In this document: positions 1-64,000 of the stretch, piece by piece
Numbering within the stretch: position 1 is the first letter of the stretch
Layout: each line of letters begins with the position of its first letter
NCBI RefSeq assembly: GCF_947487805.1
Contig: NZ_CANKXW010000002.1
Location: 62,001 to 126,000, forward strand
Reading direction: 5' to 3'
DNA length: 64,000 nucleotides
DNA from: an uncultured Tateyamaria sp.
GTDB taxonomy: Bacteria; Pseudomonadota; Alphaproteobacteria; Rhodobacterales; Rhodobacteraceae
Program-made: the position numbers and the translations under genes
Notes under the pieces: model-generated
Told to the model about the DNA's origin: nothing
The model's database searches: none
What the model saw: the letters and a program-made list of their open reading frames with translations, nothing else

Positions 1-971
1 ATCTCGATCACGTTGGTGATGCGCGCCTGACTGATATTGCCATCAGGATACTTGGCCTTGAACGCCTCGTAATAGGCCGCGGCCCTGTCATTGGCGGGCG
101 GGTTGATCTGCCCCTCGGCCACAAGGCGCAAGCTGCCTTCGCCGGTTTCGCCAAAGGCCGCGGTGATGCCGTCTGCGGCGGCGTAATAGGTGAAGATTGG
201 ACCATCATAACCGTTTTCCAGCACGGACTTGCCCAAGCCCAGCATGTCCGCACCCCAGTTTCCGGTGATGATCGCGTCGGCCTCCGAGGCCACGATCTTG
301 CGGCTGTAGGGGGTGAAATCCTTGACCTTGCCAATGGGGTGCAATTCGTTGCCGACGATTTCGATGTCGGGGCGCTTTTCACCGATGAAACGCACGGCCG
401 CCGCAGCCACGGCCTTGCCGAAGGAATAGTCCTGCCCAATGATGTATACTTTCTTGATCCCATCATCTTCGGCGATCACATCCGTCAGCGCATCCATCTT
501 GATGTCGGCGTTCGCGTCAAAGCGGAAGTGCCAGAAGTTGCACTTGTCATTGGTCAGCGCCGGATCGACGGCGGAGTAGTTCAGGAACAGGACCTTGTCA
601 TCCGGATTGCGGCGATTGTGCTTGTCGATCGCCTCGGTCAGCGCGTTGGCCACGCCCGAACTGTTGCCTTGGGCGATGTAGCGGATGCCCTGATCAATCG
701 CGACTTGCAGCTGGATCAGCGACTCCTTGGGGCTGATCTTGTTGTCGAATGCGACAATCTCGAACATGTCGCCGTCAAGGACGCCGCCCTGTTTGTTGAC
801 CAGTTCCTCGGCCGCGAATTCATACTGGTGCAGGCCATTCGTGCCCGTACCCGCGAACGGACCTGACAGCGGATCGATGAAGGCGATTTTGATGGTATCG
901 GCGGAGGCAGCCAAAGCACTGACCGACAGGGTCAACGCGGTTGCCACGCCAAGCGTGATGGATTTGAGCAT
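1..971 (-). CDS. ABC transporter substrate-binding protein, branched-chain amino acid type (3' end outside window)
   Basis: About 323 residues are visible and the frame runs off the left edge, so the C-terminus is missing. The start is an ATG preceded by a strong AGGGAGGAAC ribosome site. A signal peptide of about 24 residues (MLKS..ALAASA) precedes IKIAFIDPLSGPFAGTG, the typical opening of periplasmic binding proteins of the LivJ/LivK (Peripla_BP_6) family. Family members bind amino acids, amides, urea or small aromatic acids and hand them to an inner-membrane ABC permease. The five genes upstream on this strand look like acyl-CoA catabolism, which would fit an organic acid as ligand. That link is inference; the ligand cannot be read from the sequence. 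Confidence 0.85.
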   Translation of the reverse strand, partial: MLKSITLGVATALTLSVSALAASADTIKIAFIDPLSGPFAGTGTNGLHQYEFAAEELVNKQGGVLDGDMFEIVAFDNKISPKESLIQLQVAIDQGIRYIAQGNSSGVANALTEAIDKHNRRNPDDKVLFLNYSAVDPALTNDKCNFWHFRFDANADIKMDALTDVIAEDDGIKKVYIIGQDYSFGKAVAAAAVRFIGEKRPDIEIVGNELHPIGKVKDFTPYSRKIVASEADAIITGNWGADMLGLGKSVLENGYDGPIFTYYAAADGITAAFGETGEGSLRLVAEGQINPPANDRAAAYYEAFKAKYPDGNISQARITNVIE

Positions 972-1152
972 GTGTTCCTCCCTAGAACGCGACCCGCCCT
1001 TGCGGCCTCTTCGGACCAGATTTTCGAGCGGTATAGGTCCAGCGTTGCACACGCACGGGATAAGTCAAGCGTCTAGGTCGCTGCGTTGCGGAATGGGCCA
1101 GGTCGGCACTCAGAGTTCATGTGTCACATAAATTGTGGCGCGTATCCCATTG

Positions 1153-2181
1153 TTAGATATCGGTTTCGAGCGCCTCGATCCCATTCTTGGCAAACACGGG
1201 TACAAAAGCACCCAGCTGCTTGGCCCGCTCCGGGTTCGACGCGTTGCCATCCAGTGCACGCTTGAGCACGCCTTGGATGATTGCGCCCATGCGAAAAAAG
1301 CAGAACGCCACGAAAAAACCAAAGCGATCAATGCGCTCCAACCCGCGCCTGTTGCAATATTCCGCGACAAACTCCGCATCCGATGGCAAGCCCAGAGCGG
1401 CGCGGTCCACCCCCATCAACCCGCGCCCCTGCGCTCCGGCGGGCAATTGCCATTGCATGATCACCGATGCGAGGTCGGCGTAGGGGTGGCCGATTGTACT
1501 CAGTTCCCAATCGAGGACGGCCAGACAGCGGGTGCCATCCGCCTGGAAGATCATGTTGTCGATCCGGTAGTCGCCGTGCACCAATGTGCGCTGGCCGTCA
1601 TCCTCGGGCATCTCGGACACAAGCCGTTCCATCAGCCGATTCATGGCGGGGATGTCTTGGGTTTCGGAAGCGCGATACTGTTTTGACCAGCGGCCCACCT
1701 GCCGTTCGAGGTAGTGGCCTGGGGGACCAAAATCTGCCAGGCCGACCGCATCCACGTCCACACTGTGCAGTGCGGCAAGGACCCGGTTCATGTCACCGAT
1801 GACGGCCGACCGGTCAGCATTGCTGACGCCGTCCATGGTCGGCTCATTGAAATTGCGGCCAGCCACATGGTCCATGACATAGAAATCCGACCCGATCACA
1901 TCCGCATCCTCGCATAGCAGATGCATCCGCGCGACGGGCACATCTGATCCGGCCAACGCGCTTTGCACGCGGAATTCACGGTCAACGGCGTGGGCGGATT
2001 TCAACAGCTGCCCCGGCGGTTTGCGGCGCAGCACGTACCGTCCGGCGGACGTGTCCAGCAGAAAGGTCGGGTTGGATTGCCCGCCTGCAAACTTGGTCGC
2101 AGTGACCGCCCCATCAAATCCGGGCAACTTGTCCCGGAGGTGTGCCGTGACGGCAGGAATATCGAGCGTTTGCGTGTCCAT
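1153..2181 (-). CDS. phosphotransferase family protein (APH / ACAD10-11 N-domain type)
   Basis: This 342-residue protein has an aminoglycoside-phosphotransferase/choline-kinase fold. Visible kinase elements are the nucleotide lysine region (YVLRRKPPG, about residue 54), the catalytic loop HGDYRIDN (H202, D204, N209) and the metal-binding DWE (D224). Homologues are found beside acyl-CoA dehydrogenases and thiolases, and human ACAD10/11 carry the same domain, where it phosphorylates 4-hydroxy acids or their CoA esters before beta-oxidation. The ATG at 2181 follows a GGAGGAT-type ribosome site inside the end of the upstream gene. Only one base separates it from that gene's stop, so the two are probably co-transcribed. 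A longer GTG-initiated reading (2283) is less likely. Confidence 0.8.
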   Translation of the reverse strand: MDTQTLDIPAVTAHLRDKLPGFDGAVTATKFAGGQSNPTFLLDTSAGRYVLRRKPPGQLLKSAHAVDREFRVQSALAGSDVPVARMHLLCEDADVIGSDFYVMDHVAGRNFNEPTMDGVSNADRSAVIGDMNRVLAALHSVDVDAVGLADFGPPGHYLERQVGRWSKQYRASETQDIPAMNRLMERLVSEMPEDDGQRTLVHGDYRIDNMIFQADGTRCLAVLDWELSTIGHPYADLASVIMQWQLPAGAQGRGLMGVDRAALGLPSDAEFVAEYCNRRGLERIDRFGFFVAFCFFRMGAIIQGVLKRALDGNASNPERAKQLGAFVPVFAKNGIEALETDI

Positions 2182-2182
2182 C

Positions 2183-3175
2183 CTATCCTCCGATTGCGGC
2201 TGCCATGCGCTTGCGGGCCGCATCATATTCGGCAGCGATGCGGTCCACCAGAACGCCAGCAGGCTCGACAGACGTAACGGCACCGATACCCTGCCCCGAC
2301 CCCCAGATGGTTTTCCAGGCCTTGGGTTTGGACGATCCGCCAGAAAAGTTCATCGAAGACGCGTCCGCCGTGGGCAGGTTGTCGGGATCCATGCCCGCGG
2401 CGGCCACGGATCCGCGTAGGTAGTTGCCCCACACACCAGTAAAAAGTGACGAATAGACGATGTCTTCGGCTCCGCTGTCGACGATCATGTCCTTGTAACC
2501 TTGCACCGCGTTGGCCTCACGGGTCGCAATGAACGGCGATCCGACATAGCCGAAATCCGCCCCCAATGCCTGCGCGGCAAGCACGGCCTCGCCTGTGGCG
2601 ATGGCGCCGGACAGAGCCAGCGGGCCGTCAAACCAGCTGCGGATTTCGCGGACAAGCGCAAAGGGCGACTGTTGCCCTGCATGCCCGCCCGCACCCGCCG
2701 CGACCGCAACCAGACCATCCGCGCCCTTTTCGATGGCCTTGCGGGCGAACGTATTGTTGATCACGTCATGCAGCACTACGCCACCGCAGCTGTGCGCGGC
2801 CTCGTTCACCTCGACCCGCGCGCCCAGCGACGTGATCCAGATCGGCACCTTGTGGCGGACGCAAATCTCGAGGTCGCGCTCCAGCCGTGCATTGGACCGG
2901 TGCACGATCTGGTTGATCGCAAACGGTGCGGCGGGCGTGTCGGGATTGGCCTGATTGTGCCTGTCCAGTTCTTCGGTGATCTGCGTCAGCCACGCGTCGA
3001 GCAAGGGCGGTTCGCCCTCGGCCTCGCGCGCGTTCAACGCCGCGAACGACCCGACGATGCCCGCCTTGCACTGGGCGATCACCAGCTCGGGGACAGAGAT
3101 GATGAACAGCGGCGCCGCGATCAGCGGCAGGCGCAAACCCTGCAATGCAGACGGCAAATGGTGGTCAGGTCGCAT
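2183..3175 (-). CDS. nitronate monooxygenase family FMN protein
   Basis: A 330-residue TIM-barrel flavoprotein of the 2-nitropropane dioxygenase/nitronate monooxygenase family. The N-terminal LRLPLIAAPLFIIS strand and the glycine-rich GAGGHAGQQSPF segment with its conserved His are the family's FMN-binding and active-site regions, and further phosphate-binding segments follow (ALSGAIATGE, ALGADFGYVGSPF). Members oxidise alkyl nitronates such as propionate-3-nitronate; many annotated ones have unknown substrates. The ATG at 3175 has GAAGG eight bases upstream; a GTG at 3190 is an alternative. It lies between the thiolase and the kinase in a five-gene same-strand run, suggesting a detoxifying or redox role in that pathway. 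Confidence 0.8.
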   Translation of the reverse strand: MRPDHHLPSALQGLRLPLIAAPLFIISVPELVIAQCKAGIVGSFAALNAREAEGEPPLLDAWLTQITEELDRHNQANPDTPAAPFAINQIVHRSNARLERDLEICVRHKVPIWITSLGARVEVNEAAHSCGGVVLHDVINNTFARKAIEKGADGLVAVAAGAGGHAGQQSPFALVREIRSWFDGPLALSGAIATGEAVLAAQALGADFGYVGSPFIATREANAVQGYKDMIVDSGAEDIVYSSLFTGVWGNYLRGSVAAAGMDPDNLPTADASSMNFSGGSSKPKAWKTIWGSGQGIGAVTSVEPAGVLVDRIAAEYDAARKRMAAAIGG

Positions 3176-3233
3176 CGTTTCGGCCTTCACGCGGATGCGC
3201 CGTAGCGCGGTGTATGGCTCGGAGCTTCACGAC

Positions 3234-4430
3234 TTATAGCACTTCGAAGAGGCCAGCGGCCCCCATGCCGCCGCCAACGCACATGGTACACACGACATGG
3301 CGCGCACCGCGGCGTTTGCCCTCGATCAGCGCATGACCAACCATGCGCGCGCCCGACATGCCGTAGGGGTGGCCAATGGAAATCGCGCCACCGTTGACGT
3401 TCAACAGATCGTCCGGGATCCCAAGCGTGTCGCGGCAATAGAGGACCTGCACCGCAAAGGCCTCGTTCAATTCCCACAGGCCAATATCATCCATACCCAG
3501 CCCGTGGGCCGCCAGCAGTTTTGGAACGGCAAAGACCGGTCCGATACCCATTTCGTCCGGCTCGCAACCCGCAGCCATCACACCGACACAGCGGCCCAGC
3601 GGCGCCAGTCCCTTTTGCGCGGCAACGGAGGCTTCCATCACCACCGCCGCAGAAGCACCGTCGGACAATTGCGACGCGTTCCCGGCCGTGATGAACCCAC
3701 CCTGATCGATATGGATGCCGCCCGAAAACACAGGCTTCAGACCTGCAACCGTCTCGTAGCTGGTGCCGGGCCGGTTGCCCTCGTCCTTGGCCAGGGTCAC
3801 CTCATGTTCCGAGATCGCCTTGGTTTCCTTGTCCTGAAACTTCATGACTGTGGTCATGGGCACGATTTCATCGTCGAACCGACCGGCCTCTTGGGCGGCG
3901 GCGGTGCGGGCTTGCGATTGCACCGCATAGCGGTCCTGATCCTCGCGGCTGACGCCGTAACGCGCGGCGACGGTTTCCGCGGTTTCCAGCATGGTCATGT
4001 AAATCTCTGGCTTGTGCGCCTTGAGCCATGGATCGCCATGGGCGCGCATTTCCGGCGTCTGCACCATGGAGACGGATTCGACACCGCCCGCCACAACCAC
4101 ATCCATACCGTCCATCGCGACCTGTTTGGACGCCGTGGCGATGGCCATCATGCCGGACGCACATTGACGGTCAAGGCTCATCCCCGCGACGGTTACCGGC
4201 AGGCCCGCGCGGATTGCCGCCTGACGCGCGATGTTGCTGGCCGTGTGCCCCTGTTGCAGCGCCGCCCCCATCACGACGTCGCTCACCTCGGCCCCGTCGA
4301 TGCCGGCCCGCGACACGGCGTGTTCGATGGCATGGGCGGCCAATGCCTGCGGCGTGGTGGCGTTGAACGCACCGCGATAGGCCTTGCCAATCGGGGTGCG
4401 GGCGGTGGAGACGATGACGGCGTCGCGCAT
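3234..4430 (-). CDS. acetyl-CoA C-acyltransferase (thiolase)
   Basis: A 398-residue thiolase of normal family length. The three catalytic residues are present: acyl-accepting Cys90 (SLDRQCASG), His354 ([11 protein letters not shown]) and the second Cys384 ([10 protein letters not shown]). Thiolases cleave 3-ketoacyl-CoA with CoA to release acetyl-CoA, or run in reverse for condensation. The companions (two SDRs, an MDR reductase, an APH-type kinase) point to the degradative direction, the last step of a beta-oxidation-like route. It could equally be called acetyl-CoA acetyltransferase; chain-length preference is not readable. An intergenic repeat at 4464-4509 separates it from the upstream SDR gene. 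Confidence 0.92.
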
Positions 4431-4463
4431 GATCAGGTATCCTTTTGAATTGAGAGGTATGGA

Positions 4464-4509
4464 CCGGGGCGCTGCCCCGGACCCCGAAGTTTATTTGGCA
4501 AGATGAAGG
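4464..4509 (+). repeat. Roseobacter-type intergenic palindromic repeat, copy 1
   Basis: A perfect 7-bp GC palindrome (CCGGGGC-GCT-GCCCCGG, 4464-4480) is followed by ACCCCGAAGTTTATTTGGCAAGATGA. A second copy with the same architecture and tail lies at 57712-57757. Both sit in short gaps inside operons. The layout (GC hairpin plus conserved AT-rich tail) is that of a REP-like dispersed element. Confidence 0.65.
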
Positions 4510-4520
4510 GGGATCGTCCG

Positions 4521-5405
4521 CTACCAGTCAAGCGCCACACCTTTCGCCTGGGCCGCGCGCAGCGCGTATTTTCGGGTTTGGGCAAAGGCATTTTCCATCG
4601 CCTCGGCATCCGAGGGATCCGAGATTTTGGCCCACTGGTCTGCCACCGCCTCGGGTGTGATGTCGCCTGTGAGCAGTGCGCCTTGGGTTTCGGTGATCTG
4701 CGTCACAGCGAAACACCCGCCGCCCGCGGCGAGGATGGTGCGGCGGGGCGCATCGCGGCTGACCAGATAAAGAACGCCGGGCGTGATCGTCTCGGGCTGC
4801 AAAAGCTCCAGGGCGGCCTCGGGCAGCAGCCCTTCGGTCATGGCGGTGGCCGCCGTGGGGGCGAGGGTGTTGATGCGGATATCATCGCGCACCCCTTCGA
4901 GGTGCAGAGTGTTCATCAGGCCGACCATGCCCGCCTTGGCAGCGGCATAGTTGGATTGCCCGAAATTGCCGTAGAGCCCGGACCCCGACGAGGTGAGCAC
5001 GATCCGCCCATAGCGCTGCGCGCGCATGATCGGCCAGACCGCATGACAGCAGAGTGCGGTGCCCATGAGGTGCACCGTGATCACCTTGGCGAAATCCGCC
5101 ATCTCCATCTTGGCAAATGTCTTGTCGCGCAGGATGCCTGCGTTGTTGATCAGAATGTCGATACGGCCCCAATGGGCCATGACCGTGTCGATCATCGCCT
5201 GAACATCGGCGGCATTGGAGACATCAGCCGCGACCGCCATCGCTTCGCCGCCAGCGGCGACGATGTCGGCCACCACATCATCGGCCACATGCATGTCGTT
5301 TACCACGACCCGCGCGCCGCGGGCGGCCAGCCCAAGCGCGTGGCTGCGGCCCAGCCCGGCCCCTGCCCCGGTGACAATTGCCACCTGATCGTCGAACCGG
5401 ATCAT
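4521..5405 (-). CDS. SDR family oxidoreductase (hydroxyacyl-CoA dehydrogenase-like)
   Basis: A 294-residue short-chain dehydrogenase with the NAD(P)-binding TGAGAGLG turn (12-19), NNAG (87-90), catalytic Ser140 and the YxxxK pair Y153/K157. The N-terminal half resembles the (3R)-hydroxyacyl-CoA dehydrogenase domain of peroxisomal multifunctional enzyme 2. The roughly 60-residue tail after the Rossmann core is longer than in a minimal SDR and is of unknown use. The ATG overlaps the stop of the upstream SDR (ATGA), so translation is probably coupled. A role in oxidising a hydroxyacyl-CoA ahead of the thiolase is inferred from context. Confidence 0.85.
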   Translation of the reverse strand: MIRFDDQVAIVTGAGAGLGRSHALGLAARGARVVVNDMHVADDVVADIVAAGGEAMAVAADVSNAADVQAMIDTVMAHWGRIDILINNAGILRDKTFAKMEMADFAKVITVHLMGTALCCHAVWPIMRAQRYGRIVLTSSGSGLYGNFGQSNYAAAKAGMVGLMNTLHLEGVRDDIRINTLAPTAATAMTEGLLPEAALELLQPETITPGVLYLVSRDAPRRTILAAGGGCFAVTQITETQGALLTGDITPEAVADQWAKISDPSDAEAMENAFAQTRKYALRAAQAKGVALDW

Positions 5406-6226
5406 CCGCCCAGTGCCGCCCGGAACAGGTTGGGGCCGGTCATGACCTGAATGCCCCCGGATACCGGTAGAACCGCGCCGGTCAGGTAGGCCCCACCGCG
5501 CCCGCAGAGGAACTGCATGCACCCGGCGATATCCTCATCCCGACCCACACGGCCCAGCGGAACATCAGCACCGACCTTGTCGCGCATCCCCTCGTCTGCG
5601 GTGGCAAAGGCGGTCATTTTGGACACGAACGGCCCCGGTGCCAGCGCGTTAACCGTCACGTGATGGGGGGCCAGTTCCTTGGCCATGATCTTGGTCATGT
5701 GCAACACCGCCGCCTTGGATGCCGCGTAGGAATAAGCGCCGTCCCCCATCGGTGCCTCGCCCATGACGGAACCCACGTTGACCACACGTGCGGGATCATC
5801 GGGCGTGGACGTGTCGATCAGCATCGGCAATAGCGATTGCGTAAGGTGAAACATCGCGGCCACGTTCACATTCATCACCTTGTCCCATGCGGCGTGGGGA
5901 AACTGGCCCATGGGCGCGCCCCAAGTGACGCCGGAATTGTTCATCAGGATGTGGAGAGCGCCCGTGCGGGCCTTGACCTCGGCCACCAGCGTGTCGATGC
6001 CTGCCTCGCTGCCAATGTCACCGGCAAACCCCTCGACCGATCCGGGCGCGTCCATCGCGTTCAGCTCGGCGGCCACCGCTTCGCAGGCATCTCCCTTGCG
6101 GCTGGCAATCAGCACGTGGGCCCCGGCCATCATCAGCCCCGTCGCGGCCATCCGCCCGATGCCCGTGGCACCCCCCGTGACAAGGGCCACTTTGCCCTCC
6201 AGCGAAAACAAGGTCTTGGGGTCCAT
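5402..6226 (-). CDS. SDR family oxidoreductase
   Basis: A 274-residue classical SDR: glycine motif TGGATGIG (17-24), NNSG (97-100), catalytic Ser153 and Y167/K171 (YAASK). The 20-residue MDPKTLFSLEGKVALVTGG start is intact, with a GGAGGAGAG ribosome site just upstream. It is the first gene of the same-strand run SDR-SDR-thiolase-nitronate monooxygenase-kinase and overlaps the next SDR by four bases. Two consecutive SDRs suggest two alcohol/ketone steps on one substrate, or stereo-specific variants of the same step. The substrate is unknown. Confidence 0.85.
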   Translation of the reverse strand: MDPKTLFSLEGKVALVTGGATGIGRMAATGLMMAGAHVLIASRKGDACEAVAAELNAMDAPGSVEGFAGDIGSEAGIDTLVAEVKARTGALHILMNNSGVTWGAPMGQFPHAAWDKVMNVNVAAMFHLTQSLLPMLIDTSTPDDPARVVNVGSVMGEAPMGDGAYSYAASKAAVLHMTKIMAKELAPHHVTVNALAPGPFVSKMTAFATADEGMRDKVGADVPLGRVGRDEDIAGCMQFLCGRGGAYLTGAVLPVSGGIQVMTGPNLFRAALGG

Positions 6227-6361
6227 CTGTCTCTCCTCCTCGGGCCTTACCGCGATGTCGCGCAGCGTGCGGGTTTACAGCACCGTACCCGCAACTGCAG
6301 GATGTGACAAAGGCGGGTGCATTGCACCCCTGCCGTAACGTCATGGGTGGGAGGACCCGAT

Positions 6362-7357
6362 ATGCACGCCATGCTCAGCACCGCCCCGGGCGGGCCCGAC
6401 ACCCTCGAATGGACTGACCTGCCCACGCCTGCGCCAAAGAAGGGCGAAGTGCGCATCGCGGTGCGTGCGGCCGGAGTGAATTTTCCCGACACGTTGATCA
6501 TCGAGGACCTGTACCAGATCAAACCGCCACGTCCCTTCGCGCCCGGCGGCGAGGTGTCCGGCGTGGTCGAGGCGGTGGGCGACGGTGTCACCACGCTGGC
6601 CCAAGGCGACCGGGTACTGGCCATGACAGGCTTTGGCGGGTTCACCACGCATATCTGCACGCCTGCGACGTCCTGCGTGAAAATCCCCGACGCGATGCCC
6701 TTTGACGAGGCCGCGTGCTTTCTGTTCACCTACGGCACGTCGCACTACGCGCTCAAGGACCGTGGGCTGTTGCAGCCGGGCGAGACGCTGTTGATCCTTG
6801 GCGCGGCGGGTGGCGTTGGTGCCGCCGCGATTGAGCTGGGCAAGGCCGCAGGTGCGAGGGTCATTGCCGCTGTCAGCTCCGAAGAAAAGGCCGCGTTCTG
6901 CACATCGCTGGGCGCGGATGACACGATCATCTATCCCCGCGACATGGACCGCGACGCGCAAAAGGCGCTGGGTGCCGCGATCAAGACCGCTGCGGGCCCG
7001 AATGGTGTCGATGTCGCATATGATGCGGTCGGCGGCGATTATGCCAACCCGGTGATCCGGTCCATGGGTTGGAACGGCCGCTTTCTTGTCGTGGGTTTCC
7101 CCGCAGGGATACCATCCATCCCGTTGAACCTCGCGCTGCTGAAGTCGTGCCAGATCGTGGGTGTGTTCTGGGGCGCCTCGATCTACCGTGACCCAGCAGG
7201 TCACATGCAGAACGTTTCGGAATTGTTTGATTTATATGCAAAAGGAAAGGTCAAACCCCACATCTCCGCCCGGTTCCCGATGCAAGAAGCCGCCCAAGCG
7301 CTCGCGCTGATTTCAGACCGAAAGGTGCAGGGCAAGGTGGTCCTGACGTTGGACTAG
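6362..7357 (+). CDS. NADPH:quinone oxidoreductase family protein (zinc-free MDR)
   Basis: A 331-residue medium-chain reductase. It has the GroES-like N-domain (VNFPDTLIIEDLYQ..PPRPFAPGGEVSG) and a Rossmann domain opening at ILGAAGGVGAAAIELGK. The structural/catalytic zinc cysteines of alcohol dehydrogenases are absent, as usual for quinone/enoyl-CoA reductases. The ATG at 6362 has a GGGAGG ribosome site; the frame is open 15 codons further up but without such a site. It is divergent from the SDR/thiolase run across a 135-base promoter gap. Its stop codon overlaps that of the phosphatase on the other strand in a shared CTAG. It may act as an enoyl-CoA or quinone reductase in the neighbouring catabolism. 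Confidence 0.85.
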   Translation: MHAMLSTAPGGPDTLEWTDLPTPAPKKGEVRIAVRAAGVNFPDTLIIEDLYQIKPPRPFAPGGEVSGVVEAVGDGVTTLAQGDRVLAMTGFGGFTTHICTPATSCVKIPDAMPFDEAACFLFTYGTSHYALKDRGLLQPGETLLILGAAGGVGAAAIELGKAAGARVIAAVSSEEKAAFCTSLGADDTIIYPRDMDRDAQKALGAAIKTAAGPNGVDVAYDAVGGDYANPVIRSMGWNGRFLVVGFPAGIPSIPLNLALLKSCQIVGVFWGASIYRDPAGHMQNVSELFDLYAKGKVKPHISARFPMQEAAQALALISDRKVQGKVVLTLD

Positions 7358-8016
7358 AGGGTGTCGAGGTGCTGCGTTTCATTGAACCCGCGCACGATCA
7401 TGCGGTCCCCGTGCACAACCAGCCGGCTGATCGATCCATTGGCTGCGCCCAGAAAGGCGAACGGCTCCGATCCCGTGGCCATCGCGAGCGCTGCGCCAAT
7501 CACACCCCCATGAACAAAGACGGCCACACATGCGTCGGGGTGCGCATGCGCTATGTCGCGCAACCCCTTGCGCACACGTCCAAAAAACGCATCCCGCGTC
7601 TCGGCGCCGGGGATCGCGGCCCAGTCCTGCGTTTCGGTCACATGGCGATAGATCGGATCACCCTCGGCGGCTTTGATCCGGTAAAGGCCGCCATCCCAGT
7701 CGCCCAGATGGACCTCGTGCAGATCCGGGTTCTCGACCGGGGTCAAGCCAAGGTGCGCGGCCAAGGGTGCGGCCGTCTGGTGCGTGCGTGTCAACTTCGT
7801 CACGTAAATCGCTGCAAACGCTTCGGTTTTCAACCGTTCACCAACGGCCACAGCCTGCTTCTCTCCGACAGGATGCAAACGCGGATCTCCGTGCCCGTCT
7901 TTCATGGGAAAGCTGACACCAGGGCGCGCGGGCGCGCTTTCTCCGTGTCGGATCAGAAACAGATCAGCCGCCCCCGCGGGCGGTGTATAAACGGGCTGTC
8001 GATACTCTTTTGTCAT
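7354..8016 (-). CDS. histidine phosphatase family protein
   Basis: A 220-residue branch-1 histidine phosphatase (phosphoglycerate-mutase-like). The phosphohistidine motif RHG is at 23-25 (LFLIRHGES), Arg and Glu of the pocket lie in the TRTHQTAAPL and DLHEVHLGDWDGG segments, and the second catalytic His is in VAVFVHGGVIG. It has no signal peptide, so it is cytoplasmic. It starts 29 bases before the divergent MDR gene and ends tail-to-tail with the quinone reductase. The substrate is not predictable; small phosphorylated metabolites are typical. Confidence 0.82.
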   Translation of the reverse strand: MTKEYRQPVYTPPAGAADLFLIRHGESAPARPGVSFPMKDGHGDPRLHPVGEKQAVAVGERLKTEAFAAIYVTKLTRTHQTAAPLAAHLGLTPVENPDLHEVHLGDWDGGLYRIKAAEGDPIYRHVTETQDWAAIPGAETRDAFFGRVRKGLRDIAHAHPDACVAVFVHGGVIGAALAMATGSEPFAFLGAANGSISRLVVHGDRMIVRGFNETQHLDTL

Positions 8017-8045
8017 GCCCGCACCCTTACACGAGGACCATTGAA

Positions 8046-9050
8046 ATGACCAACCGCCAGATCGTTGTGGCCACCCTGCCCCAAGGCACGCTTGGCCCCG
8101 AACACTTTGCCATGAAGGATGTGGAAATGCCTGTACCCGGCGATGGCGAGGTGCTGTTGCGCACCATCCTGATGAGCATTGATGCGGCGAACCGGTCGTG
8201 GATGCAGGGCGCCACCTATCGCGACGCAGTACAGGCAGGCGATCCCATGCCCACCTATGCGATCTGCGAGGTGATCGAGAGCAAGTCACCCCGCCTGTCC
8301 CTCGGAGACATCGTCGCAGCAGAAAGCGTCTGGGCCGATCACGTCACGCGCCCCGCGCACAAGGTCCAGAAGCTGCCCAAGGTCGCGCCACTCAGCCACC
8401 TGCTGAGCGTCTATGGCATCGCGGGCAAGACGGCCTTCCATGGCTTGCTGAGTGTCGGACGGCCACTGGCGGGCGAAACCATCGTGGTGAGTGCGGCTGC
8501 CGGGTCCGTCGGCGGCTATGTCGGGCAAATCGGCAAGGCGCTGGGATGCCGGGTCGTGGGCATTGCCGGGGGCCCTGAGAAATGCACCTACGTCACCGAC
8601 ACCCTCGGATTTGACGCTTGTGTGGATTACCGCGCGGGCGGCGTGTTCAAGGCTCTTAGGACCGCCTGCCCTGATGGTGTAGATGTCTATTTCGACAATG
8701 TCGGCGGGACGATCCTCGAATCCACTCTCGCATTGATGAACGAACGCGGACGCGTGGTGTGCTGCGGCGCAATCAGCCAATATGACACGACCGCCCCGAC
8801 CGGTCCGCGCAACCTGCCGGGCGTCGTGGTGGTCAAGCGTCTGCGCATGGAAGGTTTCATCGTGATGGACTTTGCCCATGACGATGCCAAGGCGACGCGC
8901 GCGTTGGGGGCGTGGGTCGCAGCGGGACAGATCAAGGTGACCGAAGATATCGTGGACGGGCTCGAAAACGCGCCTGCCGCCCTGATCGGCCTTCTCGCCG
9001 GCGACAACACCGGCAAGCGCATGGTACGCGTGGGGGCAGATCCCGAATGA
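8046..9050 (+). CDS. NADP-dependent oxidoreductase (MDR, alkenal/one reductase-like)
   Basis: A 334-residue zinc-free medium-chain reductase like leukotriene-B4 dehydrogenase/CurA. It opens MTNRQIVVATLPQG, carries SIDAANRSWM in the substrate domain, the nucleotide turn SAAAGSVGGYVGQIGKALG, and YFDNVGGTILESTL, which is characteristic of this subfamily. These enzymes reduce alpha,beta-unsaturated carbonyls with NADPH. The ATG at 8046 is preferred over an in-frame ATG at 7983 because homologues begin there. Its stop overlaps the start of the MaoC gene (ATGA), so the pair is a coupled two-gene unit, perhaps reducing and hydrating enoyl substrates. Confidence 0.85.
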   Translation: MTNRQIVVATLPQGTLGPEHFAMKDVEMPVPGDGEVLLRTILMSIDAANRSWMQGATYRDAVQAGDPMPTYAICEVIESKSPRLSLGDIVAAESVWADHVTRPAHKVQKLPKVAPLSHLLSVYGIAGKTAFHGLLSVGRPLAGETIVVSAAAGSVGGYVGQIGKALGCRVVGIAGGPEKCTYVTDTLGFDACVDYRAGGVFKALRTACPDGVDVYFDNVGGTILESTLALMNERGRVVCCGAISQYDTTAPTGPRNLPGVVVVKRLRMEGFIVMDFAHDDAKATRALGAWVAAGQIKVTEDIVDGLENAPAALIGLLAGDNTGKRMVRVGADPE

Positions 9051-9508
9051 GCATCGATGCAGCCCTCGCCCTGTTGGAGACACAGATTGGCACCGAGGTA
9101 GGCACATCGCGCTGGATCCTCGTTGATCAGGCGATGATCGACCGGTTTGCGGACACCACGCAGGACACCCAATGGATCCACACCGACCCCGACCGTGCGG
9201 CGCAAACGCCGCTGGGCGGCACAATCGCGCATGGGTTCCTCACGCTCAGCCTCGCGTCACGATTTGCCTATGACTGTTTCCCGATGCTGCCGGGCCAGAC
9301 GATGGGGATCAATTACGGGTTTGATCGCATCCGGTTCCTATCGCCGGTGCGCGCCGGTCGCTCATTGCGGGGGCGCTTTACCCTCACTGGCGTGCACAAA
9401 AGGGACGCGAAAACCCTGATGCGCGAAACCCGCCTCACCATCGATATCGACGGTCAGGACACCCCTGCGCTTGTTGCAGATTGGCTTGGCCTCGCCGTGT
9501 TTGATTGA
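9047..9508 (+). CDS. MaoC family dehydratase
   Basis: A 153-residue single hot-dog domain. The hydratase-2 segment is visible as TQWIHTDPDRAAQTPLGGTIAHGFLTLSL, with the catalytic Asp/His pair (D..H in the IHTDP..IAHG stretch) of (R)-specific enoyl-CoA hydratases. The size matches single-domain MaoC/NodN proteins that hydrate trans-2-enoyl-CoA. It overlaps the upstream MDR by four bases, so the two are translationally coupled. With the thiolase and SDRs nearby it would complete a beta-oxidation-like set; the actual substrate is unknown. Confidence 0.87.
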   Translation: MSIDAALALLETQIGTEVGTSRWILVDQAMIDRFADTTQDTQWIHTDPDRAAQTPLGGTIAHGFLTLSLASRFAYDCFPMLPGQTMGINYGFDRIRFLSPVRAGRSLRGRFTLTGVHKRDAKTLMRETRLTIDIDGQDTPALVADWLGLAVFD

Positions 9509-9580
9509 ATGCCCCAAACCTGACACTGGACAGACCACCCACTCAGTCGCTAACACCGTTGCAACTCAAAGGTATTTTCG

Positions 9581-10024
9581 ATGACTTCTGTCCTTGTTCT
9601 CAATGGGCCAAACCTGAATTTGCTGGGGACGCGCCAGCCCGAAATTTATGGCAAGACCACCCTCGCGGATGTCGAGGCGATGTGTGCGGCCCACGGCCAG
9701 ACACTTGGTATTCAAGTGACCTGCCTTCAGTCCAACCACGAGGGCGCGCTTGTCGATGCGATCCAAGACGCCAAGGGCGTCTACGATGGTGTGGTGCTGA
9801 ATGCGGGCGCCTACACGCACACCTCCATCGCGCTGCACGATGCAATTGTCGGCGTCGAATTGCCTGTGGTCGAACTGCACTTGTCAAACATCCACGCCCG
9901 CGAGACCTTTCGGCACACCAGTTTCATCGCGCCTGTCGCGGTCGGCATGATCTGCGGGTTCGGAGCGCGCGGATATATTTTGGCACTTGATGCGCTGATC
10001 GGTCATTTAGGGGGGACATCGTGA
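9581..10024 (+). CDS. aroQ: type II 3-dehydroquinate dehydratase
   Basis: A 147-residue enzyme of the shikimate pathway, converting 3-dehydroquinate to 3-dehydroshikimate as a cytoplasmic dodecamer. It has NGPNLNLLGTRQPEIYG at the N-terminus with catalytic Tyr23, the LNAGAYTHTS loop, and catalytic His100 in ELHLSNIHARE. Length is standard for the type II family. The last four bases overlap the GTG start of the LuxR-type regulator downstream, so the two are likely co-translated, an unusual pairing for aroQ. Confidence 0.97.
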   Translation: MTSVLVLNGPNLNLLGTRQPEIYGKTTLADVEAMCAAHGQTLGIQVTCLQSNHEGALVDAIQDAKGVYDGVVLNAGAYTHTSIALHDAIVGVELPVVELHLSNIHARETFRHTSFIAPVAVGMICGFGARGYILALDALIGHLGGTS

Positions 10025-10770
10025 AAAGCTATCTGCACCGTCTGTCCAATTGCCAAACCATTGAAGAACTTTGGGAAGCGCACAGCCGCAAGATGGCGGA
10101 GTTCGGCTTTGACCGGTTGATCTACGGCTTTACCCGCTATCGGTCGGGCAATTCGCTGGGCGATCCAGAGGATTTCATCATCCTGACCAACCACGACCGG
10201 GCCTACACGGACGTTTTCATGGGGGAACAGCACTATGTCCATGCTCCCATGGTCAACTGGGCGCTCAACAACGAGGGCGCGTGCAGCTGGGGTATCCTGT
10301 CGCAAATGCAGTCGACCAAAACGCTGACACCTGCCGAACAGCGGGTGCTGGAATTCAACTATTCCATGGGCGTGACAGCGGGCTTCACGATCAGCTTCCG
10401 CTCCGTTTCCGCGCGCTCAAAAGGTGCCATCGCCCTGACAGCCCGCAAGGGCATGACCCAAGACGAGGTCGACGCCATCTGGGCCGAGCATGGCCGTGAT
10501 ATCCATTTGATGAACAACGTCGCCCACCTCAAGATTCTCACCCTGCCCTATACAGCGCCCAACAGATCGCTGACCAAGCGTCAGCGTGAGGCGTTGGAAT
10601 GGGTAGGCGACGGCAAGACTATGCAGGATATTGCCGTTTTGATGGGGTTGACCTCGGCCACGGTGGAAAAACATCTGCGGCTCGCGCGCGAGGCACTTGC
10701 GGTTGAAACAACGGCACAAGCCGTGCTCAAGGCGGCCTTTGCCAACCAGATGTTCATCCTCGAAGCCTAG
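10021..10770 (+). CDS. LuxR family transcriptional regulator with autoinducer-binding-like domain
   Basis: A 249-residue two-domain regulator. Residues about 10-165 fit the autoinducer-binding (PAS-like) domain of quorum-sensing LuxR proteins (FGFDRLIYGFTR..FMGEQHYVHAPMVNWA). Residues about 180-245 form the LuxR helix-turn-helix (LTKRQREALEWVGDGKTMQDIA..TSATVEKHLRLAREAL). Translation starts at a GTG overlapping the end of aroQ. No LuxI-type synthase is visible in this window, so it is a LuxR solo here. It may bind an acyl-homoserine lactone or another small ligand; several invariant ligand-pocket residues would need alignment to decide. Confidence 0.85.
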   Translation: MKSYLHRLSNCQTIEELWEAHSRKMAEFGFDRLIYGFTRYRSGNSLGDPEDFIILTNHDRAYTDVFMGEQHYVHAPMVNWALNNEGACSWGILSQMQSTKTLTPAEQRVLEFNYSMGVTAGFTISFRSVSARSKGAIALTARKGMTQDEVDAIWAEHGRDIHLMNNVAHLKILTLPYTAPNRSLTKRQREALEWVGDGKTMQDIAVLMGLTSATVEKHLRLAREALAVETTAQAVLKAAFANQMFILEA

Positions 10771-11234
10771 CTGAATTTGATGATTCTCCGCACGCCGGAG
10801 GCGTTTACAACCCAAGCGTTTGCGATCACGGAAATATGCGAACATGCGACGCCTTGGTTGCAATTTCGAACTTTCGTGACTGTCGATCCTCGAAATTCCT
10901 CGCTCTGAAAACAGCCAATTTGCACAAAAAACAGGCGGCAGCTACATGCCAGCGTTGAAGAGACGGCGAAATCGAAACGAAGTCTTGCTCAACAGTTCGA
11001 TTGGCGACGCCAGACCAGCTCATCCGCTGTTACACGTGCCGTAATCTCGTTTTTATTACTAAGAAACAGATAGTTACCATACCTCGGGCCGCAGTGATGC
11101 GGCCAAATGATTGCCGGAAAATGCAGCGTTGGCGACATAAAACACCGAACGACCCCGCGTCATTCGCAATTTTTGACCACCGGGTAAGGAATCCCCCACT
11201 TCTTAACGGCGGGTAAATTTGTCATTCTAGTGAT
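10771..11234 (+). other. non-coding stretch after the luxR-type gene
   Basis: No convincing gene is seen on either strand. It holds a weak hairpin CTCCG..CGGAG just after the luxR-type stop (possible terminator without a T-run), a 7-bp palindrome GGCCGCA-GTGA-TGCGGCC at 11087-11104, and a possible promoter TTAACG-N16-TTCTAG at 11203-11230 that would start transcription near 11236, where the structured-RNA candidate begins. Confidence 0.4.
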
Positions 11235-11450
11235 GTTCCGTGAGTGGTGGCTTTAGCCAGGGAACAACGGGACGGACCCTTCGCAATACCGGAGGTAGTC
11301 CGTTCCGACCGGTCTAACCGGACCCGGCTCACCTGTGTATTGATCCATGGGTGGGCCGGACTCTTGAAAGCGTCCACGTGTCTCATCCCCGTGGCCAAGG
11401 ACGCCGACAAATGGCGGGATTGCGACCCCAAACGTGGTCCCGCCAATCCC
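11235..11450 (+). ncRNA. candidate structured RNA (five or six consecutive hairpins)
   Basis: About 215 bases fold into back-to-back stems: GTTCC/GGAAC with inner TGGC-TTTA-GCCA (11235-11265), CGGGACGGAC/GTCCGTTCCG (11268-11307), CCGGT-CTA-ACCGG (11309-11321), CCGGCTCACC/GGTGGGCCGG (11324-11359), GCGTCC/GGACGC enclosing CCACG/CGTGG (11370-11404) and GGCGGGA/TCCCGCC (11413-11444). The two 10-bp stems each contain one G-U pair when read on the plus strand but an A-C mismatch on the minus strand, which favours a plus-strand RNA. It does not match the conserved cores of SRP RNA, RNase P, or tmRNA that I can recall. No T-rich terminator is seen. Family unknown. Confidence 0.38.
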
Positions 11451-11452
11451 TT

Positions 11453-12367
11453 TCAGATACCTGCATATGTATCCGTCGCCGCGCGGATCGCCCGTCGCAT
11501 GTCGCGGTCCAGCGCGGAATGCGCCGACCCGTCAAGGATGTGCAACGTGCTGGCCGGCCAGTCTCGGTTCAACTCCCATGCACCTCGCAGGGGACATGAC
11601 GGATCGTACCGGCTGTGGATCATGGTGCAGGGGATGTGGGCCATCCGCTCGACCTGACGCAACAGCACGCCGTCGTCGAGCCACGCACCGTGGGTGAAAA
11701 AATGCGTGACGATACGCGCAAATCCCAGGCGAAAGGCCGCATCGGCATAGCGTGATCCCGGGTCGGAAATATCCCCGCCGAAGATTGCCGTCTCCCATTG
11801 GCACCACGCATCCGCGGCGGCCTGCGCCGTGGCGTTATCGCGCAGACGCGCGGCATAGGCGGCGATCCGGTCCGGTGTATGTTCGGGGCCGCCGCCCACA
11901 TCCGGGACATGGCCTGCAAAGGCTTGGAAGGCTTCGGGGAATATGTTCCCGATATCGCCATAGAGCCACCGGAGATCACGCGCGCTGGTCGTCGCGACGC
12001 CCGCAAGCACCAGAGCAATCACCCGCGCCGGATGCGCTTGCGCATAGGCCATGGCAAGGGTTGATCCCCAAGAGCCTCCGAACACGACCCATTTCTCAAT
12101 ACCATAGTGCCTGCGCGCGGCCTCGATATCGCGGATCAGGTGCTGGGTTGTGTTGCTGTCCAACGCCGCGAGGTCACGCGCGGCGGCAGGTGTGCTGCGC
12201 CCGCATCCACGCTGGTCCATCAACGTCACCCGATACCGAGACAAATCAAAGAGGTCGTAATGCGCATCGGTGCACCCGGATCCCGGCCCCCCATGCAGCA
12301 CGAGCGCAGGCTGCCCCTGCCCGGCTTGCTCAATATGGATCCGGTGCCCTTCGCCTACGTCCAGCAT
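11453..12367 (-). CDS. pip: proline iminopeptidase (alpha/beta hydrolase)
   Basis: A 304-residue cytoplasmic serine peptidase that releases N-terminal proline. Visible are the oxyanion segment LHGGPGSG, DQRGCGRS (a family signature) and the nucleophile elbow GGSWGS (Ser99). The Asp (SRYDPSCPL) and His (DGSAHSAL) of the triad lie near the C-terminus. The ATG at 12367 follows GGAGGGA by about ten bases; an ATG at 12409 lacks a ribosome site. It is transcribed in the same direction as rpsB-tsf, 84 bases downstream of tsf. Its 3' end abuts the structured-RNA candidate. Confidence 0.92.
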   Translation of the reverse strand: MLDVGEGHRIHIEQAGQGQPALVLHGGPGSGCTDAHYDLFDLSRYRVTLMDQRGCGRSTPAAARDLAALDSNTTQHLIRDIEAARRHYGIEKWVVFGGSWGSTLAMAYAQAHPARVIALVLAGVATTSARDLRWLYGDIGNIFPEAFQAFAGHVPDVGGGPEHTPDRIAAYAARLRDNATAQAAADAWCQWETAIFGGDISDPGSRYADAAFRLGFARIVTHFFTHGAWLDDGVLLRQVERMAHIPCTMIHSRYDPSCPLRGAWELNRDWPASTLHILDGSAHSALDRDMRRAIRAATDTYAGI

Positions 12368-12450
12368 CACAGAACATCCCTCCACCACAAATGCAAAACG
12401 GCGCCCCATCGCTGGTGCGCCGCTTGCTTAGACAGTTGGAACGGTCAGGC

Positions 12451-13326
12451 TCAGCCCTGAACCGCCTTGGCCACCTCGGCAGCAAAGTCTTCTTTTTCGA
12501 CTTCGATGCCTTCGCCCACTTCGAGGCGCGCAAACCCGGTGATTGTCGCGCCCGCTTCCTTGGCCGCCGCTTCGACGGTCAGGTCAGGGTTCACAACGAA
12601 TTGCTGGTTCAGCAGGGTGATCTCGGACATGAATTTCTTCATCCGGCCGATGATCATTTTCTCGATCACCTGCTCGGGCTTGCCGCTTTCGCGGGCAATG
12701 TCCATCTGGACCTGCTTTTCTTTCTCGACCACGGCCGGGTCCAGATCGTCTTCGCCCAATGCGGCAGGGTTCACGGCGGCGATGTGCATCGCAACCTGCT
12801 TGCCAAACGCTTCGTCGCCACCGTTCATGGCCACCAGAACGCCGATCTTGCCCATGCCGGCGGTTGCGGCGTTGTGGACATAGGACACAACCGTGTCACC
12901 GGACAGCTTGGCCATACGGCGCACGCTCATGTTCTCACCGATGGTGGCAATCTTGTCGGTCACGACGTCACCAACGGACTTGCCACCCATGTCTGCCGCG
13001 ACCAGCGCGTCGACGTCGTCGACGGTCAGCGCCGTCTTTGCGATGCCGGACACCATCTCCTGGAATTCGGCGTTCTTGCCGACAAAGTCGGTTTCGGAGT
13101 TCACTTCGACAGCCACGCCCGTGCCACCGTCCACAACGACGGCCACGAGGCCCTCGGCTGCGGTACGACCGGATTTCTTGGCGGCCTTCGCCAGGCCCTT
13201 GGTGCGCAGCCAGTCAACGGCAGCTTCCATGTCACCATCCGTCTCGGTCAGCGCTTTTTTCGCGTCCATCATGCCTGCGCCCGTGCTGTCGCGCAGTTCT
13301 TTCACCAATGCTGCTGTGATTGCCAT
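12451..13326 (-). CDS. tsf: elongation factor Ts
   Basis: A 291-residue nucleotide exchange factor for EF-Tu. The N-terminal UBA-like module is clear ([24 protein letters not shown]), followed by the core [13 protein letters not shown] segment that contacts EF-Tu. The ending EVAKAVQG is typical. It follows rpsB by 74 bases on the same strand, the conserved rpsB-tsf operon of bacteria. No terminator with a T-run is obvious between tsf and pip. Confidence 0.98.
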
Positions 13327-13400
13327 CTCTTGGCTCTCCTCAAATAGGTGTGGTTGCGGCAGGCTTTCGCCCGCCGCATATGTCAGATGTGTGACAGCGA

Positions 13401-14276
13401 TCAGCTGTCGGCCTTGGCCACAGTCTCTTGCGTGGATTCCAGATCCAGCGGTGCGTCCTTGGACATCGCGTCGTTGGATACCGTTTCCGAGGATGCGGCA
13501 CCCACTTCAACGCCGGTGCTCTCTTCGGCAACGGCCTCTTCGACGGGGGCCTCTTCCATGGCGCCGAGGTCAACACCGGCCGCACCCAGCTGGGCGCTCA
13601 TGCCGTCGAGGGCTGCGCGCGATGCCAGATCGCAATACAGGGCGATGGCACGGGCCGCGTCGTCGTTGCCGGGGATGATGTAGTCCACACCGTCGGGCGA
13701 GCAGTTGGTGTCAACCACGGCCACAACCGGGATGCCCAGCTTGTTGGCTTCGGCCACGGCCAGCGCTTCTTTCTTGACGTCGATGACGAAGAGCAGGTCA
13801 GGACGACCGCCCATTTCGCGGATACCGCCGAGGCTGGCTTGCAGCTTGCCCTGGTCACGTTCCATGCCCAGACGCTCTTTCTTCGTCAGGCCTTCGAACC
13901 CGCGCTCGGACTGCTCGTCAATCGACTTCAGACGGTTTATCGACTGGGACACGGTCTGCCAGTTGGTCAGTGTGCCGCCCAGCCAGCGGTGGTTCATGTA
14001 GTATTGCGCGCATTTCTCCGCCGCTTCCGCGATGGGTTGCGCCGCTTGACGCTTGGTGCCCACGAACAGAACGCGCCCACCCTTGGCAACGGTGTCACGC
14101 ACCGCCTGCAGGGCCTGGTCCAGCATGGGAACCGTCTGTGTCAGGTCCATGATGTGGATGCCGTTGCGCGCGCCGTAAATGAACGGGCCCATACGGGGAT
14201 TCCAACGCTGTGTCTGGTGACCAAAGTGAACGCCTGCTTCGAGCAGCTGACGCATGGAGAACTCGGGAAGAGCCAT
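13401..14276 (-). CDS. rpsB: 30S ribosomal protein S2
   Basis: A 291-residue S2. The start [29 protein letters not shown] and the [12 protein letters not shown] and [14 protein letters not shown] segments are diagnostic. The last roughly 45 residues form an acidic Glu/Ala/Val-rich tail ([15 protein letters not shown]..) beyond the core, common in alphaproteobacterial S2. The start is the ATG at 14276. It heads the rpsB-tsf operon; the roughly 300-base leader upstream (14277-14575) contains no gene and could hold the S2-responsive leader, although I cannot identify a specific motif. Confidence 0.98.
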
Positions 14277-14575
14277 GTGCTTTATCCTTTTTCCGGTTTT
14301 CGCCTTGCCCGGGGTATCAGTGCGGATGCACCAACCGGTGGACAACGCGGGGATGTCTCCCCCGACCTGCCCGCCCCGGACTGCGGATTGATGGGCGCGC
14401 ATTAGGCCACCCACAGCCAAATGGCAAGCCCCAAATGCACAGCGCCCCCGAACACGCGACCCGATCCCCAAACCAAGCAAAGCGCGCAGGCGTGGATGCC
14501 GGCGGGCTCAGGGTCCAGCCGCCGCCGGTAGAATCGCGTCACGGCCTTGGCCGTGGCCGCAGGATCACGTCAAAA

Positions 14576-15415
14576 TCAGCTCTCGTGCGGCACAGCCGCC
14601 AGACCATGCCCAGCCAGAACCGCTGTCTGCGCCGCAGCGGCCAGCGCCTTGCGGTCGCGCATCTCGGCCACGCGGATCGGTGCATGATAAACCACCTCGA
14701 CACGCCCCTGACGCGGCTGCGCCAACGTCACCAGCAAATGCGGCCCAAACTCCATATCCCCCCACCAGCCATAAAGGCGCACAGGCGCCCCTTTCGGTGC
14801 ATGGTAGGTCACCGATACCGGCTGCACCCACATCCCCTCCCGCAGACCGGGCGCAAAGAACGCCTCGAAGAGCGTTGTCTTGAACGGCAGAACCCGCAGA
14901 CCATCGGTGCTTGTGCCTTCGGGGAAAAACAGCAGCCGGTGCCCGTCCTCCATCCGGCGCCGGAACAGAGCTGTCTGCGCCTTGGCCTCGCGCCGGTCGC
15001 GCGCGATGAACACCGTGCCCGTGACGCGCGCCAGCAGCCCGATACCCGGCCACGCGGCCACTTCGGATTTCGACACGAAGTACACCCGATCCGACGCGTT
15101 CAGCACAAAGATGTCGAGCCAACTTGAATGATTGGCGACAACCGCCCCCGGCATCGTCATCGGCCGCCCCGTCCGGCCATAAGACAGCCCCATCCACATG
15201 AGCGACACCCGGCAAACGGCCTGCGTCACCCATGGGCTCAACGGCCGACCCGCCCCGAAAAACGGCCGCTCGATCAGCCGCAAGGGCAACAGCACTGTTA
15301 GGCCCAGCAGGATCGTCACAAGGATCAAGAGGCCCCGCAGCGCAATACGCACCCACCCCAAAGGGCCGATCCGCGGCTCGTCAGGTGGCGGCGCACCGTC
15401 CCAGATGACACTCAT
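14576..15415 (-). CDS. olsA: lyso-ornithine lipid O-acyltransferase
   Basis: A 279-residue membrane-bound 1-acylglycerol-3-phosphate acyltransferase-fold protein. The N-terminal hydrophobic segment is about 28-48 (LLILVTILLGLTVLLPL), then the catalytic NHSSWLD (HX4D) and the FPEGTSTDG block. The ATG at 15415 overlaps the stop of the olsB gene by four bases. OlsA adds the second fatty acyl chain to lyso-ornithine lipid, giving a phosphorus-free membrane lipid. It could act on lysophosphatidate as a PlsC, but tight coupling to olsB makes OlsA the better call. Confidence 0.87.
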   Translation of the reverse strand: MSVIWDGAPPPDEPRIGPLGWVRIALRGLLILVTILLGLTVLLPLRLIERPFFGAGRPLSPWVTQAVCRVSLMWMGLSYGRTGRPMTMPGAVVANHSSWLDIFVLNASDRVYFVSKSEVAAWPGIGLLARVTGTVFIARDRREAKAQTALFRRRMEDGHRLLFFPEGTSTDGLRVLPFKTTLFEAFFAPGLREGMWVQPVSVTYHAPKGAPVRLYGWWGDMEFGPHLLVTLAQPRQGRVEVVYHAPIRVAEMRDRKALAAAAQTAVLAGHGLAAVPHES

Positions 15416-16173
15416 GCGACGGCCCCGTAAATCCGCCGCTGCCGGGCCGACAACGCATTGGTGTCCATGATCAGGCAGACATCTGTGGTATTGAACCGAT
15501 GATCCACAAACGCCCCCTCGCCCACCACGCCACCCAGCCGCAGATAGGCCTTGATCAAGGCAGGGATCTTCACCATCGCAGCCTTCCGGTCGATCTGGCC
15601 CGCGGGCAGCAGATCCATCGACACCGCATGGGGTGCCCGCGCCACCACGCGCAACTCTGGGCCCGCTAAATGCCGCTGATGCAACAGTGACAAGGGCTGT
15701 GCCAAGGCCTGTGTGTCGGTGCCGTGAAAGGACGCAACGCCAAACAGGACCTCGATCTCGTGGCGCGCGACATAATCCGCCAGCCCGTTCCACAGATGGT
15801 ACAGGGCCGCCCCGCCCCGGTACTCGGCCCGCACGCAGGACCGCCCCAGTTCCAGCAGCCGCCGCCCCGTGGCGCGCAACGGCGTCAGATCATATTCATC
15901 CTCCGAATAGAACTGGCCCGCCGCCGCAGCCTGGCTGCTGCGCAGCATCCGATAGACGCCCACGACAGCGCCAATCGCGTCGTCGTAAAGCAGCATGTGA
16001 TCAAAGAACGGATCGAACCGGTCCCGCTCAAGGCGCGCCGCGTGATCCACCATCGCGCCATCGCCGCCCAGCTCGGTCACGAAGACCTCGTAGCGCAACG
16101 CCTGTGCCGCGCGCAGCATCTCTTCGCTGCTGGCCAACGCGATGCGAAAGGCAGGATCGTGGGTCAGTGTCAT
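15412..16173 (-). CDS. olsB: ornithine-acyl-ACP N-acyltransferase (lyso-ornithine lipid synthase)
   Basis: A 253-residue GNAT-fold enzyme of the OlsB/hemolysin-like family. The block ALRYEVFVTELGG..ARLERDRFDPFFDHMLL and the LGRSCVRAEYRGGAALYHLWNGL stretch are characteristic. It transfers a 3-hydroxyacyl chain from ACP to the alpha-amino group of ornithine. The ATG at 16173 is chosen because the family begins at about this point; a longer GTG/ATG-initiated reading to 16203 adds 10 unlikely residues. With olsA it forms an overlapping operon for ornithine lipids, which Roseobacter-group cells make constitutively or under phosphate limitation. Confidence 0.9.
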   Translation of the reverse strand: MTLTHDPAFRIALASSEEMLRAAQALRYEVFVTELGGDGAMVDHAARLERDRFDPFFDHMLLYDDAIGAVVGVYRMLRSSQAAAAGQFYSEDEYDLTPLRATGRRLLELGRSCVRAEYRGGAALYHLWNGLADYVARHEIEVLFGVASFHGTDTQALAQPLSLLHQRHLAGPELRVVARAPHAVSMDLLPAGQIDRKAAMVKIPALIKAYLRLGGVVGEGAFVDHRFNTTDVCLIMDTNALSARQRRIYGAVA

Positions 16174-16269
16174 CGCGGCGGGTGTAGCGGGCGATGCCCA
16201 CAAAGGTAAAGCCCCGCGAAACGCCGCATGGTGAGCAGTTGCATCGCGTTAAGGTTTCAGAAAGGATAA

Positions 16270-16452
16270 TCAGGCATCAAACACCGGAACCAGTGCAATG
16301 CGTCGTCCATCGATGACAATCTTTCCCGTATCCGGGAAATTGACAGTGACACGGCCGCCGACATTGCTTTGTACTTGACCAATTCCCCACTCCGAATGGT
16401 CGGGATGGCGGACCAACATGCCGGGGGCCAGAATGGCGTTTAGATCTTCCAT
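16270..16452 (-). CDS. DUF3553 domain-containing small protein
   Basis: A 60-residue protein, MEDLNAILAPGMLVRHP.., matching the DUF3553 family: one small SH3-like beta-barrel (GMLVRHPDHSEWGIGQVQS..VTVNFPDTGKIVI). The same fold is used at the C-terminus of some helicases and in transcription-associated proteins, but its function alone is unknown. It lies divergently, 38 bases from chpT, sharing the intergenic promoter space. Length is complete for the family. Confidence 0.85.
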   Translation of the reverse strand: MEDLNAILAPGMLVRHPDHSEWGIGQVQSNVGGRVTVNFPDTGKIVIDGRRIALVPVFDA

Positions 16453-16490
16453 ATTCGACCCTTCCGGTTCGTTCAGCGCGCGGGGTGCCC

Positions 16491-17084
16491 ATGGGCCAAA
16501 CTAATGTAAACCTGGCGGCCCTGATCGGCAGCCGCATTTGTCACGATCTGATATCGCCTATCGGTGCGATCAACAACGGCCTCGAACTTCTGGGCATGTC
16601 CGATGACCGCGACGGCCCCGAGATTGACCTGATCTCGGAAAGTGTCGGCAACGCCAGCGCGCGGATCCGGTTCTTCAGAATCGCCTATGGCGCGGCCAGC
16701 GATCAGGCCATGGGCCGGGCAGAGGTCGTGTCGATCCTCAATGACACAATGAAAGGTGGCCGCCTGACGGTGGCTTACGGCCCCCTGGATGAAAAACCGC
16801 GTTGGGCGGTCCGCATGGCCTTTCTCGCCATCCAGTGCCTTGAAACCAGCATGCCCTATGGCGGACGGATCGAGGTCAATTGCGACAACGGGGCTTGGAC
16901 GATCACCGGCTATTCGCAGAAATCCAACCCGGACGACACGCTGTGGTCGCTGCTTGACGGCACAGAGCCGGAGGACCTGGCTCCGGCGCATGTGCAATTT
17001 GCACTGCTGCCCGCCGTGGCCAACGATGCCGAACGCACCGTCACCGGCGAGATCGAGGCAGAGCGGATGCGCATCCTGTTCTAG
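16491..17084 (+). CDS. chpT: histidine phosphotransferase ChpT
   Basis: A 197-residue protein with an N-terminal dimerisation helix pair bearing the phospho-accepting His18 ([20 protein letters not shown]) and a C-terminal degenerate HATPase-like domain lacking ATP-binding motifs. ChpT passes phosphate from the hybrid kinase CckA to CtrA and CpdR, the alphaproteobacterial cell-cycle and motility phosphorelay. In Roseobacters it also governs gene-transfer agent and motility genes. The ATG at 16491 is preferred; a GTG two codons earlier is possible. Its stop overlaps that of proA on the other strand. Confidence 0.88.
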
Positions 17085-18346
17085 GCGCGTACCGTCCCCT
17101 GCCCCCGCACCAGGTACTTGAAGCTGGTCAACTGCGCAGCCCCCACCGGGCCACGCGCGTGCATCTTGCCCGTTGCAATACCGATCTCCGCGCCCATCCC
17201 GAACTCTCCGCCATCAGCAAACTGGGTCGATGCGTTGTGCATCAGAATGGCGCTGTCCAACTCGCGCATGAACCGCGCGGCGGCGGCGGCGTCCTCGGTC
17301 AGGATGCAGTCGGTGTGATTGGACCCGTAAGTGCGGATATGGGCCATCGCCGCGTCCAGATCCGGCACAACCCGCGCGGCGATCTCCATATCAAGATATT
17401 CCTTGCCCCAATCGGCGTCCGTGGCCCGGATGACACCCTCAAGTGTTTGCAGCGCCACATCCGCATGGACCGTCACACCCGCATCCATCAAGGCGCGCAC
17501 AACGCCCTGACCAATCGTGGTGGCGACATCCTCGTGGATCAACAGACACTCCGCCGCACCGCAGATCCCAGTGCGCCGCGTTTTGGCATTCAGAACGACC
17601 TTCAGAACGGTTTCAGGGTCCGCATCCTTGTCGATATAGATGTGCACGATCCCTTCGAGATGGGCAAAGACCGGCACCCGCGCCTCGCGCTGCACAAGCC
17701 CCACCAGCCCCTTGCCACCGCGCGGCACGATCACGTCGATCGTGTCCACCATGGTCAGCATTTCGGACACCGCGGCGCGGTCGCGCGTCGGCACCAGCTG
17801 GATCGCGTCCTCTGGCAGGTTCGCGTCACGCAACCCCGCCACCATCGCGGCGTGGATGGCAGAGGACGAATGAAAACTCTCCGACCCGCCGCGCAGGATC
17901 ACGGCATTGCCTGCCTTCAGGCACAAGGCCCCGGCATCGGCCGTGACATTGGGGCGGCTCTCATAGATCACACCGACGACGCCCAGCGGTGTGCGCACGC
18001 GCTGGATGTGCAGGCCCGTCGGTTGGGTCCAGTCGGCCAGCACCTCGCCCACCGGGTCGGCCTGTTCGGCCACGGCGCGCAGCCCGTCCACAATGGACTG
18101 AATCCGGCTTTCGTCCAGCGCGAGGCGGTCCATCATCGCATCCGACAACCCCTTTTCGCGGCCGAACTCAAGGTCCCGCGCATTGGCCGCGATGATCGTC
18201 TCGCGGCTGTTCCAGACATGCTCTGCCGCGCTGATCAGGGCCGCATGCTTGCGTTCGGCACTGGCAAAGGCCAGCTCCGCCGCGGCCGCCTTGGCGCGTG
18301 TTCCAATCTCTGCCATCAGGCTGGGAATGTCGGCAAAGTCTTTCAT
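17081..18346 (-). CDS. proA: gamma-glutamyl phosphate reductase
   Basis: A 421-residue aldehyde-dehydrogenase-superfamily enzyme: second step of proline synthesis, reducing gamma-glutamyl phosphate to glutamate semialdehyde with NADPH. The phosphate/ProA signature [16 protein letters not shown] and the catalytic Cys segment [18 protein letters not shown] are both present. The C-terminal [30 protein letters not shown] block is typical. It follows proB by 56 bases in a same-strand run obgE-proB-proA. Confidence 0.97.
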
Positions 18347-18402
18347 CTGTCGCGTCCTTGTTGCGTCGGGTCCGGCGACCCTGATCCTAATCCAATTCCG
18401 GG

Positions 18403-21144
<2,742 letters not shown>

Positions 21145-21146
21145 TG

Positions 21147-21749
21147 TTATGTTCCTCCTCCGAACAGAACAAACAGCACCGACGCGACGGTCAGCCCTGC
21201 GAGGGTGTACATCAGATAGGGTTCCGCGGACGTTCCTGCGAGGGTGCGCGCGATGCGATCGCCTGCAAGTGTCCAGAGCGGATGCAAAACCAGCTGTGTC
21301 GCCAGCAATACCGCGGCGATTGTTGCGGTCGCGATAACAGGATCCGTGCCGGGGCTGACAAAGCCGGTAAAGCCCGCGACGATCATCGCCCACGCCTTGG
21401 GGTTGAGCGGGTGCACGATAAGGCCCGCGGCAAAGCCCGGTGCCTTTGCGGCCGCATCCGACGGGCCCAGACGCAGGTTTGCCACCTTCCACGCCAGCCA
21501 CAGGATATAGGCCGCCGACACCCATTTGAGCGTTTCGAACACCCAAGGGGCCCGTGTTGCCAGCTCCATCAGCCCAAAGCCCACGGGCCAGATCACGAAT
21601 TGCTTGCCAAGCGCCACGCCCGCCACGAATGGCAGGGCCGCGCGAAATCCATAACGCGCGCCTGTGGCCAGCAAGGCCATGTTGGCCGGGCCGGGCGTGC
21701 CCACCTGACTGGCGGCAAAGACTGCGAATGTGGCGACCGCGACGCTCAT
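21147..21749 (-). CDS. LysE family amino-acid exporter
   Basis: A 200-residue inner-membrane protein with about six hydrophobic segments. The N-terminal QVGTPGPANMALLATGARYGFRAALPFVAG is the LysE/RhtB signature (xTPGPN). The HPLNPKAWAMIVAGF motif is the conserved middle loop. Family members export amino acids such as lysine, threonine or homoserine lactone. It lies between two acetyltransferase genes with overlaps of four bases upstream and a two-base gap downstream, so the three form a unit, possibly for modifying and exporting an amine. Confidence 0.87.
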   Translation of the reverse strand: MSVAVATFAVFAASQVGTPGPANMALLATGARYGFRAALPFVAGVALGKQFVIWPVGFGLMELATRAPWVFETLKWVSAAYILWLAWKVANLRLGPSDAAAKAPGFAAGLIVHPLNPKAWAMIVAGFTGFVSPGTDPVIATATIAAVLLATQLVLHPLWTLAGDRIARTLAGTSAEPYLMYTLAGLTVASVLFVLFGGGT

Positions 21750-22297
21750 CCCAGCCGCACCAGATCACGGTCAAGCAGCCCCATCATCAGGTCATCATGC
21801 CACGCGTTGCCGATAAGGGCCGCTTCACGCTCGCGCCCTTCGACGGCGAAACCGACCTTTTCATAGGACGCGATGGCGCGCGCATTGAAATCCAGCACCC
21901 GGCAGCCCAGACGGTGCAGGCCCATCGTGTCAAAGGCATGCATCGACAAAAGCTGCATCGCCTCCGTGCCATGGCCCTGACCCAGCGCGTCGGGGTCCAG
22001 AATGCCGATGGCAATCTGCGCCCGCTTGTCTGCATGGTTGACCGTATGCAACCGGATCGCACCGATCAGCGCGCCGCCGACTTCGATGATCCACGCATAG
22101 GCCTCGTTGATCTGGGACTGCACCCAGAACTCGGCCGCCTCGCGGGTGATGTCACGGACCTGGCTCGGGTCAGCCCCGAACATCGCCTGAATTTGCGGCG
22201 TGTTGCCGAGGGCAAAGCGTGCGTCAACGTCATCGGGGCGCGCGTCGCGCAATGTTACGCGCGGGCCGGTCAGAATGGGTTTGTCGTGTTGGGCCAT
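21746..22297 (-). CDS. GNAT family N-acetyltransferase
   Basis: A 183-residue RimJ/RimL-type acetyltransferase: TGPRVTLRDARPDDVDARFALG at the N-terminus, the acetyl-CoA loop ILDPDALGQGHGTEAMQLLSMHAF, and LGCRVLDFNARAIASYEKVGF. Its stop overlaps the LysE start (ATGA). It is distinct in sequence from the other GNAT at 20608-21144, so the two are not a recent duplication. Confidence 0.85.
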   Translation of the reverse strand: MAQHDKPILTGPRVTLRDARPDDVDARFALGNTPQIQAMFGADPSQVRDITREAAEFWVQSQINEAYAWIIEVGGALIGAIRLHTVNHADKRAQIAIGILDPDALGQGHGTEAMQLLSMHAFDTMGLHRLGCRVLDFNARAIASYEKVGFAVEGREREAALIGNAWHDDLMMGLLDRDLVRLG

Positions 22298-22310
22298 GAT
22301 GTGCCCTCGC

Positions 22311-22350
22311 TTTAAAAAGAAAAAGGGACCGGCGGTGTCCGCCGATCCCT
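22311..22350 (-). terminator. intrinsic terminator of rplU-rpmA
   Basis: Read on the minus strand, GGGATCGGCGG-ACA-CCGCCGGTCCC is followed by TTTTTCTTTTT, a long GC stem with a T-run. It lies 27 bases after the rpmA stop and before the GNAT gene. Confidence 0.9.
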
Positions 22351-22376
22351 GATTTTCAAAACCTTTTGGGTCCGGC

Positions 22377-22646
22377 TTATTCAGCGGCCTCCGCGACTGG
22401 GAGCACGGAAATGAACGTACGGTTCTTGAGACCCTTGTGGAAGGTCACAGCGCCGTCGACAGTTGCAAAGATCGTGTGGTCCTTGCCCATGCCAACGCCT
22501 TCGGCTGGCCAAAACTTGGTGCCGCGCTGACGCACGATGATGTTTCCGGGAATGACAGCTTCGCCGCCATATTTCTTCACGCCAAGACGGCGGCCAGCGG
22601 AGTCGCGACCGTTACGGGATGAACCGCCTGCTTTTTTATGTGCCAT
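22377..22646 (-). CDS. rpmA: 50S ribosomal protein L27
   Basis: An 89-residue L27 beginning [29 protein letters not shown], the conserved N-terminal arm reaching the peptidyl-transferase centre. No N-terminal cleavage extension (as in Firmicutes) is present. It follows rplU by 12 bases and ends at a strong terminator. Confidence 0.98.
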
Positions 22647-22658
22647 GCGTCTCTCTCC

Positions 22659-23357
22659 TTAACCTTTGGTCTTTTCCTGGGCCTGAGCGATCCAGCCTTC
22701 GCGCTCGATCCGGCCTTTGAAAGACAGTTTCTCGTCCATATCAGCAACATCCTCGGGCGTCCATGCCGCGATTTGTGCGAACGTGGTGACACCGTTTTCA
22801 TGCAGCTTTTTCTCAAGCGCGGGGCCCACACCGGACAGTTCCTTGAGATCGTCAGCGCCTGCGGCGGCTGCGGCCTTCTTGGGGGCTGCCTTCTTGGCCT
22901 CTTTCTTGGGGGCCTCGGCGGGTGCTTCGGCCTTGGGAGCGTCGGCTTTCTTGGCTTTCTTCGGTGCAGCAGCAGCGGCAACCACGGCGGCCACGCCAAA
23001 GCCTGCGCCGTTTTCAGCAGCCATCACGCCCGACTTGTCCGCGCCAGAGGCCAGGATGTCGGTCACGCGCACCAGCGTCAGTTGCTGGCGGTGGCCCTTG
23101 GTCCGCTTGGAGCTGTGCTTCCGGCGGCGCTTGACGAAGTTGATCGTCTTGGGGCCTTTGATCTGTTCGATGACTTCGGCTTGCACGCCTGCACCGTCAA
23201 CAACGGGGGATCCGACAACGGGGCTGTCGCCACCGATCATCAGAACTTCGTTGAATTGGACTTTGTCACCTGCATTTGCGGCCAGTTTTTCAACGCGGAG
23301 CGTGTCGCCCGATTGAACTTTGTACTGTTTGCCGCCGGTTTTCAGAACCGCGAACAT
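22659..23357 (-). CDS. rplU: 50S ribosomal protein L21 with long C-terminal extension
   Basis: Residues 1-105 are a normal L21 (MFAVLKTGGKQYKVQSGDTLRVEKL..KRRRKHSSKRTKGHRQ). They are followed by about 125 extra residues: an Ala/Lys-rich low-complexity linker (about 110-165) and a C-terminal helix-hairpin-helix-like domain (DDLKELSGVGPALEKKLHENGVTTFAQIA). Similar tails occur in other Rhodobacteraceae L21 proteins. The HhH motif binds nucleic acids in other proteins; its role on the ribosome is unknown. First gene of rplU-rpmA. Confidence 0.96.
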   Translation of the reverse strand: MFAVLKTGGKQYKVQSGDTLRVEKLAANAGDKVQFNEVLMIGGDSPVVGSPVVDGAGVQAEVIEQIKGPKTINFVKRRRKHSSKRTKGHRQQLTLVRVTDILASGADKSGVMAAENGAGFGVAAVVAAAAAPKKAKKADAPKAEAPAEAPKKEAKKAAPKKAAAAAGADDLKELSGVGPALEKKLHENGVTTFAQIAAWTPEDVADMDEKLSFKGRIEREGWIAQAQEKTKG

Positions 23358-23547
23358 ATGGTCGTTCCTTTGTCTACCGCGTCCTGTGGCCCCGGGGTCC
23401 CGGTGTTTGTGAGCGTGCCTTGCGCACGACCGCCTCGAACAGCGTGTCCCCGCGGGGACATCATTGAATCAAAACCGGCCAGCGTCGTGCTGGCCAGAGA
23501 TGCGGGCTTATCCGCAGATCACCGGGTCAAGTCAAGGGCCAAAGCGG

Positions 23548-24324
23548 CTAGAGTTCGTTTTGCGGCATCAACCGTCCTGCGGCCTGCCCAAGCCCGTAGG
23601 ACAGCGTCACATAGCTTTGGCCAAAGGCGACAAACAGCGCGTCATCCACCGCCTGACCCACATCCGTTTCCCAGAACGCTGTCAGAACCGCCACTTCGTC
23701 GGCAGTCATTGCCGATTGCGTCAGCGCGTAATAGCCACGCAGCCACCCTTCGGTTTCGGTGGCAATGCCTGCGCGCAGACCGTCAAGGTCCGGCATTTCA
23801 CCCCGCCCCGATCCCTCGATCAGCCCCTCGAAGAAAGCGATGCGGGCATCGACGGCCACATCGGTGTTCCGGTCGATCAGGTCGCGTGTGGCAAGAAAGT
23901 CCGTGACCGCGTCTGCCTGTACCGCCGGGGCGGCCCGTGCGGCGGCCTCCACATCCGGGTTGGTAAAGGCTTGGCGCGCCTGCACCTCCAGGTCGATTGC
24001 CTTGGTGCCAATGTCACTTTGCAGGAACAACAGCGCCTGAGCCGCAACATCCGGGTCCACTTCCCGCGCCATGCTGGCACGCATTTCCTGCTCCATCCGC
24101 GCGGGGTCATACAGACGGCGCACGGTCTCGGCCCAGACATCGCCGCCCTGCCCGTTCAGCATGCCCTGATCGATCAACGCACCGGATTGCGCGCCCTCGC
24201 TCGCGAAAATGGCGATGAGTTGCGGCACGCCAAGCGCATCCACCATCGCATCCACATCCGCGGCAACGGTGCTGGCGCAAGCGACCCAGAGGCCAGCCGC
24301 GGTCCGTGCAAGCCCCCGCATCAC
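23548..24324 (-). CDS. DUF2059 domain-containing exported protein
   Basis: A 258-residue protein with a short signal peptide (MMRGLARTAAGLWVACASTVAA). A DUF2059-like helical region covers about 170-250 (FWETDVGQAVDDALFVAFGQSY). The function of DUF2059 is unknown. It is the second of a tandem pair; its start overlaps the stop of the longer paralogue by four bases. The two share the general layout but low identity, so the duplication is old. Probably periplasmic. Confidence 0.7.
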   Translation of the reverse strand: MMRGLARTAAGLWVACASTVAADVDAMVDALGVPQLIAIFASEGAQSGALIDQGMLNGQGGDVWAETVRRLYDPARMEQEMRASMAREVDPDVAAQALLFLQSDIGTKAIDLEVQARQAFTNPDVEAAARAAPAVQADAVTDFLATRDLIDRNTDVAVDARIAFFEGLIEGSGRGEMPDLDGLRAGIATETEGWLRGYYALTQSAMTADEVAVLTAFWETDVGQAVDDALFVAFGQSYVTLSYGLGQAAGRLMPQNEL

Positions 24325-25148
24325 AGTTCCTGACTGGGTTGCAGGCGTTGCATCGCAGTGGCCAACGCCTCAAACCGGTTGGCCATCACTTCGTATTGCA
24401 CCGCGTTCATCAGGTCATAGACATGGCGCATGCGCGGATGTTCCAGCGCCTCGGCATAGGCCAGCACCTCGGCATCGGAAAAGGATTGGTAGGTATAGGC
24501 CGCACCGGTCAGCGCACCCGCCTCGATCTCGGCGGTCATCGCCTCTTCGTCGGCCTTGAAAAGCGCGCGCAGCCCGTCCTCGTCGCGGTGCAACTCGATC
24601 ACGCCCGCCCCGGCGGCGGCCATGATGAACCGCACCTGCACCTCCACAATGGCCCGAACGGCGGTTCCCGCACTGTCCGAGGCGGCGTTCATCCGGCGGA
24701 TATAGTCAAGCCGCGGGCTGTCGATACCTTCCAGTGCCGCCACGATGTCCGCGCCGCTTTCCAGCTTGAGGCCATCATCCTCGGTCATGTGCGATGCGTT
24801 CTCTGCCACAACCAACCGCTGGCCAAGATCCGAGGCATAGAAGTCCGCCGCATGGGTCAGCATCTCGTCGTCCAGCGTCTCTTCGAGGATATCGAGCGCC
24901 ATGTCGTGCATGATGTCGGTGGCAAAGACCTCTTCGGTCAGGCGCGCCCACTCTGTGCCAAAGGTTTCGGCCTGCATGCCCAGGATCTGGGGCGCAGATC
25001 CGGCGGTCAGGCGGATGCTCTCAAGGGCCACGTCAAATCCCGTAACTTCGAGGAACTCCTCAAGCTTGGTCCGGTCCGCGGCCAGAACAAGTCCCGGCAG
25101 GGCCGCCACGAACCACACAGACAACAGACACAGACGTAAAACGCGCAT
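24321..25148 (-). CDS. DUF2059 domain-containing exported protein
   Basis: A 275-residue protein with a clear signal peptide (MRVLRLCLLSVWFVAALPGLVLA). Two DUF2059-like helical repeats are suggested: MTEEVFATDIMHDMALDILEETLDDEML..FYASDLGQRLV and the later ALEHPRMRHVYDLMNAVQYEVM. The ATG at 25148 is chosen because the signal peptide starts there; the frame is open further up without ribosome site. First of a coupled pair. Role unknown. Confidence 0.72.
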   Translation of the reverse strand: MRVLRLCLLSVWFVAALPGLVLAADRTKLEEFLEVTGFDVALESIRLTAGSAPQILGMQAETFGTEWARLTEEVFATDIMHDMALDILEETLDDEMLTHAADFYASDLGQRLVVAENASHMTEDDGLKLESGADIVAALEGIDSPRLDYIRRMNAASDSAGTAVRAIVEVQVRFIMAAAGAGVIELHRDEDGLRALFKADEEAMTAEIEAGALTGAAYTYQSFSDAEVLAYAEALEHPRMRHVYDLMNAVQYEVMANRFEALATAMQRLQPSQEL

Positions 25149-25317
25149 AATGATCCCTTCGGTCAGCCCAGGCCACGTGCAATTCGCGCAGCAGGTCCCT
25201 CGTACCGTATGCAATTTGGCCCGCAGGTCCACCAAATTTCCCGTGTGCGTCAGTTTGCGCAAAAACTGCCTTGCCCTCGGACCGCGTTGGTTCTAATTGG
25301 GCGCACCAGACCCCCGC

Positions 25318-25407
25318 GGAGAGGTGCCGGAGTGGTCGAACGGGGCGGTCTCGAAAACCGTTGTGGGTGCAAGCCCACCCAGGGTTCGAATCCCTGTCTC
25401 TCCGCCA
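25318..25407 (+). tRNA. tRNA-Ser (CGA)
   Basis: A 90-base cloverleaf with encoded CCA. The acceptor pairs GGAGAGG with TCTCTCC (last pair G-T), the anticodon loop is CTCGAAA giving anticodon CGA, there is a long variable arm (GTGGGTGCAAGCCCAC) typical of serine tRNAs, and the T-arm is AGGGTTCGAATCCCT. Its 3' 14 bases are duplicated at 37888-37901, marking it as an integration site. Confidence 0.97.
25394..25407 (+). other. attachment-site core, tRNA end (attL)
   Basis: CTGTCTCTCCGCCA, the last 14 bases of tRNA-Ser(CGA), recurs without mismatch at 37888-37901 in the same orientation. A truncated tyrosine integrase begins about 85 bases downstream, the standard layout of a tRNA-integrated island. 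Confidence 0.65.
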
Positions 25408-25492
25408 TTTTCGGCTCTAGACGACCATTCCCAACATACTGATAGTAGAACGTAATTCGGCGTTTTCGCGCTTATGTCGGTCCTTAGTCCGC

Positions 25493-26233
25493 TTGATTTG
25501 CTGCACAAACGGTGGGTTCTCCGCCATAAGCATTGCCAAACGAGGCCGTCTCTACCACCTCCGCCGCCGCGTCCCGCGCCGGTATCGGGGTATCGAGCCG
25601 CGCGAAACTGTCTGGATCAGCCTGCACACCGACTCGGAGACAGTCGCCCCCAGCAAGGCGGATCGGGCGTGGAGCCAGATGATCGAGGCCTGGGAGGCGC
25701 GGCTGGCCGGGAACAGTGAAGATCCAGAGGCCCGCTACGAAGCCGCGCGAGACCTCGCCCGGGAGCGTGGGTTTCGGTATCTGGATGCGGGGGTTGTGGC
25801 CAAGCTGCCGATCGAGGATGTAATTGAGCGCGTCGAGGCCATTCCTGCGCCTGCGAACCAGCCCGATGCGGTAGAGGCCGCGGCCCTTCTCGGCACCGCC
25901 CCGGAACCCCGGATGTCGATCACCAAGGCACTGGAGCTCTCCTGGGGCCTCGCCAAGGAAAAGACCCTCGGCAAGAGCGAGGACCAGCTGCGCCGTTGGG
26001 AAGCGCCGCGCAAGAAGGCGGTGAAGAACTTCGTCGCGGTCGTCGGCGACAAGGAAATCGCCAACATCACCCGCGACGACATGCTGGACTTCCGCCGGCA
26101 CTGGCTCGACCGGATCGAGGCGGGTGACGTCACGGCAAACTCGGCCAAAAAGGATCTGATTCACCTCGGCGAGGCGACGAGTCCGAGCATCAAGAGTTGG
26201 TATCTTGCGCCCAACAATGGGAGCGCAAGATAA
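25493..26233 (+). pseudogene. truncated tyrosine-type integrase (N-terminal part only)
   Basis: The readable 246 residues match the N-terminal half of Rhodobacteraceae phage-type integrases: the DUF6538-like start KRGRLYHLRRRVPRRYRGIEPRETVWISLHTDS, a long linker, and the SAM-like core-binding domain KEIANITRDDMLDFRRHWLDRIEAGDVTANSAKKDLIHLGE. Homology stops there and about 20 unrelated residues lead to a stop. The entire catalytic domain with R-H-R-Y is missing. It is thus a deletion remnant and cannot recombine. It lies directly downstream of tRNA-Ser. The true start is uncertain because the region before KRGRLYH is not family-like. Confidence 0.8.
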
Positions 26234-26552
26234 AAGAGGTGCGGCAACACGTGCCTCGGTGTCTGATGTTGATGAAGAAATCGCACGACTACCCTCCAAC
26301 CCTTGCCGCTTAATGGCACCTAAATATTTAATTTAGCGTTAAATTTGACGCCGCCCAAAAACGCCCATTGGAAATGTGCCGCTGAATTATTCCCGCGAAG
26401 TTAGTGCGTTAACCGTATCGTTGCCGCATCGCGTACCGGGGTGCGGCTGAATAAAGTTAGTCACAACAATCAGTTGCGGGCCGAATGCGGCACCCCTTTT
26501 ATCTCGCGCTCCATTGATGCGCTGCTTTCAGGCCATCTCTCGCCAAAACAAT
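26234..26552 (+). other. non-coding stretch after the integrase remnant
   Basis: An AT-richer region with no supported gene. TAAATATTTAATTTAGCGTTAAATTT (26322-26348, two overlapping AT-rich inverted motifs) could be a regulatory or end-of-element sequence. It is the likely deletion scar of the integrase. Confidence 0.35.
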
Positions 26553-27389
26553 TCAGTGAAAGCTAGCTTGAAAGCTGGTCGCCGTGAGCGACACATGCGC
26601 ATCAAGCGGTGGGCGCAACTCAAAACCCTTGGGCGTTCGTGCGAAGTTCCAAAGGCGAAACAAGCACCATTCCTCGCGCCGTTCATCTGCCACTGCAAGT
26701 TCATTGCGCGAGACATGGAACGGCGTGCGTTCCCACCCGTTTGTGGTCTTCACCTCGATGAGACGCTGCCGTCCGTCAGCATCGAAACTGGCAATATCAT
26801 AGCCCGCGCCATCCCCTTCTTCTTCGGAAACCCAGCGGATTTGTTGCGCCAAGTCCTCCCGCCCTGCTGCAGTCAGAGTGTTACGCTCGTGTTTCAAGAC
26901 GCGCTCTTCTCCAGCCTTGCCAAGGGCGCGGTTGCGTTCATCCCGCGCGGCCACGTCGAACTTCTTGGCGATGTGGCGCATCTGCTCAAGCTCGTCCGGC
27001 GGCGGTTGGTTGGTCAACGTCGGTGCAGGCCCGACCCAGAGTTGCGCCGCCTCGGCCATGCCATCAACGGGCCGGGAAGAGAGGGTGCGGTGCGTCCAGC
27101 CGGGGTTAATAGCCAGCCATCGTGCGACGGCGTCGATCAAGCTGGTCTGGAAATTGAAGGCCGGTTTGTACCCGGTGATCCAAATCTTGCCGAGGCCCTT
27201 GAGAACGGCACTGATGTTCTGATGTTTGAACTCGACCGATCCGTCCGAGCGGTCGTTCAGGCGCGGTAGAAGCTGCCGCCGATGGGCAGCCTTGTTGTAG
27301 GGACGGCCCGCCACATCGTCAGCCAGCATCGCGAAGTAATCCGCGACGATCAGATCATTTTCAGTATCTGTCCACGCTTGGCTCGACAT
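26553..27389 (-). CDS. DUF3883 domain-containing protein, nuclease-like
   Basis: A 278-residue protein. The N-terminal part (1-110) is helical (MSSQAWTDTENDLIVADYFAMLADDVAGRPYNK.. IWITGYKPAFNFQTSLIDAV) and resembles the N-terminal region that accompanies HNH/restriction-like modules. The C-terminal part is DUF3883: a glutamate (GKAGEERVL, E161) then GYDIASFDADGRQRLIEVKTT with D198 and E212-x-K214, a PD-(D/E)xK-type pattern. Such domains occur in restriction systems and other defence genes. No methylase or helicase partner is present, so it stands alone. Location inside a tRNA island supports a defence role; activity is inference. Confidence 0.72.
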   Translation of the reverse strand: MSSQAWTDTENDLIVADYFAMLADDVAGRPYNKAAHRRQLLPRLNDRSDGSVEFKHQNISAVLKGLGKIWITGYKPAFNFQTSLIDAVARWLAINPGWTHRTLSSRPVDGMAEAAQLWVGPAPTLTNQPPPDELEQMRHIAKKFDVAARDERNRALGKAGEERVLKHERNTLTAAGREDLAQQIRWVSEEEGDGAGYDIASFDADGRQRLIEVKTTNGWERTPFHVSRNELAVADERREEWCLFRLWNFARTPKGFELRPPLDAHVSLTATSFQASFH

Positions 27390-27803
27390 TACGCCAGGCT
27401 AGAGGAAGGTTCGGAGTTTGTCACGAAAGCGCGGGTTGCGGACCTTCGGCGTGATCCGCGTCAAAGCCCGCATGGCTGGACGAAGGGTGAATTCGCTGCG
27501 TTTGCGCAGAAGGCTGCTTCCACACGCCTTGCAGACCTTCACCTTGGATTGCACACGAAGCAAAAACAACTAGCGGTTAAAACACTGATGCAAAGGGACA
27601 ATCTTTTCAATTCTCCATCGGTTGCCTCGGCCTAAACCCGTAGGCATTCTTGTACTGTTCCGTAGGTCAGTCGGCAGCAAATGCTTGGTTTGAGGCCATT
27701 CCTTGGCATCTATGTTCCACGAACAGTTTCGGTGTCGCAAATGGAAGGCTAATGCGGCAGCCGTATCGCTAGCAATGAGACAGAAATGTCTTACGGAGCC
27801 TGA
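27390..27803 (+). other. non-coding stretch between DUF3883 gene and DMT transporter
   Basis: No supported gene. On the minus strand 27570-27821 there is an 83-codon frame whose end (GRGNRWRIEK..) faintly resembles the C-terminal region of IS5-type transposases, but the match is too weak to call. The transporter's ribosome site (GGAGCCTGA) lies at the right end. Confidence 0.35.
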
Positions 27804-28721
27804 ATGACTGCCATGAACCAATCGTCACTCGGCACTGACGGGCACCGGTTCGGTGTCCTGTTTGTCTTTGGCGCTGGCGTGCTTTGGTCGACCGTCGGGC
27901 TTGGAATACGGCTGATCGAAGACGCAGTTGTGTGGCAGATATTGCTTTACCGTTCGGTCAGCCTGTCACTTCTACTGTACGTGTTCATTCGCATGCGGTC
28001 CGGAGAAAGCCCCTTTGCCCAGATACGCCGCACGGGATTTCCAGCGGTGATCGCGGGGCTGTCGCTCGTTGCTGCCTATTCCGGCGGGATATACGCGATC
28101 CAGTCGACGTCCGTGGCAAACGCCATGCTTTTGTTTGCAACAGCACCCTTCATGGCGGCAGTTCTGGGGTGGATTGTCCTGCGTGAACCTGTACGCCTTG
28201 CCACCTGGGTGGCGATCGCCGTTGCCATTGCCGGTATCGCGATCATGGTCGCAGATAAATCCGGAGGCGTTGCCTTGACGGGCAGTCTTGCGGCTTTGGG
28301 GTCCGCCTTTGGGTTTGCGGTCTTCACCGTGGCGCTTCGGTGGGGGAAATCAGGTGAAATGCTGCCGTCGGTTTTTCTGTCCGGAATATTCGGCATCATC
28401 GTGACATCCGGCATATGTCTGTTTTTGGAATTGTCTCTGGTGTTGTCGGTCCGGGATGGCGGCATTGCAATGGGCATGGGGGTGTTTCAGGTCGGCGCAG
28501 GGTTGATCCTGTATACTCTGGGGTCTCGCAGCCTTCCCGCTGCGGAACTTGCGCTGTTGTCACTGGCTGAAGTTCTGCTTGGTCCTCTATGGGTCTGGTT
28601 GTTTATCGGCGAAACGGCCACGCTGAACACATTGTCTGGAGGCGCAGTTTTGCTTGCGGCCATCGCTGGAAACGCGCTGTCAGGCAAGCGACGCAAGCCG
28701 CCGCCGATCACCTCACCATAG
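27804..28721 (+). CDS. EamA/DMT family transporter
   Basis: A 305-residue inner-membrane protein with about ten hydrophobic segments in two EamA repeats (residues about 17-150 and 160-290). The pattern GVLWSTVGLGIRL..YRSVSLSLLLYVFIRMR and the mid-protein ALLSLAEVLLGPLWVWLFIGE are typical of drug/metabolite exporters. The ATG at 27804 has GGAG six bases upstream. Substrate unknown. The gene lies inside the tRNA island and points toward the phosphonate-lipid candidates, from which it is separated by about 530 non-coding bases. Confidence 0.85.
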   Translation: MTAMNQSSLGTDGHRFGVLFVFGAGVLWSTVGLGIRLIEDAVVWQILLYRSVSLSLLLYVFIRMRSGESPFAQIRRTGFPAVIAGLSLVAAYSGGIYAIQSTSVANAMLLFATAPFMAAVLGWIVLREPVRLATWVAIAVAIAGIAIMVADKSGGVALTGSLAALGSAFGFAVFTVALRWGKSGEMLPSVFLSGIFGIIVTSGICLFLELSLVLSVRDGGIAMGMGVFQVGAGLILYTLGSRSLPAAELALLSLAEVLLGPLWVWLFIGETATLNTLSGGAVLLAAIAGNALSGKRRKPPPITSP

Positions 28722-29257
28722 GGGATCGGGGACAACTCATTTCTGATGGAGCTGCCGTGGGTGGGTGCGTTGCATGTGTGATCCGATCCATGTGCGCATG
28801 ATACGTGTTGCTTTTGCGCGGCTTTAGCCCTACGGCTTTATTTCTGGATCGCTAATACGCCGTGAGACAATATTTTTTCGGCCAATCTTGATCGCTCACC
28901 TTCTCGTCCAGCGTTGACCCAAGCATTTGCACCCGGGCGACGCTGGTCAGATGACGATAAATTGGCCGCATAGCTGACGACCATTTCTGTTCGACCCTAC
29001 GATACCGTTGCCAAGATGCTGCCAAGCAGCACCTGTCGCGCTTCTGGTCCGCTTACATTTACAGGATCAGATTTCCCAAATTTTCCATACCCGTTCAATT
29101 TTCGGACGACACAACAACCGCCCCCTGATCGGGCTGTGTTTTCGAACTCGATTTGTGCCCTCTCGACGTCTCTGCGCGGTTCGCGCTCAGAGGCACATCA
29201 TGGGCGTACCGGCGTTGCAACCAAGGGGTTGCAGCGTCGTTGGAGCATGGCCTGAAT
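28722..29257 (+). other. non-coding stretch before the transaminase fusion gene
   Basis: No complete gene is supported. On the minus strand an open frame ending at 28852 reads RYRRVEQKWSSAMRPIYRHL.. without any start codon; it could be a decayed 3' gene fragment. The rest looks like promoter and debris sequence. Confidence 0.35.
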
Positions 29258-31219
29258 TTGGATAAACATCTGCTTTTCACCCCCGGCCCTGTGAATGTGG
29301 CCGAGACCCTGCATACCGCGATTTGCAAAGAGGATATCTGCCATCGGGAAACTGATTTTGATGCCCTTCTTGCAGGTATTGAGCACAAATTACTCTCCCT
29401 TTTTCAGATAAGAAAAAGAGGACGCTACCGCGCGGTGGTGATCACCGGCTCCGGGACAGCGGCGAATGAGGCGATACTGTCCTCGGTGGTCGGAGATGGT
29501 GCCATTTTGATCCTGTCGAACGGAGAGTTTGGCGGGCGACTGCACAAGACATCGGTGATCCATGACAAGAAGGCCCATCTGATCGAAATGCCTTGGGGCA
29601 CCGCCTTCGATGTACCGGAAATCGCAACTTACCTTGCAAAACATAAGATCAACCTAGTGGCCATGGTCCACCATCAGACCTGTTCGGGAATGTTGAATCC
29701 GCCGGCGCAGATCGGGGCCCTGGCAAAAGCCAGCGGCGCACTCTTTGTGGTGGATGGGGTCAGCTCGGTTGGCACCGAGGTGATCGACATGGAGGCGTGT
29801 CATATCGCTTTTGTGTCCAGTTCCAGCTCCAAGGCCTTGGGCTCCTATCCCGGCCTGTCTTTTGTCGTGGGGCTCAAGAAACAGTTCAAACGGCTCAAAC
29901 ACCACGCAGCCAAGACCACTTACCTGAATCTCGCAACGTTCTACGCATTCCTCAAGACCCACAGTCAGACGCCAAACACACCGGCCGTACCGTTGTTTTT
30001 TGCATTGAACCAAGCGCTCACGGACATACTGAGCGAGGGCGTCCTTAAGCGACATGCCCGCATCAAGGCGCGGGCTGATCTGCTGCGGAACGGCATGCGC
30101 AGGCTCAATCTCGACTTTTTGGTTGATGAGGCGGACATGTGTTCGATGCTGACGACGGTGCACATTCCAGCATCGGTATCTGTGCATGATCTGCGTGCCC
30201 GTCTGCGTGAAAAGTCCATCATCATCTACGAAGGAAAGGGATGCTTTGCGGGCAAGGTTTTTCAGGTCGGTAATTTCGGGGAGCTTGCGGATGGCGACAT
30301 CCTGTACTTCCTGTCGACCCTCAAGGACGTGTTGCTGACGCTTCAAGCGGATGCGGCAGACCTTGTCACTCCGGTCAGGCTGACGCGCGCGCCCTGCCCT
30401 GTTGCCTGTGCCAGTGCCAGTGCCGGTGCCCGCGCGTGTGCGGGTAGTGTCATGAACGATATGCTGACACGCCTGTGGGCGACCAAGACCCGCGATGACG
30501 AATGGTGGTCGTCTTTTGTCACGGCACCGATCGCCATCGTTGCCAATTGTGGCGTTGTCGACATCGCTTGGATCACGCCCAACCGGATCACAGCGGCGTC
30601 GTTCCTTGTGGCCATCGCGGCAACCGTTGCAATTCTGATCGGAGGGACCGCGTATTTCATCGCGGCGGCCATCCTGATCCATGTCAGCCATATCCTTGAT
30701 TGCATGGACGGTCAGTTGGCACGCTACAGAATGGTTTCGTCCCCCGTCGGCAGTTATTACGACCGTATCACGGATCAGGTACAGGTCACGTTATGGTTCG
30801 GGGCGGCAGGCTTTGCTGCATTTGCGCAGACAAACAGCGTCACGCCGGTGTTTCTGTCGCTGCTCGGCATCGCGTTCTATGGCTTGCGCGGATACGCCAA
30901 ATACGTGGCACTGGAGATCGAAACGGGACGCAACCCGGATTATCCTGCTCAGATCGCGCAAATGAAACAGGTACAGACCACCTCAGGACCAGGGTTTGGT
31001 CTAAAGGCAAATCTAGTCTGGTTCCGGCGAGAACAAAGCAAGGTGCTCGCCTTTGATGAAGGCGTCTTCATCTTCATGCTCTCTGCGGCGCTGATCTTTG
31101 ATCAACTCATTCCGATGCTTTGGGTGTTTGCGGCAAGCCAGGTGTTCTTGGGCCTCTACAAATCATGGCTTCGCGGAAAAAACATCGACGAAAATCTGAG
31201 GGTTCCAACGCAAAAATAG
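29258..31219 (+). CDS. fusion: 2-aminoethylphosphonate transaminase-type domain + CDP-alcohol phosphatidyltransferase
   Basis: About 653 residues with two enzymes in one chain. Residues 1-365 are a PLP aminotransferase of the PhnW/AEP:pyruvate transaminase family: LLFTPGPVNV, ICHRETDFDALL, VITGSGTAANEAIL, VVDGVSSVG (D166) and the PLP lysine SSSSSKALGSYPG (K192). An Ala/Cys-rich linker (about 370-398) leads to a membrane domain with about six helices and a perfect CDP-alcohol phosphatidyltransferase motif: D481-x2-D484-G-x2-A-R-x8-G498-x3-D502-x3-D506. The start is uncertain: TTG at 29258, CTG at 29252 (GGAG upstream) or a far TTG at 29153. With the next gene, a CTP-type nucleotidyltransferase, it suggests synthesis and membrane transfer of an aminophosphonate head group. 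No PEP mutase or decarboxylase is in the window. Confidence 0.8.
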   Translation: MDKHLLFTPGPVNVAETLHTAICKEDICHRETDFDALLAGIEHKLLSLFQIRKRGRYRAVVITGSGTAANEAILSSVVGDGAILILSNGEFGGRLHKTSVIHDKKAHLIEMPWGTAFDVPEIATYLAKHKINLVAMVHHQTCSGMLNPPAQIGALAKASGALFVVDGVSSVGTEVIDMEACHIAFVSSSSSKALGSYPGLSFVVGLKKQFKRLKHHAAKTTYLNLATFYAFLKTHSQTPNTPAVPLFFALNQALTDILSEGVLKRHARIKARADLLRNGMRRLNLDFLVDEADMCSMLTTVHIPASVSVHDLRARLREKSIIIYEGKGCFAGKVFQVGNFGELADGDILYFLSTLKDVLLTLQADAADLVTPVRLTRAPCPVACASASAGARACAGSVMNDMLTRLWATKTRDDEWWSSFVTAPIAIVANCGVVDIAWITPNRITAASFLVAIAATVAILIGGTAYFIAAAILIHVSHILDCMDGQLARYRMVSSPVGSYYDRITDQVQVTLWFGAAGFAAFAQTNSVTPVFLSLLGIAFYGLRGYAKYVALEIETGRNPDYPAQIAQMKQVQTTSGPGFGLKANLVWFRREQSKVLAFDEGVFIFMLSAALIFDQLIPMLWVFAASQVFLGLYKSWLRGKNIDENLRVPTQK

Positions 31220-31255
31220 CCCGCTTCGACGCGGCTCATTCAGGATTGAAGCATA

Positions 31256-32083
31256 ATGAAATACGAAAAACACCGTGCACCGGTTGCCGTCATTCTGGCC
31301 GCTGGCATTGGCTCGCGCCTCAGCCCACTGACCGACAGTTGCCCCAAAAGCCTGCTGACTGTGGGCGGATCGATCATCCTTGAACGCATGATCCGCAATT
31401 GCCTGAGCTGCGGAATGTCGCAATTCGTTCTGGTTCTGGGTCACCGGGCTGATGAGATTGAGAAATTTGTAGACAAGGCATTTCGCGGCATCCGTGTCAC
31501 CTATGTGATCAACGACCGATACCGCGAGACGAACACAGGCTACTCCCTGATGCTGGCGGCCAAAGCGATTGGCACAGCTGAGTTTGTCAAATTCGATGCG
31601 GACGTCGTGTTTGATGTCAAAATCCTGCGCCAGCTTTTGGACAGCGACCACGCAAACGTCTTGTGCATTGACCGCAACATCGCGCTTGAGGACGAAGAAG
31701 TTAAGGTCATCGCAGACGAACAGATGCAGGTCCTTGAAGTTGGCAAGTCCGTCGATCCGAAGCGCGCGTTGGGTGAATCAATCGGCATTGAGAAGATCAG
31801 CGCCGGTACGGGTGCACTGCTGTTCGCAGAGCTTTCAGAAATGATGGAGAGCCGTGGAAACCTTCAGGCGTATTACGAGGCGGCTTACGCGCAATTGGTC
31901 GACAAAGGTACGCAGTTCCATGCTCTTGATATCAGCGGCCTGGACTGGACGGAGATCGACACAGCCGAAGACTTTGTCGCTGCAAATGCGATGTTCAGCA
32001 GCCCTGTCACTACCATATCCCGTGGCCAGCAAAAGGTGCTGGACGAGGCTGTGGAAGAAGCGGCCATTCAGACGCACGTCTGA
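31256..32083 (+). CDS. NTP transferase, phosphocholine/phosphonate cytidylyltransferase-like (LicC/PntC type)
   Basis: A 275-residue nucleotidyltransferase. The signature AVILAAGIGSRLSPLTDSCPKSLL (G17-x-G-S-R21..P30-K31) binds the NTP, VKFDADVVFD carries the metal-binding aspartates, and DWTEIDTAEDF closes the active site as in LicC. LicC-type enzymes couple CTP to phosphocholine, and relatives (PntC) activate 2-aminoethylphosphonate to CMP-AEP. It starts 36 bases after the transaminase-phosphatidyltransferase fusion on the same strand, so an operon making CMP-aminoalkylphosphonate for lipid transfer is the simplest reading. A sugar-1-phosphate substrate is the alternative. Confidence 0.78.
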   Translation: MKYEKHRAPVAVILAAGIGSRLSPLTDSCPKSLLTVGGSIILERMIRNCLSCGMSQFVLVLGHRADEIEKFVDKAFRGIRVTYVINDRYRETNTGYSLMLAAKAIGTAEFVKFDADVVFDVKILRQLLDSDHANVLCIDRNIALEDEEVKVIADEQMQVLEVGKSVDPKRALGESIGIEKISAGTGALLFAELSEMMESRGNLQAYYEAAYAQLVDKGTQFHALDISGLDWTEIDTAEDFVAANAMFSSPVTTISRGQQKVLDEAVEEAAIQTHV

Positions 32084-32183
32084 TGCATCTACTGCCCTGC
32101 GCCGCAATTCCGGCGCGCGGTGTACGGCGCAGTGAAGCCCTTGCCATCCCGGCACAGGATCGCTGCATTTGAAAGGACCTCTC

Positions 32184-32321
32184 ATGGCCAAAGGCAACAA
32201 CAGCAAACGTGGCAACAAAGAAGCCAAAAAACCCAAGCAAGAGAAACCAAAGGTTTCTGCGACGGCCAATTCTCTGGCTGGAAAACCCGCGCTCGCAATT
32301 GGCGGCAAAAAGGTAAAGTAG
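32184..32321 (+). CDS. small basic protein of unknown function (45 aa)
   Basis: MAKGNNSKRGNKEAKKPKQ.. then a Lys/Ala/Gly-rich tail ending GGKKVK; 45 residues, strongly positively charged and probably disordered. A good AAGGA ribosome site lies seven bases before the ATG. Small proteins with this look (MAKG..RGNKEAKKPK) recur in Rhodobacteraceae, but no function is known to me. RNA or nucleoid binding is only a guess from the charge. Confidence 0.65.
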   Translation: MAKGNNSKRGNKEAKKPKQEKPKVSATANSLAGKPALAIGGKKVK

Positions 32322-32440
32322 CCGGAACGTTTCGGATTTCGTCCGTCTGAGGTATTCAGCTTGCTTTAGTTGCGCACCTTGGCACGGGCGGCGTCCGAGA
32401 CTTGTCCCAAAACGCCTATAATTTAGATTTGGAAGACCCA

Positions 32441-32716
32441 ATGAGCGAAACAGAAGAGTCCGGCACAAAGATTCACTATATCTGCCAGACATATATTGCC
32501 AAGACGACTGCGCGGGGGCAGCAAGGCCCCCTGAAAATCGACAAGCAGTTGCAGTATTCTACGCCCCGTGAAGCTGAAGAGCGGGCAGAACGGGAATTTC
32601 GCGCGGAAAATTGCGTCGGTGCCGATGCCTATATGGTGGTTGAAGACAGCAGTAGCGGCGAAGTAGGAGACCCTACATTTTTAGTGAGACTTGGGTCTGT
32701 TCCTGAGCAGGATTGA
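32441..32716 (+). CDS. hypothetical small acidic protein (91 aa)
   Basis: MSETEESGTKIHYICQTYIA.. 91 residues, acidic, no signal peptide or transmembrane segment. The N-terminal part looks like a beta-hairpin (IHYICQTYIAKTTARG); the middle helix is charged (STPREAEERAEREFRAENC). The ATG at 32441 follows GGAAG; an in-frame start at 32402 is less likely. It ends just before the convergent groL terminator. I do not recognise a family. Confidence 0.6.
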   Translation: MSETEESGTKIHYICQTYIAKTTARGQQGPLKIDKQLQYSTPREAEERAEREFRAENCVGADAYMVVEDSSSGEVGDPTFLVRLGSVPEQD

Positions 32717-32741
32717 CTTCAAAACCGCGCGTGCATTGAAG

Positions 32742-32779
32742 AACAAAAGTTGGCCCACAGGCATTTGCCTGCGGGCCAG
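32742..32779 (-). terminator. intrinsic terminator of groESL
   Basis: On the minus strand TGGCCC-G-CAGGC-AAAT-GCCTG-T-GGGCCA (one internal mismatch) is followed by CTTTTGTT. It lies 12 bases after the groL stop and may also serve the convergent small gene. Confidence 0.8.
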
Positions 32780-32790
32780 TGGTTCGCGAT

Positions 32791-34458
<1,668 letters not shown>

Positions 34459-34468
34459 TCAGCGTCGT

Positions 34469-34756
34469 TCAGGCCATAATGCCCAAGATGTCGCTCTCCT
34501 TCATGATCATGAGGTCTTCACCGTCAATCTTGATCTCTGTACCGGACCACTTGCCGAACAAAATCTTATCGCCAGCTTTGACGTCCATTGCGATACGCGC
34601 GCCAGCATCGTCCTTTGCACCTGCGCCAACAGATACCACTTCGCCTTCTTGTGGTTTTTCCTTGGCGGTATCGGGAATGATCAGACCGCCTGATGTCTTT
34701 TCGTCACTTTCAATGCGACGAACCAGAACGCGGTCGTGGAGTGGGGTAAACAACAT
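34469..34756 (-). CDS. groS: co-chaperonin GroES
   Basis: A 95-residue lid protein: [44 protein letters not shown] with the mobile-loop segment ([13 protein letters not shown]) intact. The ATG at 34756 gives the normal family length; a reading from 34774 adds six residues. First gene of the groSL operon, about 55 bases downstream of a CIRCE element. Confidence 0.97.
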
Positions 34757-34809
34757 AGATATGCTGCCTTTCAAGATTTACGGGGGTGGATGGCGTGCGT
34801 AGGGACACA

Positions 34810-34836
34810 TTGGCACTCGCCACACCTGAGTGCCAA
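34810..34836 (-). promoter_or_regulatory. CIRCE operator (HrcA site)
   Basis: TTGGCACTC-N9-GAGTGCCAA, a perfect 9-bp inverted repeat matching the CIRCE consensus (TTAGCACTC-N9-GAGTGCTAA) with a symmetric pair of changes. It lies 54 bases before the groS start, implying heat-dependent HrcA repression of groESL. Confidence 0.93.
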
Positions 34837-35111
34837 TACGACTGAGATGGCTATCGTTGAGGTCGGCTACAATAGACTAGTCGTAAATATTTTAGGGCCT
34901 AGTACAGAGTTGGACGCGCCCGACCATTGATCTCTGCAGCCGCTCCAGGCCGCCGTCACCTCATCAGCCGCCAGCAATCTCTTTCCACTTAAAGAGCAGG
35001 GTACTGCTTTGGATTTAGGTCGTATTCCCGCGCTTTGGTCGAAAATGGATAAGCATGGCGTGCAAAATGACCTGCATTGTCGAGTACAATTCAGGACAAG
35101 GGGCTTAGCAG
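34837..35111 (+). other. AT-rich divergent promoter region
   Basis: No gene is seen between the groESL regulatory region and the oxygenase. The sequence is visibly AT-richer than the core genome (for example AATATTTTAGGGCC). Confidence 0.35.
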
Positions 35112-35660
35112 GTGAACGTACATTCTATTGACGATGGATTTACGCCTGCCGAATGCAGCGCAATCGTCAACGCCATGGCATCAGCTCCAGCGAGAGAAGC
35201 TTTGCTTGTCGGCCAGAACCGGGATCATAATCTGCGCCGCGCCAAGCTCGTTTGGCTGGATGAGATCGACGGCATGGCGTGGGTCATGGAGCGACTTATC
35301 GACGTTGTGAGAACCTCAAACCGAAACTGGTTCGACTTTGATCTCAGAGAATTTGCCGAGAGCCCACAGGTTGCCAGCTACGATGCCACGGATGGCGGTC
35401 ATTTTACATGGCATTCCGACATCGGTGATGGCCCAATGGCACAAAAACGAAAACTGACATTGGTCGCGCAGCTTTCCAAGCCCGGAAGCTATGATGGCGG
35501 TGATCTGGAAGTTATGCCGGGCGCGCACATTATCGCGGCAAACCGGACGCAGGGGTCTATCACTATTTTCCCAAGTTTTCATCTGCATCAAGTGACGCCT
35601 GTGTCACGAGGCACCCGACATTCTTTAACCGTCTGGGCGCACGGCCCTAAGTTTCGGTAG
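35112..35660 (+). CDS. 2-oxoglutarate/Fe(II)-dependent oxygenase family protein (PKHD-type)
   Basis: A 182-residue double-stranded beta-helix oxygenase. The iron triad is H101-x-D103 (FTWHSDIG) and H159 (FHLHQVTPV), with R169 (GTRHSL) to bind 2-oxoglutarate. It resembles the prolyl 4-hydroxylase-like PiuC/Fe-uptake family and a viral oxygenase group. It starts at GTG. Substrate unknown; it lies beside rpsU within the island. Confidence 0.82.
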   Translation: MNVHSIDDGFTPAECSAIVNAMASAPAREALLVGQNRDHNLRRAKLVWLDEIDGMAWVMERLIDVVRTSNRNWFDFDLREFAESPQVASYDATDGGHFTWHSDIGDGPMAQKRKLTLVAQLSKPGSYDGGDLEVMPGAHIIAANRTQGSITIFPSFHLHQVTPVSRGTRHSLTVWAHGPKFR

Positions 35661-35676
35661 ATAGAAGAACGTAGAG

Positions 35677-35877
35677 TTACGTTTCGCGTTCCAGTTTTTT
35701 CCGCGCCAGTTTGCGGGCACGGCGGATTGCTTCAGCTTTTTCCCGGGCCTTTTTCTCAGAGGGTTTTTCGAAATGTTGCTTCAGCTTCATTTGCTGGAAA
35801 ACACCTTCGCTCTGGAGCTTCTTTTTCAAAACTCTGAGTGCTTGATCGACGTTGTTGTCGCGAACACTGACCTGCAT
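35677..35877 (-). CDS. rpsU: 30S ribosomal protein S21
   Basis: A 66-residue basic S21: [50 protein letters not shown]. Complete length for the alphaproteobacterial type. S21 aids mRNA start selection. Roseobacters often carry more than one S21; this copy sits in the predicted island tail and is convergent with the oxygenase gene. Confidence 0.95.
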
Positions 35878-36126
35878 TTGGTTTCTCTACCTTGGAAGAC
35901 TTACCTGAATGAGAGTTCCTAGAACCCCCGCCTTGTTAAGTAATTTTGGTGTCGTCCACATTCCGACATCAGCGTTCAGCCGCCCACGCTCCTCTTGAAC
36001 CCAACATCTTAAGCCGAAGGGTGCGGTCACTCTGGCACTGGCTATCAAATACGCGCGGCAGACCAACGCATAGGCCATTGTGCCGATACACCGCTATGGC
36101 GAATAGGGGTCAGCTGGAGACTGGCC

Positions 36127-37380
36127 TCAGGTCTCGGGAAAAGGTACCTGCCGCTCTACTTGCAATGGTGGAACAGGCTTCAAACGATTTTCGCCCAGAC
36201 GCGGATGCAGCCGCCCGGCAATGCCCCAGGCCAGCAGGCTTGCCGCTCCGGCGGCGGCAAAAATGCCGGATATCGGTGCCACCAAAAGGATCAGCCAGGC
36301 CACACCCGGTGTCAGGATGCCGGACACATCCCGATAGGATGAGTAGACTGCCGACATTTCGGTGCGTTCCGATGGTTTGACGGCCATCAGGAACGGCAAT
36401 CCGGCACAAATGTCCAAAAGGATCAGAAAGAAACTGCCGACAAAGAGAACAAATACTGTTGCAGACGGGGCTGCTGAAACCAAGCTGGCGGTACAGAACA
36501 GACATGCGAAAGCCATGAAGCCGGTTTGAACCGAGCTGCGCACGGAGTGTTTCTGCATCCATCTCAGCATCACCGGCGACAAAAATAATCCAGCATTTGT
36601 GATGGACAAGAGCGTCCCGCCCAGCGTTTCTCCAAGGCCATTCTCAACAGCGAAGATGGGCAGATAAACAACATAGGCCCACCACCCGCAGGAGCGGATC
36701 ACCGCAAATAGCCAACCTGCGATCAGGCGGGGTTGTTGTAAGAAACGCCCCAGAAATGCCAACGGATTAACTGGTGCATGCTGCGCCCGGGTAATCAGTT
36801 TGCCATTCCCCAGCCGTAGAAAGATGAACACGCCCAGCATGGTTGCAGCGGCCACGCCGGAAATCACGAATGGAGCGGGCCGCCACCATTCCCACAAAAG
36901 TACGCCCAGCATGGGGCCAACGGTCCATCCAAGGGCCGAATAGAACATGCGCAGCGTTTCGCATTTTCCGAGATCAATCCGGGAGATGTAATCCAGCACA
37001 TAGGCGTTGAAACACACAAAGGTGACGACAGTGGCCAGCGAGTTTAAAACAAGCCCCAGAACGACCATCTCCGGGGACCCCAGAGCTGCGAGGCCCGATC
37101 CGACAATGAATCCCGTCGCCCCGATGCCGTACATCCACCGCCTCGCTATCCAGCGATTGAGAAAGGGAACGAGAAGCCCAGTCAGCAATGAGATGATCCC
37201 GATCAAGAAATAAACTGAACTGATCAGGGCCGCGTCCTGAAGCGCGTCGTACATCGCGATCGGAAAGACGGAAATCAGGATGCCGCGTGCAACCGCCTCA
37301 AACGCAGCCAAGGTCGCGAAACCCTGCACAGATGGTGCAGGCGCGTGTCGCAGCCATTCGGGGATTCGACGCTCAAACAT
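36127..37380 (-). CDS. MFS transporter
   Basis: A 417-residue inner-membrane protein with about 12 hydrophobic segments in two six-helix halves. It opens with a cytoplasmic MFERRIPEWLRHAPAPSVQGFATLAAFEAVARG and the A-motif-like loop RWIARRWMYGIGATGF between helices 2 and 3. The central region (LLWEWWRPAPFVI) and C-terminal loop (VKPSERTEMSAVYSSYRDVSGI) are MFS-like. Substrate not predictable. It lies inside the predicted island next to its right end. Confidence 0.82.
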   Translation of the reverse strand: MFERRIPEWLRHAPAPSVQGFATLAAFEAVARGILISVFPIAMYDALQDAALISSVYFLIGIISLLTGLLVPFLNRWIARRWMYGIGATGFIVGSGLAALGSPEMVVLGLVLNSLATVVTFVCFNAYVLDYISRIDLGKCETLRMFYSALGWTVGPMLGVLLWEWWRPAPFVISGVAAATMLGVFIFLRLGNGKLITRAQHAPVNPLAFLGRFLQQPRLIAGWLFAVIRSCGWWAYVVYLPIFAVENGLGETLGGTLLSITNAGLFLSPVMLRWMQKHSVRSSVQTGFMAFACLFCTASLVSAAPSATVFVLFVGSFFLILLDICAGLPFLMAVKPSERTEMSAVYSSYRDVSGILTPGVAWLILLVAPISGIFAAAGAASLLAWGIAGRLHPRLGENRLKPVPPLQVERQVPFPET

Positions 37381-38118
37381 CTCTTAAGGGGCCTAGAAGT
37401 ATGCCTCCGAGCATGCGCAGTGCTCTTTGCGCGTCTGTTCAAAAAGCGGCACCAACAATGGTTCACGACGCATTTTTCGAGTTTGCCGTTCATTTCTTTG
37501 TGTGTCGGCCATCGGAAGTGACGCCAATTGCCCCGAGCAGGCCAGACTGCCTTTCACATCGCCAAACCGGCGCTTTGGTCGACACCCTGGCCCAAACCTC
37601 GACAGCCTCTGAACGGGCAGGATTTTCGCCAGTTTTCGCAAAAACAAGAGTTTTCAACACAATCGGCTCGGGGCAGTCGTTAGCTGCGCGACAGTTGAAA
37701 GGCTGGTTTGGAGCCGAGCATTGAGAGTGCGGTGCATGCCAAGCCATGGTTGGCGTCAGCCGAATTTCGCTGGACCACCATCTTTACCACTTCTTGCTGC
37801 ACTTTTTGCTGCACAAGTTGCAGCACCCAAAATAGTTTTCTGCAACAAATACAATAACTTAAGACTATGTGTTAAACGCTTTTCGGACTGTCTCTCCGCC
37901 ACTTCCGCGCAAGTCGGATTTGCCGTGTCGCCAGACGGACGCGTCTGCGGCGCTGGGTCATGGCATCGCGCCCTGCCCAAGCGTTTCAACAGCCCACACA
38001 CAGTCCGGCGCGACCGAGCGTCGCAATATTGGACAAAACAAGGTCGATTGCCCTTGCACTCGCCGCATTCTGATGCAGTTTCTTGCATGTCACCAAAATT
38101 TCTGGATCAGGAGCGTCC
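37381..38118 (+). other. non-coding stretch holding the right island end
   Basis: No supported gene in about 740 bases. It contains the att copy at 37888-37901 and, shortly before it, TTGCTGCAC repeated twice plus an inverted TTGCAGCA (about 37790-37830). A similar TTTGCTGCACAA occurs near the integrase at about 25495. The last 100 bases are the leader of the Mrp operon, with AGGAG just before its GTG. Confidence 0.45.
37888..37901 (+). other. attachment-site core, distal end (attR)
   Basis: CTGTCTCTCCGCCA, identical to the 3' end of tRNA-Ser at 25394-25407 and in the same orientation. Flanking bases on both sides differ, so the match is limited to 14 bp, typical of a tRNA-derived att core. 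It marks the probable island end, about 12.5 kb from the tRNA. Confidence 0.6.
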
Positions 38119-40995
38119 GTGTCCCTTTTCATCATCGTTGCCTTGCCATTCCTGGGCGCATTGTTGCCCGGGTTGATGAACCAAGCGGGGCGTGCGGCCT
38201 GTGCTGGCGTGACGTTTACAGTGTCGCTGGCCGCCTTCATCGGATTGTTGACGAACCTGCCCGCTGTTCTGGCCGGAGACGTGGTGATGGCGCGGGTCGA
38301 CTGGATGCCGACGCTGGGCCTGAACTTTACCTTGATGCTCGATGGACTGGGCTTCTTTTTTGCGCTCTTGATCCTCGGCATCGGGCTTTTGATCATCGCA
38401 TATGCCCGCCACTACCTCAGCCGCAATGACAACATGGGTGAATTTTTCACCTACCTGCTGCTGTTCCAGGGGGCGATGGTCGGCATCGTGCTCAGCGACA
38501 ACATCCTGCTTTTGCTGGTGTTCTGGGAACTGACGTCGCTGTCGTCCTTCTTGCTGATCGGATACTGGAAACACCTGCCCGAGGGGCGGCAAGGCGCGCG
38601 GATGGCACTGACCGTGACCGGCATGGGCGGGCTGGCGATGATCGGGGGGATGCTGATTCTTGGCCAGATCGCAGGCAGCTATGACCTCAGCGTCATCCTG
38701 CAAAACCGCGAACTGATTCAGGCCGATCCGCTGTACCTGCCCGCACTAATCCTGATCCTGCTGGGATGTTTCACCAAATCCGCGCAGTTCCCGTTCCATT
38801 TCTGGTTGCCCCATGCGATGGCCGCGCCGACGCCGGTGTCCGCCTATTTGCACTCGGCCACGATGGTGAAGGCGGGGATTTTCCTGATGGCGCGGATGTG
38901 GCCCGTTCTGTCGGGCACGCCGGAATGGTTCGTGATCGTCACCACGGCGGGTCTGGTAACCATGGTACTGGGCGCGGTCATCGCGCTCTTTAAACATGAC
39001 CTCAAGGCGCTTTTGGCGTTTTCCACCGTCAGTCACCTGGGCCTGATCACCATGCTGCTAGGCACCGGCACGGCCTTTGGCGCGATGGCGGCCATGTTCC
39101 ACATCCTGAACCACGCGACGTTCAAGGCCGCGCTGTTCATGTCCGCAGGCATCGTCGATCACGAAGCACATACGCGCGACATCCGCCGACTGGGCGGCCT
39201 GCGCAGCCTGATGCCGATCACCTTCACCATCGCGACCCTCGCAGCCCTGTCCATGGCGGGCATACCGCTGCTCAACGGGTTCCTGTCCAAGGAAATGATG
39301 CTTGAGGAGGCCACGCATACGGTGCTCTTCGGCTCCCCATGGCTGGTGCCTGCGCTCGCGACTTTCGGTTCGCTCTTTTCCGCGGCCTACTGTTTCCGCC
39401 TGATCGGTCACACGTTCCTTGGGCCCGTGCGCGATGACTATCCGGCCAAGCCGCACGATCCCGGCGCGGGTCTGTGGCTGCCGCCTGCCTTCCTTGTCAC
39501 GCTTGTCGTGGTGATCGGTGTGGCACCGTTCCTGGCCGAGCCCTTTGTCAAACTGGTCACGGCATCCGTTCTGGGTGACGCGGCCGAGGTGCCCAAGGCC
39601 TATTTCAAGATCTGGCACGGGCTTGTTCCGGCCCTGTTCATGTCCATCGCGGCGGTCGTTGGTGGCCTGTTGATGATGGCGATCTTCAACCCTGCCCTGC
39701 GCCTGTGGGATGCGACACCGCGGCCCGAAGCCAAGACCATCTTTGAGGCCATCGTCGAAGCCGCCGCCGCATTGGCGCAGCGCATCATCCTGCCGCTGCA
39801 CAACGGGTCGTTCACCCGCTATGCCGCCGTGGGCACCGTGGCAATTGTGGGTGCCGGGTTCTACGCATGGACAACCGGTACCGTGGGGGCACCGACGCGG
39901 GCGATCCAGCCTGCGGGCGTGGTGCCTGTCGTGGGCTGGGCGCTGCTGGTGGCGGCGACCGTCGCGCTCCTGTTCCTGCATCGCAACCGGTTCCTCGCGC
40001 TGATCCTGATCGGGATTGTCGGACTGATGGTGTCCATCGGATTTGTGTTCTTCAGCGCGCCGGACCTTGCCATGACCCAGTTCACGGTCGAAGTCGTCAC
40101 GATCATCCTGTTGCTGCTGGCGCTCAACTTCCTGCCTAACAGCACCCCGGTGGAAAGCTCTGTCCTGCGGCGCGTGCGTGATGTTACGGCCGCCGTTGCG
40201 GGCGGGCTTGCGACCTTTGCTCTGGCGTTCCACTACCTGCTGCGCGATGCGGTCGACACACCGATCTCTGAATTCCACCTTGCCAATTCCTACAAAGGCG
40301 GTGGCGGCACCAATGTGGTCAACGTGATCCTCGTCGATTTCCGTGGATTTGACACCTATGGCGAGATCATCGTGCTGGGGATTGCTGCGCTCCTGATCTA
40401 TGCCCTGACCGAAACCCTGCTGGACGGGCCGGTGCGTGCGCGGCTGCTGAACCGCATCCCGGATCAGCCACGCGCGGGTGACATGCACCCGATGATGATG
40501 GTCGTGTTGACCCGCGTCATCATGCCGGTCGTGCTGATGGTGGGCTTTTACATCTTCCTGCGCGGCCACAATGAACCGGGCGGCGGGTTTATCGCCGGCC
40601 TGATCGTGTCGATCGGCGTGGTGATGCAGTACATGGCCAGCGGTTTCTCTTGGGCCTCTGCCCGCCTCAAGTACCCTTACCACGGGGTGATCGGCGCGGG
40701 CGTTCTGGTGGCGGGCTTTACCGGCATCGGGTCGTGGTTCGTCAGCAAACCATTCCTGACCTCTGACTTTACTTATGTGCGCATCCCGCCGTTCAACGAG
40801 TTTGAACTGGCCACCGCTGCCCTCTTTGACGTGGGCGTGTTCCTGGCCGTCGTGGGCGCCGTGATGCTGTCCCTCGAAAGCTTCTCGCGGCTGGCGCGCC
40901 GCGCTCATACGGACGACCCTGATCACCCAATGGATATTGACCCTTCTCGAAACGAAGACACCACGCCCGACGACGCCGCAAAGGAGGGTGTGTGA
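38119..40995 (+). CDS. mrpA: Mrp/Mnh Na+/H+ antiporter subunit A, fused to subunit B
   Basis: A 958-residue membrane protein. The first about 500 residues are the NuoL-like antiporter domain (ELTSLSSFLLIGYWKH, KSAQFPFHFWLPHAMAAPTPVSAYLHSATMVKAG). Then come a DUF4040 segment (ILVDFRGFDTYGEIIVLGIAALLIYALTE) and, in the last about 170 residues, an MnhB domain (RVIMPVVLMVGFYIFLRGHNEPGGGFIAGL). The chain is thus MrpA+MrpB, as in PhaAB/other proteobacterial operons. The GTG at 38119 has AGGAG six bases upstream. The complex exchanges Na+ for H+, maintaining pH and sodium homeostasis in marine cells. Confidence 0.95.
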   Translation: MSLFIIVALPFLGALLPGLMNQAGRAACAGVTFTVSLAAFIGLLTNLPAVLAGDVVMARVDWMPTLGLNFTLMLDGLGFFFALLILGIGLLIIAYARHYLSRNDNMGEFFTYLLLFQGAMVGIVLSDNILLLLVFWELTSLSSFLLIGYWKHLPEGRQGARMALTVTGMGGLAMIGGMLILGQIAGSYDLSVILQNRELIQADPLYLPALILILLGCFTKSAQFPFHFWLPHAMAAPTPVSAYLHSATMVKAGIFLMARMWPVLSGTPEWFVIVTTAGLVTMVLGAVIALFKHDLKALLAFSTVSHLGLITMLLGTGTAFGAMAAMFHILNHATFKAALFMSAGIVDHEAHTRDIRRLGGLRSLMPITFTIATLAALSMAGIPLLNGFLSKEMMLEEATHTVLFGSPWLVPALATFGSLFSAAYCFRLIGHTFLGPVRDDYPAKPHDPGAGLWLPPAFLVTLVVVIGVAPFLAEPFVKLVTASVLGDAAEVPKAYFKIWHGLVPALFMSIAAVVGGLLMMAIFNPALRLWDATPRPEAKTIFEAIVEAAAALAQRIILPLHNGSFTRYAAVGTVAIVGAGFYAWTTGTVGAPTRAIQPAGVVPVVGWALLVAATVALLFLHRNRFLALILIGIVGLMVSIGFVFFSAPDLAMTQFTVEVVTIILLLLALNFLPNSTPVESSVLRRVRDVTAAVAGGLATFALAFHYLLRDAVDTPISEFHLANSYKGGGGTNVVNVILVDFRGFDTYGEIIVLGIAALLIYALTETLLDGPVRARLLNRIPDQPRAGDMHPMMMVVLTRVIMPVVLMVGFYIFLRGHNEPGGGFIAGLIVSIGVVMQYMASGFSWASARLKYPYHGVIGAGVLVAGFTGIGSWFVSKPFLTSDFTYVRIPPFNEFELATAALFDVGVFLAVVGAVMLSLESFSRLARRAHTDDPDHPMDIDPSRNEDTTPDDAAKEGV

Positions 40996-40996
40996 C

Positions 40997-41341
40997 ATGG
41001 AACTGCTTGTTGCATCCGCCATCGGCATCCTGACCGCCGCGGGCATCTACCTCATGCTGCGGCTGCGGACCTTTCCGGTGATCCTCGGCATCTCGCTGCT
41101 GACCTATGCGGTGAACGTGTTCCTCTTTGCCTCCGGCAGGCTGACGGTCGGGGCACCGCCCGTGCTGCGCGATGACATGACGGTCTATGCCGATCCGCTG
41201 CCGCAGGCGCTGGTGCTGACAGCCATCGTGATCTCCTTTGGCATGACAGCGGTGGTGGTGATGATCGGTCTCGGCGCATTCCTGGGCTCCAACGACGACC
41301 ATGTCGATGACCAGCCCGCAGGATCGGAGGACCGGACATGA
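40997..41341 (+). CDS. mrpC: Mrp Na+/H+ antiporter subunit C
   Basis: A 114-residue NuoK-like subunit with three hydrophobic helices: MELLVASAIGILTAAGIYLMLRLRTFPVILGISLL and ALVLTAIVISFGMTAVVVMIGLG. A strong AAGGAGGG site precedes the ATG. It overlaps the D subunit by four bases. Confidence 0.95.
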   Translation: MELLVASAIGILTAAGIYLMLRLRTFPVILGISLLTYAVNVFLFASGRLTVGAPPVLRDDMTVYADPLPQALVLTAIVISFGMTAVVVMIGLGAFLGSNDDHVDDQPAGSEDRT

Positions 41342-42873
41342 TGCACTGGATCATTGCCCCCGTCATCCTGCCTGCCCTGCTGGCGCCTACCGTGGTGCTG
41401 GCCGCGCGCTATCACATCGGCATCCAGCGGGTGTTTTCCGTCGTGGGCGTTCTGGCCCTGATCGCGATTTCCATCGGTTTGGCATGGCAGACCTCGGACG
41501 GGACGGTCATGCTCTATCAACTGGGTGACTGGGCCGCACCGTTCGGGATCGTGCTGGTGGGCGACCGCCTGTCGACGATGATGGTCCTGCTGACGGCACT
41601 TCTGGCGCTTTGCGTTCTGCTCTATTCCATCGGATCGGGCTGGGACAATCGCGGGCGGCACTTCCACGCGCTGTTCCAGTTCCAGCTGATGGGGATCATG
41701 GGTGCGTTCCTGACCGGCGACCTGTTCAACCTCTTCGTCTTTTTCGAGGTCCTGCTGATTGCGTCCTACGGGCTGATGATCCACGCGGGCGGCAATGACC
41801 GGCTGCGCGCGGGCGTGCAATATGTGCTCTTCAACCTGATCGGCTCGACCCTGTTTCTGTTTGCGCTGGGATCGATCTATGCCGAGACCGGGACGCTGAA
41901 CATGGCCGATCTCGCCAATCGTGTGGCCTTGATCGACCCGGACGAGACGGTGGGCATCCGCGTGGCCGCCGTCCTGCTTCTGCTGGTCTTTGCGATCAAG
42001 GCCGCCCTTGTGCCGCTGCACTTCTGGCTGCCCTCCAGCTATGCCGAGGCACCCGCCCCCGTGGCCGCGCTCTTCGCGATCATGACCAAGGTGGGAGCCT
42101 ACGCGATCATCCGTGTCTACACCCTTGTCTTCCCGCCCGAGGTCGAAGTAACCGCCGGGCTGCACGACACCTGGTTGCTGCCCGCAGCACTTGTGAGCCT
42201 TGCGCTGGGGATGACCGGCGTGCTGGCCGCGCGCAAGCTGGACCGGCTGGTGGCCTTTTCGGTGATTGGCTCCATGGGCATGGTGATGGTCGCGATCTCG
42301 CTGTTTACCCCCGAAGGGATCGCGGCGGCGCTCTACTATATTGTGCACTCGACGCTTGCAGGTGCCGCGCTGTTCCTGATCTCGGATCTGGTGCGCACGG
42401 GGCGTGGCAATCTGGACCTGACTGCGCAACCGGCCATGGCCGGGGCCGCTCTGACCGCTGCACTGTTCTTTGCGGGCGCCATTGCCATGGCGGGCCTGCC
42501 GCCCCTGTCGGGCTTTCTGGGCAAGTTGCTGGTGCTTGACGCCGCCTTTGGCAGCGACCGCATGGTCTGGGTCTGGGTGATTGTCCTCAGCTCCAGCCTG
42601 ATCAGCATCCTGGGCTTTGCCCGCGCAGGCAGCATCGTGTTCTGGAAGGCCCAGAGCATGCCTGCGACCGAGGCCGAGATGACCCGACCCGCCGCACTGT
42701 CCTATGTGGCGGTGGGTGCGCTTCTGTCACTGCTGATTGCGCACACGGTCTTTGCCGGACAGGTCCACGGATACACAACCACCATGTCCCAGCAGCTCTT
42801 TGCGCCGCAGGAGTATATCTCGACCGTAGTGGACACCCCGGGCAAGCTGAGCACACCGAAGGAGGGATACTGA
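41338..42873 (+). CDS. mrpD: Mrp Na+/H+ antiporter subunit D
   Basis: A 511-residue proton-translocating NuoN/M-like subunit with about 14 helices. Visible are FQFQLMGIMGAFLTGDLFNLFVFFEVLLIASYGLM, KAALVPLHFWLPSSYAEAPAPVAALFAIMTKVGAYAI and a late AGLPPLSGFLGK. The ATG overlaps the C subunit stop. Second antiporter-type subunit of the complex. Confidence 0.95.
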   Translation: MMHWIIAPVILPALLAPTVVLAARYHIGIQRVFSVVGVLALIAISIGLAWQTSDGTVMLYQLGDWAAPFGIVLVGDRLSTMMVLLTALLALCVLLYSIGSGWDNRGRHFHALFQFQLMGIMGAFLTGDLFNLFVFFEVLLIASYGLMIHAGGNDRLRAGVQYVLFNLIGSTLFLFALGSIYAETGTLNMADLANRVALIDPDETVGIRVAAVLLLLVFAIKAALVPLHFWLPSSYAEAPAPVAALFAIMTKVGAYAIIRVYTLVFPPEVEVTAGLHDTWLLPAALVSLALGMTGVLAARKLDRLVAFSVIGSMGMVMVAISLFTPEGIAAALYYIVHSTLAGAALFLISDLVRTGRGNLDLTAQPAMAGAALTAALFFAGAIAMAGLPPLSGFLGKLLVLDAAFGSDRMVWVWVIVLSSSLISILGFARAGSIVFWKAQSMPATEAEMTRPAALSYVAVGALLSLLIAHTVFAGQVHGYTTTMSQQLFAPQEYISTVVDTPGKLSTPKEGY

Positions 42874-42874
42874 C

Positions 42875-43375
42875 ATGATGCGCCTGTATAACTGGCTGCT
42901 GCCACATCCCCTTTTGACGCTGCTTTTGGCGCTGGTCTGGATCCTGCTGCAAAATCAGGTCTCGGCGGGCATGGTTGTCTTTGGCCTCATCCTCGGCATC
43001 ATCATCCCGCGCGGCACAGCGATCTGGTGGCCCGATGCACCGACGGGTCTGCGCATGGGCAAGCTGGTGCGCTACATGGTGATCGTGTTGTGGGACATCA
43101 TGGTCGCCAATATCCAGGTCGCGTGGATCGTGTTGACCGTGCCCAATTCGAAACTAAAGCCTGCGTGGATCGACATCCCGCTTGATCTGCGCCTGCCCGA
43201 AGCGATCACCGTGCTGGCCGGGACCATCACCCTGACCCCCGGCACGGTCTCTGCCGATCTGTCGGACGAAGGGCACTGCCTGCTGGTCCATGTGCTGCAC
43301 ACCGATGACCCGGACGCCATCCGGGACGAGATCAAAACCCGCTACGAGGCGCGCCTGATGGAGATCTTCACATGA
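42875..43375 (+). CDS. mrpE: Mrp Na+/H+ antiporter subunit E
   Basis: A 166-residue subunit with two to three N-terminal membrane helices (LLPHPLLTLLLALVWILLQNQ, MVVFGLILGIIIPRG) and a cytoplasmic C-terminal part (SLTPGTVSADLSDEGHCLLVHVLH). Overlap of four bases with subunit F. E subunits are required for assembly. Confidence 0.93.
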   Translation: MMRLYNWLLPHPLLTLLLALVWILLQNQVSAGMVVFGLILGIIIPRGTAIWWPDAPTGLRMGKLVRYMVIVLWDIMVANIQVAWIVLTVPNSKLKPAWIDIPLDLRLPEAITVLAGTITLTPGTVSADLSDEGHCLLVHVLHTDDPDAIRDEIKTRYEARLMEIFT

Positions 43376-43659
43376 CGTCTGCTGTCGAATTTCTGGACAT
43401 CGCCATCATCGTGGCCTTTACAGCCCTCGCGATCGGGCAGATCTTTTCCATGATCCGTCTCATTCTGGGCCCCAGCATGGGTGACCGGATCCTCGCGCTG
43501 GACACCATGGTGATCAACGCGCTGGGCATGGTCATCGTGCTGGGCATCCGGCAGGGTGTGCAGATCTATTTCGAGGTTTCGCTGCTCATTGCGATGCTGG
43601 GCTTTGTCTCGACTGTTGCGCTGACGCGCTTTGTACTGCGGGGGGATATCATCGAATGA
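43372..43659 (+). CDS. mrpF: Mrp Na+/H+ antiporter subunit F
   Basis: A 95-residue subunit with three helices and the conserved LGPSMGDRILALDTMVINALGMVIVLG. Four-base overlaps at both ends keep it translationally coupled in the operon. Confidence 0.94.
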   Translation: MTSAVEFLDIAIIVAFTALAIGQIFSMIRLILGPSMGDRILALDTMVINALGMVIVLGIRQGVQIYFEVSLLIAMLGFVSTVALTRFVLRGDIIE

Positions 43660-44039
43660 CGGGTGATGTGATCGGACTTTATGCAACCGCCCTGTGCCTG
43701 CTGATCGGGTCGGGCTTTGTCATCGTGGGCGTTATCGGTCTGCTCAAGTTCAACGACCCGATGACGCGCCTGCACGCACCCACCAAGGTGGGCACCGTCG
43801 GCATCGGTATGTTGCTTCTGGCGTCGATGATCCATTCCTTCACGCTGGGGCAGACGTCCCTGCACGAGCTGCTGATCATGGCCTTCCTGTTCGTGACCGC
43901 GCCGGTGTCGGCCAATTTCATCGCCAAGGTGAACATTCATCGCCGGGCCTGCGACATGCCCCCGCCGCCGTCGGTGGATGACACATGGTCGACGCTGGAC
44001 ACGCCCGATACGGAGCCGGCACACACACACGCACCCTGA
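43656..44039 (+). CDS. mrpG: Mrp Na+/H+ antiporter subunit G
   Basis: A 127-residue subunit with three helices: LCLLIGSGFVIVGVIGLLKFNDPMTRLHAPTKVGTVGIG. The C-terminal tail (PPPPSVDDTWSTLDTPDTE..) is acidic and extends beyond the core. Last gene of the six-gene operon; it ends tail-to-tail with the response regulator, stop codons adjoining. Confidence 0.94.
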   Translation: MTGDVIGLYATALCLLIGSGFVIVGVIGLLKFNDPMTRLHAPTKVGTVGIGMLLLASMIHSFTLGQTSLHELLIMAFLFVTAPVSANFIAKVNIHRRACDMPPPPSVDDTWSTLDTPDTEPAHTHAP

Positions 44040-44657
44040 TCAGAAGAGCTGCCGTTCCTTGGCCAGCAACGCGGCCTGTGTCCGGTTCGACACGCCCAGC
44101 TTGGCCAGAAGGTTCTTGACGTGCAGCTTGACCGTGACCTCCTGAATCCCGAGGTTGCGGGCGATTTCCTTGTTGGACAGGCCAATGCACAGCTGCTCCA
44201 GCGTCTGCATCTCGCGGTCCGACAGATCGGCAAACGCCTCATCGCGGGCGGTCGGCGCTTCGGGTGCTGCAAAGTCGAAGGGAAAGTACCGCTCGCCCGA
44301 CAGGACAAAGCGAATGGCATTGACCATCGAGGCCGCGGTCAACGATTTCGGAATGAACCCATTGGCACCGCGCGTCATCGCCGCATTGGCGACCTCGCGA
44401 TTGGCGACCCCCGACATGAGCGCCAGCTTGACCGCCGGAAAGGCCTTGTGCGCCCGGTCCAGACCATCCAACCCGTTCATACCCGGCATATTGTAATCAA
44501 GGATCAGCAGGTCAATCGCGTCGAGCCCGCCCATCTTTTCCAGCGCCGTGTCCAGATTGGGGGCGGTCAGCACTTTGAATTCACCACTCGCCTCCAGATA
44601 GGCCGCGATGGTGTCCCGCACCAGGTCGTGGTCGTCGGCAAGAAGAATATTGGGCAT
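44040..44657 (-). CDS. NarL/FixJ-type response regulator
   Basis: A 205-residue two-domain regulator. The receiver carries the acidic pair D8/D9, phospho-acceptor D54 (LLILDYNMPG) and the conserved Lys (FIPKSL). The C-terminal LuxR-type HTH (about 140-200) reads LSDREMQTLEQLCIGLSNKEIARNLGIQEVTVKLHVKNLLAKLG. The ATG at 44657 starts MPNILLADDH; a longer frame to 44705 is unlikely. It is divergent from a periplasmic SUOX-like protein and a hybrid kinase. A CCTATAC-TTTG-GTATAGG palindrome sits between the two starts and is a candidate binding site. Confidence 0.93.
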   Translation of the reverse strand: MPNILLADDHDLVRDTIAAYLEASGEFKVLTAPNLDTALEKMGGLDAIDLLILDYNMPGMNGLDGLDRAHKAFPAVKLALMSGVANREVANAAMTRGANGFIPKSLTAASMVNAIRFVLSGERYFPFDFAAPEAPTARDEAFADLSDREMQTLEQLCIGLSNKEIARNLGIQEVTVKLHVKNLLAKLGVSNRTQAALLAKERQLF

Positions 44658-44717
44658 GGCGGCGGTCCTTGATCTTGCACAACGCATAACAACAAACCGC
44701 ATCAAAAAAGAGGCGGT

Positions 44718-44735
44718 CCTATACTTTGGTATAGG
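44718..44735 (+). promoter_or_regulatory. palindrome in the divergent promoter (candidate response-regulator site)
   Basis: CCTATAC-TTTG-GTATAGG is a perfect 7-bp inverted repeat lying 60 bases before the regulator's start and 78 before the SUOX-like gene. A closely related palindrome (CTATCC-TTCG-GGATAG) occurs at 47881-47896 before the sqdB cluster. NarL/FixJ-type regulators bind such short inverted sites, so auto- and cross-regulation is plausible. Confidence 0.45.
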
Positions 44736-44812
44736 TAACTATGCCAATGCCCCAAGCGCAAGCGATCCGGTCGGGTTATCTACAATTGAAACCCTGAATC
44801 GAAGGAACGGTT

Positions 44813-45307
44813 ATGGCTCAGTATCACCACTCACGGACATGGGCGTTTGTCTTCGGTATGCTCATGTGCTGGACACTTCCCGCATTTGCGCAAAACGTGA
44901 TGGGGTTGCAGGTGACTGCTTCCCCATCACACACCGAACCGACAGAGTTGAGCCTCGAGGCGCTGGACGCCATGGACCAGGTGACGTTCACGACAACGAC
45001 CATCTGGACGGATGGCGATGTGGAGTTCTCCGGCGTGCCGCTCAAGGCGCTACTCGATCATGTCGAGGCCGATGGCAGCACGGTCGAAATGGTTGCGCTG
45101 AACGACTATGCGGTCTCGATGCCGATCGACGCACTCGAGGACACCGCCCCCATCGTCGCCACCCGCATGAATGGCGAAACCATGTCGGTGCGTGACAAGG
45201 GGCCCTACTGGGTCGTGTTCCCCTATGATAGCGATCCCAAATACCGAAGCGAGCCGATATATGCGCTGAGTATTTGGCAGCTCAACCGCTTGAAGGTCGT
45301 GGATTGA
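44813..45307 (+). CDS. periplasmic sulfite-oxidase-fold (molybdopterin-like) protein, cysteine-free
   Basis: A 164-residue exported protein. The signal peptide runs to about FAQ (MAQYHHSRTWAFVFGMLMCWTLPAFA). The mature part shows the oxidoreductase-molybdopterin-domain pattern: FTTTTIWTDGDVEFSGVPLKALLDHV, then RMNGETMSVRDKGPYWVVFPYDSD. The only cysteine is in the signal peptide, so Cys-ligated molybdenum is impossible and it is probably not a working oxidase. It precedes a hybrid histidine kinase by seven bases, which suggests a periplasmic sensor or ligand-binding partner for that kinase. Confidence 0.72.
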   Translation: MAQYHHSRTWAFVFGMLMCWTLPAFAQNVMGLQVTASPSHTEPTELSLEALDAMDQVTFTTTTIWTDGDVEFSGVPLKALLDHVEADGSTVEMVALNDYAVSMPIDALEDTAPIVATRMNGETMSVRDKGPYWVVFPYDSDPKYRSEPIYALSIWQLNRLKVVD

Positions 45308-45314
45308 CCGGGCA

Positions 45315-47876
45315 ATGCCGCCTAATGTGACGCGCAAACAGGGGGCGCGTGTGAAGGCAGGACCAAACCGGTACCGCGTGGCGATCTTGGCAGGCTTCGG
45401 CCTGCTGATTTTGCTGTTGGGGATCATGGCGACAAATCTGGTGTCGCAACTGCGCGATCTGTCGATGGCGGCAGGCGACAACACACAATGGAGCATTGCG
45501 CAACTCGACACCGAGTTTGCCAATCTCAACGCCACCCTGTCTGATCAGCTGTCCGATCAGGATCTCGCCGCTGACGATATCGGGTTGCGCATCGACATCG
45601 CGCTCAGCCGTCTGGCCATCATCAATTCCGGGCGGGCCGCCGAGATCTTTGGTAAGAACGACGACGCCCCGGCCCTGATCGCCCCGATCAATCAGTTCGC
45701 AGCGGAGGTGATCGACATTGTCGACCGCCCCGGCCCGCTCGCCATCGAAGACATCCGCATCATCCGCGACAAGGTCAGGGAAGTCCGGCCCGAAGTGCGC
45801 AGCATCGCGCTGCTAGGTGTGCGGCTGGGCGCTGAACAATCCAAGGCACGGCGGGCCGAGTTCTCGCAGCAACTGTCGCGGACGGGGGGCATCGCCATCG
45901 CCCTTCTGATCGCCATGGCTGCGTTCCTGATCGTGCTGGACCGGCTTTTGCAGCGCGCGGTACGGCGCGATTCCGAATTGTTGACCTCATCGCGCCAACT
46001 TGAAGCGACCGTCGGCGCATCCCTCGACGCGATCGTGACGGCCGACGACGCAGGCCGGATCATCGGCTTCAACGCCGCCGCTGAACAGGTCTTTGGCTGG
46101 TCCCGCAACGAGATCCTTGGCCTGACAATGGAAGACACCTTTATCCCGCACCGGATGCGCGACGCCCATCACAATGGCATGAAACGCTATCTGTCCACGG
46201 GCAAGCCGCGCGTGGTCGATGCCGGGCGCGTCGAACTGGCCGCCTTGCGCAAAAGCGGTGAGGAATTCCCGGTCGAGCTGAACATCACAACCGCCGAAGA
46301 TGCCGGCCGTACGACGTTCATCGCCTATATCCGTGACATCAGCGCCCGCAAGATCAACGAACAACAACTCATCGATGCCCGCGACAAGGCGCAGCGCACG
46401 GACAGGGCAAAATCCCAGTTCCTCACGGTGATGAGCCACGAGATGCGCACCCCGCTCAACGGTATTTTGGGCGTCCTCGACTTGCTCAAGACCACGACAC
46501 TTGATGCGCGGCAAAAGCGCTACACCGATATCGCCACGTCTTCGGGCGAGGTCCTGCTGGAACACATCAACGAGGCGCTCGACATCACCCGGATCGAGAC
46601 CGGCGCCTTGCAACTGACGCCACAGGATTTCGACTTGCCCGACCTGATGGCGGGCCTGATGGATGTGTTCGGGCCGCTCGCGCGCGAAAAGCAGCTTGGG
46701 CTATCGCTCAAGATGGATGACGCGGTCAAAATGGCCTTCCACAGCGACAGCAACCGCTTGCGCCAGATCCTCACCAACCTGATCGGCAATGCGATCAAGT
46801 TCACCGACGCGGGCCGGGTCTCTGTCCATGTCAGCGGCATTCACGGGGCCGGCGAAACTGCGCTGCGCATCGCGGTCTTGGACACCGGCGCCGGCATCGC
46901 GCCCGATCAGCAGGACCAGATATTCGAGGACTTCGTGGCGCTTGCCCATGGCGAGGGACGGCAGACGCGCGGGGATGGTCTGGGCCTGTCGATCTCGCGG
47001 CGCATCGCCCGTGAAATGGGCGGCGACATCGCACTGACCAGCGCAAGGGGGCGCGGGTCCACCTTTACCCTGACCCTGCCGGTCACGCGGCCCAAGTCCG
47101 ACGCACCCGAGGCACCCGTCCCGCCCGAGGTGCCTGCCGAACCGGTCCGCGCCTGTTCCGTGCTGGTGGTCGAGGACAACGCCATCAACCGCAAGGTGCT
47201 GGGCGACATGCTCGAGGGGATGGGGCACAGTGTCCTGCAAGCCGTGCACGGCGCCGAAGGGCTGGAGCTGGCCGCGACAGAGACCTTTGACCTGATCTTC
47301 ATGGACATCAGCATGCCCGTTATGGACGGGATCGAGGCCACGCAGAAACTGCGCGCAGGCGACGGCCCCAACGCGCTGACGCATATCGTGGGCCTTACCG
47401 CGCATGGGCGCGAGGAATATCGTGATGCCGCCGAACGGGTTGGGATGAACCGGTTCCACACGAAACCCATTCGCCTCGATGCGCTGCACAGCATCCTCGC
47501 GGACATCACGGCGGCGGCGTTCCCGTCCAATGACGGGCTGAACGTGCCCGACGCGCTGACCGAACTGATGGACGCGCTTGGCACCGCCAAGGTCAGCGAT
47601 ATCGCCGACAGTTTCTTTGCCGAACTGGCCGCGTTCATTGCCGCGGCGCGCGCGACAGACGATGGCAACACGCTGGCCGAACACGCGCACAAGATGAAGG
47701 GGGCGGCGGCCCTTCTAGGGCAATCGAGCCTCGAATCGCCCCTCGCGGATTTTGAAAAAACAGCGCGCGCAGGCGCTCTCGACGATTCGTCGGCCCGCGC
47801 CGATGCGCTCGAACAGATTGCCGCGCAGGCGCGCAATGCCTTTGATCAGGCCCTGGCAACACACCCAAAGACGTGA
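45315..47876 (+). CDS. hybrid sensor histidine kinase (PAS-HisKA-HATPase-REC-HPt)
   Basis: An 853-residue inner-membrane kinase. Two transmembrane helices (about 21-42 and 192-210) enclose a roughly 150-residue periplasmic helical sensor. Then follow a PAS domain (228-345), HisKA with H375 (SHEMRTPLNG), HATPase (N-box NAIKFT, G-box DTGAGIAP, DGLGLS), a receiver with D664 (IFMDISMPVMDG), and a C-terminal HPt with H792 (HKMKG). This is a complete phosphorelay in one chain that can pass phosphate to a separate regulator, most simply the divergent NarL-type one. It is coupled to the SUOX-like protein upstream. Confidence 0.93.
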   Translation: MPPNVTRKQGARVKAGPNRYRVAILAGFGLLILLLGIMATNLVSQLRDLSMAAGDNTQWSIAQLDTEFANLNATLSDQLSDQDLAADDIGLRIDIALSRLAIINSGRAAEIFGKNDDAPALIAPINQFAAEVIDIVDRPGPLAIEDIRIIRDKVREVRPEVRSIALLGVRLGAEQSKARRAEFSQQLSRTGGIAIALLIAMAAFLIVLDRLLQRAVRRDSELLTSSRQLEATVGASLDAIVTADDAGRIIGFNAAAEQVFGWSRNEILGLTMEDTFIPHRMRDAHHNGMKRYLSTGKPRVVDAGRVELAALRKSGEEFPVELNITTAEDAGRTTFIAYIRDISARKINEQQLIDARDKAQRTDRAKSQFLTVMSHEMRTPLNGILGVLDLLKTTTLDARQKRYTDIATSSGEVLLEHINEALDITRIETGALQLTPQDFDLPDLMAGLMDVFGPLAREKQLGLSLKMDDAVKMAFHSDSNRLRQILTNLIGNAIKFTDAGRVSVHVSGIHGAGETALRIAVLDTGAGIAPDQQDQIFEDFVALAHGEGRQTRGDGLGLSISRRIAREMGGDIALTSARGRGSTFTLTLPVTRPKSDAPEAPVPPEVPAEPVRACSVLVVEDNAINRKVLGDMLEGMGHSVLQAVHGAEGLELAATETFDLIFMDISMPVMDGIEATQKLRAGDGPNALTHIVGLTAHGREEYRDAAERVGMNRFHTKPIRLDALHSILADITAAAFPSNDGLNVPDALTELMDALGTAKVSDIADSFFAELAAFIAAARATDDGNTLAEHAHKMKGAAALLGQSSLESPLADFEKTARAGALDDSSARADALEQIAAQARNAFDQALATHPKT

Positions 47877-47879
47877 CCC

Positions 47880-47896
47880 CCTATCCTTCGGGATAG
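47880..47896 (+). promoter_or_regulatory. short palindrome upstream of the sqdB cluster
   Basis: CCTATCC-TTCG-GGATAG lies three bases after the kinase stop and about 125 bases before the sqdB-like gene. It resembles the operator candidate at 44718-44735 (CTAT.CTT.GG.ATAG). With a UUCG loop it could also be a short terminator hairpin, though no T-run follows. Confidence 0.4.
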
Positions 47897-48020
47897 ATCA
47901 CCACTTCCAATGCGCCCCAACCTATCCCCCCGCGCCGCCCTTTTGAGGGTCGGGGCGTCTTAAACCTTTGTTCATCAACACGGACCGCCTGGAGGGGTCC
48001 TCAAGCAAAGGAAGAAAGAC

Positions 48021-49241
48021 ATGACACAGACAAAAGAAATCATCGTGGTTGGCGGAGACGGGTTCTGCGGCTGGCCCACGGCACTGCACCTGTCGGGCCT
48101 CGGCCACAACGTCACGATCGTCGACAACCTGTCGCGCCGCGACATCGACGCCAAGATGGGCGCAGACAGCCTGACGCCGATCGCATCCATGGAAGACCGT
48201 CTGGCTGCATGGAAAGAACAGACAGGCCGCACCATCGGTTTTGAAAACATCGACGTGGCCCGCGACTTTGACGCGATCTGCGCCCTGATGGCGACCAAGC
48301 AACCCGACACAGTCATCCACTTTGGCGAACAGCGGGCCGCACCCTATTCGATGAAAGGTGTGGGCGAGAAACGCTACACCGTGGACAACAACATCTCGGG
48401 CACGCACAACCTGCTGGCCGCGTCCGTTGAACTGGGCCTCGACCCGCATTTCGTTCACCTGGGCACCATGGGCGTCTACGGTTACGACGATGACGGGCTC
48501 GAGATCCCCGAAGGCTACCTGCCCGTCTACATCCCCGCCGATGACAAGCAGATCATCAAGCGTGACATCCTCTACCCGACCAATCCGGGCAGCGTCTATC
48601 ACATGACCAAGTCGATGGATCAGCTGTTGTTCCAATTCTATGCCAAGAACGACCGGATGCGGATCACGGACCTGCACCAGGGGATCGTCTGGGGCACACA
48701 GACCGAGGAAACCAAGCTCGACGAGCGTCTGATCAACCGGTTCGACTATGATGGCGACTATGGCACCGTGCTCAACCGTTTCCTGATGCAGGCTGTGGTC
48801 GGCCACCCTCTGACCGTGCATGGCACAGGCGGCCAGACCCGCGCGTTCATCCACATCCAGGACACCGTGAAATGCCTCGCTCTGGCAGTCGAAAACCCGC
48901 CCGCCCGTGACGGCAAGGTGGCAATCCTGAACCAGATGACCGAGACCCACACAGTCCGCGAGTTGGCCGCACTGGTTGCCAAAGCATCCGGCGCCAAGAT
49001 CGCCAATGTCGACAACCCGCGCAACGAAGCGGCGGAAAACGATCTGCGTGTGTCCAACAAGACCTTCCTGTCGCTGGGTCTGAAACCGATCACGCTGGCC
49101 GAAGGGCTGATGGATGAAACACAGCAAATCGCGGCCAAATATGCGCGTCGCTGCATCCACAAGATGATCCCCTGCGTGTCCACGTGGACGGACAACCAAC
49201 GCCCCGGCGTTGTCACTGCGGCAACCCACAAGGCGGCCTGA
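48021..49241 (+). CDS. sqdB: UDP-sulfoquinovose synthase (SqdB/SQD1 family)
   Basis: A 406-residue extended SDR. The Rossmann start is GGDGFCGWPTALHLS, and the SQD1-specific HFGEQRAAPYSM (100-111) and LTPIAS segments are present. The catalytic T149 and Y193/K197 (YHMTK) are in place, with DLHQGIVWGTQTEET and NRFLMQAVVGHPLTVHGTGGQTRAFIHI following as in plant SQD1. SqdB makes UDP-sulfoquinovose from UDP-glucose and sulfite. It normally supplies sulfolipid, but here the next genes are a BcsB-like protein and a processive glycosyltransferase, so a sulfoquinovose-containing polysaccharide is at least as likely. Confidence 0.9.
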   Translation: MTQTKEIIVVGGDGFCGWPTALHLSGLGHNVTIVDNLSRRDIDAKMGADSLTPIASMEDRLAAWKEQTGRTIGFENIDVARDFDAICALMATKQPDTVIHFGEQRAAPYSMKGVGEKRYTVDNNISGTHNLLAASVELGLDPHFVHLGTMGVYGYDDDGLEIPEGYLPVYIPADDKQIIKRDILYPTNPGSVYHMTKSMDQLLFQFYAKNDRMRITDLHQGIVWGTQTEETKLDERLINRFDYDGDYGTVLNRFLMQAVVGHPLTVHGTGGQTRAFIHIQDTVKCLALAVENPPARDGKVAILNQMTETHTVRELAALVAKASGAKIANVDNPRNEAAENDLRVSNKTFLSLGLKPITLAEGLMDETQQIAAKYARRCIHKMIPCVSTWTDNQRPGVVTAATHKAA

Positions 49242-49304
49242 GGTCACACGGAAACCTCGCACCGGATCTGCTTGGAGGTGGATCCGGTGCGGGCCTGCGT
49301 GACC
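49242..49304 (+). other. strong nested hairpin between sqdB and the BcsB-like gene
   Basis: An 11-bp perfect inner stem (CGCACCGGATC, 49258-49268 / GATCCGGTGCG, 49281-49291) is enclosed by GGTCAC/GTGACC (49242-49247 / 49299-49304). No T-run follows, so it may be an mRNA processing/stability element or attenuator setting sqdB apart from the rest. Confidence 0.6.
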
Positions 49305-49320
49305 AACTTTCTCTCAATCG

Positions 49321-50868
49321 GTGAACAAAATGCGCATGATCGGTATCGGGCTAATGGGATTTCTCCTCGCAGGCATCGCCCTCCTGCTGTCTACGATGAA
49401 CGTCCTCGAAAACGGCCAACGCTATGTGCGTGAGATCACCATGGGTCCCCAACTGGTGTTCGAACAGCGCAACGACGCGGCGGCTGACGGCACACACAGT
49501 GCCACGTTTGCGCGTGCGACGCCGAACCATCCTGTGCTTTTGTCCGGTTTGCCCGCCTATCAAAGCGTTGCCTTCTCTCTTCCTTTGGATGCACGCCCGA
49601 CGTCTGGATACCTCCAAATCGATGCAACATCGCAAGTCCTGAACGGTGTGGAAGGGGTGCTGCGCATCTCCATCCGCAACACCCGCCGGGGCGAGATGTT
49701 GCTGCGTCCAGGCGAGGCGGAGCGGTCCTTGCAGCTTCCTCTTTCACCGATGGATTTTGCAAGGCACCAGCTGGTCGTCTCCTTTTCACTGCAAGGCACC
49801 TCCCCCAGTGTGCCCTGTGGTCCAGATGACGGCATCGCCGCCATTGTCGAAATCGAGACGACCAGCGCCCTTTTCCTGACCCTCGATCAACCGCTGCAAA
49901 CGCCGCGCGACCGTATCAGCAGCTGGGGTCAAACGGCGCGCATTGCGTGGTCGGATAGCGCGAGCGGAACGGATCAGGCCCGCCTGCTGGGCCAGGCCGT
50001 CGCGTTCCAGCGTCGCGGCATCGCCCCGGTCTTTGTGCCGGGCGGCGGGTCCGACACGCTTGCGACAGATGCCGTTGACGCAACCCTTGCGTCCTTGGCA
50101 CCCACCGCCATCGAACCAACCCTCTGGCCCCGCCCCCTGGCCAGGACCCGCGCCACTGGCGGCACGCGTCGGTTTCACAAACAGACAGTGTGGCGCGAAA
50201 CCTTTGAGCTGTCGGCTGCACAGGGCGACGCATATGCCCGTGCGCTCGATCTGAACCTGACCCTCGGTGTCCTGATGGCTCCGTCGATGTGGACGGTGAG
50301 CGTGACGCTGAACGACCGGCTGGTGCATCAGGCGCATGTCGCGGCAGGCGATACACAGCTGTCGACACAGATCGACCTGCCCCGCGATGTGCAGGAGCGG
50401 TCCAACGAGATCGAGGTGACCCTATCCACGACCGATCATTTCGACGGCACATGTAACGAAGGGCCTGAACGCATCGCAGAGCTGTTGCCGAGCACTGTGC
50501 TTCTGGCCTCAGACACGGCGTTTGCCGATGACAGCACCGACATGCGCGCGGCCTTGGCTGCATTGGACGTGACACAGATCGCCGTAGCCGGCGCGCTGAC
50601 CGCACCGGATGCAACGCTCGCCGTTCAGTTGCTGGACGATGTTTTGCCGCCCGAAGCTGCATGGCAGGCGGCGCTGAATGCAGCCGATATTCTGGTTGTC
50701 CCCGCGGGGACACCTTTGGCCGCGACGTTGCAATCGGGCTGGGTCGTCACCTGGGGCGAGGCTGGCATCGACGTTATTCCGCTGGATCGCGCCGACCGCG
50801 CGGGCCTTGGTACCCTGGCGCTTGTCGTCTTCTCCACACCCATCTCTCTCACCGAGGTGGCGTCATGA
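49321..50868 (+). CDS. BcsB-like periplasmic protein of a polysaccharide synthase
   Basis: A 515-residue protein with an N-terminal membrane anchor or signal (MIGIGLMGFLLAGIALLLSTM). Two cellulose-synthase-regulatory-subunit-like halves are suggested by the paired Cys segments SVPCGPDDGIAAIVEI and FDGTCNEGPERIAELLPST, each followed by beta strands, as in BcsB. There is no obvious C-terminal helix, unlike cellulose BcsB. It overlaps the glycosyltransferase start by four bases, so the two are produced together. It would sit on the periplasmic face guiding a nascent glycan. The start is GTG 49321 or ATG 49330. Confidence 0.7.
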   Translation: MNKMRMIGIGLMGFLLAGIALLLSTMNVLENGQRYVREITMGPQLVFEQRNDAAADGTHSATFARATPNHPVLLSGLPAYQSVAFSLPLDARPTSGYLQIDATSQVLNGVEGVLRISIRNTRRGEMLLRPGEAERSLQLPLSPMDFARHQLVVSFSLQGTSPSVPCGPDDGIAAIVEIETTSALFLTLDQPLQTPRDRISSWGQTARIAWSDSASGTDQARLLGQAVAFQRRGIAPVFVPGGGSDTLATDAVDATLASLAPTAIEPTLWPRPLARTRATGGTRRFHKQTVWRETFELSAAQGDAYARALDLNLTLGVLMAPSMWTVSVTLNDRLVHQAHVAAGDTQLSTQIDLPRDVQERSNEIEVTLSTTDHFDGTCNEGPERIAELLPSTVLLASDTAFADDSTDMRAALAALDVTQIAVAGALTAPDATLAVQLLDDVLPPEAAWQAALNAADILVVPAGTPLAATLQSGWVVTWGEAGIDVIPLDRADRAGLGTLALVVFSTPISLTEVAS

Positions 50869-52700
50869 GCGAGGCAGAGGACAAACGCGAACAGATCAAC
50901 TACATCTCGGTCGACAGCGCGCCAAAGAGGTTTGCGGGCCCGGTGTCCGTCTGGCAGGCCCCAAAGATGCTGGCCCTGTTCACCGTGTTTGCCGCGGGCC
51001 AGCTGTGGTGGATCAACACGGACATGATGGCGGGGATCTTTCCCAACCGAGACTATGTGTTCTCTGCCCATTCCGGCCGTCACGCGGTCGCGATCCGCAT
51101 CTTTCTGGCCTCGTTCTTCGTGGCCTTCGCAGCCTTCAGTTCGGGCAACGCGCTGGTGCGCACGCTCTTTGCGCTCGACATGGTGCTGACGTTTCTGTTT
51201 GGCTGCGCTGCCTTCGATGTGGCCAACGCGCTGGCGCACCATGTGATCGGCACCTCATTCTCCTTGCACTTCAGTGCCATTGCCTCGGGCCTCTTCGGCT
51301 TTGCCGTCTATTCGTTCAAATTGCTGGAACGGGGGTTCATGCCTGCGCGCATCCGGATCGAACATATCCCCGTCAGCCAGATGCGCGCCTTTGTCCGGTT
51401 GGGCGTCACGCTGGCCATCGCGGCGGGCGTGGCGGTCTGGGTGGGGGGTATGGACCTGCACGTGGTGGCGGTGATGCGGCAATGGACGCTGCTGGGCGGG
51501 ATCGGACCGGGTGTGTTCCTGTTCCTGCCCGTGCTCTTCGGGCAGCTGTACCTGCTTGCGATCTACGACGTGCTGACCGCACGCACACCCCGCTTTAACC
51601 CGCCGGTGTCGGTGATCGTGCCCGCCCACAACGAAAGCTACATCATTCGCGACACGATCAACGCGATGGACCGTGCCGCCGCACATTACGGCGGCGAGGT
51701 GCACATCCTGATCATGAACAACAACTCGACCGACGACACCGAGGAGATCGCCCGCGAAACGCTGGCGGCCTGCACGGCTGCCAAGGGGCGGGTGATCAAC
51801 GTGCCCAAGCCGGGCAAATCCAACGCGCTGAACGCGGGGCTTGATGCCTGCGAGACGGAATTTCTGGTGCGTGTCGATGCCGACACGCTGGTGGGCGAGG
51901 ACAATTTCAGCCGCGCGATGCCCTATTTCACCAACCCGGCCGTAGGCGTCGTGGGCGGCGTGCCCGTGCCGCCGGGTGGCGCGCTCTTTGACCGGGCGCG
52001 CCTCCTTGAGGTGCTGGTCAAGCACGGGTTCTATTCGGTGGCGATGGGCGCCGTGAACGGCGTGGTGGGCATTCCCGGCATGTTCGTCGTCTACCGCACG
52101 CATCACCCGCGTTACCTGGGCGGGTTCGTCGAGGGGATGAATGGCGAGGATACCGATATCTCTCTGCGCATCGGCGAGCTGGGCTTTCACTCGGTGGTCG
52201 ATCCCAAGATCCGCTACATCTCCGAAGTGCCCTCGTCCTACAGCCACATGCGCGAGCAACGCATGCGCTGGTTCCGCTCGATCTACCACATCTCTTCGCG
52301 CTGCCGCGACCTGATCTATGGGCCCAACAAGACGCTGCGCGGCAAGGTGATCCTGCCCTATATGCTGATCAATTCGGCGCGGCGCGCGATGCTGGTTCCG
52401 CTGATCATCTTTGGCGGGCTGGAATGGGGGCTGGCCTTCAACCCGGACAGCCCGATCCTGTGGCAATCGATCATTGCCGTCACCACAGGCGCGCCCGCCA
52501 TCATGGCCGTCCTCGCCTCGCTTCTGAACGGCGTGCCCCGCGGCATCCTCGCCCTGCCCGAGTACCTGATCTTTCGCGTGCTGCGGGCCTATTTCACCCT
52601 CGAATCCATGTTGAGCATCCTGGTGGATGCCAGGGCCGAAGACCTCGAGCGCGTCATTCGGCAAGACATCGTGCCGGACCGCCCGATCCGGGTGGCCTGA
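50865..52700 (+). CDS. processive family-2 glycosyltransferase (cellulose-synthase-like)
   Basis: A 611-residue polytopic protein. About five N-terminal helices (residues about 35-230) precede the GT2 domain: VSVIVPAHNES, the aspartates of VRVDADT, acceptor GEDTD and the processivity motif QRMRW. Several C-terminal helices follow (about 470-590). The architecture is that of BcsA/hyaluronan-type synthases that polymerise and export a glycan together. No PilZ domain is seen, so c-di-GMP control as in BcsA is unlikely. It is translationally coupled to the BcsB-like gene and follows sqdB, which suggests UDP-sulfoquinovose or UDP-glucose as donor. Confidence 0.88.
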   Translation: MSEAEDKREQINYISVDSAPKRFAGPVSVWQAPKMLALFTVFAAGQLWWINTDMMAGIFPNRDYVFSAHSGRHAVAIRIFLASFFVAFAAFSSGNALVRTLFALDMVLTFLFGCAAFDVANALAHHVIGTSFSLHFSAIASGLFGFAVYSFKLLERGFMPARIRIEHIPVSQMRAFVRLGVTLAIAAGVAVWVGGMDLHVVAVMRQWTLLGGIGPGVFLFLPVLFGQLYLLAIYDVLTARTPRFNPPVSVIVPAHNESYIIRDTINAMDRAAAHYGGEVHILIMNNNSTDDTEEIARETLAACTAAKGRVINVPKPGKSNALNAGLDACETEFLVRVDADTLVGEDNFSRAMPYFTNPAVGVVGGVPVPPGGALFDRARLLEVLVKHGFYSVAMGAVNGVVGIPGMFVVYRTHHPRYLGGFVEGMNGEDTDISLRIGELGFHSVVDPKIRYISEVPSSYSHMREQRMRWFRSIYHISSRCRDLIYGPNKTLRGKVILPYMLINSARRAMLVPLIIFGGLEWGLAFNPDSPILWQSIIAVTTGAPAIMAVLASLLNGVPRGILALPEYLIFRVLRAYFTLESMLSILVDARAEDLERVIRQDIVPDRPIRVA

Positions 52701-52736
52701 CCAGTTTTTTCACCCCCAACCTAAAGAGTAAGACAG

Positions 52737-54323
52737 ATGACCAGACGGATATACGGAACTCTAGACAGCGACACGATCACCGGAGGAGCCGGACGCGACC
52801 ACATCCTCGGCAAGGCCAGCAACGACACCATCGTAGGCGGCAACAGTGCCGACCGCGTCTATGGCCAGGGCGGCGATGACAGCGTGCACGGCGCGTCAGG
52901 CAGCGACACGCTGCGCGGCGGTGCCGGTGACGACACGCTGCACGGCGACAGCGGCAGCGACACGCTTTACGGCGGCATCGGCAACGACACCATGACCGGC
53001 GGCGACGTGTCGGGCAGCGGCGATGGGACAGGTGCTGGCGGCATCGATGACCGGCTTTGGGGTGGCGCGGGCCATGACCACATGTCGGGCAATGGTGGCA
53101 ATGACCTGCTCTTTGGCGGCAGTGACAACGACACGCTGCTGGGCGGCGACGGCGCGGACCGGCTGTATGGTGGCGCGGATAATGACATTCTGTTGGGCGG
53201 GGGCGCAAATGACGTGCTTGTCGGAGCGCATGGTGATGATGACCTGAGCGGCGGCATTGGCCTTGATCGCCTCTATGGCGGCATCGGGCGCGACACGATG
53301 GACGGCGGCGCCGGTGCGGACCTGCTGCATGGCGGCGCGGGTGATGACGTTCTGTCGGGCGGTGCTGGCGTCGACCGCCTGTATGGAGCGGACGGCAATG
53401 ACCTGATGTCCGGCGGCGCTGGCCGCGACAAGCTTTTTGGCGGCGCGGGCAACGACACCATCGACGGTGGCGACGACGATGATCGGATCTGGGCCAGCGA
53501 CGGGGATGATGTCGTGATCGGCGGTCTGGGCAATGACACGCTGGGCGGCGCCAAGGGGCATGACACCCTGAACGGCGGCGCGGGTGCCGACACGCTTTAT
53601 GGCCGTGCGGACAATGATGTGCTGGATGGTGGATCGGGCAATGATCTGCTGCTGGGTGGCTTGGGCGACGACGCGGCGTTTGGCGGCTCCGGCACCGACA
53701 CGTTGGGTGGCGGTCAGGGCAATGATACGTTGAGCGGCGGCAGCGGCAATGACAACCTGAGCGGGCGGCAGGGCCACGACCTGATGGCGGGTGATGCAGG
53801 CCTTGACACGCTGAGCGGCGGCAATGGCAACGACACGCTGGACGGTGGCACCGGGGCGGATGTCCTCTTTGGTGGCGCAGGTGCGGACCAGTTGATCGGT
53901 GGTGCGGGTGCGGATGCGCTGCACGGGCAATGGAGCACCGACACCCTGTCAGGTGGCGCAGGCAACGACACGCTCGATGGTGGCGGCGGTGCGGATGTTC
54001 TGTCGGGCGGCATCGGGAGCAACGTGTTGACCGGGGGGCGCGGGGCGGACACATTCGTCTTTGTGCCCGAGGCGGCGCGCAGCGTTGATCAAGTCACCGA
54101 TCTGCATGTCTATGGCGCCTATGCGGACCGACTTGATATCTCGGGATTTGACGTCGCTGGCACCTTCGGGTCGGCGCAGGCCTGGGTCGATCAGGCGGTG
54201 TCGGTTTCTGGCGACGGCACGGTCACCTTGCGTCTGTCGGACACTCAACGCGTTGACGTGATCGATCATGCAAATATCGGCGCACGGTTCGAAGACCTTG
54301 TGATCGACACGCTGATCTTTTGA
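52737..54323 (+). CDS. RTX calcium-binding repeat protein with type I secretion C-terminus
   Basis: A 528-residue protein made almost entirely of GGxGxDxLx nonapeptides: roughly 40 repeats between residues 15 and 435 (for example GGAGDDTLHGDSGSDTLYGG). Such repeats bind Ca2+ and fold into a parallel beta-roll. The last about 95 residues (DTFVFVPEAARSVDQVTDLHVYGAYADRLDISGFD..) are the C-terminal target domain of type I secretion, so the protein is exported without a signal peptide. There is no catalytic domain. No type I exporter is encoded here. It sits 36 bases after the glycosyltransferase on the same strand, so it may be a matrix protein that cross-links the polysaccharide with calcium. 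Confidence 0.88.
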   Translation: MTRRIYGTLDSDTITGGAGRDHILGKASNDTIVGGNSADRVYGQGGDDSVHGASGSDTLRGGAGDDTLHGDSGSDTLYGGIGNDTMTGGDVSGSGDGTGAGGIDDRLWGGAGHDHMSGNGGNDLLFGGSDNDTLLGGDGADRLYGGADNDILLGGGANDVLVGAHGDDDLSGGIGLDRLYGGIGRDTMDGGAGADLLHGGAGDDVLSGGAGVDRLYGADGNDLMSGGAGRDKLFGGAGNDTIDGGDDDDRIWASDGDDVVIGGLGNDTLGGAKGHDTLNGGAGADTLYGRADNDVLDGGSGNDLLLGGLGDDAAFGGSGTDTLGGGQGNDTLSGGSGNDNLSGRQGHDLMAGDAGLDTLSGGNGNDTLDGGTGADVLFGGAGADQLIGGAGADALHGQWSTDTLSGGAGNDTLDGGGGADVLSGGIGSNVLTGGRGADTFVFVPEAARSVDQVTDLHVYGAYADRLDISGFDVAGTFGSAQAWVDQAVSVSGDGTVTLRLSDTQRVDVIDHANIGARFEDLVIDTLIF

Positions 54324-54331
54324 CGGACAGG

Positions 54332-54353
54332 CCCGCCGCAAAACTGCGGCGGG
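54332..54353 (+). terminator. hairpin between the convergent RTX and dehydrogenase genes
   Basis: CCCGCCGC-AAAACT-GCGGCGGG, an 8-bp stem immediately after the RTX stop, abuts the stop of the convergent PQQ gene. There is no T-run on either side, so termination efficiency is uncertain. Confidence 0.6.
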
Positions 54354-55448
54354 TCACCCGCCGCGCGCAATCCGGTAGACGGCGCCGTTGCCGACGGAGA
54401 TGAACAGGATACTGCCATCGGGTGCCTCGACAATGTCGCGCACGCGCAGGGTTTCATCGCCCTCGATCTGCTCCACTTCGCGCGCAGTGTTGCCCGATAG
54501 TTCGAGCCGCGAGATATAGCTGAACTTGAGCGATCCCACGAACATGTCGCCGCGCCATTCGGGGAACATGTCGCCCTGATAGACCATGAGACCAGAGGGC
54601 GCGATGGACGGATCCCAGTAGTGGGCTGGCTGGGCCATGCCCGGCCTGGACGTGCCTTCGCCGATCTTGGCCCCGGAATAATGCACGCCGTAAGAGATGA
54701 CCGGCCAGCCAAAGTTGGCACCCTTTTCGATGCGATTGACCTCATCCCCACCGCGCGCGCCGTGTTCGGCCGTCCACAGCACGCCGCGACCGTCAAGGCC
54801 CGCACCTTGCGGGTTGCGATGCCCGTAGGACCAGATTTCCGGCAATACGCCTGCGGTGCCCACGAAAGGGTTGTCGCGCGGCACAGAGCCGTCGCGGTTG
54901 ACGCGCACGATGGACCCGTTGTGTAGGCTGCGATCCTGTGCCGAGGGGCGATCGCCCCGATCGCCGATGGTCACCATCAGCGTGCCGTCTGGCGCCTCGA
55001 CCACGCGGCTGCCGAAATGCCGGCCCGTACGGCCGCCCGGCGCGCTTTCAAAGAGGTCGCGCAGGTTGACCAGACGAGTGCCATCCGCACTCAGCTCTGC
55101 CGCCGCAAGCGCGGTGCCCGACCCGCGCCCCTGCAGCTTGGCATAAGTCAGGAAAATCGTGCGGGTCGTTGCAAAATCGCGCGCCAATGTGATGTCCAGC
55201 AGACCACCCTGCCCTTCGGCGGCGACACGCGGTGTGCCAGCCACATCGCTGAGAACCCCGCCCGAGATACGTTTGAGCGCGCCGTCCCGTTCGGTGACAA
55301 GCAGATCCCCATTGGGCATTTGCGCCACGCCCCATGGCTGATCCAAGCCCTGAGCCACGGCGGTGACAGTTACGGGGACTGCCTCGGTCTCGAGTGCAAA
55401 GGCGGCAAAAGGTGCACAAACAAGGCATGAAACAATCCAGCGCAGCAT
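54354..55448 (-). CDS. PQQ-dependent sugar dehydrogenase, soluble aldose type (YliI-like)
   Basis: A 364-residue periplasmic six-bladed propeller with a signal peptide (MLRWIVSCLVCAPFAAFA). The family signatures are GLDQPWGVAQMPNGDLLVTERDG, GDRGDRPSAQD, YGHRNPQGAG and TAEHGARGGDEVNRI. The enzyme oxidises aldose sugars with PQQ and passes electrons to the respiratory chain. The ATG at 55448 is preferred since the signal peptide begins there. It is convergent with the RTX gene and divergent from the liv-type operon. Confidence 0.9.
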   Translation of the reverse strand: MLRWIVSCLVCAPFAAFALETEAVPVTVTAVAQGLDQPWGVAQMPNGDLLVTERDGALKRISGGVLSDVAGTPRVAAEGQGGLLDITLARDFATTRTIFLTYAKLQGRGSGTALAAAELSADGTRLVNLRDLFESAPGGRTGRHFGSRVVEAPDGTLMVTIGDRGDRPSAQDRSLHNGSIVRVNRDGSVPRDNPFVGTAGVLPEIWSYGHRNPQGAGLDGRGVLWTAEHGARGGDEVNRIEKGANFGWPVISYGVHYSGAKIGEGTSRPGMAQPAHYWDPSIAPSGLMVYQGDMFPEWRGDMFVGSLKFSYISRLELSGNTAREVEQIEGDETLRVRDIVEAPDGSILFISVGNGAVYRIARGG

Positions 55449-55605
55449 CGCGACTCTCCCGTGGTTTGGTGCCGTGAAACGTAGATGTCGTGGCCACCAA
55501 ATCCACCAACATTCCCGTGTGTCAGCCACGACTATTCCACTTTTCTTTTTCAAATGCCCCGCTTAGTCTCCGCTCAGGAAAAAATTCCACAGGGAGTATA
55601 AAATA

Positions 55606-56805
55606 ATGAAAAAACTACTTATGGCCTCCGCCGCAACGGCACTGATGGCTGGATCAGCCTATGCGGATGGGCACGCGAAAGACGTCAAGATCGGCATCAT
55701 CCTGGGCTTTACCGGCCCGATTGAATCGCTGACGCCGTCGATGGCGGATGGCGCTGAGCTGGCGATGAAGGAAGTCACCGACTCCGGCCTGCTGCTGGAC
55801 GGTGCGACCGTGTCGTCGGTGCGCGCGGATTCGACCTGCATCGATGCCGGTGCGGCCACCGCAGCCGCCGAGCGTTTGGTCACCTCCGACAAGGTTGACG
55901 GCATCATGGGTGCCGACTGCTCCGGCGTGACCGGCGCGATCCTGAACAACGTGGCCGTGGCCAACGGTGTCGTCATGGTGTCGCCCTCGGCCACCTCGCC
56001 GGGCTTGTCGCACAATGACAACGAAGACAACGGCCTGTTCTTCCGCACCGCCCCGTCCGATGCGCGTCAGGGTGTCGTGATGACCCAGGTGCTGATGGAA
56101 GAAGGCATCAAGGAAGTCGCCGTCACCTACACCAACAACGACTATGGCAAGGGTCTGGCCGACAGCTTCCAGGCGGCATTCGAGGCCGCGGGCGGCACCG
56201 TGACCATCAACGCGGCCCACGAAGACGGCAAGGCCGACTATTCGGCCGAAGTTGGCGCGCTGGCCTCTGCCGGTGGCGACCGTCTGGTTGTGGCGGGTTA
56301 TGTGGACCAGGGCGGTTCGGGCATCGTGCGCGCGGCGCTGGATTCCGGTGCGTTCGACACGTTCCACTTCCCCGACGGGATGATCGGTGCCAAGTTGCAG
56401 GAAAACTTCGGTGACGAAATCGAAGGCTCCACCGGCCAGCACCCCGGCACCAACTCCGAAGGTGCCGCGATGTTCTCCGACATGGTCGGCGGCGCGTTCG
56501 ATGCCACATCGCCCTTTACGCCTGAATCCTATGACGCGGCTGCATTGATCATGCTGGCGATGCAGGCCGCTGGGTCCAAGGACAGCAACGACTACAAGGC
56601 GCATGTCATGGATGTCGCAAACGCACCGGGCGAGCAGATCTTCCCCGGTGAGCTGGCCAAGGCGTTGCAGATCATCAAGGACGGCGGCGATGTCGACTAT
56701 GTCGGCGCGACAGCTGTCGAGCTGATCGGCCCCGGTGAATCCGCGGGCAACTATCGCCAGATCGTCATCAAAGGCGGTGAGATCACCACAGCCAAGTACC
56801 GCTGA
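55606..56805 (+). CDS. branched-chain amino-acid type ABC transporter substrate-binding protein
   Basis: A 399-residue periplasmic protein. The signal peptide is MKKLLMASAATALMAGSAYA. The Peripla_BP_6 fold is clear: VKIGIILGFTGPIESLTPSMADGAELAMKEV and VSPSATSPGLS. It differs in sequence from the binding protein at 1-971. A hairpin at 56827-56852 follows, likely letting the binding protein be made in excess over the permease. It feeds LivGFHM downstream; the ligand (amino acid, urea or amide) is unknown. Confidence 0.93.
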   Translation: MKKLLMASAATALMAGSAYADGHAKDVKIGIILGFTGPIESLTPSMADGAELAMKEVTDSGLLLDGATVSSVRADSTCIDAGAATAAAERLVTSDKVDGIMGADCSGVTGAILNNVAVANGVVMVSPSATSPGLSHNDNEDNGLFFRTAPSDARQGVVMTQVLMEEGIKEVAVTYTNNDYGKGLADSFQAAFEAAGGTVTINAAHEDGKADYSAEVGALASAGGDRLVVAGYVDQGGSGIVRAALDSGAFDTFHFPDGMIGAKLQENFGDEIEGSTGQHPGTNSEGAAMFSDMVGGAFDATSPFTPESYDAAALIMLAMQAAGSKDSNDYKAHVMDVANAPGEQIFPGELAKALQIIKDGGDVDYVGATAVELIGPGESAGNYRQIVIKGGEITTAKYR

Positions 56806-56826
56806 GCGGCACGACAAACCACAAAG

Positions 56827-56852
56827 CAGCCCGGGAATTTCCCGGGCTGTTT
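56827..56852 (+). terminator. partial terminator after the binding-protein gene
   Basis: CAGCCCGGGAA-T-TTCCCGGGCTG followed by TTTC. An 11-bp stem with a short T-run, placed between the binding-protein gene and livG, as commonly used to lower downstream expression. Confidence 0.8.
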
Positions 56853-56893
56853 CAATATCTTGAAGACTGTTTTTAAGACAGCACGGGGTACAC

Positions 56894-57676
56894 ATGATCG
56901 TCGTTGACGACATTCACAAACATTTCGGCGGCTTCCACGCCGTGGATGGCGCATCGCTGTCGATCACGCCGGGGTCGATCACTGGTCTGATCGGGCCAAA
57001 CGGCGCAGGAAAAACCACTCTTTTCAATGTAATCGCGGGCGTTCTTCCACCGACATCGGGGCGCGTGACCATGGACGGCGAGGACATCACCGGGCTGCCG
57101 CCACATACGCTGTTTCACAAGGGGTTGTTGCGCACCTTCCAGATCGCGCACGAGTTTTCGTCGATGAGCTGCCGCGAGAACCTGATGATGGTACCCGGCG
57201 CGCAGTCGGGCGAGACACTGTGGAACACGTGGTTCGGGCGCAAGCGCATCGCCGATGAAGAGCGCGCGCTGGCGGCCAAGGCCGACGAGGTGCTGGAGTT
57301 CCTGACCATCGAACATCTTGCCGACCACAAGGCGGGCCAAGTGTCGGGTGGGCAGAAGAAGCTGCTGGAGCTGGGCCGCACGATGATGGTCGACGCCAAG
57401 ATCGTGTTTCTGGACGAGGTGGGTGCGGGCGTGAACCGCACGCTGCTCAACACCATCGGGGATGCGATCCTGCGCCTGAACAAAGAGCGCAACTACACCT
57501 TTGTGGTGATTGAGCACGACATGGATTTCATCGGCAAGATCTGTGACCCAGTCATTTGCATGGCGGAGGGCCGTGTTTTGGCCGAAGGCACGCTGGATGA
57601 AATCAAAGCCAACGAGCAGGTGATCGAGGCCTATCTGGGCACGGGCCTCAAGAACAAGGACAAGGTGGGCGCATGA
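56894..57676 (+). CDS. livG: ABC transporter ATP-binding protein LivG-type
   Basis: A 260-residue ATPase: Walker A GPNGAGKTT (about 34-42), signature VSGGQKKLLELGRTMM, Walker B VFLDEVGAGVN with a non-standard Val after the Glu, and the switch His in VIEHDMDF. It drives import through LivH/LivM with LivF. A REP-like repeat separates it from livF. Confidence 0.93.
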   Translation: MIVVDDIHKHFGGFHAVDGASLSITPGSITGLIGPNGAGKTTLFNVIAGVLPPTSGRVTMDGEDITGLPPHTLFHKGLLRTFQIAHEFSSMSCRENLMMVPGAQSGETLWNTWFGRKRIADEERALAAKADEVLEFLTIEHLADHKAGQVSGGQKKLLELGRTMMVDAKIVFLDEVGAGVNRTLLNTIGDAILRLNKERNYTFVVIEHDMDFIGKICDPVICMAEGRVLAEGTLDEIKANEQVIEAYLGTGLKNKDKVGA

Positions 57677-57711
57677 AGGTGTTTCGAATTGGCTGCGCCA
57701 ATCCGACAGAT

Positions 57712-57757
57712 GCGGGGGCTCTGCCCCCGCACCCCCGGAGTTTAACTGGCAAGATGA
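57712..57757 (+). repeat. Roseobacter-type intergenic palindromic repeat, copy 2
   Basis: GCGGGGGC-TCT-GCCCCCGC (57712-57730) followed by ACCCCCGGAGTTTAACTGGCAAGATGA. It shares the tail AGTTTA..TGGCAAGATGA with copy 1 at 4464-4509. It lies inside the operon between livG and livF. Confidence 0.65.
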
Positions 57758-57772
57758 CGCAGGGGATGGATT

Positions 57773-58594
57773 GTGAGTAATCCCTATCAAGAGAGCCGCG
57801 GCAACAAGGATGCTTCGGTCACCAATCCCAGAGGTGCAGGCACATTGCAGGCGGCACCCGGCACCAAGGCGGCGATGAAAACGTCAGAGGCGTTTCTGAT
57901 TGGCGATAAGATGACGGGCGGCTATGGCGCGGGGCCTGACATCCTGCATGACTGTACCGTTGCGGTGAACCCCGGTGAGATTGCCGTGATTGTCGGCCCC
58001 AACGGGGCGGGCAAGTCCACGGCCATGAAGGCGGTGTTCGGGATGCTGGATGTGCGCCAGGGGTCTGTGCGGCTGGACGGTGAGGACATCACGGACCTGT
58101 CGCCGCAGGACCGGGTGGCGCGCGGCATGGGGTTTGTGCCGCAGACGTCCAATATTTTCACCTCGATGACCGTGGAAGAGAACCTTGAGATGGGGGCGTT
58201 CATCCGGCGTGACGATTTCTCGGACACGATGGCGCAGGTGTATGACCTGTTCCCGATCCTGAAGGAAAAGCGCAATCAGGCGGCAGGCGAGTTGTCGGGC
58301 GGGCAGCGCCAACAGGTGGCCGTGGGCCGCGCGCTGATGACCCAGCCCAAGGTGCTGATGCTGGACGAGCCCACTGCCGGGGTCAGCCCCATCGTGATGG
58401 ATGAGCTGTTTGACCGCATCATCGAGGTGGCGCGCACCGGTATCCCGATCCTGATGGTGGAACAGAATGCGCGGCAGGCGCTGGAGATTGCCGACAAGGG
58501 ATACGTGCTTGTGCAGGGGCGGAACGCATTTACGGGGACGGGCAAGGAGTTGTTGGCCGATCCCGAAGTGCGCAAGAGCTTTTTGGGGGGATGA
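57773..58594 (+). CDS. livF: ABC transporter ATP-binding protein LivF-type
   Basis: A 273-residue ATPase starting at GTG. The first about 45 residues (MSNPYQESRGNKDASVTNPRG..) are an unusual leader before the normal LivF start; it may be natural or a mis-annotated upstream start. Walker A GPNGAGKST, signature LSGGQRQQVAVGRALM, Walker B LMLDEPTAGVSP and the switch His region MVEQNARQ follow. Its stop overlaps the start of the small exported protein. Confidence 0.92.
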   Translation: MSNPYQESRGNKDASVTNPRGAGTLQAAPGTKAAMKTSEAFLIGDKMTGGYGAGPDILHDCTVAVNPGEIAVIVGPNGAGKSTAMKAVFGMLDVRQGSVRLDGEDITDLSPQDRVARGMGFVPQTSNIFTSMTVEENLEMGAFIRRDDFSDTMAQVYDLFPILKEKRNQAAGELSGGQRQQVAVGRALMTQPKVLMLDEPTAGVSPIVMDELFDRIIEVARTGIPILMVEQNARQALEIADKGYVLVQGRNAFTGTGKELLADPEVRKSFLGG

Positions 58595-58980
58595 GGATGG
58601 TCTTTGCATATCTGCTGGCTGCGTCACCTGTTTTGGCGCAGAGCGATACAGCACTTCCAAGGGTGTTCGAGTTGCTCTGTAATTGGGAGCATGAAGCGCG
58701 CTTGGATCATCGCGACTCTGCGCCCGAATTGCCGAATGGAATAGCTTATTCGTCTTCTAGCCGTCCGGCTCAAGCTGAAAGAGAAACTACATCAGGCGCC
58801 ATCGAAATCGCTGGGGTGACTGGAACGCGGCATTTCGTGATGCCGGACATTGGCGGTCCTTTGGCTGGCATGTTCATCACAGTCTATGCTGATGGTCGCA
58901 GCGTGAGAACTCAAAACTACAGAATTCATGGGGAGCTTGCCATGTACTCCACATTGGGTGCCTGCGAGGTGATCGAATAA
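58591..58980 (+). CDS. small exported protein of unknown function within the liv operon
   Basis: A 129-residue protein with a short signal peptide (MRMVFAYLLAASPVLA). The mature part contains two cysteines (LLCNWEHEAR and LGACEVIE), possibly forming a disulfide, and beta-rich segments (GMFITVYADGRSVRTQNYRIHG). It overlaps livF by four bases and livH by one base, so it is made in the same operon. No family is recognised. Its codon use and AT content look different from the surrounding liv genes, hinting at a later insertion. Confidence 0.75.
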   Translation: MRMVFAYLLAASPVLAQSDTALPRVFELLCNWEHEARLDHRDSAPELPNGIAYSSSSRPAQAERETTSGAIEIAGVTGTRHFVMPDIGGPLAGMFITVYADGRSVRTQNYRIHGELAMYSTLGACEVIE

Positions 58981-59990
58981 TGGACTTCCTCAACGCCATA
59001 GTAGCGCTCTCTAACTTCGTCCTGATCCCGGCCATCGCCTATGGCTCGCAACTCGCTCTCGGCGCGCTTGGGGTTACGCTGATCTACGGCATCCTGCGGT
59101 TTTCGAACTTTGCCCATGGCGACACGATGGCCTTTGGCACCATGGCGACCATCCTGATCACATGGGCCTTTCAGGCCGTTGGCATCAGCGCAGGGCCCCT
59201 GCCCACCGCCCTGCTTGCGCTGCCCTTTGGCATTGCGGTCTGCGCGGCGCTGATCCTTGCGACGGACCGGGGCATCTACCGGTTTTACCGCACGCAAAAG
59301 GCCAAGCCGATCATCTTTGTCATGGTCTCCTTGGGCGTCATGTTCATCATGAACGGGCTGGTGCGGTTCATCATCGGGCCCAATGACCAGCGGTTTGCGG
59401 ACGGCGAACGGTTCATCATCTCGGTGCGTGAATTCAAGGCGCTGACCGGGTTGAAGGAAGGGCTGGCGATCAAGACGACGCAAGGCCTGACCGTGATTAC
59501 GGCCGTGATTGTCGTGGCCGCCCTGTTCTATTTCCTCAACCGGACGCGCACGGGCAAGTCCATGCGGGCCTATTCCGACAACGAGGATCTGGCGCTGCTG
59601 TCGGGGATCAATCCCGAGCGGGTGGTGATGGTCACTTGGCTGATCGTCGCCGCGCTCGCCACAGTGGCGGGGGTGCTCTACGGCCTCGACAAGTCGTTCA
59701 AGCCCTTTGTCTATTTCCAACTGCTGCTGCCGATCTTTGCCTCTGCCATCGTGGGCGGACTCGGGAGTCCATTGGGCGCCATTGCGGGTGGTTTCACCAT
59801 CGCGTTTTCGGAGGTGATGATCACCTATGCGTGGAAGAAAGTGGCCAACTACGTGCTGCCCGAGGCGTTGGCGCCTGATGGATTGGCGCAGCTGCTGAGC
59901 ACGGATTACAAGTTTGCCGTCAGCTTTGTCATCCTGCTGATCGTGCTGTTGTTCAAGCCCACGGGCCTGTTTGCGGGGAAATCGGTATGA
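58980..59990 (+). CDS. livH: ABC transporter permease LivH-type
   Basis: A 336-residue inner-membrane protein with about eight helices. The early LALGALGVTLIYGILRFSNFAHGDTMAFG and the late FASAIVGGLGSPLGAIAGGFTIAFSEVM are LivH signatures. The ATG overlaps the upstream stop by one base, and the end overlaps livM. Confidence 0.94.
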   Translation: MDFLNAIVALSNFVLIPAIAYGSQLALGALGVTLIYGILRFSNFAHGDTMAFGTMATILITWAFQAVGISAGPLPTALLALPFGIAVCAALILATDRGIYRFYRTQKAKPIIFVMVSLGVMFIMNGLVRFIIGPNDQRFADGERFIISVREFKALTGLKEGLAIKTTQGLTVITAVIVVAALFYFLNRTRTGKSMRAYSDNEDLALLSGINPERVVMVTWLIVAALATVAGVLYGLDKSFKPFVYFQLLLPIFASAIVGGLGSPLGAIAGGFTIAFSEVMITYAWKKVANYVLPEALAPDGLAQLLSTDYKFAVSFVILLIVLLFKPTGLFAGKSV

Positions 59991-61291
59991 GCGACACCAC
60001 ACGGAACATCCTTTATTTCGCGTTCATTGCCGTGCTGATCATCGGCACCGGATTTGTCCAAAGCTGGAACTCGGCGCTGTTTGTTCTGAACTTTGGCCTG
60101 ATTTCGGCCATCATGGCGTTGGGGGTGAACCTGCAATGGGGGTTTGCGGGCCTTTTTAACGTGGGCATCATGGGCTTTGTCGCATTGGGCGGACTGGCGA
60201 CCGTGCTGGTCGCCATGCCGCCCGTGGGCGAGGCGTGGGCTGCCGGTGGGCTGCGCGTCGTGCTGTCGCTGATCCTGGGGGCGGCGACCATCGTGGGCGC
60301 GATCCTGGCCTATGGCGCCTTGCCCAAGGGGCGCGCGCGGAATGTGGGCATGATTGCGATCCTCGTCATCGGGTTCTTTGTCTATCGCGCCGTGTTCGAC
60401 GGCGGTGTGCAGGCTGTCGAGGCGGTGAACCCCGCGAACGAAGGGTACCTGGGAGGTCTGGGCCTGCCCGTCCTGCTGGCCTGGCCCGTGGGCGGGTTGC
60501 TGGCTGCGGGGGCCGCTTGGATCATTGGCAAGACGGCGCTGGGGCTGCGGTCAGATTATCTGGCCATCGCCACGCTGGGGATCGCCGAGATCATCATTGC
60601 GGTGCTCAAGAACGAGGACTGGCTGGCGCGCGGCGTCAAGAACGTGGTGGGCCTGCCCCGGCCCGCACCTTACGAGATCGATCTGCAAAATGACCCGGGC
60701 TTTGTCGAACGGGTGGCGGGACTGGGCCTTGATCCCGTGACGGCCTCGACGCTGTGGGTCAAGCTGATCTATGCCGGGCTTTTTGCGGTGGTTCTTGTGC
60801 TGCTTTTTGTGCTGGCGCAACGCGCGTTGCACAGCCCCTGGGGCCGCATGATGCGCGCGATCCGCGACAACGAGTTCGCGGCGGAGGCCATGGGCAAGGA
60901 CGTGACCGCGCGGCATTTGCAGATCTTTGTGCTGGGCTCGGCCATCTGCGGTATCGCGGGGGCCATGATGACCACGCTGGACGGGCAGTTGACGCCCGGC
61001 TCCTATCAGCCGCTGCGCTTTACGTTTCTGGTCTGGGTGATGGTGATCGTGGGCGGATCGGGCAACAACCTCGGCTCAGTGCTGGGCGGGTTCCTGATCT
61101 GGTGGCTGTGGGTGATGGTGGAACCCCTTGGCTTGGGGTTGATGAACCTGATCACTGCCGGGATGGCCGAAGGGTACTGGCTGCGTGAACATCTGCTGGA
61201 GTCCGCGGCCCATATGCGGCTGTTGACGATGGGCGTGGTGTTGCTGCTTGTGCTGCGGTTCAGCCCCCGTGGTCTGATCCCGGAAAAATAG
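59987..61291 (+). CDS. livM: ABC transporter permease LivM-type
   Basis: A 434-residue inner-membrane permease, longer than the typical about 320-residue LivM because of extra segments (about 80-175 and 220-265). The conserved ALGVNLQWGFAGLFNVG, GRMMRAIRDNEFAAEAMGKDV and FTFLVWVMVIVGGSGNNLGSVLGG are all present. Last gene of the operon; tandem hairpins at 61306-61365 follow. Confidence 0.94.
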   Translation: MSDTTRNILYFAFIAVLIIGTGFVQSWNSALFVLNFGLISAIMALGVNLQWGFAGLFNVGIMGFVALGGLATVLVAMPPVGEAWAAGGLRVVLSLILGAATIVGAILAYGALPKGRARNVGMIAILVIGFFVYRAVFDGGVQAVEAVNPANEGYLGGLGLPVLLAWPVGGLLAAGAAWIIGKTALGLRSDYLAIATLGIAEIIIAVLKNEDWLARGVKNVVGLPRPAPYEIDLQNDPGFVERVAGLGLDPVTASTLWVKLIYAGLFAVVLVLLFVLAQRALHSPWGRMMRAIRDNEFAAEAMGKDVTARHLQIFVLGSAICGIAGAMMTTLDGQLTPGSYQPLRFTFLVWVMVIVGGSGNNLGSVLGGFLIWWLWVMVEPLGLGLMNLITAGMAEGYWLREHLLESAAHMRLLTMGVVLLLVLRFSPRGLIPEK

Positions 61292-61305
61292 CATCGGTCG
61301 TTAAA

Positions 61306-61365
61306 GGTGCGCGGTGACCGCGCACCCTACGCGTGACGCCGTAGGGTGTGCCTTTACGGCGCACC
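61306..61365 (+). repeat. tandem palindromes in the livM/HerA convergent gap
   Basis: GGTGCGCGG-TGA-CCGCGCACC (61306-61326), CCTACG/CGTAGG (61325-61344) and GGTGTGC..GCGCACC (61344-61365) follow one another. They may form a bidirectional terminator or belong to a dispersed repeat of the GTAGGGTGCGC type. Confidence 0.6.
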
Positions 61366-61373
61366 TTGTGCGG

Positions 61374-62915
61374 CTAGCGCCCCTTGAACAGCCCGCCGAG
61401 GATACCGCGCACCATGCGGCGGCCCGTGACACCGGTCAGTTCCTTGACCACCATCTTGGTCATCGCCTCGCCAAAGCCGGTGGAGTTGCGCGTCGACCGG
61501 GTCGTGGATCGCGTAACCCGCGTGCCCGAGTACCGGCGGCCCGCGTTGAACTCGCGCAGCACCGGTTCGAGCTCTTCGGCCTTTTCCTCGGAGGCCGCCG
61601 CCTCTGCTGCGGCCTTGTCCGCCCGCGCCTTGAGGATTTCAAACGCTGATTTGCGATCCAGGGGCGCATCGTATTTGCCCGCCATGTCGGAGCTTTGAAG
61701 ATGCGCCTTACGTTCGGCATCGGTGATCGGCCCCAGTTGCGACGACGGCGGGCGGATCAGGGTCCGTTCGACGATCCCCGGCACGCCCTTTTTCTGCAAC
61801 ATCGAGGTGACGGCCTCGCCCACGCCGACTTCGCGGATGGCCTCCTCGGTCTCGAACCGCGGATTCTCGCGGTAGGTTTCGGCCGCCATGCGCAATTCCT
61901 TGCGGTCCTTGGCGGTAAAGGCGCGCAGCGCGTGTTGGAAGCGGTTGCCCAGCTGGCCAAGGATGTCTTCGGGTACATCGGCCGGGTTCTGGGTGATGAA
62001 GTACACCCCCACCCCCTTGGACCGGATCAGGCGCGCCACCTGTTCGACCTTGTCGACCAGCGCCTTGGGTGCGTCCTCAAAGAGCAGGTGCGCCTCGTCA
62101 AAGAAGAAGACCAGCTTGGGCTTGTCCGGATCGCCTACCTCGGGGAGTTCTTCGAACAGCTCCGACAGGAGCCAGAGCAGGAACGTGGCATATAGCTTCG
62201 GCGCTGCCATCAACTTGTCGGAGGCGAGGATATTGATCATGCCCTTGCCCGCAGCGTCCGTGCGCATCAGGTCCGACAGCTCAAGTGCAGGTTCGCCGAA
62301 AAGCTGGCTGGCGCCCTGATTTTCGAGCACCAGCAGGCGGCGCTGGATCGCGCCGATGGACTGGGTGGAGACGTTGCCATAGCGCAGGCTCAGATCCTTG
62401 GCGTTCTCGCCGACCCAGACCAGAAGCGCCTGCAAATCCTTGAGATCGAGAAGCGGCATGCCCTCTTCGTCCGCAAGACGGAAGGCGATGTTGAGGATGC
62501 CCTCTTGCGCTTCGGTCAGTTCCAGGAGTTGCGCAAGGAGGAGCGGGCCCATTTCAGACACGGTAGTGCGGACCGGATGGCCCTGTGCGCCGAACATGTC
62601 CCAGAAGGTGACCGGACAGGCATGGTAGGTATAGTCCGTGAACCCGATCTTGGCCGCGCGTTCGGTAAAGGGCACATGCAGTTTGTGATCCGGGCTGCCG
62701 GATTTGGCGAGGCCGGAGAGATCCCCCTTCACATCCGACAGGAACACCGGCACGCCTGCATTGGAGAACCCTTCGGCAAGGATTTGCAGCGTCACCGTCT
62801 TGCCTGTGCCGGTGGCACCGGCAATCAATCCGTGGCGGTTTGCATATTTCAGGGTGAGGCCCTGTTTCTCTGCATATTCGATGCCGCCGCCACCGATGAA
62901 AATATTGTCGGTCAT
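61374..62915 (-). CDS. HerA/DUF853-type ATPase
   Basis: A 513-residue ATPase of the HerA-FtsK superfamily (DUF853). Walker [14 protein letters not shown] (about 35-47), Walker [14 protein letters not shown], sensor [28 protein letters not shown]. The C-terminal about 80 residues are Ala/Glu- then Arg-rich ([37 protein letters not shown]). Members are hexameric DNA translocases of uncertain role; the bacterial DUF853 group is common and monocistronic. The ATG at 62915 is chosen as the family starts [11 protein letters not shown]. The longer frame upstream overlaps the small-RNA candidate on the other strand. Confidence 0.92.
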
Positions 62916-62989
62916 CCTGTTAACCTTTTGTCCACGCACCATGTCGCAGCGACCATACAAAGTTAACGATTGGGTGCCATAGTGTTTTT

Positions 62990-63069
62990 CGTTCCCGCCT
63001 AAATGTCCTCCTGGCGCGGAACACTTCCTCCCTGTCAGACTGGCCGCGCCTTGTGCGCGGCCTTTTTTT
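62990..63069 (+). ncRNA. candidate small RNA with two CCTCC anti-Shine-Dalgarno loops
   Basis: A GC stem with seven T's (GGCCGCGCC-TTGT-GCGCGGCC, 63042-63069) is a strong intrinsic terminator on the plus strand, yet no plus-strand gene precedes it. The preceding about 50 bases contain TGTCCTCCTGG in a loop closed by CGCC/GGCG (62996-63016) and CTTCCTCCCTG (63024-63034). CCTCC loops are the hallmark of alphaproteobacterial CcsR/cuckoo small RNAs. An alternative pairing GGCGCGG/CCGCGCC could compete with the terminator. The 5' end is approximate. Confidence 0.45.
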
Positions 63070-63122
63070 GTCCCGGACACGGGGGGAATGCGAACAACCT
63101 GCGCCAAGTGCACGATTTCCGG

Positions 63123-63151
63123 TTGACGGTTTGCCGCACCTTTCGTAACGT
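63123..63151 (+). promoter_or_regulatory. sigma-70-type promoter of the second small RNA
   Basis: TTGACG-N17-TAACGT: -35 at 63123-63128 and -10 at 63146-63151, ideal spacing. It lies just before the short transcript candidate at 63158-63223. Confidence 0.55.
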
Positions 63152-63157
63152 CCCGTC

Positions 63158-63223
63158 AATAAGTCGGCCAGTCCGACGGGGAGAAAAATACTTGAAAAAG
63201 GGGACCTTACGGTCTCCTTTTTT
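63158..63223 (+). ncRNA. candidate small RNA (about 65 nt) with its own promoter and terminator
   Basis: Starts about seven bases after the -10 box. It contains GTCGG-CCAGT-CCGAC, then an A-rich single-stranded stretch (GAGAAAAATACTTGAAAAA) of the kind bound by Hfq, and ends in GGGGACC-TTAC-GGTCTCC-TTTTTT. No open frame of useful size is inside. Family unknown. Confidence 0.5.
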
Positions 63224-63345
63224 GCGTTTGGGCAGAAGCCTGCCGGACATGGACGCGCGGTGCATCAAATCTTTGCGCTTTGCGCCTGACACCAGCGCCG
63301 GAGCATGCTAGCAACGCGAAAACTTGTAACAAAAGCGGAACTGAT

Positions 63346-63945
63346 ATGCGTACCTCTTTGATTGCCCTGACCCTCGCTTTGGTCCTGCCAACCCAACTGT
63401 TGGCCCAGTCCACCGATGATGCCGAAGAGGCACCCGCCGGATCGCTGATCGAGGATCAGCTGAGCCTCGGCGAAGACGCCAGCATCCCCCAGGTTGGAGA
63501 GACCTATACGGCAGAAACAAATGGCGATTGGGATCTGCGCTGCATCAAGACCGAAGATGGCAACGATCCGTGCCAGATGTACCAGCTGTTGTCCGATGCG
63601 GATGGAACGCCAGTGGCAGAGATTTCGGTGTTCCGCCTGCCCGAAGGGGGCCGTGCGGTGGCCGGTGCGACGATCATCGTGCCGCTTGAAACCTCCCTGC
63701 CCCAGCAGCTGACCATGCAGGTGGATGGCGGTTCGGCACGACGGTATCCTTATGCGTTCTGCAACCCTATCGGGTGCTATTCCCGTGTCGGCCTTGTCGC
63801 TGACGAGGTTGCCGCGTTCCGCCGTGGCAACGCGGCGAAGGTCACGATTGTGCCGGCCCTTGCACCTGATCAAAAGGTTGAAGTGACCATGGGTCTGTCG
63901 GGCTTTACCGCGACATTCGACAAGACGACCGTCACGCAGAACTGA
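63346..63945 (+). CDS. invasion-associated locus B (IalB) family protein
   Basis: A 199-residue exported protein. Signal peptide MRTSLIALTLALVLPTQLLA. The IalB-family pattern is present: GDWDLRCIKTEDGNDPCQMYQLL with its cysteine pair, and RYPYAFCNPIGCYSRVGLVADEVAAFRRGN with a second pair. In pathogens IalB affects invasion; in marine Rhodobacteraceae the role is unknown. The ATG at 63346 starts the signal peptide. A strong terminator follows. Confidence 0.9.
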   Translation: MRTSLIALTLALVLPTQLLAQSTDDAEEAPAGSLIEDQLSLGEDASIPQVGETYTAETNGDWDLRCIKTEDGNDPCQMYQLLSDADGTPVAEISVFRLPEGGRAVAGATIIVPLETSLPQQLTMQVDGGSARRYPYAFCNPIGCYSRVGLVADEVAAFRRGNAAKVTIVPALAPDQKVEVTMGLSGFTATFDKTTVTQN

Positions 63946-63967
63946 ACTTAGTGACACCGCGATATTG

Positions 63968-63999
63968 GGCCGCTCTTCTCACGAAGGGCGGCCTTTTTT
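63968..63999 (+). terminator. intrinsic terminator after the IalB-family gene
   Basis: GGCCGCTCTT-CTCACG-AAGGGCGGCC-TTTTTT: a 10-bp stem with one G-T pair and a six-T run, 23 bases after the stop. Confidence 0.92.
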
Positions 64000-64000
64000 A

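What the first reader, a model, noticed from the sequence alone, without database searches (positions are those of the whole stretch)
29258..32083. Phosphonate-lipid module: AEP transaminase-CDP-alcohol phosphatidyltransferase fusion with adjacent cytidylyltransferase
Seen: one 653-residue protein joins a PhnW-type transaminase (PLP Lys192) to a complete CDP-alcohol phosphatidyltransferase (DxxDGxxAR..GxxxDxxxD), and the next gene is a LicC/PntC-like nucleotidyltransferase. Known: PntC activates 2-aminoethylphosphonate as the CMP ester, and CDP-alcohol phosphatidyltransferases move such head groups onto lipid. Inference: the pair could make a CMP-aminoethylphosphonate and transfer it to diacylglycerol, giving a phosphonolipid. 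The fusion order transaminase-then-membrane transferase is unusual to me. The missing PEP mutase means precursor must come from elsewhere in the genome or be scavenged.
Basis: partly seen in the sequence, partly recalled or inferred. Interest (0 to 1): 0.78.

Follow-up and report, generated by a model that had tools for sequence, protein, structure and literature searches.

The report
PEP-mutase-free CDP-aminoalcohol gene module
Three neighbouring genes look like a small assembly line that makes an amino head group, activates it with CTP and hands it to a lipid-type acceptor, but the evidence points away from the suspected carbon-phosphorus lipid, and the apparent gene fusion is a local reading-frame accident.

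Summary
Genes real, fusion not conserved, phosphonate reading weakened. Window 29258-31219 encodes a PhnW-like class V aminotransferase (AT) read in frame into a CDP-alcohol phosphotransferase (CDP-AP); 31256-32083 encodes a LicC/PntC-like nucleotidyltransferase (NTase). In 0 of 61 relatives do both domains lie in one ORF; 34 of 61 overlap by exactly 4 nt. The window's single ORF stems from a +1 (mod 3) length change in a GTGCC-rich tract. All three genes occur in 57 of 68 related loci from several phyla. PEP mutase passes its cut-off in 3 of 50 module genomes versus 18 of 398 phylum genomes (p 0.72), never beside the module, and is absent from the window's genome. The module AT clade has Gln (55 of 55) where 28 of 28 other class V ATs and 7 of 7 PEP-mutase-locus ATs have Arg. 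Nine of 68 loci carry a P-loop kinase beside the module, which suits a phosphate ester. Best reading: an uncharacterised Kennedy-type CDP-amino-alcohol pathway, head group and acceptor unknown. This AT copy also has E140Q and may be decaying. Scavenged aminoethylphosphonate is not excluded: the genome has phosphonate-binding proteins and two PhnI-PhnJ loci.

The parts
29258..30451 (+). class V aminotransferase part (AT), PhnW/AepZ superfamily, module-specific clade; TTG start, another in-frame TTG at 29240
   Evidence: start context
30405..30451 (+). GTGCC-rich variable tract (about 30405-30425) and rest of the junction, where a net +1 (mod 3) length change merges the two frames
30452..31219 (+). 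CDP-alcohol phosphotransferase (CDP-AP), 255 aa from ATG 30452, a separate gene in relatives; helical membrane-protein-like model
31256..32083 (+). LicC/PntC-like MobA-type nucleotidyltransferase (NTase), 275 aa; D116, E208, E233 and D235 in 39 of 39 rows
27804..28721 (+). EamA/DMT transporter upstream; clustered neighbour in 7 of 68 loci and present on the SK012 plasmid; membership unproven

Best explanation
The three genes are a PEP-mutase-independent, Kennedy-type module. The class V aminotransferase makes a small amino alcohol or amino-alcohol phosphate from an aldehyde or ketone; in some lineages a dedicated kinase phosphorylates it. The NTase couples the phosphate to CTP to give a CDP-amino alcohol, and the membrane CDP-AP transfers the phospho-amino-alcohol to a lipid or other alcohol acceptor. 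Shown: the domains, their conserved catalytic residues, the recurring gene set, no enrichment of PEP mutase, the Arg-to-Gln change and the kinase partner. Inferred: every reaction, the order of steps, CTP as the nucleotide, the phosphate-ester nature of the head group and the lipid acceptor. The in-frame fusion is a window-specific frame merge, and the AT copy in this strain may be losing function.
For: All three genes in 57 of 68 loci, in order AT-CDP-AP-NTase (48) or AT-NTase-CDP-AP (9). PEP mutase over cut-off in 3 of 50 module genomes vs 18 of 398 phylum genomes, p 0.72, none beside the module. Gln336 in 55 of 55 module ATs vs Arg in 28 of 28 other class V ATs (one per locus L003-L030), 7 of 7 PEP-mutase-locus ATs, 9 of 9 group-2 ATs and 3 of 3 references. 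AT clade separate at 100/99 support. A PRK/uridine-kinase-like kinase in 9 of 68 loci, in both AT groups, and strong matches (E below 1e-15) in just those 9 of 46 module genomes. NTase position 114 is Asp in 31 of 31 group-1 rows; it aligns with PntC E104 and, taking a 20-residue tag offset, with LicC D105. The plasmid copy is annotated as a phosphocholine cytidylyltransferase family protein.
Against: No substrate, product or lipid is shown. NTase and AT are nearest to phosphonate enzymes: 6pd2 is the best fold match, TIGR03301 the best AT model, and on the midpoint-rooted tree the AT clade's neighbour is the PhnW/PntC clade, with long branches flagged by the program. R30 (54 of 54 with a residue there) and K327 (55 of 55) remain and could hold a phosphonate. 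In group 2, NTase position 114 is Asn (8 of 8) and the AT keeps Arg336, so the two groups may not make the same thing. The kinase is absent from 37 of 46 module genomes at the strong level, the window's included. The nearest CDP-AP folds are AF2299, DIPPS and PIPS, ahead of CHPT1/CEPT1, so transfer from a CDP-head group to diacylglycerol is not shown.
Confidence: 0.58

Rival explanations
1. One reading: the NTase makes CMP-2-aminoethylphosphonate from scavenged 2-AEP and the CDP-AP moves it to diacylglycerol, giving a phosphonolipid; the AT interconverts 2-AEP and phosphonoacetaldehyde.
For: AT and NTase resemble PntC-AEPT; Nostoc and Burkholderia phosphonate clusters combine a CDP-alcohol phosphatidyltransferase, NTP transferase and AEPT with pepM and ppd (PMC5987646 Fig. 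7 legend); the window's genome has five phosphonate-binding proteins over cut-off and two PhnI-PhnJ loci.
Against: No PEP mutase enrichment; Arg336 lost in the whole AT clade; an AT adds little if 2-AEP itself is imported (inference); a kinase partner has no place in a phosphonate route (inference); the CDP-AP is remote from those near PEP mutase.
Confidence: 0.2
2. The module makes phosphatidylethanolamine (PE) and stands in for phosphatidylserine decarboxylase, which the window's genome lacks.
For: No PF02666 in the window's genome; its two other PF01066 proteins are PgsA (over cut-off) and a phosphatidylcholine-synthase-like protein, so no CDP-AP-type phosphatidylserine synthase was seen; a Lentibacter algarum genome (B3M08, G300) has the module and no PF02666, and PE is listed for L. 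algarum ZXM100 (PMC10608839 table); PE without psd is a printed puzzle in Thalassobius (PMC5770400 passage).
Against: No association: PF02666 in 5 of 14 module Rhodobacteraceae vs 128 of 295 family genomes, p 0.78; 25 of 29 other module genomes have it; the four Thalassobius species named in that passage are not among the record titles (they may be absent from the collection or renamed).
Confidence: 0.1
3. The CDP-AP joins the CDP-head group to a soluble alcohol, giving a phosphodiester solute or surface group as in di-myo-inositol-phosphate synthesis, rather than a membrane lipid.
For: NTase and CDP-AP together resemble the two halves of IPCT-DIPPS: 4mnd is matched by both models.
Against: Scores to the DIPPS model NF041135 are far below its 580 cut-off: 40.5 bits for the CDP-AP part and 76.2 for the NTase; an aminotransferase has no role in that pathway (recalled).
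Confidence: 0.12
4. The window copy is a decaying remnant: the AT is damaged and no head group is made in this strain. This is compatible with any of the functions above.
For: Frame merge at the junction; four changes at AT columns where no other row deviates, the most of any of 55 rows, including E140Q, a position that is Glu in 54 of 55 module ATs and 28 of 28 controls.
Against: Lys192, Asp166 and the CDP-AP and NTase motifs are intact; NTase and CDP-AP carry no such unique change.
Confidence: 0.3

Closest known systems
Pnt phosphonyl-tailoring pathway, PntC-AEPT of Treponema denticola (PDB 6pd1/6pd2; Rice et al. 2019, PMC6697681, sections 6 and 8 and passages read)
   Same: LicC-like cytidylyltransferase and PhnW-like transaminase together; best fold match of the NTase
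   Different: PntC genes there are tied to PEP mutase, which is not enriched here; Gln336 for Arg; Asp114 for Glu104; a CDP-AP accompanies the pair, and a kinase in 9 of 68 loci
Phosphonate cluster of Nostoc cyanobionts and Burkholderia (PMC5987646, Fig. 7 legend and passages read)
   Same: CDP-alcohol phosphatidyltransferase + NTP transferase + AEPT
   Different: That cluster includes pepM and ppd; in three comparable PEP-mutase neighbourhoods read here (L151-L153) the CDP-AP scores 49-52 bits to the module profile
Eukaryotic Kennedy pathway and bacterial LicC phosphocholine activation
   Same: kinase, CTP cytidylyltransferase and CDP-alcohol phosphotransferase logic
   Different: An aminotransferase is part of the module; the CDP-AP fold match to CHPT1/CEPT1 is weaker than to AF2299/DIPPS
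RtxA N-terminal domain, dihydroxyacetone phosphate aminotransferase (PMC3222319, passages read)
   Same: aminotransferase making an amino-alcohol phosphate (serinol phosphate) from a phosphorylated carbonyl
   Different: Sequence not compared here; RtxA feeds rhizobitoxine; its class V membership is recalled

Membership tests
Phosphonate biosynthesis (Ppm/Pnt) cluster | PEP mutase in the cluster or genome | tested here: not met
   PF13714 0 matches in the window's genome; TIGR02320 over cut-off in 3 of 50 module genomes; motif scan of ORFs over 180 aa in L031-L102 gave one hit, in L058, whose sequence opens like an ABC ATPase
AEP transaminase (PhnW/AepZ) | score above TIGR03301 or TIGR02326 cut-off | tested here: not met
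   266.7 of 360.8 and 187.5 of 400.8 bits; L063 AT 297.9 of 360.8
AEP transaminase (PhnW/AepZ) | conserved Arg (PhnW Arg340; number and role recalled) for the anionic group | tested here: not met
   Gln in 55 of 55; Arg in 28 of 28 controls and 7 of 7 PEP-mutase-locus ATs
AEP transaminase (PhnW/AepZ) | 2-AEP / phosphonoacetaldehyde activity | not testable with these tools
   no assay
Class V PLP aminotransferase | PLP Lys and Asp | tested here: met
   K192 and D166 in 55 of 55
CDP-alcohol phosphotransferase (PF01066) | D1xxD2G1xxAR..G2xxxD3xxxD4 motif and helical fold | tested here: met
LicC/PntC-type cytidylyltransferase | NTP_transf_3 fold with conserved acids | tested here: met
   PF12804 3.4e-12; D116, E233, D235 in 39 of 39 rows; fold matches 6pd2, 4jd0, 1jyk
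LicC/PntC-type cytidylyltransferase | CTP and substrate specificity | not testable with these tools
   D114 is the LicC-type Asp rather than the PntC Glu; suggestive only
Kennedy-type CDP-head-group pathway | dedicated kinase for the head group | tested here: inconclusive
   beside the module in 9 of 68 loci; no match in the window's genome at 1e-6
Kennedy-type CDP-head-group pathway | transfer to diacylglycerol | not testable with these tools
   fold nearest AF2299/DIPPS

The most novel reading that the evidence does not exclude
An undescribed bacterial CDP-amino-alcohol pathway, spread over several phyla, in which an aminotransferase clade that gave up the family's substrate-binding Arg makes a neutral or cationic amino alcohol (serinol phosphate or a like compound), which NTase and CDP-AP mount on lipid as a head group that may be among the unidentified aminolipids and phospholipids of roseobacters.
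Probability: 0.35. Interest if true: 0.75.

Novelty: new variant of a known kind. Interest (0 to 1): 0.5.

Why it matters
Roseobacter descriptions list unidentified aminolipids and phospholipids (PMC10608839 table), and some Thalassobius species are reported to hold PE without the known genes (PMC5770400 passage). A recurring three-gene module with a clear chemical logic but no assigned product gives a direct genetic handle on one such head group. It also warns that PhnW-like plus PntC-like genes do not by themselves mean phosphonate synthesis.

Tried and rejected
Fusion as an adaptive trait: rejected, 0 of 61 relatives, with the L033 caveat given above. PE replacement: rejected as the general function. 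A first test with TIGR00163 was uninformative: it passed the cut-off in 11 of 43 genomes, none of the 14 Rhodobacteraceae, so the broader PF02666 was used. Kinase elsewhere in the window's genome: none at E 1e-6. Module frequency in the family: of 295 genomes, G000 and G261 have close matches to P0001, the next best being 30% identical. Listings of the paper searches showed no description of this module; one search was for serinol phosphate. Rhodobacteraceae and phylum labels rest on record titles; the window's own family name is not told by the tools. Rows dropped: group 2 was left out of all three sets, and L033, L061, L063, L065, L075 and L083 out of the CDP-AP set. Of the 7 PEP-mutase-locus ATs, one (L159:12027-13211) is a class V AT unlike the AEP transaminases; the other six lie with PhnW and PntC.
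Full report
What is there. The frame at 29258-31219 (+) encodes 653 residues: a class V aminotransferase (PF00266, 3.5e-21) followed by a CDP-alcohol phosphotransferase (PF01066, 7.8e-13). The next gene, 31256-32083, is a MobA-like nucleotidyltransferase (PF12804, 3.4e-12). PLP Lys192 and Asp166 are intact, and so is the CDP-AP motif. The AEP-transaminase models are matched below their cut-offs (TIGR03301 266.7 of 360.8 bits). PDB neighbours are PhnW 1m32 and PntC-AEPT 6pd1 for the AT, and 6pd1, LicC 1jyk and IPCT 2xme for the NTase.

The fusion. A scan of genome contigs gave 72 loci, L031-L102. In the 61 loci of L031-L098 where both AT and CDP-AP could be read, their best ORFs are never the same; in 34 they overlap by exactly 4 nt. 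In the junction alignment, eight of nine relatives end the AT at a TGA overlapping the ATG of the CDP-AP gene. The ninth, MAG locus L033, has a one-base change there, reads about 30 residues into the CDP-AP frame and then shifts again. In the window a GTGCC-rich tract is longer by 16 or 10 nt than in relatives, +1 (mod 3), which merges the frames. The other family genome with a close match (G261, locus L002) has two genes, and Sulfitobacter sp. SK012 plasmid unnamed3 has two annotated genes. So the merge is a strain-level or assembly-level event at an indel-prone tract. The window's AT also carries four changes at columns where no other row deviates (N103D, T106A, E140Q, I340F), the most of any of 55 rows, while the NTase and CDP-AP carry none.

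The module. Fifty-seven of 68 loci hold all three genes, 48 in the order AT-CDP-AP-NTase and 9 as AT-NTase-CDP-AP; several of the rest are cut by contig ends. By record title they come from roseobacters, other Alpha- and Gammaproteobacteria, Bacteroidota, Planctomycetota, Verrucomicrobiota, KSB1, Neomarinimicrobiota and others; many are MAGs, so some assignments may be wrong. Group 1 (55 ATs with the window) and group 2 (9 ATs, 27-29% identical to the window) share a CDP-AP about 48-59% identical to the window's. In L061, L063, L065 and L075 the CDP-AP is divergent, 28-29%, and in L090, L091 and L093 two CDP-AP genes stand in tandem.

Is it a phosphonate module? The window's genome has no PF13714 match. 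TIGR02320 reaches its cut-off in 3 of 50 module genomes and in 18 of 398 phylum genomes, Fisher p 0.72. The three PEP mutase genes (L103-L105) are not beside the module: the first is on its module's scaffold about 1 Mb away, the second on another contig, and the third is not on the 4707-base module contig L087. No relative of the window proteins at 1e-5 was found in those short PEP-mutase loci. As a control I read 20 PEP-mutase neighbourhoods: those of G655, G589 and G583 do hold an AT, NTase and CDP-AP, but their CDP-APs score 49-52 bits against the module profile, and that near HTCC2083's PEP mutase (L167) 54. The AT tree puts the 55 group-1 ATs on one side of a branch (100/99), next to PhnW, PntC and six PEP-mutase-locus ATs; it is midpoint-rooted and has long branches. 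Column 336 is Gln in 55 of 55 group-1 ATs, Arg in 9 of 9 group-2 ATs, 7 of 7 PEP-mutase-locus ATs and 3 of 3 references, and Arg in 28 of 28 other class V ATs from the window's family, one per locus L003-L030. That this Arg binds the phosphonate or carboxylate in PhnW and AGT is recalled, not read. R30 and K327 remain, so an anion is not excluded.

Against my reading: the window's genome can probably import and break down phosphonates. Five PF12974 genes pass the cut-off, and two loci (L120, L121) hold PhnI and PhnJ (PF06007 1.7e-115 and 2e-143; PF05861 8e-110 and 6.3e-165). Scavenged 2-AEP as the head group therefore stays possible. The NTase's best fold match is also PntC.

The kinase. A PRK/uridine-kinase-like P-loop kinase (PF00485 9.9e-10, 7.8e-06 and 1.4e-07 in three members) stands beside the module in 9 of 68 loci: L072 and L074 (both cut by a contig or locus end), L076, L077, L078, L092, L094, L095 and L097. 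Searched as a profile (A3, built from five of them) in 46 module genomes, it matches strongly (E below 1e-15) in the genomes of just those nine loci; two other genomes have weak matches (4.2e-10, 4.8e-09) and 35 have none at 1e-6, the window's included. A kinase beside both AT groups suits a phosphate-ester head group and is hard to place in a phosphonate route (inference).

NTase and CDP-AP details. PntC holds the amine of AEP near Glu104 and Glu196, LicC has Asp105 and Asp192 there (PMC6697681, section 8). By the alignment, window D114 lies at PntC E104 and, if the LicC chain carries a 20-residue tag, at LicC D105; it is Asp in 31 of 31 group-1 rows and Asn in 8 of 8 group-2 rows. The second position was not aligned. 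The NTase model (pLDDT 91.9) matches 6pd2 (TMq 0.77), 4jd0 and 1jyk. The CDP-AP model (pLDDT 86.8) matches AF2299 (TMq 0.65-0.69), DIPPS and PIPS ahead of CHPT1 and CEPT1, so the acceptor is open.

PE replacement, tested and not supported. The window's genome lacks PF02666; its other two PF01066 proteins are PgsA (135.2 of 109.1 bits) and a phosphatidylcholine-synthase-like protein (247.9 of 350 bits). But PF02666 occurs in 5 of 14 module Rhodobacteraceae and 128 of 295 family genomes, p 0.78, and in 25 of 29 other module genomes. PE without psd is a printed puzzle for Thalassobius (PMC5770400, passages). Lentibacter algarum is listed with PE (PMC10608839, table; strain ZXM100), and the L. algarum B3M08 genome has the module and no PF02666.

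Verdict. A real, recurring, uncharacterised three-gene CDP-head-group module; fusion a local frame merge; phosphonate reading weakened but not excluded; head group and acceptor unknown. The candidate I favour is serinol phosphate or another amino-alcohol phosphate, by analogy with RtxA, which turns DHAP into serinol phosphate (PMC3222319, passages).

Noticed in passing
27804-37380; L172 (NZ_CP025806.1 71783-90547): The block DMT transporter - module - groEL/groES - 2OG oxygenase - MFS is repeated on plasmid unnamed3 of Sulfitobacter sp. SK012, so the module can travel with an accessory groESL.
   Followed up: partly
32791-34425: The groEL beside the module is one of two copies; the other at G000:C1:821069-822703 is 79% identical.
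   Followed up: yes
25318-26233: tRNA-Ser(cga) followed by a DUF6538 frame (integrase N-terminus by recall), an island-like edge.
   Followed up: no
family genomes: 167 of 295 genomes of the window's family have no PF02666 match although PE is reported in roseobacters; how those make PE is open.
   Followed up: partly
L120 and L121 (G000 contigs C6 and C10): Two loci with PhnI and PhnJ, i.e. two C-P lyase-type operons, beside ABC transporter genes.
   Followed up: partly
L033:10031-12746: A MAG locus with its own frame disturbances at the AT/CDP-AP junction and in the CDP-AP and NTase genes.
   Followed up: no
26553-27389: Protein with a NOV_C (Protein NO VEIN, C-terminal) domain, 7.1e-24.
   Followed up: no
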